DNA from: an uncultured Verrucomicrobiota bacterium
Lineage (GTDB): Bacteria > Verrucomicrobiota > Verrucomicrobiia > Limisphaerales > UBA8199
Length of the DNA stretch: 46,322 nt
Direction of reading: 5' to 3'
Assembly: GCA_903873945.1 (NCBI GenBank)
Contig: CAIQQM010000268.1
Span: 1-46,322, forward strand
The position numbers were made by a program, and so were the translations under genes. Of this stretch, positions 1 to 46,322 are shown one piece after another (positions within the stretch are counted from its first letter, which is position 1; each line of letters begins with the position of its first letter). The notes under the pieces were generated by a model. The model was not told the DNA's origin. It did no database searches and saw only the letters and a list, made by a program, of their open reading frames with translations.

Positions 1-1
1 G

Positions 2-106
2 GCGCGGAGCAAGTGTTTTTTGGCGTTTTCTGACGTTTCGCTGGAACCGCCGCACCTCGACAAAATTCGGTCCACCGTTGATTTGCGATTGATTGACGAC
101 CACTGA
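2..106 (+). CDS. C-terminal end of an unidentified gene (cut by window edge)
   Basis: This frame is open from the window edge to a TGA at 104-106 and gives 34 residues ending in DLRLIDDH; the other two plus frames close earlier. The codons look like those of nearby genes. It lies just before the BioH/BioG-like and BioC-like genes and could belong to a biotin operon, but the tail matches no biotin protein I can recognise. Product unknown; it may also be chance. Confidence 0.35.
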   Translation, partial: ARSKCFLAFSDVSLEPPHLDKIRSTVDLRLIDDH

Positions 107-191
107 GGGCCGGTCCAGCTTGGACCGCCTTTGCCCGGGGTTTCAACCTTCCTTCAGACTCGCGCTTCCGGTTATCATGCGAAAGACGACG

Positions 192-818
192 ATGCGTGTG
201 ACCTGGATTGGCGGCTGGGGAGTGTCCCCGGAAGATTTGCGCCCGTTGGCGGAGGGATTTCTGCCGGGCGCAGACCATGCCTTTTTGCCTCCCGTGCGGG
301 GCGCGGCGGAAGCCGCCGCCGGATGCGATTATGTGGCCGGCTGGTCGCTCGGCGCGTGGCACGTCATGGAGGCCGCGGCGCGCGGTGTCCGCTTCCACAA
401 CCGGGTTCTGCTGCTTGCCCCATTCGTGGCTTTCTGCTCGGAACACGGCCTGGGGGGGCGCTGTTCACAGACGCAGGTGCGCTGGTTGCGGCGCTGGCTG
501 CAGGGAGAACCGGTGGCCGCCTTGCGGGATTTTTATTCGCGCGCCGGGCTGGGGGAAGCGCCGGCACAATTGCCTTACGCAACCGGGGACTTGCTGGCTG
601 GATTGGATTTGCTGGCCCAGGACGCTTCACCGGCCCTGCGCAAGTTTGCCGCCGGCGGATTGCCGGAGAAGTGGCAGGCGGTCATCGGCGGGTCGGATCC
701 GCTGCTCGATGCGGACGCGGTCGTGCGGGCATTGCCCGGATGTCAAATTACGCCCGGCGCGGGACATCGGGCGGAGGAACTGCTGGGGGCCATCAGGAAG
801 GAACCGCATGCGGTTTGA
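192..818 (+). CDS. alpha/beta hydrolase, BioH/BioG-like (pimeloyl-ACP methyl ester carboxylesterase candidate)
   Basis: A 208-residue alpha/beta hydrolase. The nucleophile elbow G-W-S-L-G puts the candidate Ser at residue 52; Asp169 (GGSDPLLD) and His192 (GAGH) would complete the triad. The N-terminal IGGWG resembles the oxyanion strand of BioH/BioG proteins. In the biotin pathway these enzymes remove the methyl group from pimeloyl-ACP methyl ester. The gene overlaps the BioC-like methyltransferase by 11 bp, so both are probably made from one mRNA, and this pairing is the main reason for the call. I chose ATG 192; ATG 177 and a TTG at 93 are in frame but would add an unconvincing N-terminus. 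Low sequence identity within this superfamily leaves other esterase roles possible. Confidence 0.65.
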   Translation: MRVTWIGGWGVSPEDLRPLAEGFLPGADHAFLPPVRGAAEAAAGCDYVAGWSLGAWHVMEAAARGVRFHNRVLLLAPFVAFCSEHGLGGRCSQTQVRWLRRWLQGEPVAALRDFYSRAGLGEAPAQLPYATGDLLAGLDLLAQDASPALRKFAAGGLPEKWQAVIGGSDPLLDADAVVRALPGCQITPGAGHRAEELLGAIRKEPHAV

Positions 819-1515
819 CAAGTGCGCTCATTCCTACGACGCCAACGCGGCGCCGCAGCGGGCGTTTGCGGCTCGCGTTGCCGGGTTCATCCAAATCGCG
901 CCCGGAGAAGGCGTGCTTGAGCTTGGGGCGGGAACCGGGGCGCTGACGCGCCATCTTTCCGTCATTGGAGGAGCGAACATTCACGCCACGGACGCCTCGC
1001 CCGCGATGGTGTCATTGGGCCGCGCGGCGATACCGGCCGTCAGGTGGTCGGAGTTGGACGCGTTTCAGGGGCCCGTGCCGCGGGCGGAGCTGCAGGTTTC
1101 CTCCGGATTGCTGCAATGGGCGGATGAGGAGGCGTGCGTGCTGCGCAGGTGGAAAGCCGCGCTCGTGCCGGGCGGGCGGATGGTGCATGCGGTTCCCTGC
1201 GAGCCATGCTTGAGCGAATGGCGCGCCATCATTCAGGAAAGCCCGGTTCGGTGGCGGGATGAGAACGGGTGGTGCCGCGTGTTTGCCGGGGCGGGCTTGC
1301 GCGTGCGCCGGCGGCAGTTCTGGGTGGACTCCGTCGTGTTTCCCTCGGCGCTGGACATGGTCGGCGCCATGCACCGGAGCGGCATTACCGGCCGCGCGCG
1401 GCTCGGTCCCGGCCGGCTGCGGCAGGCCATGCGGACTTATGACGACCGGCATCGCGGCCCGCGCGGGGTGGTCGCGACCTGGGCCTGGCTGGCTGTGGAA
1501 GCGGTGCCTGAATAA
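808..1515 (+). CDS. bioC: BioC-like SAM-dependent methyltransferase (malonyl-ACP O-methyltransferase)
   Basis: A 235-residue class I methyltransferase. The SAM-binding glycine motif VLELGAGTGALT is at residues 36-47 and the acidic residue after strand 2 is in HATDAS. The N-terminal F-D-x-x-A-x-S-Y-D-x-x-A-x-x-Q is typical of BioC, which methylates malonyl-ACP (or -CoA) to let fatty-acid synthesis build the pimeloyl chain. A purine-rich site (AGGAAGGA) lies just before ATG 808, inside the end of the upstream esterase. Size is normal for BioC (about 250). The enzyme is cytoplasmic. The assignment rests on the N-terminal motif and on the adjoining BioH/BioG-like gene; a generic methyltransferase cannot be excluded. 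Confidence 0.72.
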   Translation: MRFDKCAHSYDANAAPQRAFAARVAGFIQIAPGEGVLELGAGTGALTRHLSVIGGANIHATDASPAMVSLGRAAIPAVRWSELDAFQGPVPRAELQVSSGLLQWADEEACVLRRWKAALVPGGRMVHAVPCEPCLSEWRAIIQESPVRWRDENGWCRVFAGAGLRVRRRQFWVDSVVFPSALDMVGAMHRSGITGRARLGPGRLRQAMRTYDDRHRGPRGVVATWAWLAVEAVPE

Positions 1516-1627
1516 AACTCTCTCGACACATCCCGACAAGGCCGGTTTTTCGCGAACAAGGATCCCATGTTCAACCGCCCACCAGGTTCAAGTCGAACAC
1601 TCCGGCTGCGCAAGGAAATATGAGGAT

Positions 1628-1649
1628 AACCTGCAGCACGCTGCAGGTT
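1628..1649. terminator. perfect inverted repeat between convergent genes, candidate bidirectional terminator
   Basis: Two 10-base arms, AACCTGCAGC and GCTGCAGGTT, are separated by only AC. The repeat lies between the end of the BioC-like gene (+, 1515) and the end of the small membrane protein (-, 1666), where a shared terminator is expected. No clean run of T follows on either strand, so Rho-independent termination is inferred, not shown. Confidence 0.45.
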
Positions 1650-1665
1650 GGGCATGCGAAGGCGC

Positions 1666-1842
1666 CTATTTTCGAGCCTGCAAAAACTCGGACAACTTCG
1701 TGCCATCGGCAACCTGGGTCTCGATTCTTAGCAGGTTGGTCATGAAATACACCACCGCGAACGGTATCGTTATGCCCAGGATGCAGAGCAAAATCAGGAT
1801 GATTTCACTGCCGTGCCATTCGTATCGAGTGACTTTGTCCAT
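1666..1842 (-). CDS. small single-pass membrane protein, function unknown
   Basis: A 58-residue protein starting MDKVTRYEWHGSE, followed by one strongly hydrophobic helix (about residues 14-34, IILILLCILGITIPFAVVYF) and a charged tail. The start at 1842 is preferred because longer in-frame extension runs into the end of hisC. The sequence AGAGAGAA before the ATG could act as a weak ribosome site. It follows hisC by 14 bases on the same strand and is probably the last gene of that transcription unit. I do not recognise a family. The clear helix and sensible composition argue that it is real. Confidence 0.6.
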   Translation of the reverse strand: MDKVTRYEWHGSEIILILLCILGITIPFAVVYFMTNLLRIETQVADGTKLSEFLQARK

Positions 1843-1856
1843 ATTCAGGGTTCTCT

Positions 1857-2950
1857 CTATTTGCCGAGAACGGATTTGAGCGCTTCGAGGCAGCGCTTGT
1901 TTTCCTTCGTCGTGCCGACGGAAATGCGGACCCACTCCGGCAGTTGATAGCTGGCCATGAGGCGGACGATGACGCCGAGCTTCTGCATTTCGTCAAAGAC
2001 GCGCGGGCCATCCCCCACATGCACGAGGACAAAGTTGGCCGAGGAGGGGACGAACTTGAGGCCGAGCTTGCGAAAGGCGCGGGCGAAAAACCTCAGGCCA
2101 CGCGCGTTGTTGCGGCGTGTTTTGGTGACATGCGCGGTGTCGTCCAGCGCGGCGAGCGCTCCGGCCTGGGCGACGGCATTGATGTTGAATGGCTGGCGGG
2201 TTTTCTCCAGTTCGGCGATGAGGCCGGGATGGCCGATGCCGAAGCCGAGGCGCAAGCCGGCAAGGCCGTAGATTTTGGAGAAGGTCCGCATCAGGAGGAG
2301 GTTCGGCTTGCGGCCGCTCCGGAGCTCAGGCACCAGGTCCAGCGGGTTGTCGAGGAATTCGACGTAGGCTTCGTCGAGGGCAATGAGCACATTTTCAGGC
2401 ACGGCATTGACAAAGCGCGCCAGGGTTTCACGGGTGGCGACCGTGCCGGTGGGGTTGTTAGGGTTGGCGGCAAAGACAATGCGGGTGGCCGGGGTTATGG
2501 CGGCGAGCATCGCGTCCAGATCGTGGGCGTAGTTCTTCGCAGGCACGACAACGAGCTTGGCGCCGAACAGGCGGTGACGATGGGGTAAACCGCAAAGCAA
2601 TACTGGGACACGACAACTTCGGCCCCGGGCGATAACAGCGCATGGCCGAGCAATTCGAGGATTTCGTTCGAGCCATTGCCGAGGACGAGGTTGGCGGGGG
2701 TGATATCAAGTTTCGCGGCGAGCTTTTGCTTCAGATAAAAGGAGTTGCCGTCCGGGTAAAGATTGACGTGCCTGATGGCGTCGCGCATGGCGGCGACGGC
2801 GAGGCGCGAGGGGCCAAGCGGGTTTTCGTTCGAGGCGAGCTTGATGATGTTGCCGGCGTCCAGACCGAGCTCGCGCGCGACCTCCTGGATCGGGCGGCCG
2901 GGTTGATAGACGGGCAAATCTTTTAGCGCAGGGTTGATGGGTAGTGGCAT
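1857..2950 (-). CDS. hisC: histidinol-phosphate aminotransferase, interrupted by a one-base frameshift
   Basis: This is a fold-type I PLP aminotransferase of the HisC family, which transfers an amino group from glutamate to imidazole-acetol phosphate in histidine synthesis. The N-terminal part (from ATG 2950) has KLASNENPLGPS and the NLYPDGNS region; the C-terminal part has NPNNPTGT, the DEAYVEF motif and the PLP-lysine motif FSKIYGLAGLRLG. The two parts are in different frames. They join cleanly if one C (minus strand; G on plus) is restored near 2570, where the protein should read VTALFGAKL. Corrected length is about 364 residues, normal for HisC. It could be an assembly error, since both halves are otherwise intact, or a recent loss-of-function mutation. 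It starts 13 bases after pta and is co-transcribed with it. Confidence 0.88.
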
Positions 2951-2963
2951 ATTCGAGTTTGAG

Positions 2964-4028
2964 TTATGGGTTCAGATCGTCTCCCGGCAGTTTTTCACCG
3001 GCGCCCGGATAGAGCTTCGCGTAATCGACGGATTGGACGCCGACGATTGCCGCGACGCCGAGGATGTCATGGGCGGACGAGCCGCGGGAGACATCGGCGG
3101 CGGGACGGTCCAGCCCGAGCAGGATCTGGCCGTAGGCGTTGGCGCGGGCGATGTGGCGCACCATCTTGCTGGCGATGTTGCCGGAATTGAGGTCGGGGAA
3201 AATCAGAACGTTCGCGCGGCCGGCCAGCTTGCTGTCGGGCAATTTGCGGGCGGCGATTTCGGGCACCAAGGCGGCGTCCGCCTGCAGCTCGCCTTCGAAA
3301 TCCGCCTCGAGCTTTTTCTCGAGCGCCTTCTTTTCCGCCAGGGCGGTGGCGGCCTCGACTTTGCCGGCTGACGGATGCTGCAGGCTGCCCTTGGTGGAAA
3401 AGGAAAGCAGAGCCACCCGGGGCCGGATGCCGAGGAGATGGCGGGCAAACTGCGCGGTGGAAACCGCAATGTCAGAGAGCTGTTCGACCGTGGGGTCTTC
3501 GATGACGCCGCAATCCGCCATGAAAAGAACGCCGTCTTCGCCAAAGCGCGAGTCCTCCACCTCCATGACCATGCAACTGGAGGCGGTTGCGGTTTGCGGC
3601 GCCATTTTGATGATTTGAAACAGGGGCCGGAGCACGCCGGCGGTGGTCTGGTTGGCGCCGGCGACGAAGCCGTCGGCCTGGTGCATCGCCAGCATCATGG
3701 CGGCGAAATAGTTCGGCTGCAGCATGGCCTCGCGCGCTTCAAACCCTTTCATGCCTTTGTAGCGCTGCAACACCTCGAAGCGGCGGGTGAAATTATCGAG
3801 CTCATCGCTTTCGGCGGGATTCACGATGCGAATGCCTTCCAGTGAAATCTTCAACACCGTGGCCGTTTCCCGGATGCGGTTGCGGTCGCCGAGCAGGATG
3901 GGCGCGCCGAGCCGGAGCGAATAAAACTGGCGGGCAGCCTGGAGCACGCGCGGTTCGGCGCCTTCCGGGAAGACAAGTCGCTTCGGGTGCCGCTGCAGCT
4001 TTTCGATGACGCCGCCGATGAATCGCAT
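2964..4028 (-). CDS. pta: phosphate acetyltransferase (PTA/PTB family)
   Basis: A 354-residue single-domain phosphotransacetylase. It interconverts acetyl-CoA plus phosphate and acetyl phosphate plus CoA in the cytoplasm. Family marks include FPEGAEPRVLQAA near the N-terminus, DGFVAGANQTTAGVLRPLFQI, FADCGV-type MADCGVIEDPTVEQL, LLSFSTKGS and the C-terminal ANAYGQILLGLDRPAADVSRG. Length fits the short EutD/Pta type without the extra regulatory domains of E. coli Pta. The start is ATG 4028; no good ribosome site is visible. It sits between agmatine deiminase (55 bases upstream) and hisC (13 bases downstream) on the same strand. No acetate kinase gene is seen in this window. A related phosphate butyryltransferase role is less likely. 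Confidence 0.9.
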   Translation of the reverse strand: MRFIGGVIEKLQRHPKRLVFPEGAEPRVLQAARQFYSLRLGAPILLGDRNRIRETATVLKISLEGIRIVNPAESDELDNFTRRFEVLQRYKGMKGFEAREAMLQPNYFAAMMLAMHQADGFVAGANQTTAGVLRPLFQIIKMAPQTATASSCMVMEVEDSRFGEDGVLFMADCGVIEDPTVEQLSDIAVSTAQFARHLLGIRPRVALLSFSTKGSLQHPSAGKVEAATALAEKKALEKKLEADFEGELQADAALVPEIAARKLPDSKLAGRANVLIFPDLNSGNIASKMVRHIARANAYGQILLGLDRPAADVSRGSSAHDILGVAAIVGVQSVDYAKLYPGAGEKLPGDDLNP

Positions 4029-4083
4029 GGCGGTTTAGTACCTTAAAAGCCGCCCAATCGCAATGATTCCTTGGTGGGCGCGA

Positions 4084-5193
4084 TCAGGTCTGCCCCATCG
4101 GTTGTTGCTGGGTGAGGCAATGCAAGGTGCCAAAACCGAGCACCAGATCAACGGCGTGGATGCCAACAACGGGCCGATCCTTGAAAAGTTCGCTCAGTGT
4201 GCCGAGGGCGATGCGGTCGTTCGGGTCGTTAAACGTCGGGACGAGAACCGCGGCATTCGAGATGTAAAAATTCGCGTAACTGGCCGGCAGCCGGTAATTC
4301 CCGAAGTGCAGCGGCGCCGGCATGGGCAGCGGCACAACCTCCGGCCTCGAACCGTCTTCGAGCCGCAAATCTTTGATTCGATCCCAGTTTTCAGCCAGCG
4401 GCCGGTAGTTGATGTCCTGCCGGTTGGTTTCCCGGATGAGGACCACCGTCCGCGGGTTTACGAACCGGCAGATGTCGTCGATGTGGCCATGAGTGTCATC
4501 GCCGGCGGGGCCGGCAACCAGCCAGAGAATATTGGTCGCCCCGAGATATTGCTTGAGCGTTTCCTCGATGTCCTTCCTCCCGAGGCCGGGGTTGCGCACC
4601 TGGATTTTCCTCGCCAGATAACATTCCTCGGTGGTGAGCAGGGTGCCGCGCCCGTTCACCTCGATGCCCCCGCCCTCGATGACGAAGTCCTTGCCGTTGC
4701 ATTGCGCATGGAACAGGCGTTTGCGCAGCAGTTTCGCGGCGGTTTCGGGCACGCGGCGGTCTTTCTGCCAGTCCCTGTACTTGGCCCAGGCATTGAAATG
4801 AAAATGCACAATCGCCGTTTCCGGTCTTTGCTGCCGCATTCCGCCTTGCGGCGATTTTCGCCTCACGAAGATGGGTCCGCTATCGCGCATCCAGCCACGA
4901 TTGGTGGGATGGACGACAAATTTCACCCGGCCCGGATCGGCGTGGGCGGCACGAAGGACAAGGCGCGCGCGCTTTTCCTCGGCCTGGTTCCTGACGAGCA
5001 GGCGGACGGTTTCGCCCATGGCGAGCTTGCGGACAATTTCGCCGTAAACCCATCGGATGGTGTCAAGTTTTCCGGGCCAGTCGCCCGGATTATGGGGCCA
5101 GCCCAGCCAGGTGGCTTCGTGTTTCTCCCATTCCGCCGGCATCGAAAAACCAAGGCCGGCGGGTGTCTCGGATGAAGTTTCAGCTTGTGCCAT
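4084..5193 (-). CDS. aguA: agmatine deiminase / peptidyl-arginine deiminase family protein
   Basis: A 369-residue member of the Porphyromonas-type peptidyl-arginine deiminase family, in which bacterial agmatine deiminases convert agmatine to N-carbamoylputrescine for polyamine synthesis. The N-terminal PAEWEKHEATWLGWPH, the TNRGWMRDSGPIFV strand, VIEGGGIEVNGRGT, the DDTHGHIDDICRF loop and the C-terminal GTLHCLTQQQP are all present. Cys359 in the last motif is the expected nucleophile, with His and Asp in HGHIDD. ATG 5193 was chosen because the family homology begins right after it and the upstream open frame consists of dispersed repeat sequence. It is probably the first gene of the unit continuing into pta, hisC and the small membrane protein. 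No N-carbamoylputrescine amidase gene lies nearby. Confidence 0.88.
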   Translation of the reverse strand: MAQAETSSETPAGLGFSMPAEWEKHEATWLGWPHNPGDWPGKLDTIRWVYGEIVRKLAMGETVRLLVRNQAEEKRARLVLRAAHADPGRVKFVVHPTNRGWMRDSGPIFVRRKSPQGGMRQQRPETAIVHFHFNAWAKYRDWQKDRRVPETAAKLLRKRLFHAQCNGKDFVIEGGGIEVNGRGTLLTTEECYLARKIQVRNPGLGRKDIEETLKQYLGATNILWLVAGPAGDDTHGHIDDICRFVNPRTVVLIRETNRQDINYRPLAENWDRIKDLRLEDGSRPEVVPLPMPAPLHFGNYRLPASYANFYISNAAVLVPTFNDPNDRIALGTLSELFKDRPVVGIHAVDLVLGFGTLHCLTQQQPMGQT

Positions 5194-5315
5194 AAAATCG
5201 CGCGGAACATAAAGCCTTCCGGCGGGGCGTTCAACTATCAACTCCCGCCACATTTCTGTAGCGGCAGGCTGGAAGCCAAGATGGAGCAGTTGGAACAGGT
5301 CAAGTGTCAACCAAA

Positions 5316-5546
5316 CCGAAAGCGGCAGCCGCCGTCGCGCCGTAGCGGCGCTTTGGCGCGCCGCGAAGGCGGAAGGGACTGCCGCAGTCCAAGACGCTCC
5401 GCGTTCTCGTGAGAGATTTCCGTTCGATGTTTGTTCCCCTCCTGTGAAAAATCCGTGTTCAATCCTGGGAGGCCGACCTTCGGCTTCAATCCGTGGCTGA
5501 ATTTCTTTTCCCCATCTGTGTAATCTGTGCCATCTGTGGCTAAATC
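5316..5546 (+). repeat. dispersed repeat cluster, family A copy 1, with inserted 17-bp hairpin
   Basis: The gene-free gap 5194-5782 holds a GC-rich hairpin-prone stretch (5316-5400) and then a copy of a repeat also found at 14.2, 19.1, 21.5, 24.9 and 25.2 kb. Shared words are TTTGTTCCCCTCCTGTGAAA, AATCCGTGTTCAATC and a tandem 9-mer run of ATCTGTGnn (about 5513-5540) ending in GGCTAAAT. At 5460-5492 the repeat is split by a 21-base piece carrying a small hairpin, flanked on both sides by CAATCC. Confidence 0.75.
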
Positions 5547-5589
5547 CCTTCCGCAATCCATGGCTTTTCTTCTTGCGTCTTTGCGGAGA

Positions 5590-5621
5590 ACAAAAAACCA
5601 GCGCCGAACAGGCCGCTGGTT
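5590..5621 (-). terminator. Rho-independent terminator for the IPT/TIG protein gene
   Basis: Read on the minus strand, AACCAGCG and CGCTGGTT form an 8-bp stem around a 10-base loop, followed directly by a run of T (TTTTTTG including the stem end). It lies about 160 bases past the stop codon of the gene at 5783-8110 and faces the same way. Confidence 0.7.
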
Positions 5622-5782
5622 CGCAGGGTTAGTATTGGATTCTCAGCCTCCCGACACCCCGCATTCAACAGGCAGGCCGTCCGCACGCTCGCATCGGTTG
5701 ATGCGGAAATTCAAGGCGATATTGCGCGGTCCGGGAAAAAAAGCAACCCATTAAATTGCGGATTTGTGGCGCAGGGGCGGCG

Positions 5783-8110
5783 CTATTTTTGGAGCCGGTA
5801 AAACTTCGCGTCGCTGTCATTCGCTTCGATTACGACCTGGTTGCTGCCGAGAATGAACGGGGGAGTGGTTATGGTTGACCACGAGTAATTGGTCGAAAGG
5901 ACGGTCTTGGCCTGCAGATTAAAATTGGTCAGCAACATCGACCAGGAGAGCGCCCATTGATTTGCGGAGTAAGGCTGGATCGTGAGCACCGGGAGCGGAA
6001 GGACCAGGGTGAGCAAGGTGCTGGTGTTGCCTGCCGGATTGGGATCCGAATAGCCGCTCGCCACGATTGCGAAGTTGGTGATCGTGCCGCTCGCCGTCGG
6101 AACGACCGTCAGGGCCACGGTTGCCGAGCCGTTGATGCCGATCGAGCCGAGCGAACCAATAATCTGGCTGCCGTTGGTGCTCAATGTTCCAGTGGTGGTC
6201 ATGTTGGAGATAATGTTCACGGAGCTTGGAAGAGTGTTCGTGAGCATGACGTTGGGCGCGGCGAACGGGCCGGTGTTGGTTACAACGATTGTATAAACCA
6301 GGTTGCTCGTCACAAACACCGGGTCGGGGGCATCCGTCACGGTTATCGTGAGGTCGCTCGCGAAATCAATCGTGAAACTGCCGGCGCTGGTGTTGGTGCC
6401 GGCCGGCGCAACCACGGCGATTTGTCCCGAGGAGGGATTATTGGGTACAGTTGCGTTGATGGTTCCATTATCGCTCACCAGGAAGGTCTGGGCGTTGAGG
6501 CCGTTGAAGCGCACCGCGGACGCGCCGAGAAAATTGGTTCCGAGGATGGTCACATTGGTGCCTGGGAGGCCATGGGTGGGGAGAAAACTGTTGATGACCG
6601 GCGCGCCATAGAAGAGGGCGGCGTTGGTGGCCGTCCCCGCCGGCGCGGTGACGCTAATCGGCCCGGTGATCACGCCGCCCGGCACCGTCGTCCCGAGAAC
6701 GGTGTTGTTGGTCACATTGAAGCTCGCGGACAACCCGTTAAAACCGACTGCGGTCGCGCCAAGAAAGTTCTGGCCGCTGACAGTGATCCTGCTGCCGGGC
6801 AGGCTGTTGGTGGGAGAAAAACCGGTGATGCTGGCCGGGAGGAAAAAGTTCGTGACGGTGACGAAGGTGCCGTTGGACGTGGTTACGGAAACCGGGCCAG
6901 TGGTCGCTGTGGCGGGGACGGTCGCGGTGACCTGGGTCGGCCCCAAGACAATGGGGGATAAGGCGCTGGAGCCGTTGAATTTCACGGCGGAAAGGTTTTC
7001 ATTCAAATTGAATCCGGTGATCGTCACATTGGTTCCGGTCGAGCCGATGCTGGGGGAAAATCCGGAGATTGTCGGTTGGAAGGTGAAATTGCTGCTTGTT
7101 GGGAAAGAGCCCGCAGGTGCGGTTATCAGCAGCGGACCACTACTCGCCCCGGAGGGCACGGTGACCTGCAAGGTCGTGTTGCTCAGGGATGTGATGGTGG
7201 CGGCGACGCCGGCAATCGAAAACGAAGTTGCGCCGAGAAAGCTCGTTCCGGTTACGGTCAGGTTGGTCCCGGCCCGGCCGGTGGCGGGAGAAAAGCCGGT
7301 GATGGTCGGCGGTACGAAGAAGTTGGAACTGGTGGTGAACTTACCGGCGGGCGCGTTAACGGCAATTGGGCCGGTTGTCACTCCCGCGGGCGTATAGACT
7401 TGAATCTGGGTGTCGCCTGAGACGAAAAAGGTTGTTCCAGGTACGCCATTGAAAGTCGCGTTGGTCGCTGCCGTAAAATGGATCCCGTTAATGAACACTT
7501 GCTGGCCGGAGCTGCCTTGGGTTGGAGAAAAGTCGCTGATCCAGGGTCCCGCGCCGATGACGACGAAAGAGGTCGGACTATTGGAAGTGCCCAGAGGCGT
7601 GGTCACGCTGATGGGCGCGTTGGTGGCGCCGGCCGGAACTGTCGCATTAAGGTTAGTACCTCCTGAATAGAGGCTGAAACTGGCGTTGACCCCGCCGAAC
7701 TTTACCGCGGTTGCCCCGGTGAAGTGAACGCCGTTGACGGAAATCGTGTCATTGACGGCACCGGCTAAAGGCGAAAAGTCCGTGATGTATGGACCTGTCC
7801 ATACCACTGTGAAAGGGCTCGAACTGAACGAGCCTCCGGTTATGGATAGCGGGCCCGTAGAGACACCGGTGGGGACAACGGCGGTAAGTTGGCCCGAGCC
7901 GGTGACGGTGGTGACTGCGATCTGGCCGTTGTAAAACGTGATTTTGTCGCCCGCCACGAAGTTGTTGCCGTAAACGGTGATGGTGTCGCCGGGCGAGCCA
8001 TACTTGGGAGTGAAATCGCTGATGAACGGCGTTTGTCCGGGAAGCCGGCTGGCGCCGAGAAGGAGAACAACTGCGAAATGCGCGCGGAACAGTTTTAAAT
8101 TGATTCTCAT
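5783..8110 (-). CDS. secreted IPT/TIG-repeat protein with DUF11-like domain
   Basis: A 775-residue exported protein. The N-terminus (MRINLKLFRAHFAVVLLLGA) is a signal peptide. Seven immunoglobulin-like IPT/TIG repeats of about 80 residues follow, each opening with a motif like I-x-x-F-x-P-x-x-G-x-x-G-x-x-(I/V)-x-(I/V)-x-G-x-x-F, to about residue 580. A DUF11-like domain comes next (DLTITVTDAPDPVFVTSNLVYTI region), in which such domains are common in surface proteins. The last ~70 residues (VLTIQPYSANQWALSWS to KFYRLQK) resemble the C-terminal module often seen in exported Verrucomicrobiota proteins. No catalytic domain is visible, so an adhesive or structural surface role is inference. An intrinsic terminator follows; no gene is co-transcribed. 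Confidence 0.85.
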   Translation of the reverse strand: MRINLKLFRAHFAVVLLLGASRLPGQTPFISDFTPKYGSPGDTITVYGNNFVAGDKITFYNGQIAVTTVTGSGQLTAVVPTGVSTGPLSITGGSFSSSPFTVVWTGPYITDFSPLAGAVNDTISVNGVHFTGATAVKFGGVNASFSLYSGGTNLNATVPAGATNAPISVTTPLGTSNSPTSFVVIGAGPWISDFSPTQGSSGQQVFINGIHFTAATNATFNGVPGTTFFVSGDTQIQVYTPAGVTTGPIAVNAPAGKFTTSSNFFVPPTITGFSPATGRAGTNLTVTGTSFLGATSFSIAGVAATITSLSNTTLQVTVPSGASSGPLLITAPAGSFPTSSNFTFQPTISGFSPSIGSTGTNVTITGFNLNENLSAVKFNGSSALSPIVLGPTQVTATVPATATTGPVSVTTSNGTFVTVTNFFLPASITGFSPTNSLPGSRITVSGQNFLGATAVGFNGLSASFNVTNNTVLGTTVPGGVITGPISVTAPAGTATNAALFYGAPVINSFLPTHGLPGTNVTILGTNFLGASAVRFNGLNAQTFLVSDNGTINATVPNNPSSGQIAVVAPAGTNTSAGSFTIDFASDLTITVTDAPDPVFVTSNLVYTIVVTNTGPFAAPNVMLTNTLPSSVNIISNMTTTGTLSTNGSQIIGSLGSIGINGSATVALTVVPTASGTITNFAIVASGYSDPNPAGNTSTLLTLVLPLPVLTIQPYSANQWALSWSMLLTNFNLQAKTVLSTNYSWSTITTPPFILGSNQVVIEANDSDAKFYRLQK

Positions 8111-8294
8111 CTTTCGAGCGGCAATTCCGCATCTCTATTGGCGGAGCAGCCAGGAACCAGGCGGGCCGACTCCGCGCTTATCATCTAACCATGAACCGAT
8201 AAACTGAGTCGAGCCAAAAGCAAGGTGGCGCAATGCCGGTTGCGGTCCGACTTTCAATTGCCACAGGCCCGCCGACCGCCTAGTTTTCCAGCGC

Positions 8295-8975
8295 ATGGTA
8301 CGCTTGGTTCTGTTCGACATTGACGGCACGCTGGTCCATACGGGCGGTGCCGGGGTCAAGGCTTTCGCCAAAGTGTTTGCCACCGAGTTCAACGCGAATG
8401 ATGGATTTGAGCGATTGAAGTTCGGCGGCCGCACTGACCCCGGTTTAATCCGCGAGTTCTTTGGCTGCCACCAAATCCCGCCGACACCGGAGAATTTTCG
8501 GCGATTTTTCGAGCGCTACAGCTTCTGGCTCGACCACATCCTGGGCCAGGGTAGGACGGAGGTTTACCCGGGTGTTTGGGATTTTATTCACGAACTGGAA
8601 GCGCTGCCGGAACCGCCGCTGCTGGGTTTGCTTACCGGGAACATCCGTCTCGGTGCGGAGATCAAGCTGCGTCGCGTCAAACTCTGGGACGTGTTCAGGG
8701 TCGGCGCTTTTGGCGACGACCATGAGGAGCGTGACCAAATCGCCGCGATTGCCCGCGAGCGCGGCCGCCGGATCCTCGGCGGGCGTTTGCGGAACGATCA
8801 GGTGCTCGTCATCGGCGACACGCCGCTGGACATTCGTTGCGGGCGGGCGATCGGCGCCAAAGTCCTCGCCGTTGCCACTGGCGGCCACACGCTGGAGGAA
8901 CTGGAACGGTTCGAGCCGGACTGGGCGGTCGCCGATTTGCGGAAAATCGGGGCAGGGGAGGTTGTCGGCGGATGA
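8295..8975 (+). CDS. HAD-superfamily hydrolase, phosphoglycolate phosphatase-like
   Basis: A 226-residue haloacid dehalogenase-type phosphatase. Motif I is FDIDGTL with Asp8 as nucleophile and Asp10 as general acid/base. Motif II is the Thr of GLLTGN, and motif IV is the acidic pair region VIGDTPLDIRCG. An alpha-helical cap occupies about residues 18-90. The layout matches the Gph/PGP type, which dephosphorylates phosphoglycolate or similar small sugar or nucleotide phosphates, but the substrate cannot be told from sequence. The ATG at 8295 places motif I at the very N-terminus, as usual. It stands alone between two minus-strand genes. Confidence 0.85.
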   Translation: MVRLVLFDIDGTLVHTGGAGVKAFAKVFATEFNANDGFERLKFGGRTDPGLIREFFGCHQIPPTPENFRRFFERYSFWLDHILGQGRTEVYPGVWDFIHELEALPEPPLLGLLTGNIRLGAEIKLRRVKLWDVFRVGAFGDDHEERDQIAAIARERGRRILGGRLRNDQVLVIGDTPLDIRCGRAIGAKVLAVATGGHTLEELERFEPDWAVADLRKIGAGEVVGG

Positions 8976-9002
8976 GGAGTTGAAAGGCTGTAGCGATGAG
9001 GC

Positions 9003-9236
9003 CTAATGGTGATGGGGCCCGCCGCCGCAGCAGTTGCCGCACGAACCCGTTCCACCTTCACAGGCCGGCGCTTGATTCAGGTTGTTGCCGGCCACGGCAG
9101 AGGCGAACACAGACAGTTTCTTGGCTATCTTTGACGATCCGCAGCAGGGGCATTTGGTTCCCTGCCATTTGCTGGAACGAACCAGGATCTCGCTGTCCTT
9201 CCCGCACTTCTCGCAATGAAATTCATAAATCGGCAT
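9003..9236 (-). CDS. FmdB-type zinc ribbon protein
   Basis: A 77-residue protein with the FmdB/CxxC-CxxC zinc-ribbon signature: MPIYEFHCEKCGKDSEI then CPCCGSSKIAKKLSVF. The four cysteines of the two CxxC pairs should bind one zinc. The tail is rich in Gly, Cys and His and ends GGGPHHH, which may bind metal further. Members are common small proteins named after a regulator linked to formamidase genes, but their role is generally unknown. It lies 51 bases downstream of the GH3 gene on the same strand, so it may be the last gene of a trpF-GH3-FmdB unit. Confidence 0.85.
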   Translation of the reverse strand: MPIYEFHCEKCGKDSEILVRSSKWQGTKCPCCGSSKIAKKLSVFASAVAGNNLNQAPACEGGTGSCGNCCGGGPHHH

Positions 9237-9287
9237 TAAACTAACATAGCCGCCCGGCGAAAAAGCTCAAGAAGGAACGGGCCGGCG

Positions 9288-11600
9288 TCATTGCGCCAAT
9301 TCAAACTCCGCTGGCTGGCCGGAAGCCGAATTTTGAGCCAGCCAAAGCTGATATTTCCCGGCTTCGACCAGCCAATGGCCGGCGGCGTCATAGCAGCCAA
9401 GCTCCCGCCTGGTGATCGTGAAGGCAACTTCACGCGACTCGCCCGGATTGAGCCGCACCTTTTGAAACCCCTTCAGTTCGCGAACGGGTCGGGTGCCTGC
9501 CGCCGAAAAGAGGGCGCGGAGATAGAGTTGCACGACCTCGGTGCCGGCTCGCGTACCGGTGTTTTTCACCGTGACGGTCGCGGTGAGGGCCCCTTCGGTT
9601 TGCAGAGTGCCGGCGTGAACCTGTACCGGGCCGTATTCGAACGTGGTGTAAGCCAGCCCATGGCCGAAAGGATAAAGCGGGTCGCGTGGGCCATCCACGT
9701 AATTGCCGAGCTCGGGTCGCCCGGTGTTGAAATGATTGTAGTAAACGGGCAACTGCCCGACGCTGCGCGGGAAGGAAGTGGTGAGCCGGCCGGCAGGGTC
9801 AACATCGCCAAACAACACGTCGGCGACGCCGTCACCGCCTTCAATCCCCGGGTGCCATGCCTCCAGGATTGCGGCGGCCTTCTCGTGCAGGGACGCCAGC
9901 GTTAGCGGGCGGCCATTAAAGAGAACAACGATCATCGGCTTGCCGGCAGCGGCCACGGCTTCGAAAAGTTCCATTTGACGCCCCGGGAGATTGAGGTCGC
10001 TGCGCGCCGCGTCTTCACCGCTCCAGTCGCGAGGTTCGCCAAGGGCCAGAACCACGACTTCAGCCGCCTTCGCCGCCGCAACCGCTTGCTCGATTTCTTC
10101 CCTTCCGGAAGCGGCCTGCTCCTTGATCGGTCGAGAATCGTCGGGACGGAACCGGTCCTTGCCGGTTTCCTTGATGGCGCAGCCCCGCGCGACCGTGAGC
10201 CGGGCGTTCGGGGAAAGTTTCGCCCGGATCGCCGCGGCCAGGGAGGTAATGTCCTCCGCATGGGCGCGTGAATACCAGCAACCCAGCAATTCCGCGGCGT
10301 CGTCACCCAGCGGGCCAATGAGGGCGACGCTCTTTGCCTGGCGCGAAATCGGCAGCGCACCCCCGTCGTTTTTCAGCAGGACACAGGAGCTTGAAGCCGC
10401 TTCGCGCGCGAGCGCCAGCGCGTCCGGCCGCAGGAAAGCTGTTTTGCAGAGGTTCTCGTTCACATAAAGATGGTCAAACAACCCTTTCTCGAATTTGACC
10501 GTCAGGATGCGGCGGGCAGCTTCGTCCACGACTTTTTCGGGGATTTGCCCTTGCTTGACCTGGCTCTTCAATGTGCGGAAATAGGTGGTCGAAACCATTT
10601 CCATATCCACACCCGAAGTGAGGGCGAGCCTGGCCGCGCTGGCCGCATCGGCGGCGATGCCATGGGCGGTCAGTTGTTCCACGGCGCCCCAGTCGCTGAC
10701 GACGAAGCCCGGGAACTTCCATTCATTGCGAAGGATTTGAGTGAGCGTGTGGCGGTTGGCGCCAGCCGGTGTGCCGGAGAGATCGTTGAACGCGCTCATT
10801 AGCGTCCACGCCCCCGCATCCACGCCGGCTTTGAACTGTGGCAGGTAGAAATTGCGCAGGGTAAACTCCGAAATTTCAGTGGCATTATAATCACGGCCGC
10901 CTTCGGCGGCTCCGTAGCCGACGTAATGTTTCAAGCACGCCACCACGCGGTCGGGCGCGGCAATGTTTGTTCCCTGAAAACCGCGCACGCTGGCGGCGGC
11001 GTAAAGGGAACCCAGCCACGGGTCTTCGCCGAACCCTTCGGCGATTCGGCCCCAGCGAGGGTCGCGGGCTAAATCCACCATGGGCGCAAAGACCCAGTCC
11101 ACGCCGCCCGCCGCGGCTTCCCGGGCGGCAATGGCTTGTGTCCGCTCGAAAAGGTCCGGTTCCCACGCGCAGGCTTGTGCGAGCGGAATCGGAAAGATCG
11201 TGCGAAACCCGTGGATCGCATCGTGCCCGAGGATAAACGGAATCCCCAGCCGGCTTTGCTCCACAACAATATGCTGAAGGCGGTTTCTGAGCGCAGGGGA
11301 TTCAATGGCAGGCGAATAATCGAGAAAAGAACCAATGCCGCCGTTGGTGAGACGCTCCGCATAGCGCGTTTCGGCGATTTGAAAATTGTCGCCCATGGTC
11401 AGCTGGCCGATCTTTTCGTCCAGCGTCATGCGGTTCAGCAAGTCCTTTACGCGCCGGTTGACTGGCTGGGCGGGATCTTCGTAAATGTCCTTTTTGCCGT
11501 TCTTGTTCAGGTCAATCCAGCCGTCATGGTAAAGGGCTGGTTCCGATGCCAGTGAGACAGAGGCAAGGACAAGCAGAGCCAGGGCCAAATAAAGTTTCAT
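9288..11600 (-). CDS. bglX: secreted glycoside hydrolase family 3 beta-glucosidase
   Basis: A 770-residue GH3 enzyme. A signal peptide (MKLYLALALLVLASVSLASE) is followed by a short linker whose DLNKNGKKDIYEDP resembles a calcium-binding dockerin/EF-like loop, then the GH3 N-terminal TIM barrel, the GH3 C-terminal domain and a fibronectin III-like C-terminal domain. The nucleophile is Asp303 in GFVVSDWGAV. The architecture and length match periplasmic BglX, which hydrolyses terminal beta-glucosides; related GH3 enzymes act on xylosides, so the exact substrate is not proven. The ATG at 11600 overlaps the trpF stop codon in ATGA, implying translational coupling. A longer in-frame start at 11789 would lie inside trpF and is unlikely, as it would remove the signal peptide from the N-terminus. 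Confidence 0.92.
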   Translation of the reverse strand: MKLYLALALLVLASVSLASEPALYHDGWIDLNKNGKKDIYEDPAQPVNRRVKDLLNRMTLDEKIGQLTMGDNFQIAETRYAERLTNGGIGSFLDYSPAIESPALRNRLQHIVVEQSRLGIPFILGHDAIHGFRTIFPIPLAQACAWEPDLFERTQAIAAREAAAGGVDWVFAPMVDLARDPRWGRIAEGFGEDPWLGSLYAAASVRGFQGTNIAAPDRVVACLKHYVGYGAAEGGRDYNATEISEFTLRNFYLPQFKAGVDAGAWTLMSAFNDLSGTPAGANRHTLTQILRNEWKFPGFVVSDWGAVEQLTAHGIAADAASAARLALTSGVDMEMVSTTYFRTLKSQVKQGQIPEKVVDEAARRILTVKFEKGLFDHLYVNENLCKTAFLRPDALALAREAASSSCVLLKNDGGALPISRQAKSVALIGPLGDDAAELLGCWYSRAHAEDITSLAAAIRAKLSPNARLTVARGCAIKETGKDRFRPDDSRPIKEQAASGREEIEQAVAAAKAAEVVVLALGEPRDWSGEDAARSDLNLPGRQMELFEAVAAAGKPMIVVLFNGRPLTLASLHEKAAAILEAWHPGIEGGDGVADVLFGDVDPAGRLTTSFPRSVGQLPVYYNHFNTGRPELGNYVDGPRDPLYPFGHGLAYTTFEYGPVQVHAGTLQTEGALTATVTVKNTGTRAGTEVVQLYLRALFSAAGTRPVRELKGFQKVRLNPGESREVAFTITRRELGCYDAAGHWLVEAGKYQLWLAQNSASGQPAEFELAQ

Positions 11601-12208
11601 TTTGCGGCCTGGATGAACGCCCTGATTTTGGCGTGATCTTTCTTCCCAGGCGCTGTTTCCACCCCACTCGACACATCCACGGCGTAGGGTTGTACCCGCC
11701 GGATGGCTTCGGCGACGTTCGCGGGAGTCAATCCGCCGGCAAGGAAAATCGGCCGGCCCCAGCGCTGCGCCTCGATGGCCAGGTCCCAATTGAAGGTTGC
11801 CCCGGTTCCCCCCGGCTTTCCCGGCGCGTAGGCGTCCAGCAACCAGGCATCGGTGTTATATTCCAACAAGCTCTCCAGCGATGCCGCATCCCGGACACGG
11901 AAAGCTTTCATGCTCATCAGGCCAAATTGCAGGCAATATTCCGGCGGTTCGCTCCCGTGAAATTGCAGGAGGTTTAATTCGCATTCGCTAATGGCCGCAA
12001 ACACAAACTCCGGCGGCGCGTCAAAGAACACACCGGTCTTGATGATGGAAGGCGGCAGTTGGCGAATAATGCCGGACGCGGCTGCGGGTGTGATGTAACG
12101 CGGGCTTTGCTCGTGAAAAATGAACCCCAGCATGTCAACGCCCGCCTCGACGGCGGCCAGGCCATCGGCCGCATTCGTGATGCCGCAAATTTTGACCTTA
12201 ACGCTCAT
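11597..12208 (-). CDS. trpF: phosphoribosylanthranilate isomerase
   Basis: A 203-residue TIM-barrel enzyme that isomerises N-(5'-phosphoribosyl)anthranilate to CdRP, the third step of tryptophan synthesis. KICGITN at residues 6-12 carries the catalytic Cys8; Asp178 in VDVSSGVE is the second catalytic residue; FLAGGLTPANV binds phosphate. Length is normal. No other trp gene lies in the window. Instead it overlaps by four bases a GH3 glucosidase gene on the same strand. The start ATG at 12208 gives the standard N-terminus. Confidence 0.95.
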   Translation of the reverse strand: MSVKVKICGITNAADGLAAVEAGVDMLGFIFHEQSPRYITPAAASGIIRQLPPSIIKTGVFFDAPPEFVFAAISECELNLLQFHGSEPPEYCLQFGLMSMKAFRVRDAASLESLLEYNTDAWLLDAYAPGKPGGTGATFNWDLAIEAQRWGRPIFLAGGLTPANVAEAIRRVQPYAVDVSSGVETAPGKKDHAKIRAFIQAAK

Positions 12209-12315
12209 CCGGCGCGGAAATCATCTCATGTACCCGGTTGCGGGACAATCACCTTGTTTTGCGCAAAGACGAATTGCGCATGGCTGGTTTTGCCCCTATG
12301 CTGCGATTCATGGCT

Positions 12316-12391
12316 GCCCCCATAGCTCAAATGGATAGAGCTGGCGTTTCCTAAACGTCAGATCCCTGTTCGATTCAGGGTGGGGGTACCA
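12316..12391 (+). tRNA. tRNA-Arg (anticodon CCU)
   Basis: A 76-base cloverleaf. Acceptor arms GCCCCCA and TGGGGGT pair with a G-U at position 1; the D stem is GCTC/GAGC; the anticodon stem GGCGT/ACGTC encloses loop TTCCTAA with anticodon CCT, which reads AGG arginine codons; the T arm is CCCTG-TTCGATT-CAGGG. Discriminator A and the 3' CCA are encoded. No integrase or phage gene lies beside it. Confidence 0.96.
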
Positions 12392-12423
12392 AACAAAGGT
12401 GGGTTTGCCTTGGACAGACGCTG

Positions 12424-12672
12424 TCAGCGACGTCGCTTTTGTTTTCGCGGAGAACCTGGGGGTGTCGAATTGCCGCGGACTTGACGGCGGATTTTGGTGA
12501 CCTGACTGGCCAGGTTTTTCTCAACGTGATCCCTCCAAACAACCCGGCAGGGACAATCCGGGTTGGGGCACTTCTCCAGGCGGGCCAAATGGTCACGTCG
12601 CTCGCGAACCAGTTTGTTAAGCCGTAGCAGCTCTGTCTCGAGTTCCGGCGCCGTGACTTGATTGCTTTTCAT
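12424..12672 (-). CDS. possible small Cys-containing protein, unknown
   Basis: An 82-residue frame starting MKSNQVTAPELETELLRLNK. An N-terminal charged helix, possibly coiled-coil (residues 8-33), is followed by CPNPDCPC, which could form a small metal site, then by a basic helix and a very basic tail (RKQKRRR). Composition looks like a real protein and could suit nucleic-acid binding, which is inference. No ribosome site precedes the ATG, and a TATAAT box overlaps it, so this start may be wrong. I recognise no family. Confidence 0.42.
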   Translation of the reverse strand: MKSNQVTAPELETELLRLNKLVRERRDHLARLEKCPNPDCPCRVVWRDHVEKNLASQVTKIRRQVRGNSTPPGSPRKQKRRR

Positions 12673-12690
12673 TATACGCGAGTTTATAAT
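12662..12690 (+). promoter_or_regulatory. candidate sigma70-type promoter for the beta-helix gene
   Basis: TTGCTT (12662-12667) is followed after 17 bases by a perfect TATAAT (12685-12690) on the plus strand. It would give a leader of about 130 bases before the beta-helix gene at 12830. The -35 box matches only at TTG, so the call rests on the perfect -10 and ideal spacing. Confidence 0.4.
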
Positions 12691-12699
12691 AGCTCGTAA
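12671..12699 (-). promoter_or_regulatory. candidate sigma70-type promoter on the opposite strand
   Basis: On the minus strand TTACGA (12699-12694) and a perfect TATAAT (12676-12671) are 17 bases apart. It overlaps the plus-strand promoter, forming a back-to-back pair. It also overlaps the apparent ATG of the small minus-strand gene, so a transcript begun here would miss that start. Confidence 0.33.
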
Positions 12700-12829
12700 G
12701 GGTGGAGTTGTCATGTTTTTCGTTTTTCGAGGCACCCCAAAGGCGATGTCCGCAAAGATTCTTCCGGAAATTTTCATAAAAATAGTCCGCAACCCTCGCC
12801 GTCGGAAAGAATCTGTGCGAATGTGTACC

Positions 12830-13885
12830 ATGAAGCGACAAACCGCCTGTAACTTCGGCCTTTGCGTTCTTCACCGGCAATTCCTTTCTTTCCTGATAAT
12901 CTCAATGGCCGCCCTTGGTGTCTTTGTAACCGAATTGACAGCCCAGACTGTGCCCGCCGGTTGCAGCGGCGAGGAGATCCAGAGGGCTTTGGACCGGCTG
13001 CCTGCCGGCGGCGAGGTTGTGCTCGCACCCGGGACATACATCGTGCGCCAGCCGATTGTGCTCCAACGTGACCATCAGACGCTACGCGGCAGCGGCTCGT
13101 CCACTGTGCTGTTTTTGGCCGATAATGCCAATTGTCCCGTCGTGATTCTCGGCGCTCCGGGCGACGCGCCCGAGCGTTCGATCTCCCACCTGCGGCTGGC
13201 TGATTTGCTCATTGACGGAAACCGCCAGCATCAACAAACGGAAACGTGGCAGGCCGCCGGCGGTGGGCCGAAGATAATTTTCAACAACGGCGTTTCAGTC
13301 TGGAACGTGATCGATACGGTCATCGAGCGCGTCGTTTGCTGCCGTTGCCGTTCGGGCGGGTTGGTTAGCGCCGGCGGGACGCGCCGGTTGACGGTGCGGG
13401 ATTTCACCGCGTTCGACAATCAATTCGACGGACTTGCGTGTTACCGGACGGAAGACAGCATCTTCACCGGGCTGCAACTGCATGACAACCTGGCGGCGGG
13501 AATCTCGCTCGACCTGTCCTTTGACCACAACCTGATCAGCGAAGCGTTGCTGGCGGGGAACACCCTCGGGCTCTTTATGCGGGATTCCCGCGATAATTTG
13601 TTCCAGGGATTGATCATCCGCCGCAGTCGGAACGATGGCGTATTCATGGCCCAGGCGGACATTCAAACAAGGGATGGGTGGCAACTTTCGCCCAATACTG
13701 AATGCACCGGGAACAGTTTCGTGGGATTGGCGATAAGCGGATGCGGCGGCAAGCCGTTCCTGGTCAACGATGCCGCCTGCACAAACAACGTCGTTTATGG
13801 CGCCCAGTTCCAGGACAACGACAAGGGTGGTTCGGCATTGGCCAGCGCCAAACCTGCGCCCGCGCGAAACCTTCTGGGACAGTAG
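12830..13885 (+). CDS. secreted right-handed beta-helix protein
   Basis: A 351-residue exported protein. The signal peptide is near the N-terminus (basic MKRQ.., hydrophobic FLSFLIISMAALGVFV, cleavage after TAQ or LTA). The mature part begins with SGEEIQRALDRLPAGGEVVLAPGTYIV, the usual opening of pectate-lyase-like and NosD/PbH1 beta-helix proteins, followed by parallel-helix rungs such as NSFVGLAISGCGG and DNLFQGLIIRRSRNDGVFM. These folds often bind or cleave polysaccharides, but no specific catalytic residues can be assigned. ATG 12821 is an alternative start three codons upstream; longer frames reach into the divergent promoter region. It is probably transcribed alone. Confidence 0.8.
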   Translation: MKRQTACNFGLCVLHRQFLSFLIISMAALGVFVTELTAQTVPAGCSGEEIQRALDRLPAGGEVVLAPGTYIVRQPIVLQRDHQTLRGSGSSTVLFLADNANCPVVILGAPGDAPERSISHLRLADLLIDGNRQHQQTETWQAAGGGPKIIFNNGVSVWNVIDTVIERVVCCRCRSGGLVSAGGTRRLTVRDFTAFDNQFDGLACYRTEDSIFTGLQLHDNLAAGISLDLSFDHNLISEALLAGNTLGLFMRDSRDNLFQGLIIRRSRNDGVFMAQADIQTRDGWQLSPNTECTGNSFVGLAISGCGGKPFLVNDAACTNNVVYGAQFQDNDKGGSALASAKPAPARNLLGQ

Positions 13886-13989
13886 GTTTGTCCGCCTTCA
13901 AGGGTCCGGCTAGAGCATTCCCATCAAAGATGCAGCTATATTTCCCCAAAACCCGAGTGTGAGTTCCGGCTTTATCGTGCCCAAATTAA

Positions 13990-14375
13990 AGGAGGCGCGC
14001 ATTCTTGTAGCGGCAGGCATCCCTGCCGCCCGGCCAAAACACGCAGAGCTCCGATGGGAGCGCCATATTTGTAGTAGCACACCCAAAACGTTTCGAGCTC
14101 CGTTAGGAGCGGCATCTATGTAGAGCGAAGCGTTTCCATAACCTCGTAGTAAATCAGCAGCGGCAGGCATCCTGCCTGCCAGCCGGCGGCATCCCTGCCG
14201 CCCGGTTGGTCCAATTCTCACCACGTTTCCCGCCTCTTCGCGTTCTCCGCGAGAAATTCCCGTTTGATGTTTGTTCCCCTCCTGTGAAAAATCCGTGTTC
14301 AATCCGTGGCTAAAATTACGTTTCCGTCTCCTGTTTTTTCCATTCTTGAGTCCGTGGCCCTGCTTTTCATGACTC
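13990..14375 (+). repeat. composite repeat cluster before gatA
   Basis: The gap 13886-14453 holds no gene. It contains palindromic GGCAGGCATCCCTGCC units (14008-14030, 14160-14205), two related units with GAGCTCCGnTnGGAGC-type inverted repeats followed by GnCATnTnTGTAG (14045-14075 and 14090-14122), and a copy of repeat family A (14233-14330) with TTCGCGTTCTCCGCGAGAAA, TTTGTTCCCCTCCTGTGAAA and AATCCGTGTTCAATCCGTGG. No promoter for gatA could be picked out. Confidence 0.7.
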
Positions 14376-14453
14376 CAGAATTATTGACAGGGTGAATGCG
14401 TGGCCCACTATATGCCGCGGGTCGCGGCCTGCGTTTCAAGCCGCTGACCTGTC

Positions 14454-15923
14454 ATGTTGAATCAACTTACGATTTCCGAACTGGTGGCGAAACTGGCCAA
14501 ACGCGAGGTGTCTTCGCGTGTCGCTACGCAGGCCTGCCTGGACCAGATTCAACGGGTCGATGGCCGGATTCGGGCTTTCATCAGCTATGACGCGGCCAAT
14601 GCTCTGGCGCAGGCAGACGCGGCTGACCAGGCCATCGCGGGTGGGGCCACGCATGCTGAGCGGCCGTTGCTGGGAGTGCCGGTCGCGATTAAGGACGTGA
14701 TTGCGGTCAAAGGCCAACCGCTCAATTGCGCTTCGAAAATTCTCGGCAATTTCGTTTCGCCTTACGACGCGACGGTGATCGAGAAACTGAAGGCGGCTGG
14801 CGCGGTGGTTTTTGGCCGGTTGAACATGGACGAGTATGCGATGGGCAGCTCGACGGAAAATTCAGCGTTTCAGGTCACACGGAATCCGTGGGACACAACG
14901 CGGGTCCCGGGCGGGTCTTCGGGCGGTTCGGCGGCGGCGGTTGCGGCGGATGAGTGCATAGCCGCGCTGGGGTCCGATACCGGCGGCTCGATTCGCCAGC
15001 CAGCCGCGCTGTGCGGCTGCGTGGGCATGAAACCGTCCTATGGCCGCGTTTCACGCTACGGATTGGTGGCCTATGCATCGTCTCTTGACCAGATCGGCTG
15101 CTTCGGCAAGGAGGTGGGCGATGCGGCGACGGTATTGGAAGTCTTGAGCGGGGTTGATCCTCGCGATTCCACCAGTGTGCCGCAACCCGTCCCGCATTTT
15201 GCCGCGGGTCTTGCCGGAAACATCAAGGGGCTGAAGCTTGGTTTGCCGAAGGAATACATGATCGGCGGGCTGGAACCCGAGGTGAAAGCGGCGGTCGATA
15301 AGGCGGTGAAACAGCTGGAAAAACTGGGCGCCGAAATCCTGGAGATATCCCTGCCGCATACGGACTACGCGGTTGCGACGTATTACATTATCGCCACCGC
15401 CGAGGCCAGCGCGAACCTGGCCCGGTTCGATGGCATCCGCTACGGCGCGCGCGTGGATGGCGCCGACCCGATGGAACTTTACGGCAAGACGCGCGGGGCC
15501 GGATTTGGCGCCGAGGTGAAACGGCGCATCATCCTCGGCACTTACGTTCTCAGCAGCGGCTATTACGACGCGTATTACCTGCGCGCCCAAAAAGTCCGCA
15601 CGTTGATCCGTAACGACTTCCTGAAAGCGTTCGAGAAGGTGGATGTGATTGTCACCCCCACCTCGCCGGCGGTGGCGTGGAAGCTTGGCGAGATGGCGGA
15701 TGACCCGTTGCAGATGTACCTGATGGATATCTTCACGATTTCGTGCAATCTCGCCGGTATCTGCGGAATCAGTGTCCCGTGCGGATTCACCCAAAAACCG
15801 AAGCTGCCCATCGGTTTGCAACTGCTCGGAAAGCCGTTCGGGGAAGAGATGATTCTGAAGGTCGCTCATGCTTATGAGCAAAGCACCGGCTGGCACCGGG
15901 AGAAGCCGCCGGGCAACGGCTAG
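14454..15923 (+). CDS. gatA: Asp-tRNA(Asn)/Glu-tRNA(Gln) amidotransferase subunit A
   Basis: A 489-residue amidase-signature enzyme that releases ammonia from glutamine for GatB to amidate Glu-tRNA(Gln) and/or Asp-tRNA(Asn). The Ser-cisSer-Lys triad is visible: Lys80 (GVPVAIKDV), Ser155 ([14 protein letters not shown]) and Ser179 ([10 protein letters not shown]). Length is normal. The ATG at 14454 starts [21 protein letters not shown], the usual N-terminal helix. gatB follows after 142 bases on the same strand; gatC, often placed just before gatA, is absent here. The upstream gap is filled with repeats. Confidence 0.96.
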
Positions 15924-16065
15924 TTCAAAGCCGGGTGCGGGGCCGTTGACCGCCAGCCGGCTCGTGAAGGCTGGTGCGGGGCGCCGCAGCTTTATTCCCT
16001 CCCGAAGCCCGGCCGAAAATTCGGTGTCCATGCGTTTGTTTCCGTGGTAGAGCTTTGCTGTGGTT

Positions 16066-17490
16066 ATGGATTACGAACCGGTGATCGGGCTGGAAACACA
16101 CGTCCAGCTCAAGACAAAGTCGAAGATGTGGTGCGGGTGCGCGAATGCGTTCGGCGCTCCGCCCAACACCAATGTTTGCCCGGTGTGCCTCGGCCTTCCG
16201 GGCGTTCTGCCGGTCGCGAACGAGGAAGCGCTCCGCTTGACCGCGCTCACGGGACTTCTGCTCAATTGCACGGTCTCGCGCCACGCAAAGTTCGACCGGA
16301 AGAATTATTTCTATCCGGACATGCCCAAGAACTATCAGATAACTCAGTACGACAAACCATCGACGATGAATGGTTCCGTTGAGTTTGAGTTCGGAGCGGG
16401 CATGGCCCGGGTGCGGATTACGCGGGCGCACCTCGAGGAGGATGTCGGCAAGAATTTTCATTTCGACCGGACTAGCGGGGTGGATTTCAACCGGGCCGGC
16501 GTGCCGCTGATGGAGATCGTGTCCGAGCCGGACCTGACGAGCGCCGACATGGCGTACGAATATCTCAATGCCCTGAAGGACATCCTCGTGTACGGCGGCG
16601 TGAGCGACTGCGACATGGAAAAAGGAATGGTGCGGTGCGATGTCAATGTCAGCGTGCGGCCGCGGGGCCGGAAGGAACTCGGCGCAAAAATCGAGATCAA
16701 GAACATGAACAGCTTCAGCGGCGTGCGTCGGGCGCTGGAGTATGAAATACCGCGGCAGATCGAAACGCTCGAGAAAGGCGGCAAGCTCATCCAATCGACG
16801 CGCCGCTGGGATGACGTGGCTGCGGTTACGGAGGAGATGCGCACGAAGGAACACGCGCATGATTACCGGTATTTCCCGGAGCCGGACCTGATGCCGTTCC
16901 AACCGACCGCCGCGTGGCTGCAGGAAGTCTCGCGCCGGGTCGTGGAGTTGCCGCTCGCGCGCAAGCAGCGGTTCATGCGCGATTACCAGTTGCCCGCCTC
17001 GGACGCGCAGACATTCGTTTGGGACGCGGCGCTGGGCAATTACTTCGAGGGCATCGCGAAGCAGGCGAAGAATCCCAAAGCTGCCGCGAACTGGGTCATC
17101 AACAATCTTCGCGCGAAACTGGCTGAATCAGGCGTGGCGTTGGGGGATCTGAAGTTTCAGCCCGGCGCGATCCTTGAATTGATCGAGTTGGTGGATAGCG
17201 GGAAAATCAGCGGCAAAATCGCCCAGGATGTCTTTGCTGAAACCTTCGCAACGGGCGATGCTCCGGCCAGGATCGTGGAGAAAAAATCTCTGGCCCAGGT
17301 CAGCGACACCGGTGCCATCGAGAAGTTCTGCGAGCAGGCCATCATGGCGAATCCGGGGCCGGCGGCGGATTATCGGGCGGGAAAAATGGCGGCGCTAAAC
17401 TTTCTTAAAGGGCAGGTGATGAAGCTGAGCAAAGGCAAGGCGAACCCGGCGCTCGTTGGCGAGGTTTTGGAACGGAAACTCAAGGGTTGA
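16066..17490 (+). CDS. gatB: Asp-tRNA(Asn)/Glu-tRNA(Gln) amidotransferase subunit B
   Basis: A 474-residue GatB: the kinase-like cradle domain that phosphorylates and then amidates the mischarged tRNA, with a C-terminal helical and YqeY-like tRNA-binding tail. Signature stretches are YEPVIGLETHVQLKTKSKM, CGCANAFGAPPNTNVCPVC, RKNYFYPDMPKNYQI and HLEEDVGKNFH; the tail ends in a typical KGQVMKLSKGKANPALV. ATG 16066 begins MDYEPVIGLE; a GTG at 16060 would add two residues. It works with GatA as a glutaminase-amidase pair, and with GatC encoded elsewhere. Confidence 0.96.
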   Translation: MDYEPVIGLETHVQLKTKSKMWCGCANAFGAPPNTNVCPVCLGLPGVLPVANEEALRLTALTGLLLNCTVSRHAKFDRKNYFYPDMPKNYQITQYDKPSTMNGSVEFEFGAGMARVRITRAHLEEDVGKNFHFDRTSGVDFNRAGVPLMEIVSEPDLTSADMAYEYLNALKDILVYGGVSDCDMEKGMVRCDVNVSVRPRGRKELGAKIEIKNMNSFSGVRRALEYEIPRQIETLEKGGKLIQSTRRWDDVAAVTEEMRTKEHAHDYRYFPEPDLMPFQPTAAWLQEVSRRVVELPLARKQRFMRDYQLPASDAQTFVWDAALGNYFEGIAKQAKNPKAAANWVINNLRAKLAESGVALGDLKFQPGAILELIELVDSGKISGKIAQDVFAETFATGDAPARIVEKKSLAQVSDTGAIEKFCEQAIMANPGPAADYRAGKMAALNFLKGQVMKLSKGKANPALVGEVLERKLKG

Positions 17491-17570
17491 CCGGGGAAGG
17501 TGGCGGGAAGCTTCGGCTGGGGGCGGCGCCCGATTGCTTTTGTCTTTTCACTCCAGCACCTCTTTCTATC

Positions 17571-18974
17571 ATGGCGGCGATGTTTTCGAGAATTCAGTCC
17601 GTTCATTTCACAGGCATTTGTGGCACAGCGATGGCGTCCGTCGCCGCTGCCATGCAGGAGAAAGGGGTCAAAGTCACCGGCTCGGACCAGAACGTCTATC
17701 CCCCAATGTCCACGTTTTTGGCGGATCGGAAAATCGAGGTCATTTCCGGCTATTCGGAGCAAAATGTTGCCGGGAAGCCGGATCTGGTGGTGATCGGCAA
17801 TGCCATCTCCCGCGGAAACCCGGAAGCCGAGTATGCGCTGGACCATAAGCTGCGTTATTGTTCGCTGCCGGAACTGGTGAAGGAATTCTTTATCCGTGGC
17901 AAACGGTCGCTGGTGGTCGCCGGGACGCACGGCAAAACAACGACAACCTCGCTTCTGGCCTGGGTGTTCGAGCACAACGGCCTCAATCCGAGCTTTCTTA
18001 TCGGGGGCATTCCCAACAACCTGGGCCAGGGCGCGCGCTTTACTGACAGCGAATGGTTCATCATCGAAGGTGACGAATACGACACCGCGTTTTTCGATAA
18101 ACGAAGCAAGTTCGTCCATTATCTGCCCGAGGTGGCGGTGGTGAACAACCTGGAGTTCGATCACGCCGACATTTTCGAGAACCTTGAATCAATCAAAACC
18201 TCCTTCAAACATTTCATCCGGCTGATTCCGCGGAACGGCATCCTGTTGGCGAACGGGGATGATCCGGAGCTGGCCTCGTTGCTCAACGTGACGCATTGCC
18301 CGGTAAAACGGTTTGGCCTCGGGGAAGGCAACGCCGTCCAGGCGTTCAATATCCGCTATGGCCCCACCGCGACGGAATTTGAGATCCCCAGCTTCAAGTT
18401 TCACACCAATTTTGTGGGCGAGTTGAATGTGCGGAACGCTCTGGCCGTGGTGGCGTGCGCCAAACATTGCGGCCTGAAAAATCATCAGATCCAATCCGCG
18501 TTCGATACCTTCAAGGGCATCAAGCGGCGGATGGAGGTGCGCGGCATCGCCGGCGGAGTGACTGTGCTGGATGATTTCGGCCACCACCCGACCGCCATTC
18601 GGGAAACCATGCGCGGCTTGCGCATCAAGTATCCCGAGCAAAAAGTGTGGGCCGTTTTCGAGCCCCGCAGCAACACCACCCGGCGCAACGTGTTCCAGCG
18701 TGAGTTGGCGGATGCGTTTGCCCTGGCCGATGCCGTTGTTATCGCTCAAGTGGCGCGGCTGGAATTGCTGCCGCCGGAGGAGCGTTTAGACCCGGAAAGA
18801 CTGATCCAGGACCTGAAAACCGCCGGCAAGGAGGCTGCTTATTTGACCGACGTGGATGCCATCGTCTCACACATCGCGAAACAGGCTCAGGGCGGCGATG
18901 TCGTGGTCGTGTTCAGCAACGGAGGCTTTGGTGGCATACACGGGAAGTTGCTGGATCGGTTGGGACTCCGTTAA
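17571..18974 (+). CDS. mpl: UDP-N-acetylmuramate:L-alanyl-gamma-D-glutamyl-meso-diaminopimelate ligase
   Basis: A Mur ligase of about 467 residues used to recycle the murein tripeptide onto UDP-MurNAc. The N-terminal Rossmann motif HFTGICGTAMAS matches Mpl, whereas MurC has GIGG at this place. The ATP loop is AGTHGKTTTT (residues 117-126), followed by EGDEYDTAFFDKRSKF and LDDFGHHPTAIRET. These features distinguish Mpl from MurC. Start choice is between ATG 17571 and ATG 17580; neither has a convincing ribosome site. It follows gatB by 80 bases on the same strand. The enzyme implies that this organism has meso-DAP peptidoglycan and recycles it. Confidence 0.92.
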   Translation: MAAMFSRIQSVHFTGICGTAMASVAAAMQEKGVKVTGSDQNVYPPMSTFLADRKIEVISGYSEQNVAGKPDLVVIGNAISRGNPEAEYALDHKLRYCSLPELVKEFFIRGKRSLVVAGTHGKTTTTSLLAWVFEHNGLNPSFLIGGIPNNLGQGARFTDSEWFIIEGDEYDTAFFDKRSKFVHYLPEVAVVNNLEFDHADIFENLESIKTSFKHFIRLIPRNGILLANGDDPELASLLNVTHCPVKRFGLGEGNAVQAFNIRYGPTATEFEIPSFKFHTNFVGELNVRNALAVVACAKHCGLKNHQIQSAFDTFKGIKRRMEVRGIAGGVTVLDDFGHHPTAIRETMRGLRIKYPEQKVWAVFEPRSNTTRRNVFQRELADAFALADAVVIAQVARLELLPPEERLDPERLIQDLKTAGKEAAYLTDVDAIVSHIAKQAQGGDVVVVFSNGGFGGIHGKLLDRLGLR

Positions 18975-19077
18975 CCCGGACTCCGAAATGGAATGGTTGC
19001 CACCTGCGCTTTTAGTTAGTGGGGTAGGGCATGCACTCCGTGCGTGCCGTTGCCCGGGTTTGTTGTCTTCATCTATG

Positions 19078-19262
19078 TTTTCAAATCCTTCTTCTAGCGT
19101 CTTTGCGTTAAATTCCTGTTCGAGGTTTGTTTCCCTCCTGTGAAAAATCCGTGTTCAATCCGTGGCTAAAATCCTTTTCCCCATCTGTGAAATCTGTGCA
19201 ATCTGTGGCCAAGATTCCGGGTTCTCTTTTCCCGTCCGTGTTTAATCCGTGGCTGGTATTTG
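19078..19262 (+). repeat. dispersed repeat, family A copy 3
   Basis: This lies in the 432-base gap 18975-19406. It has GCGTCTTTGCGTTAAATTCC, CCTCCTGTGAAA, AATCCGTGTTCAATCCGTGG, then three tandem 9-mers ATCTGTGAA, ATCTGTGCA, ATCTGTGGC (about 19182-19210) and a final TTTAATCCGTGGCTGG. The rest of the gap (19263-19406) shows no clear feature besides the leader of the next gene. Confidence 0.75.
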
Positions 19263-19406
19263 CCCCTCTGACTTAATGCGGGTTCCCCAATTTCGGAATT
19301 CGGATTTATTTGCGTGACAGAGAGTCTATATGTATCACATTGGATCTGTGAGGGACGGTGAACAACTGGTTTCTGCGGCAGTCTAAGCTGTAAAGTAAAC
19401 ATATCT

Positions 19407-21179
19407 ATGCATTTTATGAAAAACACCAAATGGTTGGCAGCGATCGGAGCGATGGTTCTTTCGATGGTTCCCGCCTGCGCTCAAGCGCCGGCAATGGAAG
19501 GTTCTCCTGCGCCGGCACAAGCGTCGGGTGTGAGCGCGGTCCCAACGGATCTTTCTCCGGCCGCTGTCGATGTGGTCAAGCTTGCGGAGGCGGGCATGGG
19601 CGATGATGTTATACTTTCCTATATTCAAAACTCCCAGGCAGCGTTCAATCTCTCGGCCGACGACGTGCTCTACCTCAAGGATCTGGGGCTGTCATCGCAG
19701 GTGATTTCCGCGATGCTCAATCATGACAGTGCGCTGCGCAACAACCAGCAGTCGTATTCTGCCACGGTTGAACCTCCGGCAGCGCCGGCCGCTCCTGAGC
19801 CGGTCGCGCCAGTGCAGCCGGCACCCGCTGCGGCGCCGGTGTATGTCAGCAGTCCCCCGGCCGAAGTCAGTTACTTCTACAACGACCTTTCGCCTTACGG
19901 CACATGGGTGCAATTGGAGGGCTACGGTTGGTGCTGGCAGCCGCGCGCGGTGGTAATAAATTCCGGTTGGCAGCCTTATTGCACGGGCGGCCATTGGACC
20001 TACACAACTGCGGGATGGTATTGGCAGTCCGATTATTCCTGGGGCTGGGCTCCGTTTCACTATGGCCGATGGTGCCTGCACTCGCGTTGCGGCTGGGTGT
20101 GGTTGCCCGACACGGTTTGGGGGCCGGCCTGGGTGACCTGGCGCACGGCTGGAGATTACTGTGGTTGGGCGCCTCTGCCGCCGCATGCCGTCTGGGATGT
20201 AAGGCTCGGCTGGCGGTTCAATGGTGTCAGTGTGGGCGTGGGCTTCGACTTTGGCCTCGGCTCCAGCCAGTTTGCGTTCGTGGCTTTGAACAACTTCACC
20301 GACCACGACCTCGGCCACCGTCGATTGCCGCCAGGCGAAGTGACAAGAATTTACAAGCAGACCACGGTCATCAACAACTACAGCGTAAACAATAATCTCG
20401 TGGTGAACCACGGCATCGCGGTTGACCGTGTCGTGGCGGCTACTCACACGCAGATTCACGAAGCCGCCATTCGCGATTTACCCTCCGGCTCCAGCCGGGG
20501 TGCCCGGACCCAATCCACGGGCGGGGGCGGCTCAATCATATACCGGCCGCGGCTCACGGCGCCAACAAAGCCTGTGACGATGGTGGCCGAAAAAGTGGAT
20601 GCTCAACATCCCGTCGTTCAGCATGCCCCGATTATGCCGAAACCAGCCGCATACAGGACCACGACAACGGGTGGCGAAGGTTCTGCCCGCGCCATGACGC
20701 CGCGAGTGCCGCAAGCCGAGACGCCAAAGGCTTCGTCCAGGCCGATGGGAGAGAAACCCGCCTCAACGCCGCAGAATTATTCGACCCCGAAATCCGATCA
20801 AGCAGCGCAAGGAAAGGTTTCTTCTCCTGCCACAACCCGGATTGCTACGGAGTCAAAACCAGCCGCGCGTTCGATGCCGGCTTATTCTTCAGGAGCTCCT
20901 TCATACCCATTGGGTGCGGCTGGCGGGGCGCAGCCTGCCTCGGCGCAGGATCGTTTTGGGGAACAGAACACGCACATCTACTATCCCAAGACTTATCAGC
21001 AGGCTCCTGCCGCGCATGCATCGCCGCCTGCTAGTCAGCAGGAGGCTCCTGCGCACGTATCACCGCCTGCAAACCAACAGATTCCCACCGCGCACACATC
21101 GCCGCCCGAAAGTGCCCGCCAGACGACGCCTTATTCGTCGCCAGCAAACAGTGATGACACCAGGCAGAAGAAGAATTAA
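19407..21179 (+). CDS. secreted DUF6600-like, Trp/Tyr-rich protein with disordered tail
   Basis: A 590-residue exported protein. After a signal peptide (MKNTKWLAAIGAMVLSMVPACA) comes a short helical module (about residues 48-110, AAVDVVKLAEAGMGDDVILSYI), then a proline/alanine linker. Next is a Trp/Gly-rich block (residues ~155-260) with GWCWQPRA, GGHWTYTTAGWYWQSDY, SWGWAPFHYGRW and CGWVWLPDTVWGPAWV, the pattern of the DUF6600 family. The last ~200 residues are low-complexity Pro/Ser/Thr/Gln with short repeats such as ASPPASQQ. The protein is probably an envelope or extracellular component; its function is unknown. Either ATG 19407 or ATG 19416 may be the start. Repeat clusters flank it on both sides, so it is probably its own transcription unit. 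Confidence 0.8.
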   Translation: MHFMKNTKWLAAIGAMVLSMVPACAQAPAMEGSPAPAQASGVSAVPTDLSPAAVDVVKLAEAGMGDDVILSYIQNSQAAFNLSADDVLYLKDLGLSSQVISAMLNHDSALRNNQQSYSATVEPPAAPAAPEPVAPVQPAPAAAPVYVSSPPAEVSYFYNDLSPYGTWVQLEGYGWCWQPRAVVINSGWQPYCTGGHWTYTTAGWYWQSDYSWGWAPFHYGRWCLHSRCGWVWLPDTVWGPAWVTWRTAGDYCGWAPLPPHAVWDVRLGWRFNGVSVGVGFDFGLGSSQFAFVALNNFTDHDLGHRRLPPGEVTRIYKQTTVINNYSVNNNLVVNHGIAVDRVVAATHTQIHEAAIRDLPSGSSRGARTQSTGGGGSIIYRPRLTAPTKPVTMVAEKVDAQHPVVQHAPIMPKPAAYRTTTTGGEGSARAMTPRVPQAETPKASSRPMGEKPASTPQNYSTPKSDQAAQGKVSSPATTRIATESKPAARSMPAYSSGAPSYPLGAAGGAQPASAQDRFGEQNTHIYYPKTYQQAPAAHASPPASQQEAPAHVSPPANQQIPTAHTSPPESARQTTPYSSPANSDDTRQKKN

Positions 21180-21261
21180 CGGTTGCCCGCCGTTGCCCAT
21201 TGACTGCTCGTTTGCTGAAGAATTAAGTCGCTCTCCGGGAGTGGCGCGTTTGGATGTCCCG

Positions 21262-21291
21262 AGGACTTGGGCTATCATGCCCGGGAGTCCT
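21262..21291 (+). terminator. hairpin after the DUF6600-like gene, possible terminator
   Basis: AGGACT and AGTCCT enclose an inner GGGC/GCCC stem around TATCAT. Shortly after, GTTTTTCC and GGAAAAAC (21305-21321) form a second inverted repeat. The T run follows the first hairpin only after about 13 bases, so a classic terminator is not certain. It lies 80 bases past the stop codon. Confidence 0.35.
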
Positions 21292-21398
21292 TCGGATTCG
21301 TAGGGTTTTTCCAGGAAAAACGCGGTGCCGGGAGTGTCCGCCATTTGTCTCAAAATAATAGTCTGTCCGACGTTTGGCGAATCGGATGGAAAAGCCCG

Positions 21399-22954
<1,556 letters not shown>

Positions 22955-23033
22955 GGCAGGGGACCAGGCTCAAGATTTGGAACCCGGTGCGTTGTGACAT
23001 GCTAAATTTGTTTCCAGTTCAGGATAGAACATC

Positions 23034-24866
23034 ATGTCTTCCGTAAATCCAACTACACTGGAAAGCAGCGACAGCGAGCGGAACGCCAGGCCGCTGCTCC
23101 ACGCGCAGTACATTACCCTCCAAGGTCTCTTGAATCTGGAGCTCGGCGGCTCCCTGACAGACGTTACTGTTGCCTACGAGACCTATGGCCGGCTCAATGC
23201 CGCCCGGGACAATGCTATTCTGGTTTGCCACGCCATTAGCGGCGATTCCCACGTTGCCCGTCACGATGACAAAGATGATCCGGGCTGGTGGGACATCATG
23301 GTGGGGCCGGGCAAGCCGGTCGATACCGGCCGGTTTTTCGCCATTTGCCCCAACCTCCTCGGCGGTTGCCGTGGCACGACGGGCCCTGGGAGCATCAACC
23401 CCGCTACCGGCGTACCTTATGGCCGTGATTTTCCTGCGATTACCGTTGGTGACATGGTCGAAGTCGAACGGCGGCTGCTTGACGCGTTGGGCATCACCAG
23501 GTTGCTTGCGGTGGTCGGCGGATCCTTGGGCGGACATCAGGCGATCACCTGGGCAACCCGCTTCCCCGACCGCGTTCAAGGCGTCATCCCGCTGGCTACC
23601 TCGCCTCGCTTGACCAGCCAGGCCCTGGCCTTTGATGTCGTTGCACGCAATGTTATACGCCGCGACCCCCATTATCACAGCGGCCAGTATTATGGTGAAA
23701 AACGGACGCCGGAAGTCGGCCTCGCCATCGCGCGGATGATTGGCCACATCACCTACTTGTCGCGGGAAGCGATGAAGAAAAAATTCGACGCCGACCGCTT
23801 GCAGCCGCGCAATGTTCCGACTGAGTTCGAAAAGATATTCTCGGTCGGCTCATACCTTGGCCACCAGGGCGATCGGTTCGTCGAGCGGTTCGATGCCAAC
23901 ACCTACATCGTCCTTTCCATGGCGATGGATTTGTTTGATCTCGGCAGCACGCCGGCCCGGCTTGCGGAAATTCTTAAAGGCGCAAGCTGTCGCTGGCTCG
24001 TTGTCAGCTTCACCAGCGACTGGCTGTTCCCACCGGAACAGTCGCGTGACATTGTCAACGCCCTGCTCGCCAATCGCGTCCCTGTCAGTTATTGCAACGT
24101 TCAAAGCGCTTGTGGCCATGACGCCTTCCTCCTGCCGGATGATTTCCCGGTTTATGGAGAAATGGTTCGCGCCTTCCTCGATAACCTGAGCGGGAAACCG
24201 CCGGTCCAGATCGGAGACGAGAACGGGGAGAAGCATGGGCCGACCAGCATTTTTCATCAGCTCCGCCTTGATTATGACCGGATCGTCGAATTGGCCGGCA
24301 CCGGCTCCAGCGTCCTGGACCTTGGCTGCGGCTCCGGCAGTCTGCTGGCGCGGCTCAAACAGCAATTTCACCGGCATCTTGTGGGCGTGGAACTGGACGA
24401 GCGGAAAATCCTGGCCTGTATTCATCGCGGCCTTGATGTGATCCAGGCGGACCTGAACAAGGGCTTGGGTGCTTTTGCCAGTGGGGAGTTCGATTGTGTT
24501 GTGTTGTCGCAAACCCTGCAAGCTGTCGCCGATGTTGAAGGTGTGCTTTCCGAAATGCTTCGCGTCGGCCGCACTTGCATCGTCAGCATTCCGAACTTCG
24601 GCTATCACCGCCTCAGGCGCATGCTCGCGGAAGATGGCCGCGCTCCCAAATCCGGCGGCGTGCTGCGCTACGAATGGTACAACACGCCCAACATAAGGTT
24701 TTTTACCATCGCCGATTTTGAGGATTTTTGCCGCGATAAGAAAATCCGCGTCCACAAGCAGATCGCCCTCGATACCGAGGCGGGCCGGGAAATCTTTGAC
24801 AATCCGAATCTAAATGCGGACCTCGCCATCTTCGTCATCAGCCGTTCTGAGGAAAAAGCGGATTAG
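23034..24866 (+). CDS. metX: homoserine O-acetyltransferase fused to MetW methyltransferase-like protein
   Basis: One 610-residue frame holds two proteins usually made separately. Residues ~20-385 are MetX, an alpha/beta-hydrolase-fold acyltransferase that acetylates homoserine; its triad is Ser164 (VVGGSLGGHQ), Asp329 (SDWLFPPEQ) and His362 (CGHDAFLLP). Residues ~403-605 are MetW, with SAM-type motif VLDLGCGSGSLL (427-438) and the MetW-typical SIPNFGYHRLR and YEWYNTPNIRFFT. MetX and MetW genes are adjacent in many bacteria and are thought to act together. AGGA lies nine bases before the ATG. There is no stop or frame change at the junction. The acyl donor (acetyl rather than succinyl) is inferred from the neighbouring metY. 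Confidence 0.94.
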   Translation: MSSVNPTTLESSDSERNARPLLHAQYITLQGLLNLELGGSLTDVTVAYETYGRLNAARDNAILVCHAISGDSHVARHDDKDDPGWWDIMVGPGKPVDTGRFFAICPNLLGGCRGTTGPGSINPATGVPYGRDFPAITVGDMVEVERRLLDALGITRLLAVVGGSLGGHQAITWATRFPDRVQGVIPLATSPRLTSQALAFDVVARNVIRRDPHYHSGQYYGEKRTPEVGLAIARMIGHITYLSREAMKKKFDADRLQPRNVPTEFEKIFSVGSYLGHQGDRFVERFDANTYIVLSMAMDLFDLGSTPARLAEILKGASCRWLVVSFTSDWLFPPEQSRDIVNALLANRVPVSYCNVQSACGHDAFLLPDDFPVYGEMVRAFLDNLSGKPPVQIGDENGEKHGPTSIFHQLRLDYDRIVELAGTGSSVLDLGCGSGSLLARLKQQFHRHLVGVELDERKILACIHRGLDVIQADLNKGLGAFASGEFDCVVLSQTLQAVADVEGVLSEMLRVGRTCIVSIPNFGYHRLRRMLAEDGRAPKSGGVLRYEWYNTPNIRFFTIADFEDFCRDKKIRVHKQIALDTEAGREIFDNPNLNADLAIFVISRSEEKAD

Positions 24867-24867
24867 C

Positions 24868-25025
24868 ATCCTCAAAATCCGTGTTCAATCTGTGGCTAAG
24901 TCCATTCTTGCGTCTTTGCGTTAATGTCCCTCGTTCGACGTTGAACGTTGGGCGTTGGAAGTTCGAAGTTCGAAGTTCGTCTTTTCCCATCCGTGTTAAA
25001 TCAATGTTTAATCCGTGGCAAAGAT
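24868..25025 (+). repeat. repeat family A copy 5 with family D insert
   Basis: It begins two bases after the metX-metW stop: AATCCGTGTTCAATCTGTGG, then GCGTCTTTGCGTTAATG. A second element follows at 24935-24982 (GTTCGACGTTGAACGTTGGG then three GAAGTTC-type units) before TTTAATCCGTGGC resumes. The family D element recurs inside the TMTC-like gene near 44080. Confidence 0.7.
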
Positions 25026-25194
25026 ACCGAGTCTGTCGCTTTTCCTCTTGCCAATTCTATAAAAACGGAATAATGTATCAACAATTATAGATACACTTTG
25101 CGATGACCGCCCGGAAACAAAGAATAGCCCAGCCATGAACCTGGAAATAACCGGTCCGACTGCCGCAATTCCGTCTGCCCCGTTTCATCCGGAA

Positions 25195-25608
25195 TCTTCG
25201 CGCTCCCCGCGGGAAATTCCCATCCGAAGTTCTGTGAAATCTGTGGCTAAAAATCCCGTTCCCCTTTTCCCATCTGTGGCAAAATCCTCGCATCTTCGCG
25301 CCTTTGCATCTTTACGAGAAGTTCCCGTTCTAATTTCTATGGCCGAAAATCCGTGTTTAATCCGTGGCTGCTTTTTGCCCCACTTCCGCAATCCATTTTT
25401 CCGGCGCGCACCAAAACCAAAAACCAGTGCCAAAAAGTGCAAAAAAGTGTCACGGAACAGGTTCGGGACGTTGTCGGCGCGCGGTTCGGCCTGCAGTTTA
25501 CGAATTCCGCAATCCGCACTCCGCACTCCGCATTCGGCAGGCTGGCATATTTGTAGAATGGCGTTTCCAAAACACATAGAGCTCCATCGGAGCGGCATCT
25601 TTGAACCG
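25195..25608 (+). repeat. repeat family A copy 6, then family B copy
   Basis: Bases 25195-25380 show CTTCGCGCTCCCCGCGGGAA, AAATCTGTGGCTAAAAATCC, CCATCTGTGGCAAAATCC and TTTAATCCGTGGCTG. A run of CCGCACT units follows at 25510-25530, then the family B element at 25538-25608, which matches 21399-21468 at almost every base. The whole gap 24867-26181 holds no gene that I can support. Confidence 0.75.
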
Positions 25609-25717
25609 GAATGAAGACTTACTTGCAGGACTCAACCTGTTATGGCGGGGCCATGGCGGTCAGTCCGCGCCATGGACCGTGCGAGGATATCAACCAACCG
25701 AAAAAACGGCCCAATTT

Positions 25718-26027
25718 GGTCAAGTTTTCGCCCCGCCTCAAACTTTACCGGGTCAAGTTTCAAATCCACCCGTTCGAGACAGGTTCTGTCGCGCAAACAC
25801 CTAATCAAAAGCTACTTACACACTTTCATGCGCGCAAGCCTCACCCGAATTTTTAATTTACGGTAAAGTTTTGGTAAAGTTTTCACCCCATTTTAAAATC
25901 TATCTGGCTAGGTTTAAGACCCACCCGGCCGAGACGGGGCGCGTGTCGTAACTATTTAATCACAAATCACTTACACAAGTTCTTGCCTGTGAATGTTAAC
26001 CAATATTTTTAAATTATGGTCAAATTT
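25718..26027. repeat. diverged tandem duplication, unit about 155 bp, AT-rich
   Basis: Unit 1 (25718-25872) and unit 2 (25873-26027) align from GGTnAAGTTTTCnCCCC through ACCCnnCCGAGAC, ACTTACACA and ATTTTTAAnTTA to a final GGTnAA. The copies differ at many positions, so the duplication is old. Base composition is far richer in A and T than in the flanking genes. No reading frame is conserved between the units. Confidence 0.6.
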
Positions 26028-26181
26028 GCAGCGCACACCCCCTCACTGTATCTAAACGCCACTGGAGTGTTCCGGCGGACCAATCTGGCACGCCGGGTCC
26101 TGGCGGAAAACCCATGAAGGCGGAGAATGTCGCTTTAGTTTTGACCTGAAATCCGCATTTTGTAACCTGCAAGGGACGGAT

Positions 26182-26919
26182 ATGACCACGCCGACAACCC
26201 ACCTCAGCCCTGAAGCCAAAGCCTCCCTGCCCCGGCATATAGCCATTATCATGGACGGGAACGGGCGCTGGGCCAATCAGCGGCATCTGCCGCGCATTGA
26301 GGGTCATCGCGCGGGGGCCGAGTCCGCTCGCACCATCATCCGCGTCGCGGGTGAGTTGGGCGTCAAGTATCTCACCCTCTATGCCTTCTCGGTCGAGAAT
26401 TGGAACCGGCCCAAGGACGAAGTGGATGCGTTGATGAAGTACTTGGTGCACTACCTCAAAACCGAGACGCCGGAACTTAACAAAAACAACGTCCGTCTCG
26501 AAGTCATCGGCCAGATCTATCGCCTGCCCGAGAATGTGCAGGAACACCTCAGGAAATCCGTTGCCACGCTTTCGAAGAACAACGGGTTGACTTTGATCAT
26601 GGCGCTGAGCTATGGCGGCCGCACCGAGATTGTGGATGCTGTCCGCAGCATCGCCGCCAAAGTTAAGGCCCATGAGCTCGATCCGGCGGATATTACGGAA
26701 CAGGTTTTCTCCCAGCACCTTTACACTCGCAACTTCCCTGACCCGGACCTGCTGATCCGCACCAGCGGCGAAATGCGCATCAGTAATTTTCTCCTCTGGC
26801 AGATTTCCTATACCGAACTTGTAGTAACACCGGTGTTGTGGCCCGATTTTCGCCGGCCGCAGTTCTTGGCCGCTCTCGAAGAATACAATCAAAGACACCG
26901 TCGCTTCGGCGGTCTCTGA
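26182..26919 (+). CDS. uppS: isoprenyl transferase (di-trans,poly-cis-undecaprenyl diphosphate synthase)
   Basis: A 245-residue cis-prenyltransferase that extends farnesyl diphosphate with isopentenyl diphosphate to make the undecaprenyl lipid carrier for cell-wall synthesis. The catalytic Asp25 is in AIIMDGNGRWA; GHRAGAESARTII, LTLYAFSVENWNRP and the C-terminal RTSGEMRISNFLLWQISYTEL are all standard. AAGGGACGG lies just before ATG 26182. It is the first gene of the uppS-cdsA-dxr-rseP-ispG block. The upstream gap is repeat-rich and the promoter could not be located. Confidence 0.96.
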   Translation: MTTPTTHLSPEAKASLPRHIAIIMDGNGRWANQRHLPRIEGHRAGAESARTIIRVAGELGVKYLTLYAFSVENWNRPKDEVDALMKYLVHYLKTETPELNKNNVRLEVIGQIYRLPENVQEHLRKSVATLSKNNGLTLIMALSYGGRTEIVDAVRSIAAKVKAHELDPADITEQVFSQHLYTRNFPDPDLLIRTSGEMRISNFLLWQISYTELVVTPVLWPDFRRPQFLAALEEYNQRHRRFGGL

Positions 26920-26995
26920 TTCGAGGATCATGTGCCGTCGTTCGGTCCGCAGATTCGTCTCGACACTTTTTCCCGGACAACTATTTTCTCCCCAC

Positions 26996-27922
26996 ATGCC
27001 TGACGCAACCGCGCCAACACCACTGCCGGCCGCCGTGCCTTCTCGGTTGAAAATCTTCCTGCGCCGATTGCTGAGCTTTGTCATCCTGTGGACGGTTGTT
27101 TTGGCCTCGCTGTTTTCGGGCAATCCCTTTCTGTCGGATTCCGTCTTCCTGCTGATCATGGTCCTGCTTGCCGCTTTTGGACTGGCGGAATTTTATGGGC
27201 TGGCGGAGAAGCGGAATCTGGCGTGCTTTAAGGGTTGGGGAATTTTCGGCGGCCTGCTTTTGATGGTGGGGACGTTCTTAAACCTGACGGGTAAATTGGG
27301 CACCTCCGGCACTCCCTCCCGGGTGAATGACTTTGAGACCAGCTTCCTCATCCTGTTCGTCCTCGGCTTGTGCCTGCGCCAGTTTGTTTCTCGCAGCAAT
27401 ACGACCGGGATTCTGGCTGTTTCCACAACCTTGTTCGGCTTGATGTATGTGCCCTGGCTGTTGAATTTCATTCAGAAAATCAACTTCTTCCCGCGCGTGG
27501 ATGGCCATTATTACCTGCTGTATTTTATCCTGATCACAAAGTGCAGCGACACGGGCGCCTATGCGGTCGGCTCGCTCATCGGGCGCCATAAAATGATTCC
27601 CCGGATCAGCCCCGCCAAGACCTGGGAAGGATTTGCGGGCGCAATCCTGCTCTCGACGCTTGCCAGCTTGCTCTTCGCGCAATTCCTGGGAGATAAAATG
27701 ACCGGGATGAACTGGAAGCACGCCATCATTTTGGGTGTCCTCCTGAGCATCGGCGCCGTGATCGGGGATTTGATCGAATCACTCTTCAAGCGTGAGGCGG
27801 GCGTGAAAGATTCGGGCCGCTTTTTCCCCGGTATCGGCGGCATACTCGACTTGCTCGACAGTTTGTTGTTCAATGCGCCCATTATGTATCTGTACTTGAG
27901 GCATGTTTTGTCCAGAGGATGA
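26996..27922 (+). CDS. cdsA: phosphatidate cytidylyltransferase
   Basis: A roughly 308-residue integral membrane enzyme making CDP-diacylglycerol from phosphatidate and CTP. Several hydrophobic helices are seen from residue ~17 onward. The family signature is at the C-terminal end: SLFKREAGVKDSGRFFPGIGG followed by DLLDSLL; KCSDTGAYAVGSLIGRHK and ISPAKTWEG are the central motifs. The start is uncertain: ATG 26996 gives a normal N-terminus, while ATG 26930 has a GAGG just upstream and would add 22 residues. The gene overlaps dxr by four bases (ATGA at 27919-27922). Confidence 0.94.
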   Translation: MPDATAPTPLPAAVPSRLKIFLRRLLSFVILWTVVLASLFSGNPFLSDSVFLLIMVLLAAFGLAEFYGLAEKRNLACFKGWGIFGGLLLMVGTFLNLTGKLGTSGTPSRVNDFETSFLILFVLGLCLRQFVSRSNTTGILAVSTTLFGLMYVPWLLNFIQKINFFPRVDGHYYLLYFILITKCSDTGAYAVGSLIGRHKMIPRISPAKTWEGFAGAILLSTLASLLFAQFLGDKMTGMNWKHAIILGVLLSIGAVIGDLIESLFKREAGVKDSGRFFPGIGGILDLLDSLLFNAPIMYLYLRHVLSRG

Positions 27923-29058
27923 GGAACGTTGTTTTACTAGGCAGCACTGGTTCCATCGGCACCAGCACGATAAAGGTGATTGAGGATTTGCCTGGCCAGT
28001 TTCGTTTGCTGGGGTTGGCCGCGGGCAATAATGCGGACCTGTTGTTCGAGCAAACGGTCAAGCACCAACCCGAAACCATATCCATAAGCGATCCGGCCAA
28101 AGCAAGCCAGCTTCGCAACAATCTTGGCAAAACCACGCAAGTTTTCTCGGGTTCGGAAGGGCTCTTGAAGCTCGCCACTCTTCCCGGTGCCGATATCGTG
28201 TTGATTGCTATTGTCGGCACCGCCGGGTTGCAGCCCGCTCTCGCGGCGATTCGCGCTGGCAAAGATATTGCCATCGCCTCGAAAGAAATCCTGGTCATGG
28301 CGGGCGAGATCGTGATGAGCGAAGCGCGTCGGCACGGTGTGCGCGTTCTGGCCGTGGATAGCGAGCATTCGGCCATCTTTCAATGCCTCGATGGCAAGCC
28401 CTCCAGCTCGGTCCGTCGGCTCTGGCTTACCGCGTCCGGCGGACCATTCCGAACTACTCCGAAAGAAGAATTCCCCGCCATTACTGTCAAGCGCGCCTTG
28501 AAGCATCCTTCCTGGATCATGGGCCGCAAGATTACCATCGATTCCGCGACACTGTTCAACAAGGGGCTGGAGATGATCGAGGCGCGTTGGCTGTTTGACA
28601 TCGAAATGGAGCGCGTTTCCGTCGTGGTCCATCCCCAAAGCATCGTCCATTCGCTTGTTGAGTTCGTCGATGGATCCATGCTCGCCCAGCTCTCCATGCC
28701 GGATATGTGCCTGCCGATTCAATATGCGCTGACGTATCCCAACCGGGTGCCTAGTCAGCGGGTCCAAACTAATCTGGCTCAACTCGGCAGCTTGACCTTC
28801 GAAGAGCCGGACCCGGACCGTTTCCCGGCCCTTGCGCTGGCGCGGAAAGCCGGCGAAGTCGGCGGAACGCTGCCGGCGGTTTTGAATGCAGCCAATGAAG
28901 TCGCCGTTGCTGCATTCATGGAGGGACGAATTAATTTCCCGCAGATTTCAGAAACCGTCCGGGCGGCAATGGAACGGCATAAATTGATCACACACCCAAC
29001 GCTTGATCAAATCCTCGAAGCCGACGCGTGGGCCAGAAACGACGCAGCGGGACATTGA
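27919..29058 (+). CDS. dxr: 1-deoxy-D-xylulose 5-phosphate reductoisomerase
   Basis: A 379-residue enzyme that converts DXP to MEP with NADPH, the first committed step of the MEP isoprenoid pathway. NADPH-binding LLGSTGSIGTSTI is at residues 7-18; IASKEILVMAG holds the conserved SKE; metal ligands Asp147 and Glu149 are in AVDSEHSAIFQ; the C-terminal GLEMIEARWLF and HPQSIVHSLVEF are standard. It overlaps cdsA by four bases, so translation is coupled. Its product feeds, through other enzymes, IspG encoded downstream and finally UppS encoded upstream. Confidence 0.96.
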   Translation: MRNVVLLGSTGSIGTSTIKVIEDLPGQFRLLGLAAGNNADLLFEQTVKHQPETISISDPAKASQLRNNLGKTTQVFSGSEGLLKLATLPGADIVLIAIVGTAGLQPALAAIRAGKDIAIASKEILVMAGEIVMSEARRHGVRVLAVDSEHSAIFQCLDGKPSSSVRRLWLTASGGPFRTTPKEEFPAITVKRALKHPSWIMGRKITIDSATLFNKGLEMIEARWLFDIEMERVSVVVHPQSIVHSLVEFVDGSMLAQLSMPDMCLPIQYALTYPNRVPSQRVQTNLAQLGSLTFEEPDPDRFPALALARKAGEVGGTLPAVLNAANEVAVAAFMEGRINFPQISETVRAAMERHKLITHPTLDQILEADAWARNDAAGH

Positions 29059-29151
29059 ACCCAGCTTCTTCGCTCTCCCTTTGCATTGCCAGCGGCATAG
29101 ACACTGCTATATTCCCTCCGCGCCCCGTTTTGGGGCCGTTTTGTTAAAAGT

Positions 29152-30570
29152 ATGTCGCTCTTGAAGTCCGTGTTGATTCTCCTGGAAGTGCTGTTGCTCT
29201 TCAACCTGCTCATTTTCGTCCATGAGCTCGGCCACTTCCTCGCCGCCCGCTGGCGGGGGCTCAAGGTTGACCGCTTCGCCATTTGGTTTGGCAAGCCCAT
29301 CTGGAAGAAGAAAATTAACGGCGTGGAATATGCCCTCGGTACTATTCCCGCTGGTGGCTACGTTTCATTGCCGCAAATGGCGACAATGGAAGTCATCGAA
29401 GGTAAAGGTGAAAGTTCGGGCGAGCCTTTGCCTCCTATTTCTGCCCTCGACAAGACCATTGTGGCCTTTGCCGGGCCGCTTTTCAGCTTCCTTCTGGCAT
29501 TCGCATTCGCGATCGTTGTTTGGGGGGTTGGCCGTCCTGTGAGCGAAGACGACAATTCAACTCTAATCGGATGGGTCGATCCTACTGGACCCGCATGGAA
29601 AGCGGGGCTGAGGCCGGGAGATCAGATAACTGAGATCGACGGGCACCCTGTAAAAAACTTTGCGCCGCCTTCCCGGGATAGCGTCACTTGGCGTATCATC
29701 ACGAGCCGGGGTACTAACATCGCCATCAAATACATTCGCGAGGGCGAGGAACATCTGGCCTACGCCACACCATTTCATCGCCACACGCAGTGGTATGAAC
29801 GAAAAGCGTTGCGGCAAATCCTTGTCGCGGCTTCTCACAAGGCGATTATTTATGATGTGGTGACGAATAGCCCGGCGGCGCTTGCGGGGTTGCGTAAGGG
29901 AGACGAGGTTGTAGCTCTCAACGGGGACAGGGTTTACAGCGTTATCCCTGTTATCTATGCCGAAGAATCGATGACCAATGGCCCCGTCAAACCGGTGGCC
30001 CTCACCGTTCGGCGTGGCGCGCAGCAGTTTGTGAAGGTTTTGGTTCCCGAGAAGCCGGTCAAACCTGCTGCGAGTGGACCATCGTTGGGGATCGCTGCTT
30101 GGCAGGGGGATACGAGTGTGAAGCTGGCTTTCCCCAACCCGATCGAGCAGATACGAGAAAGCGCCGGTCAGATTTTCGCAACTCTTGGTACCGTTTTCTC
30201 ACACAAGAGTGACATTGGGGTTCAACAACTTGGCGGGGCAGTGATGATCGTTCGGCTGTACGCAAATCTCTTTGAAAGCGAACACGGTTGGCGGCAGGTG
30301 ATCTGGTTCAGTGTCATCATCAACGTCAATCTCGCGATGCTCAATCTGCTTCCCTTCCCGGTGCTCGACGGCGGGCATATTGCCCTGGCTCTAATCGAAG
30401 CTGTCCGGCGGCGGCCGGTAAGTGCTAAAATCCTCCAATACCTGCAGACCGCCTGCGCGGTAGTCCTTATTGGGTTCATGCTCTTTATCGCCTTTTTCGA
30501 CACCGGTGATTGGGTGCGCAGCGCGCGCAAGAATCATGAGGAACCGATGGTTTTCTCCCCGAAGGGATGA
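29152..30570 (+). CDS. rseP: RIP metalloprotease RseP (site-2 protease)
   Basis: A 472-residue inner-membrane zinc protease that cuts membrane-embedded substrates such as anti-sigma factors. The zinc motif HELGH (His24, Glu25, His28) is in the first membrane helix; the third ligand is in the C-terminal NLLPFPVLDGGH. Two PDZ-like domains lie between (about residues 140-215 and 225-310, with AGLRPGDQITEIDG and AGLRKGDEVVALNG). The dxr-rseP order is common in bacteria. It starts 93 bases after dxr. The substrate is unknown; no anti-sigma gene is nearby. Confidence 0.95.
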   Translation: MSLLKSVLILLEVLLLFNLLIFVHELGHFLAARWRGLKVDRFAIWFGKPIWKKKINGVEYALGTIPAGGYVSLPQMATMEVIEGKGESSGEPLPPISALDKTIVAFAGPLFSFLLAFAFAIVVWGVGRPVSEDDNSTLIGWVDPTGPAWKAGLRPGDQITEIDGHPVKNFAPPSRDSVTWRIITSRGTNIAIKYIREGEEHLAYATPFHRHTQWYERKALRQILVAASHKAIIYDVVTNSPAALAGLRKGDEVVALNGDRVYSVIPVIYAEESMTNGPVKPVALTVRRGAQQFVKVLVPEKPVKPAASGPSLGIAAWQGDTSVKLAFPNPIEQIRESAGQIFATLGTVFSHKSDIGVQQLGGAVMIVRLYANLFESEHGWRQVIWFSVIINVNLAMLNLLPFPVLDGGHIALALIEAVRRRPVSAKILQYLQTACAVVLIGFMLFIAFFDTGDWVRSARKNHEEPMVFSPKG

Positions 30571-30698
30571 CTTGTGGCGGGTTCGTTCTCGCTCGGGGAG
30601 TGACGGAGTTGAAATTCAAATTTAATTTGATGGGCACACGTCGCTGGTAACAGGGTATGTTGTAATGTTCGCAGCGTACCTCTGCCCGCCCGAACTGT

Positions 30699-32540
30699 AT
30701 GCGCTACTGTGAATCTCCATTTTTCTTCGAGCGTCGCAAAACCCGCGAAGTGGTGGTTGGCGACCCTGCCCGCGGCGGCGTGATCATTGGCGGGGACCAC
30801 CCGGTTGTGATGCAGTCCATGCTCACGTGCGATACGATGGATACCGCGGAATGTGTAAGGCAGACGCTGGAACTCGTCGTAGCTGGTTGCCAGATCGTCC
30901 GCATCACAGCTCCGACAATTAAGGATGCCGCGAATCTGAAAAACATTGTCGCCGGGCTGCGTGTGCGTGGTTGCAATGTGCCCATTGTGGCGGACATCCA
31001 TTTCAAGCCGGAAGCCGCTATGGAAGCGGGCAGGTGGGTGGAGATGGTTCGGGTCAACCCGGGTAACTACGCCGATTCGAAAAAGTTTGCTGTCAAAGAG
31101 TATTCGGGCGGGCAATATGCTGCCGAACTCGCGCGTATCGAAGAAAAGTTTGCGCCGCTCGTCAAACTTTGCAGGGAACTCGGCCGCGCCATCCGCATTG
31201 GCGTTAACCACGGTTCGCTCAGTGACCGGATCATGAACCGATTCGGCGACTCGCCGCTTGGCATGGTGGAAAGCGCGTTGGAGTTTGCTCGCATCGCCCG
31301 CAAGAACGATTTCCACAACTTCAAGTTTTCGATGAAATCCAGCAACCCCAAGGTGATGATTGAATGCTATCGTCTCCTTGTCGCGCGCTTGGAGCAGGAA
31401 GGCCCGGATTGGAACTACCCAATCCATCTTGGCGTCACCGAAGCTGGCGAGGGCGAGGACGGTCGCATAAAAAGCGCGATCGGAATCGGGTCGCTGTTGT
31501 GCGACGGTTTGGGTGACACGATTCGTGTTTCGCTTACAGAGGATTCGCCACGGGAAATCGAGGTTTGTCGCGACCTTCTGGCTCAAGTCCCTTTCCTGAC
31601 CACAGGAGGCGGAGGACAAGCGGCTGCAACCCCAACGAGCAGCGATTCAGAATCCCATTCCGAACAGAATCCAGATCGCTTTGTAGTGACACGTGATTCC
31701 TGGCCCTTTGACCCGTTTAACTTCTCTCGCCGGCCCACACCTGAAATTGAATTGGCAAACGGGGTCAAATGTGGTGGCGAACAAACTGTCCGCGTGGTCG
31801 TAACCCGCGCAACGTTTGACAAAGTCGCACCGAAGATTAATCCCCGCGCAGACGTAAAACCTGAGGCGGTATACGAAAATTTGGACGTTCTCGAAATCAA
31901 TCCTGGCGCCGATTTCGAAGTGAAGAACGACACTTGGCTCGTTACAGTAAAGGACGGTCTGTCCATGCCCACGATCGCCGCGTTCCGGCTCCTGGCTCGG
32001 GAACTCAAACGTCGCAGGTGCGCCAATCCTATTCTGCTCAAAGATTGTCTCCGCTTTGAAACCACGGCATTGGAACCGAAAATCGCATTGCTTCGGGCGT
32101 CCGCTGTTATTGGCTCACTGCTCGCCGACGGGATCGGCGACGCCATTCTGGTGCGTGCCGAGTCTGGTGCAGGACAATCTTTGCGGCTGGCCTACAATAT
32201 TCTTCAGGCGGCGGGTTGTCGCTCCTTCAAGACCGATTACGTGGCGTGCCCTTCCTGCGGTCGCACTCTATTCAATCTGCAAACCGTTACCGCCCGCATC
32301 AAGGCGCAAACGGAACACCTCAAAGGTGTCAAAATCGCCATCATGGGCTGCATCGTCAACGGGCCGGGCGAGATGGCGGACGCAGACTTTGGTTATGTTG
32401 GCGGCGCGCCTGGCAAGATTAACCTCTACGTCGGTAAGACGCCGATTAAATTCAATATTCCGGAAGCAGAGGCCGTGGACCGTTTGGTGGATTTGATCAA
32501 GGAACATGGGAAATGGGCCGAGCCCGGCCTAACCAACTGA
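30699..32540 (+). CDS. ispG: 4-hydroxy-3-methylbut-2-enyl diphosphate synthase, long three-domain form
   Basis: A 613-residue IspG, which reduces MEcPP to HMBPP in the penultimate MEP-pathway step. The N-terminal TIM barrel starts with VVVGDPARGGVIIGGDHPVVMQSM. The 4Fe-4S ligands Cys517 and Cys520 (CPSCGR), Cys551 and Glu558 (CIVNGPGE) are present. The length and the extra ~250-residue middle domain (about residues 300-500) mark the long form known from plants, Chlamydiae and Bacteroidetes rather than the ~370-residue E. coli form. A short Gly/Ser/Glu linker (residues ~306-325) looks flexible. The last 12 bases overlap the end of recO on the opposite strand. Confidence 0.95.
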   Translation: MRYCESPFFFERRKTREVVVGDPARGGVIIGGDHPVVMQSMLTCDTMDTAECVRQTLELVVAGCQIVRITAPTIKDAANLKNIVAGLRVRGCNVPIVADIHFKPEAAMEAGRWVEMVRVNPGNYADSKKFAVKEYSGGQYAAELARIEEKFAPLVKLCRELGRAIRIGVNHGSLSDRIMNRFGDSPLGMVESALEFARIARKNDFHNFKFSMKSSNPKVMIECYRLLVARLEQEGPDWNYPIHLGVTEAGEGEDGRIKSAIGIGSLLCDGLGDTIRVSLTEDSPREIEVCRDLLAQVPFLTTGGGGQAAATPTSSDSESHSEQNPDRFVVTRDSWPFDPFNFSRRPTPEIELANGVKCGGEQTVRVVVTRATFDKVAPKINPRADVKPEAVYENLDVLEINPGADFEVKNDTWLVTVKDGLSMPTIAAFRLLARELKRRRCANPILLKDCLRFETTALEPKIALLRASAVIGSLLADGIGDAILVRAESGAGQSLRLAYNILQAAGCRSFKTDYVACPSCGRTLFNLQTVTARIKAQTEHLKGVKIAIMGCIVNGPGEMADADFGYVGGAPGKINLYVGKTPIKFNIPEAEAVDRLVDLIKEHGKWAEPGLTN

Positions 32541-33212
32541 CTGTCCCTGATTGCGAGAGTCTGGAGCGGTTAGGAGACAGAGTGCGGCATGCCGGCCCTT
32601 GGGGATTTTTCCCAGATGATAAATTAGAAACCCATGAAGAAATTCGTCCAACTCGGCCTTCTGCGCTTCGCTGAGCCTTAACCGCTGCACCGCCGGCCAG
32701 TCGCTTTCTGTAAACGCTGTTACCAATCGTTTCGTGCCTTGATTCAATCTGGCCTTGTTCAAAGCCGGAGCGAGCCCAAGTTCTCCAAGCAGCTTGAGTT
32801 CAAAGGAAAAAAGCGTCTGTGGCTGTGGTGGTTGCGCGGGCAGATGGTGGAGCAATCCGTCCATCAGTTCAAAGATGGCGGGCAGTGGCGTCTCGGTCTC
32901 AGTCGTTTGCTCTATCAATTCCACGCAGTAGGAGGCTTGTTGGAGATAAACGAGTTCCTGTCGCAGGGCGTTGTGGGTCTCGCGCAGGCCGACTTCACCC
33001 AATGTGTGCAACTCTGAACACCGGCTGCGGCTGAAACTGAAGTCGGCGATATAAAACAAATCAAGTTTGCCGCGGAATGGGGATTTGGGGCGTCGTGCCC
33101 CTTTTGCAATTGTCGCAAGCCGACCGAAACCCGCGGTAAGCCAATGGACGACTAAACTGGTCTCGGTGCAAGGCCGCGTGCGCAGGATAAGCCCGCTGGC
33201 GGTCTCAATCAT
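32529..33212 (-). CDS. recO: DNA repair protein RecO
   Basis: A 227-residue RecO. It starts with the OB-fold (MIETASGLILRTRPCTETSLVVHWLT, then GRLATIAKGARRPKSPFRGKLDLF), followed by a helical domain with SYCVELIEQTTE and LFSFELKLLGELGL. RecO helps load RecA on single-stranded DNA covered by SSB, with RecF and RecR. The usual zinc-finger cysteines of longer RecO proteins are not clearly present. Its ATG overlaps the stop of the DUF502 gene in ATGA (33209-33212). Its 3' end overlaps that of ispG. Confidence 0.9.
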   Translation of the reverse strand: MIETASGLILRTRPCTETSLVVHWLTAGFGRLATIAKGARRPKSPFRGKLDLFYIADFSFSRSRCSELHTLGEVGLRETHNALRQELVYLQQASYCVELIEQTTETETPLPAIFELMDGLLHHLPAQPPQPQTLFSFELKLLGELGLAPALNKARLNQGTKRLVTAFTESDWPAVQRLRLSEAQKAELDEFLHGFLIYHLGKIPKGRHAALCLLTAPDSRNQGQSVG

Positions 33213-33907
33213 GGCCCGCAGTGGGTTGCCTCAGCCGGCGGGCTTTTCGTGTCTGAGGGTAAGGCGGGCGCGTATACGGGGCTGATCGAACCGAGGCTGA
33301 TGATGTACTTGATGCCTTCAGCCACAGACATCTCCAGTTTGGTCACCTTGTCTTCCGGGACCAGAATCAGGAAGCCTGACGTTGGGTTCGGTGTCGTGGG
33401 GATAAACACGCACACGGTTTTTCCGCCTAGTTTGGTCTGCGCTTCGCCTAGGTGTTCACTGGTGATGAAGCCGATGGAATGCACCCCGGTACGCGGATAC
33501 TCGACGAGCACAACTGTCCGGAATGACGTTTTGCTGCTGGTGGAAAAGGCATCGTTGACTTGTTTCATGGTGCCGTAAACTTTGTTCAGCAGCGGTATAC
33601 GTAACAATGCCGTGTCCACCCCTTCGATAATGCGTTTGCCAAAATAATACCGGGCCAGCAGACCAACTGCGCAGATAAGGAAAAGAGCGACTACCAGCGC
33701 CATCAGGCTCCAATACCAAAACATGGGCCCCTCTCCCTGATTGTTGTGTGTCCAGGTCCGAGGCAGGAATATCAGCAACGTATCTGTGATATTCGCCACA
33801 TTCCGAAACACCCAGACCAGTAGAGCGATGGAAATAACCCCGGGCAGGACGATAGCCAGTCCCGCAAGGAAATTCGCTCGCCAGCGTGCTAGTATGTCGT
33901 TCTTCAC
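33209..33907 (-). CDS. DUF502 family membrane protein
   Basis: A 232-residue inner-membrane protein of the DUF502 family. Two hydrophobic segments (about residues 12-36, FLAGLAIVLPGVISIALLVWVF, and 63-86) precede the family motif RIPLLNKVYGTMKQVNDAF and GGKTVCVFIPTTPNPTSGFLILVPEDKV. Its biochemical function is unknown. It is coupled to recO by a four-base overlap and lies 64 bases downstream of ybeY, in a long minus-strand unit. Confidence 0.9.
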   Translation of the reverse strand: MKNDILARWRANFLAGLAIVLPGVISIALLVWVFRNVANITDTLLIFLPRTWTHNNQGEGPMFWYWSLMALVVALFLICAVGLLARYYFGKRIIEGVDTALLRIPLLNKVYGTMKQVNDAFSTSSKTSFRTVVLVEYPRTGVHSIGFITSEHLGEAQTKLGGKTVCVFIPTTPNPTSGFLILVPEDKVTKLEMSVAEGIKYIISLGSISPVYAPALPSDTKSPPAEATHCGP

Positions 33908-33971
33908 GTCGTCATTTTATGTGAATACCTCGGCATCCTCAAGGGAAAGCGGACCGGCGACCTTTTCTGCT

Positions 33972-34565
33972 TCAGAATGACTGGGCCTTTCTTCGACCGG
34001 CAACCCTGGTGGGGATGGCTTGGCATCCCTTGGCGCGAAGCTGGCAGTGAAGTCTGGTGAAGTCGAAGAGGCGACTCATCCGGCGCACCAGACGGTCTTC
34101 TTCGTGCTTCATTTGGCGGCGTGCAGTTGTGTAAGAGTCGACGTAACCTTCTAAGTGGAGAATGCCGTGAACCAGGTACCGGACCAGCTCAGACTCCAAA
34201 CTCGTGCGAAAACGGCGAGCCTGTACCGCCGCTTCCTCAGCACAGACAAAAATCTCACCCTGTGGAACAGGTCGAAAATCCGGCCGGACTATGGGATGCT
34301 CCGCTCTCTTGCGCCTCGCGATCCGGCGTTCCACTCGGCCTGCTTTATCGCTGTAATCGAAAGTAATGACATCCGTCGAGCCATCATGTTGCAGGAATGT
34401 TTCGTTAAGACGCGTCATCTCCCGCACGCTGATGATATAGACACCCAGATCGAAATCTTTCTTTGAAAACCGTTCCTGCAGCAGCCTTTTGATGAGCCTT
34501 TGAAAGAACCGCGTATTTACAGGGTGCGCGCCCTGCAAATTGCGAACCATGAGAGTCCTGCTCAC
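33972..34565 (-). CDS. ybeY: rRNA maturation endoribonuclease YbeY, variant metal site
   Basis: A 197-residue YbeY/UPF0054 protein. The core includes LNETFLQHDGSTDVITFDYSD, a close match to the family's LN...DxxTDVLSFP, and the metal motif HGILHLEGY with His133 and His137. The usual third ligand, His six positions after the second, is replaced by Asp143 (YVDS). Bacteroidetes proteins show a similar change (recalled, not searched), so activity may be kept. The C-terminus has a basic extension beyond the usual end. It follows phoH by two bases, the classic phoH-ybeY arrangement. YbeY acts in 16S rRNA 3' maturation and ribosome quality control. Confidence 0.88.
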   Translation of the reverse strand: MSRTLMVRNLQGAHPVNTRFFQRLIKRLLQERFSKKDFDLGVYIISVREMTRLNETFLQHDGSTDVITFDYSDKAGRVERRIARRKRAEHPIVRPDFRPVPQGEIFVCAEEAAVQARRFRTSLESELVRYLVHGILHLEGYVDSYTTARRQMKHEEDRLVRRMSRLFDFTRLHCQLRAKGCQAIPTRVAGRRKAQSF

Positions 34566-34567
34566 GG

Positions 34568-35545
34568 TTATTCCCCGGACTGTTGAGGCCGCGCTTTCCC
34601 GCGGTGCTCTTCGTAGGCCGTGATGATCCGTTGCACCAGCGCGTGGCGCACGACATCGTTCTTGGTGAATTCGACGATGGCAATCCCATCGATGTGTTTC
34701 AGAGCGCGGTGCGCTTCGAGCAAACCGGATTGCTTATGGGAAGGTAAATCAATTTGGGTTTCATCGCCGGTAATTACCGCTTTGGAATTAATTCCCAGTC
34801 GCGTCAGGAACATGAACATCTGCTCAGTCGTCGAGTTCTGCGCCTCGTCGAGAATAATGAAGGCATTATTAAGCGTGCGTCCGCGCATATAGGCAAGGGG
34901 AGCGATTTCAATGACCCCACGCTCGGTGTGTTTCTGGATTTCCTCGGCCGGCAGCATGTCATGCAACGCATCATGCAGCGGGCGTAAATAGGGTAGGATT
35001 TTCTCGTAAAGATCCCCTGGCAGGAAGCCGAGCGCTTCACCCGCTTCGACTGCCGGCCGGGTCAGGATGATGCGCGAGACCTTGCCCTCCCGCAAAGCAG
35101 CTAGGGCCGTGGCGACGGCAAGGTAGGTCTTGCCGGTGCCTGCCGGGCCAACCCCCAAAGTAACGTCATGCTGCCGGATCGCGTCCAGATATCTCTTCTG
35201 CCCCACCGTTTTGGCTGTGACACCCGGCTTTCTATCCGAAGTCTGGATGCGGTCGGTCATCATGTCCTTGAGCGTGGAGACGCCTTCGTGTTTGACGATA
35301 TTAAGGGCATGGGAGAATTCCCGGTTGCGAACCGGCGTGCCGGCTTGAAGAGAGTTCTCCAGCAGCAGAAACAGGTGCTTGGCGCGATCAAGCGCGTCAG
35401 CCTCCCCTTCCAGCTTGATCCAGCCTTCGCGAGAGGTGGCTTTGACGCCCAGTTGCTGTTCAAGGGCTTGCAGGTTGCGCGGCTCATTGTTGTAGAGCTG
35501 TTGCGCCAGGCGCGCTGTTTCGAAGTGAAGAGTCTCGGTTGGCAT
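34568..35545 (-). CDS. PhoH-like ATPase
   Basis: A 325-residue PhoH-family protein. An N-terminal KH-like RNA-binding region (residues ~15-65) is followed by the ATPase core with Walker A GPAGTGKT (133-140) and Walker B FIILDEAQN (about 227-235); LTRPAVEAGEALGFLPGDL and TGDETQIDLP are diagnostic. PhoH proteins are cytoplasmic ATPases, and this type (PhoL/YbeZ) is associated with YbeY. It lies between the HIT gene (16 bases upstream) and ybeY (2 bases downstream). Confidence 0.95.
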   Translation of the reverse strand: MPTETLHFETARLAQQLYNNEPRNLQALEQQLGVKATSREGWIKLEGEADALDRAKHLFLLLENSLQAGTPVRNREFSHALNIVKHEGVSTLKDMMTDRIQTSDRKPGVTAKTVGQKRYLDAIRQHDVTLGVGPAGTGKTYLAVATALAALREGKVSRIILTRPAVEAGEALGFLPGDLYEKILPYLRPLHDALHDMLPAEEIQKHTERGVIEIAPLAYMRGRTLNNAFIILDEAQNSTTEQMFMFLTRLGINSKAVITGDETQIDLPSHKQSGLLEAHRALKHIDGIAIVEFTKNDVVRHALVQRIITAYEEHRGKARPQQSGE

Positions 35546-35561
35546 GCAAAAGTGCGGAGAG

Positions 35562-36047
35562 TCAATGGGCTAGCACCATCCGCAACTCGGCGGCCAGCTC
35601 CGTTAATGCCTGTGGCACAACGACTGTTTTTCCTAAAACCGGCATGAAATTCGTGTCCCCTTGCCAGCGTGGCACCACATGAATGTGCAGGTGCCCTGAA
35701 ATCCCCGCGCCCGCGACCTTCCCGAGGTTTATCCCGATGTTGAACCCATCCGGTTTCATCACCTTTGCCAGGGCATTCTTGCAACGCCGCGTTAGTTTCA
35801 TCAAATCGGTGAGTTCCTCATCCGTGAGCTCATTCAAGTCCGGCGCTTGCTTGTAGGGGACGACCATCAGATGGCCGCCGGTGTACGGGTATTTGTTGAG
35901 CAGGGCGAAACATGTGCGGTCGCGTGCGATGACGTAATTGGTTTCATCATCGCTGGATTGGGCGATTTCGGTGAAAAGGCTCTCGTCCAGAGAAGGTTTT
36001 GGCGCTAGGATGTATTTGATTCGCCACGGGGCATGCAACGGTTCCAT
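35562..36047 (-). CDS. HIT-family nucleotide hydrolase/phosphorylase
   Basis: A 161-residue histidine-triad protein. The triad is HLHIHVVPRW near residues 118-127, and NKYPYTGGHLMVVPYKQ is the usual strand before it. The N-terminus MEPLHAPWRIKYI resembles the Ap4A phosphorylase-like HIT proteins of actinobacteria. These act on dinucleoside polyphosphates such as Ap4A. ATG 36047 was chosen; a TTG two codons upstream is less likely. It probably heads the phoH-ybeY-DUF502-recO unit. Confidence 0.9.
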   Translation of the reverse strand: MEPLHAPWRIKYILAPKPSLDESLFTEIAQSSDDETNYVIARDRTCFALLNKYPYTGGHLMVVPYKQAPDLNELTDEELTDLMKLTRRCKNALAKVMKPDGFNIGINLGKVAGAGISGHLHIHVVPRWQGDTNFMPVLGKTVVVPQALTELAAELRMVLAH

Positions 36048-36145
36048 GGCCAAAGACTAGAGAGGAAAATCCCGAATGTCAAAAGCCTGCGGCTTCAAAA
36101 TGCCGGACGTCCATTCGCCTTCCCCCGACTTGCTGATGTCTTGCT

Positions 36146-37342
36146 TCAGCGTTCGAGGCGGCAGCGCAGAACGTAAACAAGGGTTTTAACGGCCAGTTCC
36201 ACGAACAGGAACGGCTTGGCGATAAAATCCGTGCCGCCGCTCATGGTGGAATTGGCGCGGCTCTCGAAGTTAGTAAGGCTGGTAACAAATACCACAGGCG
36301 TCTTCTTATGCGCCGGCAGAGTGCGCAGTTTGGCGCACAACTCGAACCCGCTCATTCCCGGCATATCCACGTCGAGGATGATCAGGTCAAATGGCTTCTC
36401 GGAAATGAGCTTGTAGGCAGCCTCTCCGTCTTCCGCGCTGATGGCTGCCAACTTGGCTTTTCCCAGCGCAAACGTCACCGCGCGGCGGGAGATGGCTTCA
36501 TCGTCCACCACGAGAATGTTAGCTGGCGGCATCCTTTGCTTCTCTGGCAGGATGCCATGTTCAAACAGGATGCCGAGGAAATCAACCGCCGAAGCCACTG
36601 TCCTTACCGTCGAGGCGTTCAGGTTTTTGGGTTTCTCATGCAGCTCCTTGAGTAGCGCCTCCAGAGCGTCTGACATCTGTGCTATGAGATGCAGGCCAAC
36701 GATGCCGCCACTGCCGGTTAGCGTGTGAACGTGGTGACACATTTCTTGAATCTGTTTCAGACGCAGCGGCTCATCCTTCTCCGCCTTGGTAATTCCCTGG
36801 AGCAAGCCCCTCAGAGAACCCAGCGTGCCTGGCAGGCTTTTGATAAAGTTGTTCCGCAAATCGTTCAGGAACTCTTCGTCCGAATCGCTTGCGGCACCTT
36901 GAGCCGCAGTCGGTTCTGCCAGGAATGGAATCGGGGTTTCAGCCGGCGGCTGAACCGTCTCCGTCTGCTTGTCGCTGCCCGCCAGCGCGGACCGCACAAT
37001 ATCGATAACCTGCTTTGGTGTGCAGTTGGCTTTCGAAAGACATTTAGTCGCCCCGGCTACCCAAGCTTCCTGTACCATACTTGTAAGGTATGTGTTCGAG
37101 AAGATAATGACAGGCAACCGTTGTAGCTCGGGCTCGGACCGGATTGTCTTCAACACCTCCAACCCCGACGTTTGGGGGAGCATTAAATCAAGAAGCACCG
37201 CGTCGGGGCGAAAACTGCGGATTAAATCAAGCCCAGCTTGCCCGTCCAAAGCGATTTCCGCATTAAAACCCTCGACCAAAAACTTGTTGCGATAAATATT
37301 GGCAACAATTTTGTCATCATCAACGATCAACACCTTGTTCAT
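36146..37342 (-). CDS. response regulator with REC-Hpt-REC layout
   Basis: A 398-residue signalling protein. The first receiver domain (residues 1-120) has acidic pair DDD at 8-10, phospho-acceptor Asp52 and Lys104. The middle is a histidine phosphotransfer-like helical domain (about 155-245) whose candidate phospho-His is His206 in HVHTLTGSGG. The second receiver (about 274-395) has Asp324 in LDVDMPGMSG and the KPF lysine. No DNA-binding or enzymatic output domain is present, so it probably relays phosphate. It begins eight bases after the stop of the hybrid kinase gene and is almost surely its partner. Confidence 0.88.
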   Translation of the reverse strand: MNKVLIVDDDKIVANIYRNKFLVEGFNAEIALDGQAGLDLIRSFRPDAVLLDLMLPQTSGLEVLKTIRSEPELQRLPVIIFSNTYLTSMVQEAWVAGATKCLSKANCTPKQVIDIVRSALAGSDKQTETVQPPAETPIPFLAEPTAAQGAASDSDEEFLNDLRNNFIKSLPGTLGSLRGLLQGITKAEKDEPLRLKQIQEMCHHVHTLTGSGGIVGLHLIAQMSDALEALLKELHEKPKNLNASTVRTVASAVDFLGILFEHGILPEKQRMPPANILVVDDEAISRRAVTFALGKAKLAAISAEDGEAAYKLISEKPFDLIILDVDMPGMSGFELCAKLRTLPAHKKTPVVFVTSLTNFESRANSTMSGGTDFIAKPFLFVELAVKTLVYVLRCRLER

Positions 37343-37350
37343 GCCTGGGA

Positions 37351-39819
37351 TTATGTGGTCGGGTTGGTGTGGCGGGCGATATACTCTTCGAGAAAATTAC
37401 GAATGGTTTCAAATTCCCGGCGGATTTCCTTGCCGAGTTGGGCGGCATTGGTGAGTTTTTCTTCGATGCCTTGTCGTTCCAACTCGCGTAGTAGCGGCGC
37501 CAGACGCCTCATTCCGCAGGTAGCGCTGGCCCCCGCGCAACTGTGTGCTAGGTGTCGGACTTCCTGGGATTCACCGGCTTGAATGGCGGCTCCGAGGTGA
37601 TCAAGTTGACCAGCCGTCTGTTCCAAGTATAGCGTCACCAATTCGCGGAGATTTTCCGGGTTGCCATCAGTAAAATCAAGCAACCGGTCCATGTCCACCG
37701 GGGATTCCTCGTTTGGATCGGCTGTCTTGCTCGGCTGCGACATGGCTCGGGTTTCAACGGTGGCTTCCGGGACTCCGGTAATTGCTGCCTTGTTACCCCA
37801 TCGTTCCAACACCGCTCGAATGTCCTCCAGCCGCACTGGCTTGGCAAGATAATCATCCATGCCGGCGGTCAAACATTTCTCCCGATCTCCCTGCATTGCT
37901 TTAGCTGTCATGGCGACAATGATGATGGGCGATTTGTAATTCGGATATTGCGATTTCTGCTGTTGTCTCTCGCGCAGAATGCGGGTGGCTTCCAACCCAT
38001 CCATTTCCGGCATCATTACATCCATGAAGACTAGGTCATATGGCTGGCGGTCGAATGCCGCCAGTGCTTCTACGCCGTTGGCTGCCAGATCGGCCCGGTA
38101 ACCCATCTGTTGTAGTAACCGGAAGGCGACCTTTTGGTTAATGACATTGTCATCACACAGTAGAATGCGCAGGGGCAGGCGAATGGCGAGCGTAGAGTCC
38201 GGTTTCGCTTTGGCCGGGGCGATTGCGGTAGCTGGTTGAGCGCCGGATACGGCGCGGATTAGTGCTTTGTGTAGCTGGGCAGACTTGACCGGTTTCATCA
38301 CACTGCTTGCGAACCCGGCCTTGATAAAATCCGGATGGTCAGAAGTTCGTGCCCTTGCGGAAGTCAGTAACACGAGCGGCATCTTCGCTCGCTCGGGTAG
38401 CTTGCGGATTTCACCCGCCACGGCCAGGCCGTCCATGTCCGGCATTTGCATGTCCAGAACCGCCAAATCAAACTTCTCGCCGGTTCGTAGCCATTCCAAA
38501 GCTTCCGCCGAGTTATGCGAACCACGTGCAATCATGCCCCACTTGCTCGCTTGCATTGTCACGGCACGGCAACTTGCAGGATTGTCGTCTAAAACCAAGA
38601 GGTGCAAACCACTCAACTGCGGATGCTTTTCTTCCAGCGCGGGTTGCGGCGTTTCAGGAGCGGCTGGCAAGGGCAGGGTGAAGTGAAAGGTGGAACCTTT
38701 TCCCGGTACGCTCTCCACCCATATTTTGCCTCCCATTAATTCGACCAGTTGTTTGCTGATTGCTAGGCCCAGCCCCGTGCCGCCATAGTGGCGGGCTATC
38801 GAAGCATCCGCCTGGCTGAACAATTTGAATAGCCGGATCAGTCGGTCTTCCGGGATGCCAATGCCGGTATCGCGAACCGAAAAATGCAATTGCCACGGTT
38901 CCGCACGCTTCGGATTGGGCGCCGAATCCGGCAGGATTTCCACGCGCACGACGACCTCGCCCGAGGCGGTGAACTTGATCCCGTTGCTCAGCAGGTTGAC
39001 CAGCACCTGCCGCAGCCGCGTGACATCCCCGAGCACCCGGGCGGGAATGCTGTCATAGATTTGGCACACGAGCTCCAGATTTTTTTCCGCCGCTCTCACC
39101 GCCAAAAGGTCGAGGCTGTCCTCAATGCACGATCGCAAGTGAAACGGCTGGTTCTCCAGCTCGAGTTTGCCTGACTCGATCTTTGAAAAATCCAGTATGT
39201 CGTTGATAATTGTCAGCAGAGATTCGCTGCTGGAGTAAATCGTTTCTACATAACCGCGTTGTTCGTGAGTAAGCGGCGTTTCGAGCAGCAACCCGGACAT
39301 GGCGATGATGCCGTTCATCGGCGTGCGGATCTCATGGCTCATGTTGGCCAGAAATTCCGCTTTGGCCCGGGCTGCTGTCTCTGCCGCCACTCGGGCTGCG
39401 AGTAAATCGTGATTGGCCCGGGTAAACTCATCCTGCAGATGTTTGGCTTGTAAGGCGACCCGGACCCGTATCCGCAATTCCGCCGGTTCGAATGGCTTAG
39501 TCACGTAATCCACCGCTCCCAGCTCGAACCCCCGCACCTTGTCATTCGTGGTGTTCCTGGCGGTCAGCACGATGATTGGAACGGACTTGACTTCAGGCGC
39601 GGCTTTGAGCTTTGGCAGCAAATCAAACCCGTTCATGTCCGGTAAGCCGAGATCTAGTAAAATTAAATCCCACGGTCTCTTTCGAACCATCTCTAGCGCT
39701 TCGGCCCCGTCTTTGACGCTGTGGATTGTTATGTTGTCGTCTTCCAGAACGGCACCCAGCAATTCAGGTATTTTTGGATCGTCATCGATCAACAATACAT
39801 GTGATGCGGGCAAATTCAT
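37351..39819 (-). CDS. cytoplasmic hybrid histidine kinase (REC-HisKA-HATPase-REC-REC-Hpt)
   Basis: An 822-residue kinase without membrane segments. Order: receiver (residues 1-125, Asp56), coiled-coil linker (130-153), HisKA with phospho-His162 in [15 protein letters not shown], HATPase (about 275-400, with [20 protein letters not shown] and [14 protein letters not shown]), two more receivers (about 407-525 with [10 protein letters not shown]; about 548-675 with [10 protein letters not shown]), and a C-terminal Hpt domain with [14 protein letters not shown]. The layout is like BarA but with an N-terminal receiver in place of a sensor, so its input is probably another kinase. The REC-Hpt-REC gene follows. 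Confidence 0.93.
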
Positions 39820-39900
39820 GGTCTGGCGTAGTTCGCAATTCCTGTCGGATCTCTTCTCAATGTGCTAAATCGATTCTGATCAAGCACATTCAACACCAAT

Positions 39901-40098
39901 TTACGCCAGCCGCCAATCTGATTTTGCCTGTCTTTCCAACTCGATTTTCACAGGTCCTTCGAGGTACGAGAACTCGCGCGCGTCTAAAAACTGGACAAGC
40001 TGCCCGAGTATTGTCAGAGCAGCCGCGAGTGAGGCCTTGGGGTTGATGACCGATAAATGACGGCGTTCTTTGCAAAGAAACATTTGCAAGGAGTGCAT
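39901..40098 (-). CDS. possible small protein, unknown
   Basis: A 65-residue frame starting MHSLQMFLCKERRHLSVINP, with an amphipathic middle (ASLAAALTILGQLVQFLD). No ribosome site is seen before the ATG, and I recognise no family. It lies 81 bases upstream of the hybrid kinase on the same strand and would overlap the leader region of the E1-alpha gene. It may be a real leader gene or chance. Confidence 0.28.
   Translation of the reverse strand: MHSLQMFLCKERRHLSVINPKASLAAALTILGQLVQFLDAREFSYLEGPVKIELERQAKSDWRLA
40066..40079. promoter_or_regulatory. 14-bp perfect palindrome upstream of the E1-alpha gene, possible operator
   Basis: TTCTTTGCAAAGAA reads the same on both strands and ends 41 bases before the E1-alpha start codon. 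Position and symmetry would suit a dimeric regulator, but no promoter boxes can be placed with confidence and no regulator gene lies next to it. Confidence 0.3.
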
Positions 40099-40120
40099 CT
40101 AGACAGCTAAATTCCGGACC

Positions 40121-41149
40121 ATGCTTCACACTGTGCTCAACCCTGGTGCGGTTGGCGAGGTCTCTTCAATCTGTGATGCGCATATTAAGGCGTACCGCAT
40201 TATGTTGCTCGCGCGCGTTCTGGATGACAAATTTGCCAGCCTTTATCGCATGGGCAAGATGCATGGCGGGGTTTTCTTGGGGCGCGGCCAGGAAGCTTTG
40301 AGCGCTTCCGTGGGTCTGGCTTTACGGAAAGGTGATATTTTTGCCCCTCTTATCCGTGATACTGCGGGGCGATTAGCGTTTGGTGAGCCGGTGCTTGATG
40401 CGGTACGCACTCAATTTGGGTCGCCGTTGGGTCCCATGCGCGCTCGCGACGGAAACGTCCACCGCGGCCGGCCAAAGGAGGGCTTGTTGGCGATGATTAG
40501 CCATTTGGGCGCGATGATCTCCGTTGTCAACGGCGCCCTTTTGGCCCGGCGCTTCAAAGGTGTCACGGGTGTTGTCGGGGCAACCTGCATTGGTGACGGC
40601 GCGACTTCTACCGGCGCCTTTCATGAAGCCGTGAACCAGGCCGCAGTCGAGAACTTGCCGCTCGTGCTGATCATTGCCAACAACCATTACGCTTATTCGA
40701 CTCCTAATGAGCGACAATTCGCCTGCCGCTCTCTTCTGGATAAGGCGGTCGGTTACGGCGTTGCCGGACAACAGGTGGATGGCACCGATCTTTCGGCCTG
40801 CCTTGGAGTCGTGGGTGACGCCGTGAGCCGTGCGAGGGCGGGGCGCGGCCCGCAAATGGTGGTGGCCTCCTTGCTGCGCCTTTGCGGCCATGGCGAACAT
40901 GACGACGCAAGCTACGTCAATTCTGACCTCAGGGCCGCTCCGGTCGGACGGGATTGCCTTAAAGTCGCCGAGGAGACTCTGTTTCGGCAAAATTGGGCCA
41001 ATGCGGCGGCGATTTCCCGCTGGCGTCATGACGCCGTCCAGAAAGTGGAGGAAGCCGTTGCCAAAGTGCAGCGTGAGCCCAACCCGGATCCCTATAAGGA
41101 AGACTGGTGCGCTCTGGCTTCCAAACACCTCAGCGAAGGGAATGAGTGA
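40121..41149 (+). CDS. 2-oxoacid dehydrogenase E1 component, alpha subunit
   Basis: A 342-residue thiamine-diphosphate enzyme subunit. The ThDP motif runs from GDGATSTGAFHEA (GDG at 158-160) to ANNHYAYSTP (Asn187-Asn188). GHGEHDDASY matches the loop around the phosphorylation site in E1-alpha proteins. With the beta subunit it decarboxylates a 2-oxoacid and transfers the acyl group to E2 lipoate. Pyruvate, branched-chain 2-oxoacids and acetoin remain possible; sequence alone does not decide. It starts the E1-alpha, E1-beta, E2 operon. Confidence 0.9.
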   Translation: MLHTVLNPGAVGEVSSICDAHIKAYRIMLLARVLDDKFASLYRMGKMHGGVFLGRGQEALSASVGLALRKGDIFAPLIRDTAGRLAFGEPVLDAVRTQFGSPLGPMRARDGNVHRGRPKEGLLAMISHLGAMISVVNGALLARRFKGVTGVVGATCIGDGATSTGAFHEAVNQAAVENLPLVLIIANNHYAYSTPNERQFACRSLLDKAVGYGVAGQQVDGTDLSACLGVVGDAVSRARAGRGPQMVVASLLRLCGHGEHDDASYVNSDLRAAPVGRDCLKVAEETLFRQNWANAAAISRWRHDAVQKVEEAVAKVQREPNPDPYKEDWCALASKHLSEGNE

Positions 41150-41177
41150 AAGCGAAAACCAGTTCTGCTGAATACCC

Positions 41178-42143
41178 ATGAGCATCACCTACCTCGAAGC
41201 CATTCGTGCCGCGCAAGCGCGCGCGCTGGCGGATGATCCCCGTGTCTTTATTTACGGGCAGGATGTCGGTGCATTCGGCGGGGCGTTTAAAGCCACAAAA
41301 AACCTGGCTATTGAATTCCCCGGCCGCGTGATTGATGCGCCAATCAGCGAGGATGCTATGCTCGGCCTCGCTGTTGGCGCCGCAATTGAGGGTATGCGGC
41401 CTATCATCGAGATCCAATTCGCGGATTTTTCGACTACTGGATTCAACCAGATTGTTAATCAAGCCGCCACTTTGTATTGGCGGACGAATGTTCCATGCCC
41501 GATTACCGTCCGCCTCCCTTCCGGTGGCACTTCCGGCAGCGGCCCGTTTCACAGCCAGAGCATGGAAGCCTTGTATGCCCATTATCCCGGCCTCATCGTC
41601 ATGACGCCGGCAACGGTCGAAGATGCTTACAGTATGTTGCTTGAAGCCGTCGCCATTGACGACCCTGTCATCTTTTGCGAGCACAAATATCTTTATTACC
41701 ATTTGAAAGCAGAGGCCCTGCCGACTGAAGCCATGCCTGTTGGCAAGGCGCGGATTGCCCGCGCCGGTCGGGATCTGACCTTGGTGGCATACAGCGCTAT
41801 GCTGCACGAAGCTCTCGCTGTCGCCGAAGAACTTGTTTCCGAAGGAACCGAAATCGAGGTCGTTGACCTCCGGTGCGTCAAACCGCTCGACACCGACACC
41901 GTGATGGCCTCGGTCGCCCGCACGGGAAGATTATTGTGTGTCGGCGAGGCATGGCCGTGGGGGGGCGTCACGGCCGAGGTCGTTGCCCGCGTCGCTGCCG
42001 AGGGCTTCGATCTGCTCGATGCTCCTCCGCAGCGTCTTAATGCCAAGGACACACCGGTGCCTTATCACCCAGCCCTTTGGGCCGCTCATCGGCCTACCGC
42101 TCGCAGCATTGCGGCCGCGGCGCGCCGCCTGTTGCGCTTGTGA
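41178..42143 (+). CDS. 2-oxoacid dehydrogenase E1 component, beta subunit
   Basis: A 321-residue transketolase-like subunit. The N-terminal domain shows MSITYLEAIRAAQARALADDPRVFIYGQDVGAFGG and the conserved glutamate-bearing DAPISEDAMLGLAVGAAIEGMRPIIEIQFADF; the C-terminal domain has VVDLRCVKPLDTDTV and LCVGEAWPWGGV. Together with the alpha subunit it forms the E1 heterotetramer, whose active sites lie between subunits. It starts 28 bases after E1-alpha, and E2 follows after 70 bases. Confidence 0.93.
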   Translation: MSITYLEAIRAAQARALADDPRVFIYGQDVGAFGGAFKATKNLAIEFPGRVIDAPISEDAMLGLAVGAAIEGMRPIIEIQFADFSTTGFNQIVNQAATLYWRTNVPCPITVRLPSGGTSGSGPFHSQSMEALYAHYPGLIVMTPATVEDAYSMLLEAVAIDDPVIFCEHKYLYYHLKAEALPTEAMPVGKARIARAGRDLTLVAYSAMLHEALAVAEELVSEGTEIEVVDLRCVKPLDTDTVMASVARTGRLLCVGEAWPWGGVTAEVVARVAAEGFDLLDAPPQRLNAKDTPVPYHPALWAAHRPTARSIAAAARRLLRL

Positions 42144-42213
42144 ACCAACGATGAATATCCCAAGCACAACCTTTCAGTTCCCTGTTTCCTCAAATTCTTG
42201 ACCCGTCAAAACC

Positions 42214-43422
42214 ATGCCTTCCATCCCTATCATCATGCCCCAACTCGGCGAATCCATTGCCGAAGCCACGGTCATTAATCTGCTGGTCAAAGTCGGCGAT
42301 CATGTCTTGACAGATCAGGACATCATTGAAGTCGAGACCAACAAGGCGACTATGAATGTAGCTTCGCCATGCCCGGGCCGCGTGGAGAAATTCCTTGTTA
42401 ACCTGAACGAAAGCTACGCCGTCGGCACAGTTCTCGGTTATCTCGAAGCGAGCTCGGAAGACGCCGTTCGCCTGGGCTTGGATACGCCGCCGCCGTCAAA
42501 GCCTGCGGATGACACCGAGGCTGAGTCTGATACAGCTTTCAAAACCAAAGCCAATGGCTTGCGTAAGAGCGTCAAGCCTACAGTGCGCGGACTTCCTGTG
42601 CCGGCCAATGCTGCCGGCGCCAGTTATATGTCCCCGCGCATGAGAGCCCGCATGTTGGAGCTTGGCTTGCACGCCGCTGACCTTGCAGGACTTCCTGGCC
42701 GTGGCGCTGCCGGGCGCGTCACCATTCAGGACTTTGAGAACTTCATCACCAACCTCGAGAAACACAAATTGAGTCAGGCCTCAAGCATGCGCGTGGCTGT
42801 GGCTGATGCGATGCGCCGTAGTTGGACGCGGCCGTTGGCAACGGTGGCGGTGCCCGTGTGCTTTGATCCTTTGCTAAACCATCGCAAGATCTGTGTTCCA
42901 AAGCCGGGGCCTGCCCTTTACGCTTTGCGCGCCCTGGCTGTCGCCCTTTCGGAGAACAGCACTCCTGCTGGGCGGCTCATCGGAAACAAAATCGTTCATC
43001 CTTCGGCGATCGATATCGGATTCGCTGTCGAAGTGGAGGAGGGGGTGCTGGTTCCTGTGATTCGCCATGCCGACACGCGCCCGCTTAAGGAACTTGTCCC
43101 GCACTACGATGAGCTGATTAAGTTGGCGCATCAGCGGAAGTTGCCGCCGGATGCCACTGGCGGTTCTATTGCCACCGTTACCAATTTCGGCACCTTCGGC
43201 CTCACTTGGGCCACTCCAATCCCCCTTCCGGAGCAAACCCTCGTGCTCGGAATGGGTGCCGCCCGGCGTGAGCCTTTTTGGGACGAAGCCCAAGGCCGGT
43301 TTGTGCCGGTTATGGAAGCAAATGTCACTTTGAGCTTCGACCATCGCGTCCTCGATGGAGGTGCAGCCGGTCGTTTGATAGCGCGAGTGGCTCAGTTGCT
43401 GGCCCAGCCAGAGCAGCTGTAA
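42214..43422 (+). CDS. 2-oxoacid dehydrogenase E2 component (dihydrolipoamide acyltransferase)
   Basis: A 402-residue E2 with a single lipoyl domain (residues 3-78; Lys44 in VETNKATMNVAS is the lipoylation site), a linker, a peripheral subunit-binding domain (about 135-172, SPRMRARMLELGLHAADLAG, GRGAAGRVTIQDF) and the catalytic core ending in SFDHRVLDGGAAGRL with His377 and Asp381. It passes the acyl group from E1 to CoA. The usual acidic D before the lipoyl lysine is Asn here. No E3 (dihydrolipoamide dehydrogenase) gene follows in the window, so E3 must be shared from elsewhere. Confidence 0.92.
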   Translation: MPSIPIIMPQLGESIAEATVINLLVKVGDHVLTDQDIIEVETNKATMNVASPCPGRVEKFLVNLNESYAVGTVLGYLEASSEDAVRLGLDTPPPSKPADDTEAESDTAFKTKANGLRKSVKPTVRGLPVPANAAGASYMSPRMRARMLELGLHAADLAGLPGRGAAGRVTIQDFENFITNLEKHKLSQASSMRVAVADAMRRSWTRPLATVAVPVCFDPLLNHRKICVPKPGPALYALRALAVALSENSTPAGRLIGNKIVHPSAIDIGFAVEVEEGVLVPVIRHADTRPLKELVPHYDELIKLAHQRKLPPDATGGSIATVTNFGTFGLTWATPIPLPEQTLVLGMGAARREPFWDEAQGRFVPVMEANVTLSFDHRVLDGGAAGRLIARVAQLLAQPEQL

Positions 43423-43472
43423 AAAAATCTCTCTTTCCCGGTGGGTCTTGACGGGTTAGACGTGTAGCTGAA

Positions 43473-45824
43473 ATGATTTTGGGAAGTTCATTATTGGACG
43501 GGCCCGTGCCGAAATCCGACCCTGTACTGACGATGGCATCTACCCCTGTTATGGCTCGGTCACGTTTTTCAGCGTGGCTGGTTGCAGTATTGCTGTTGCT
43601 CGTGACGGTTTTCCTTTACTGGCCGGTGACGCGATGTGACTTTGTCAACTATGACGATCAGGGATATGTCACTGAGAATCCGCATGTTCAGGGCGATTTG
43701 AACTGGGAGGGGGTGAAATGGGCTTTTTTGAACCCTGTGGTCGCCAATTGGCACCCCTTAACGGTGTTATCTCACATGGTGGATTGCCAGCTCTTCGGAC
43801 TGAACCCCTGGGGCCATCACCTGACCAGCCTGTTGCTGCATGCCGTCAACACCCTTCTGGTCTTTTTCTTGTTACGCACCCTGACGGGTGCGCTCTGGCG
43901 GAGCGTGTTGGTGGCCGCCCTGTTCGGGCTGCACCCGTTGCATGTGGAATCGGTGGCGTGGGTGGCGGAGCGGAAGGACGTGTTGAGCACGTGCTTCGGG
44001 TTACTCGCGCTGCTGTTTTACATCCGTTACGCCCGGGGGAGACCGCCGTGCGCGGATCGCGGGTCGCCAGCTCTCGGTTCGACGTTGGATAGTGGAAGTT
44101 GGAAGTTGGGTGTTCGGCCATCCTCAGCCCTCAGTTATTGCCTCGCACTCTTTTTCTTCGCCTGCGGCCTGATGAGCAAGCCGATGTTGGTGACATGGCC
44201 GTTCGTCATGTTGCTGCTCGATGACTGGCCTCTTCGCCGCTTCCAACTCTCGATCTCCGCCTCATCTGTGCAATCCGTGGCTAAAAATCCGGGTTTGTGG
44301 CGCCTGGTGTTTGAGAAAATTCCCTTTTTCGCCCTCGCAGCGGTGATGAGCGTCGTGACCTTCGTCGTGCAGAAGCATGGAGGCGCTGTGACGGAGGGTG
44401 AAAACCTGCCTCTCGGCGCGCGTGGCGGAAACGCCCTGATTTCGTACTGCCGCTATCTGGGGAAGCTGTTCTGGCCTACGGATCTGGCCGTTTTCTATCC
44501 GCACCCTGGGCATTGGCCGATAGCGAAGGTTCTGCTGGCGGGCGGGTTGCTTCTAGGCATATCGGTGTTTTTTATTCTGAAGGGGCGGCGGTATCCGTTT
44601 TTGCTGATGGGCTGGCTGTGGTATTGCGGGACGCTGTTGCCCGTGATCGGGTTGGTGCAAGTGGGGGCTCACGCGATGGCGGATCGGTATACGTACCTTC
44701 CATCGCTTGGGGTGCTGATCCTGACAATCTGGGGCGCTTACGAACTGGTCAAGCGCTGGCGGTATCACGTGATTGTGTTGTCGGTGGCAGGTTCAGCCGC
44801 GCTTGTTCTCTGCATCGGGTTGACACGCCAGCAGATTGGTTATTGGAAGGACGGTGAAACCCTTTTTCAACATGCACTTGAAGTCACGGAGAATAATTCG
44901 CTCTCGCGCAACTGCTTCGGTGTCGCTCTCGGCAAAAAAAGCCAAATTAACGAAGCCATCATCCAATTTCAAGAAGCCATCCGTCTTAGACCGGATTACG
45001 CCGACGCTCACTACAATCTCGGTGGCGACCTCGTCAAGAAAGGCCGAGTCGACGAAGCTATCATCCAATACCAGAAAGCCATCCGTCTTAGACCGGATTA
45101 CGCCGACGCCCACTACAACCTCGGCACCGTCCTTGGCAAGAAAGGCCAAATCGACGAAGCCATCAGTCAACTCCAGGAAGCTGTCCACCTGAAACCAGAT
45201 TACGCCGAGGCTCACAACAACCTCGGTGTCGCCCTTGGCAAGAAAGGCCAAATCGACGAAGCCATCAGCCAATACCAGGAAGCCATCCGCCTGAAGCCGG
45301 ATTATGCCGATGCTCACTACAACCTTCAAAACGCCCTCGTCAAGAAAGACCAAACCGATGAGGCAATCGCTCAATTTCAGAAGGTCCTTGAATTTCAGCC
45401 AAACAATGCCCCGGCCCAAATCAATCTGGCTAACCTCCTGTCACGAATGGGGCGGTTGGATGAGGCGATTTTGCATTACCGGCGGGCGTTGGAAATTTGT
45501 CCCGGCGATGCGGGTTTGCTGAACAACCTGGCCTGGATTCGGGCGGCGAATGCGGAGGCGCGGTTTCGCGACGGTCCGGAGGCGGTGCGGTTGGCGGAGT
45601 GGGCTTGCCAGGTGACGGAATACAAGCAGCCGATGATTATGGGGACCTTGGCTGCGGCTTACGCCGAAGCGGGCCGGTTTGACGAAGCTGTGGCGATGGC
45701 GGAAAGAGCGCATGACATGGCGCTGGCTCTTGGCAAAAAGGAAGTGGCGGATAAGAACGAGGAGCTACTGCAGCTTTATAAGGCCCGCCAGCCCTATCAT
45801 GAACCAGTCGCAAAGGCGCAATGA
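43473..45824 (+). CDS. TMTC-like polytopic membrane protein with TPR tail
   Basis: A 783-residue protein. The first ~480 residues hold about ten membrane helices in the pattern of TMTC/DUF1736 proteins, with the Asp61-Asp62 pair in FVNYDDQGYVTENPHV, HPLHVESVAWVAERKDVLS and GAHAMADRYTYLPSLG. Eukaryotic TMTC proteins are O-mannosyltransferases of the GT-C type; a glycosyl-transfer role here is inference. From residue ~487 come at least six TPRs, four nearly identical. Two stretches (about residues 185-215 and 259-275) are made of dispersed repeat DNA read in frame and replace what should be short loops. The start is uncertain (ATG 43473 or 43533; no clear ribosome site). It stands 50 bases after the E2 gene. 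Confidence 0.85.
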   Translation: MILGSSLLDGPVPKSDPVLTMASTPVMARSRFSAWLVAVLLLLVTVFLYWPVTRCDFVNYDDQGYVTENPHVQGDLNWEGVKWAFLNPVVANWHPLTVLSHMVDCQLFGLNPWGHHLTSLLLHAVNTLLVFFLLRTLTGALWRSVLVAALFGLHPLHVESVAWVAERKDVLSTCFGLLALLFYIRYARGRPPCADRGSPALGSTLDSGSWKLGVRPSSALSYCLALFFFACGLMSKPMLVTWPFVMLLLDDWPLRRFQLSISASSVQSVAKNPGLWRLVFEKIPFFALAAVMSVVTFVVQKHGGAVTEGENLPLGARGGNALISYCRYLGKLFWPTDLAVFYPHPGHWPIAKVLLAGGLLLGISVFFILKGRRYPFLLMGWLWYCGTLLPVIGLVQVGAHAMADRYTYLPSLGVLILTIWGAYELVKRWRYHVIVLSVAGSAALVLCIGLTRQQIGYWKDGETLFQHALEVTENNSLSRNCFGVALGKKSQINEAIIQFQEAIRLRPDYADAHYNLGGDLVKKGRVDEAIIQYQKAIRLRPDYADAHYNLGTVLGKKGQIDEAISQLQEAVHLKPDYAEAHNNLGVALGKKGQIDEAISQYQEAIRLKPDYADAHYNLQNALVKKDQTDEAIAQFQKVLEFQPNNAPAQINLANLLSRMGRLDEAILHYRRALEICPGDAGLLNNLAWIRAANAEARFRDGPEAVRLAEWACQVTEYKQPMIMGTLAAAYAEAGRFDEAVAMAERAHDMALALGKKEVADKNEELLQLYKARQPYHEPVAKAQ
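44938..45345 (+). repeat. four 102-bp tandem repeats coding for TPRs
   Basis: The phrase GATTACGCCGACGC (with one or two changes) recurs at 44994, 45096, 45198 and 45300, exactly 102 bases apart, equal to one 34-residue TPR. DNA identity between neighbouring units is high, which suggests recent duplication or ongoing gene conversion. Confidence 0.85.
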
Positions 45825-46249
45825 GCCGTCGCGCCTCGGTAGCTTATTTGTAGGTCATCGTTATTTTTCTTCTCAGAAAATAAGAAGGGCGGTTGTTCCA
45901 CAACCATCGCAAGACAACCAACCCTTTCGGGAGCCTCGGATGTATCGCGGCACCTCCGGGGCGTTATGAAGTCTATCTTCGTTAATAGATTATGTGAATT
46001 ACCTAAATAATATTATTGCTCTTTTGAGCGTGAATTTCAAGGGAAAAATGAAGGGAAAGCCCCATATATCCGAGCTTTAATATTTTTCGCTTGGACAGCG
46101 TTTGCTTCGCCGGCCCTGCCAGCTGACAGCATGAAAATGAAAAACCTGTCGTCTCGCTCTCTCCGCGCTCAATTTCCAAGCCACTGACGTGACTTCGCTT
46201 TTTCGGGCCACTTGCAGTGTTAGTCTGGGCCGGACGAAAGGACCAGACA
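45825..46249. other. gene-free stretch before the IS element
   Basis: No convincing gene is present. TTATTTT and AAAATAA flank TCTTCTCAG around 45862-45885, a weak AT-rich hairpin that might end transcription of the TMTC-like gene, and GGTTGT-TCC-ACAACC follows at about 45891-45905. From 45975 the sequence is AT-rich. The left end of the IS element should lie somewhere in 46180-46249, but its exact inverted repeat cannot be fixed without the right end. Confidence 0.5.
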
Positions 46250-46322
46250 ATGAAAGGCAAACGATATACGACGGAAGACAAGATCCGGGTACTGCGAGAG
46301 GCGGACCGTGGCGAGAAAAGCA
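46250..46322 (+). mobile_element. start of IS3-family transposase OrfA (cut by window edge)
   Basis: The frame opens MKGKRYTTEDKIRVLREADR and continues to the window end. This is the typical N-terminal helix-turn-helix start of IS3-family OrfA (transposase_8 type), which binds the element's ends. GAAAGGACC before the ATG could be its ribosome site. OrfB and the right inverted repeat lie outside the window, so completeness is unknown. Confidence 0.75.

Follow-up and report, generated by a model that had tools for sequence, protein, structure and literature searches.

A dispersed hairpin repeat, best filed as REP/SDR-like, in the repeat mosaic of an uncultured Verrucomicrobiota bacterium

The SDR of Nostoc reportedly measure about 21-27 nt and are said to share a hairpin fold across several sequence families; they are also reported to lie embedded in tandem repeats, to include nested copies and to be narrowly distributed. 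The hairpin repeat described here, from the genome of an uncultured Verrucomicrobiota bacterium (G000), resembles these elements in its size of ~20 nt, in the hairpin fold common to its three forms H1, H2 and H3, in its embedding in repeats, in its nested copies and in its narrow distribution, and by this analogy the Nostoc SDR appear to be the closest match in size, fold and embedding. It differs from them in phylum and in sequence, in its G000 host, which is an ATCTGTG/ATCCGTG mosaic, in the GCG or GGG before the stem and in the copies read in frame within proteins. For the Nostoc SDR PMC3116915 cites Elhai et al. 2008.

REP tagged with GTAG or CGTC are short hairpins that carry an unpaired motif at the 5' end; most lie between genes and some within ORFs, and in-frame tagged REPs are present in the verrucomicrobium Opitutus terrae, according to Di Nocera et al. 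2013 (PMC3733652). The G000 repeat is likewise a many-copy stem-loop (130 copies of about 20 nt, at the lower edge of the 20-40 bp of such REP), but in place of GTAG or CGTC its motif is TGCG or TGGG, a linked RAYT was not found in G000, its tandems are head-to-tail and its host repeat is non-palindromic. Rickettsia palindromic elements are about 150 bp long and lie in unrelated genes, as PMC10969869 and PMC3733652 describe them; palindromic repeats read in frame within protein genes are common to both cases (15/15 hairpin-bearing linkers are in frame in G000), whereas the G000 hairpin has 17 nt, sits in a mosaic and occupies linkers of one paralogous family. Repeats of RAYT and TIR-associated Y1 transposases are treated in PMC3733652 and PMC2817692. 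A RAYT-like gene of G000 (L042) has inverted terminal repeats like the TIR-associated Y1 genes mentioned in PMC3733652, but its terminal repeat is unlike the hairpin. From MITE or IS-derived elements the repeat is set apart by its flanks, where in place of a target-site duplication the hexamers are identical in 1/18 copies, as in shuffled data. In the open-licence literature we found nothing on such intergenic hairpin repeats in Verrucomicrobia, or on REP together with tetratricopeptide there.

We class the repeat as a dispersed hairpin repeat of REP/SDR-like character that is mainly carried along by its host mosaic and for which a target-site duplication is unsupported. The smallest dispersed hairpin DNAs thereby gain a Verrucomicrobial case, which also appears to be one of a host tandem repeat mimicking a target-site duplication.

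The hairpin and its host repeat

The window, i.e. the whole 46,322-nucleotide stretch of DNA analysed, is contig C268 of G000, a 3.48-Mb genome in 312 contigs. The 17-bp hairpin with CAATCC on both sides at 5460-5492, reported in the first-pass annotation, is read directly in the window sequence. On the plus strand the left host-repeat hexamer CAATCC (5460..5465, compared with other H2 copies) is followed by TGGG (5466-5469), the hairpin AGGCCGACCTTCGGCTT (5470-5486) and the right host-repeat hexamer CAATCC (5487..5492, plus strand), which is the start of CAATCCGTGGC. T-GGG and the 17-nt hairpin AGGCCGA-CCT-TCGGCTT, with one G-T pair, constitute the H2 module (5466..5486, plus strand), with a predicted RNA fold of -12.1 kcal/mol (z -3.0). 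The family A mosaic around it extends from 5404 to 5543 on the plus strand (repeat families D3 and D8), and both its halves resemble the empty copy at 19100-19212. Four empty family A copies were located on the plus strand: three belong to repeat family D2 (14288..14313, 24874..24899 and 25346..25371), and the one at 19144..19169 is, by repeat comparison and occupied/empty alignment, the counterpart of 5460-5492.

The sister hairpin AGGCCGACGCTCGGCCT at 21514-21530 is present and nearly identical, as had been noted, but belongs to the sub-form H1: it replaces ATC of ..TTTAATCCGTG.., with TTTATGCG and no intact CAATCC before it. It is followed by GTCATC, so that there is no duplication at this place. 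The H1 module (TGCG and the hairpin AGGCCGA-CGC-TCGGCCT; 21510..21530, plus strand) lies upstream of an O-acetylhomoserine sulfhydrylase gene with its ATG at 21653 and a TIGR01326 match above cut-off. In the window AGGCCGANNNTCGGC occurs mismatch-free at the 5470 and 21514 hairpins only, in the latter on both strands; with <=2 mismatches there are 15 matches as compared to a shuffled mean of 7.8, and 3/100 shuffles reach this number.

Both window hairpins sit between likely genes. The neighbours of 5460-5492 are an ORF whose end is at 5783 and an agmatine deiminase-like gene whose start is at 5193; both are on the minus strand and score 260 and 250 bits, under the cut-offs of their models. At gathering threshold Rfam gave nothing in the window beyond one tRNA. 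Another hairpin-like repeat, of the GGCAGGCATCCCTGCC type (family D9), is found at 14009-14205 of the window, and like stems recur in the fetched loci.

A search of the genome for the hairpin had been proposed in the first-pass annotation and revealed strong dispersal in G000: AGGCCGANNNTCGGCY gave 36+43 exact matches versus 0+0 for its reversed control, palindromic copies scoring on both strands. Form-specific searches with <=3 mismatches yielded 63 matches for H1, 38 for H2 and 44 for H3 (reversed controls 1, 0 and 0 respectively), the H1 and H2 results overlapping on hybrid hairpins. The host repeat TCYGTGTTYAATCCGTGGC, searched with <=1 mismatch, has 60 matches in G000 and none in the 12 other-genus genomes of the family. 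The fetched G000 sequence (409,607 bases in 63 pieces, i.e. 62 loci and the window) holds 130 hairpin copies with <=3 mismatches to a class consensus, including 60 H1, 29 H2 and 41 H3, and 45 distinct 17-mers; 9 of 139 listed rows were left out for having >3 mismatches or being overlapping pieces, and kept within the 60 are likely chance H1 rows at 3 mismatches (window 23706, L135:2117 and L138:203, the last lying outside the trimmed overlap). Since the loci were picked mostly around hairpin matches, empty copies are under-sampled. Hairpin copies are found a few hundred bases from the ends of contigs C5, C26, C27, C128, C158 and others, as if repeats broke the assembly.

The three forms have a common plan composed of GCG or GGG, a 6-7-bp stem and a 3-nt loop. 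H1 usually reads GTGTTTAT-GCG-AGGCCGACGTTCGGCC-YGTG, H2 TTTAATCC-(T, ATC or GTC)-GGG-AGGCCGANCTTCGGC-TTCAATCMGTGGC, and H3 TCTGTGAT-GGG-AAGTCGAACTTCGAC-TCTGTG, the last with GTGGCTGCTAT instead on the left in 14/41. As counted before overlapping pieces were dropped, the 5' trinucleotide is GCG in 54 H1 and GGG in 38 H3 and 27 H2 copies. Most G000 copies occupy one or two positions of one host unit in a single orientation. H1-H2 tandem copies occur with a spacing of 23 nt from H1 to H2; in the tandem pairs observed, one copy follows the other head-to-tail at a distance of 18 or 23 nt.

It is probable, in our view, that a dispersed hairpin repeat of 18-20 nt exists in three related forms, of which the hairpin is one, that it is located within or between the units of a mosaic, and that the direct repeat of the window copy represents host units. 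The host mosaic of short repeats (ATCTGTGNNATCTGTGGC, ATCCGTGTTYAATCCGTGGC) is genome-specific. What is observed directly is that the hairpin is dispersed, that it prefers a certain position and orientation within the host unit, that there are tandems as well as hybrids shorter by 23 nt, and that copies reside in frame within linkers. As to the course of events, each hairpin form would have been acquired in the mosaic at least once. Its later multiplication would be due mainly to recombination and conversion within the mosaic and to the copying of mosaic segments, and hairpins may have been gained, lost and fused in the process; within genes just those arrangements would survive which are in sense orientation, keep the frame and are free of stops.

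Spread of the copies, transposase genes and other genomes

Homologous blocks, with 75-149 nt per side, carry either the tandem H1-H2 (L037:5417) or a single hybrid (L023:2768, L002:7003). The difference between them is 23 nt, equal to the H1-to-H2 spacing, as expected after a deletion between two like hairpins. In a nearest-neighbour test on flanks beyond 12 nt of the hairpin, the H1 neighbour shared the label in 75/117 cases by the left flank (shuffled mean 58.1, reached by 10/2000 shuffles) and in 71/117 by the right (reached by 50/2000); for H2 the figures were 62/87 by the right flank (reached by 12/2000) and 52/87 by the left (reached by 531/2000). With pools of equal size, 31 of 59 H1 copies had another H1 as their nearest flank on the left and 24 on the right; an empty copy was nearest for 17 on the left and 21 on the right, and the remaining H1 copies gave ties. 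For H2 an empty copy was nearest in 11 (left) and 8 (right) of 29. The state of the hairpin is thus loosely tied to its flanks, which means that block copying happens together with exchange or gain at a shorter scale; the loose tie favours some movement of hairpins apart from their flanks.

This loose tie, and the presence of hairpins inside hairpin-bearing units as in the tandem H1-H2, would also be accounted for by an SDR/REP-like element which moves by itself without target-site duplication, through an RNA intermediate or a Y1 protein in trans, and which prefers host repeats. We hold such an element to be unlikely, the restriction of most G000 copies to one or two host-unit positions in one orientation speaking against it. 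Two Y1 matches are present in G000, one IS200-like (L041) and one RAYT-like (L042; NF047646, 59.5 bits, under the cut-off of 80), and would suit an element of this kind. A Y1 or RAYT gene acting on the hairpin, suggested in the first-pass annotation, was not found linked to it in G000: in the fetched flanks of L041 and L042 the hairpin is absent from both gene borders. The RAYT-like gene (L042:898-1922) is instead bracketed by its own 42-nt imperfect inverted repeat, 76% complementary, the 12-nt core of which is in no other of the 274 fetched loci. In four other genomes the hairpin is nearby at 1/9 Y1 loci, namely in G120 ~250 nt upstream of the Y1 match; it was rejected as a border of that gene since GTAGCCCCGTAGGGG-type repeats bracket the gene on both sides. 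These G120 repeats are in the same orientation on the two sides of the Y1 transposase gene (L184, about 1328-2045).

Each of the 12 other-genus genomes of the family matches AGGCCGANNNTCGGCY 0-6 times, close to its own control. The 19-mer GCGAGGCCGACGTTCGGCC is found with <=1 mismatch in 8 of 320 genomes of the order, G000 included, and its reversed control in 12 of 320, so that one or two matches in a genome are what chance would give; among the 320 it stands out only in G000 (48), G120 (6) and G262 (3). A shorter pattern, searched in ten genomes (four of the eight with the 19-mer and two of their genus-mates' groups), has 10 matches in G120, 11 in G262 and 14 in G263, with a control of 0 in each, and 2 each in G264 and G119, again with a control of 0. 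There were no matches to it in G261, G265 and G266, and no excess in G255 (5, control 6) and G088 (2, control 1). A near-identical 20-mer is present in three genomes of other families (G120, G262 and G263), where its contexts differ from those in G000. The hairpin unit of G262 and G263 forms head-to-tail arrays with an 18-nt period (L164, L169, L204, L209) and also stands alone, while in G120 3 of ten copies are inside ORFs. Near-identical hairpins in other contexts indicate that the hairpin core is older or more mobile than the G000 host mosaic; this is in line with a self-moving element and suggests, against the mosaic reading, a unit of its own. The only match of the 19-mer in a viral contig is exact and lies directly after a stop codon (L212:7085-7103).

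Out of 186 metY loci of relatives 80 were kept, and none of these has the hairpin in a family A context; bare GGCCGANNNTCGGC matches number four (L044, L068 twice, L101). The best two metY relatives, 85% and 84% identical in protein, are labelled Verrucomicrobia subdivision 3 and Limisphaerales.

Folding and flanking repeats

Compared with shuffles, folding is better for H1 and H2 (z -2.4 to -3.0) and hardly better for H3 (z -1.1, with 32/200 shuffles folding as well). Among the 130 copies stem position 2 is paired as A-T in 46, G-C in 43, G-T in 33 and A-C in 6, stem position 4 as C-G in 88 and T-A in 38, and stem position 1 is A-C in 58/130. The folding of H1 and H2, the variation of pairs 2 and 4 on both sides of the stem and the near-identical 20-mers in other families would be in keeping with a conserved functional site (a terminator, an attenuator or a palindrome bound by a protein) that selection maintains at every location. 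We regard this as improbable given the poor folding of H3, the A-C at pair 1, the mixed orientation of the hairpins relative to flanking genes and the copies within coding linkers; moreover, the pair changes mainly divide the classes, and hence represent few events. An intrinsic terminator was considered and rejected, as a T-run is absent beside the stems of the copies listed.

To the first-pass annotation the CAATCC pair of the window copy looked like a target-site duplication. In genuine target-site duplications left and right copies agree. The left hexamer is readable in 18/29 H2 copies and equals the right one in 1/18, the window copy itself, which is as in shuffles (mean 0.50, p 0.46); the first base is equal in 4/18 (shuffled mean 3.3) and the last in 7/18 (shuffled mean 5.8, p 0.35). 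Agreement of the first base is just 4/18 because the left hexamer begins mostly with T (16/18) and the right mostly with C (24/29). Of the empty host-repeat dimers, which number 14 in the fetched sequence (e.g. TTTAATCC-GTG-TTCAATCC), 8 combine T in the left unit with C in the right one; empty host monomer matches are 58, including the last units of most of the 14 dimers. H3 has TCTGTG on the right in 36/41, and a direct repeat TCTGTG appears only where the left host unit is TCTGTG as well (21/41). Nor is a flanking duplication found at 21514 or in the common H1 arrangement, an outcome that the first-pass annotation had itself named as refuting its view. From the disagreement of the hexamers, the T/C empty dimers, the H3 pattern and the lack of an H1 duplication, the CAATCC pair is best read as two host units, so that on sequence grounds the six-base direct repeat would be a pair of units flanking the hairpin and no duplication made by insertion.

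Occupied and empty host copies, the comparison of which had also been proposed, both exist. The occupied L006:3272 and the empty window 19161 differ by one 27-nt gap, with 98/109 aligned bases equal, and H2 copies set against monomeric empty copies resemble a 27-nt insertion with AATCC flanks (also L034:7823 versus L001:7612). Contrary to the mosaic reading, one ancient duplicating insertion, later block-copied, may fit these pairs too. Similarly, the H1 copy L034:1732 has a 23-nt gap to L147:2070, with AATTCGT kept on the left and CCGTGG on the right, and could hold a short duplication. The pairs cited were read by eye out of 228 candidates that passed; among 26 of the 228 that were listed, several 'empty' partners turned out to carry a hairpin or to represent one and the same locus. 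A free-standing miniature mobile element inserting with a 6-bp target-site duplication, for which the CAATCC on both sides of the window copy and the 27-nt occupied/empty pairs would speak, is very improbable in view of the hexamer counts, of H1 copy 21514 and of the H3 direct repeats. Of the very small mobile-like element proposed earlier, the tiny dispersed hairpin with occupied and empty host copies holds and the target-site duplication is unsupported.

Hairpins in the linkers of TPR proteins

Returning to the dispersed repeat carried by the mosaic, a home-made codon gene model places 32/130 hairpin copies inside ORFs. Of these, 26 occur in a single paralogous family of ORFs and are without exception in sense orientation. 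Most of the ORFs measure 590-850 aa, and two are truncated at the end of a contig. Some six of the 26 copies lie close to the N terminus, where they may be upstream of the actual start. Among the inside copies, L002:2347 and those at window 5467, 21511 and 23706 are implausible as coding insertions, and L009:3643 and L017:3513 are putative inside copies. The paralogous family consists of TPR proteins, the best Pfam stretches of which are all in the C-terminal half among the matches listed; the label membrane protein for this family is our own reading. It is matched in 13/13 genomes of the bacterial family, with 131 matches in G000, where split gene pieces are counted apart. The window member of this expanded family with mosaic-bearing linkers is encoded at 43473..45824 (plus strand), and its linker 2 (QLSISASSVQSVAKNPGLWR; 44244..44303, plus strand, converted from L213) contains a translated family A piece and no hairpin.

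Two linkers of the TPR proteins carry the mosaic, in which the hybrid hairpin reads NPCLCEADVRLQSVAK, the tandem NPCLLRGRRSAHREADLRLQSVAK and H3 DGKSNFDSVPSVAK. With 50 anchor pairs within 420 nt, left anchors lacking a partner being left out, the frame is kept in 15/15 linkers with hairpins and in 34/35 without, and every linker that keeps it is open. The paralogs are related, so that the 15 do not represent 15 independent events. Some second 'hairpins' in a linker (L253) are chance one-mismatch matches, which leaves the linker-level count unaffected. Judged from the reading frames, selection for a functioning gene would leave such a pattern, a function of the insert not being implied. The 49 paralogous G000 linkers, with and without hairpins, constitute a natural experiment in the conversion of non-coding repeats to coding sequence. 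The paralog at L248:1564 has an out-of-frame linker 1 without hairpin, and is a pseudogene or an assembly error.

The 19+40 linkers from fetched loci of relatives have neither the hairpin nor family A. Words of the linkers are also found outside genes, in G000 at 0.361 versus 0.194 for control coding words and in G007 at 0.164 versus 0.071; this test includes overlapping pieces and is indicative only. It is conceivable, if somewhat unlikely, that the 18-20-nt hairpin is a minimal DNA unit which spreads without target-site duplication across several families of one Verrucomicrobial order, seeds the spacers of the short repeats present in each genome and, by way of these, writes in-frame peptide inserts into TPR linkers. 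If true, turnover of non-coding repeats would drive the evolution of hypervariable TPR-protein linkers. The linkers of G007 hold other repeated words, e.g. VSRFTFHVSRFTFHVS, which suggests that TPR linkers are filled in a genus-specific way.
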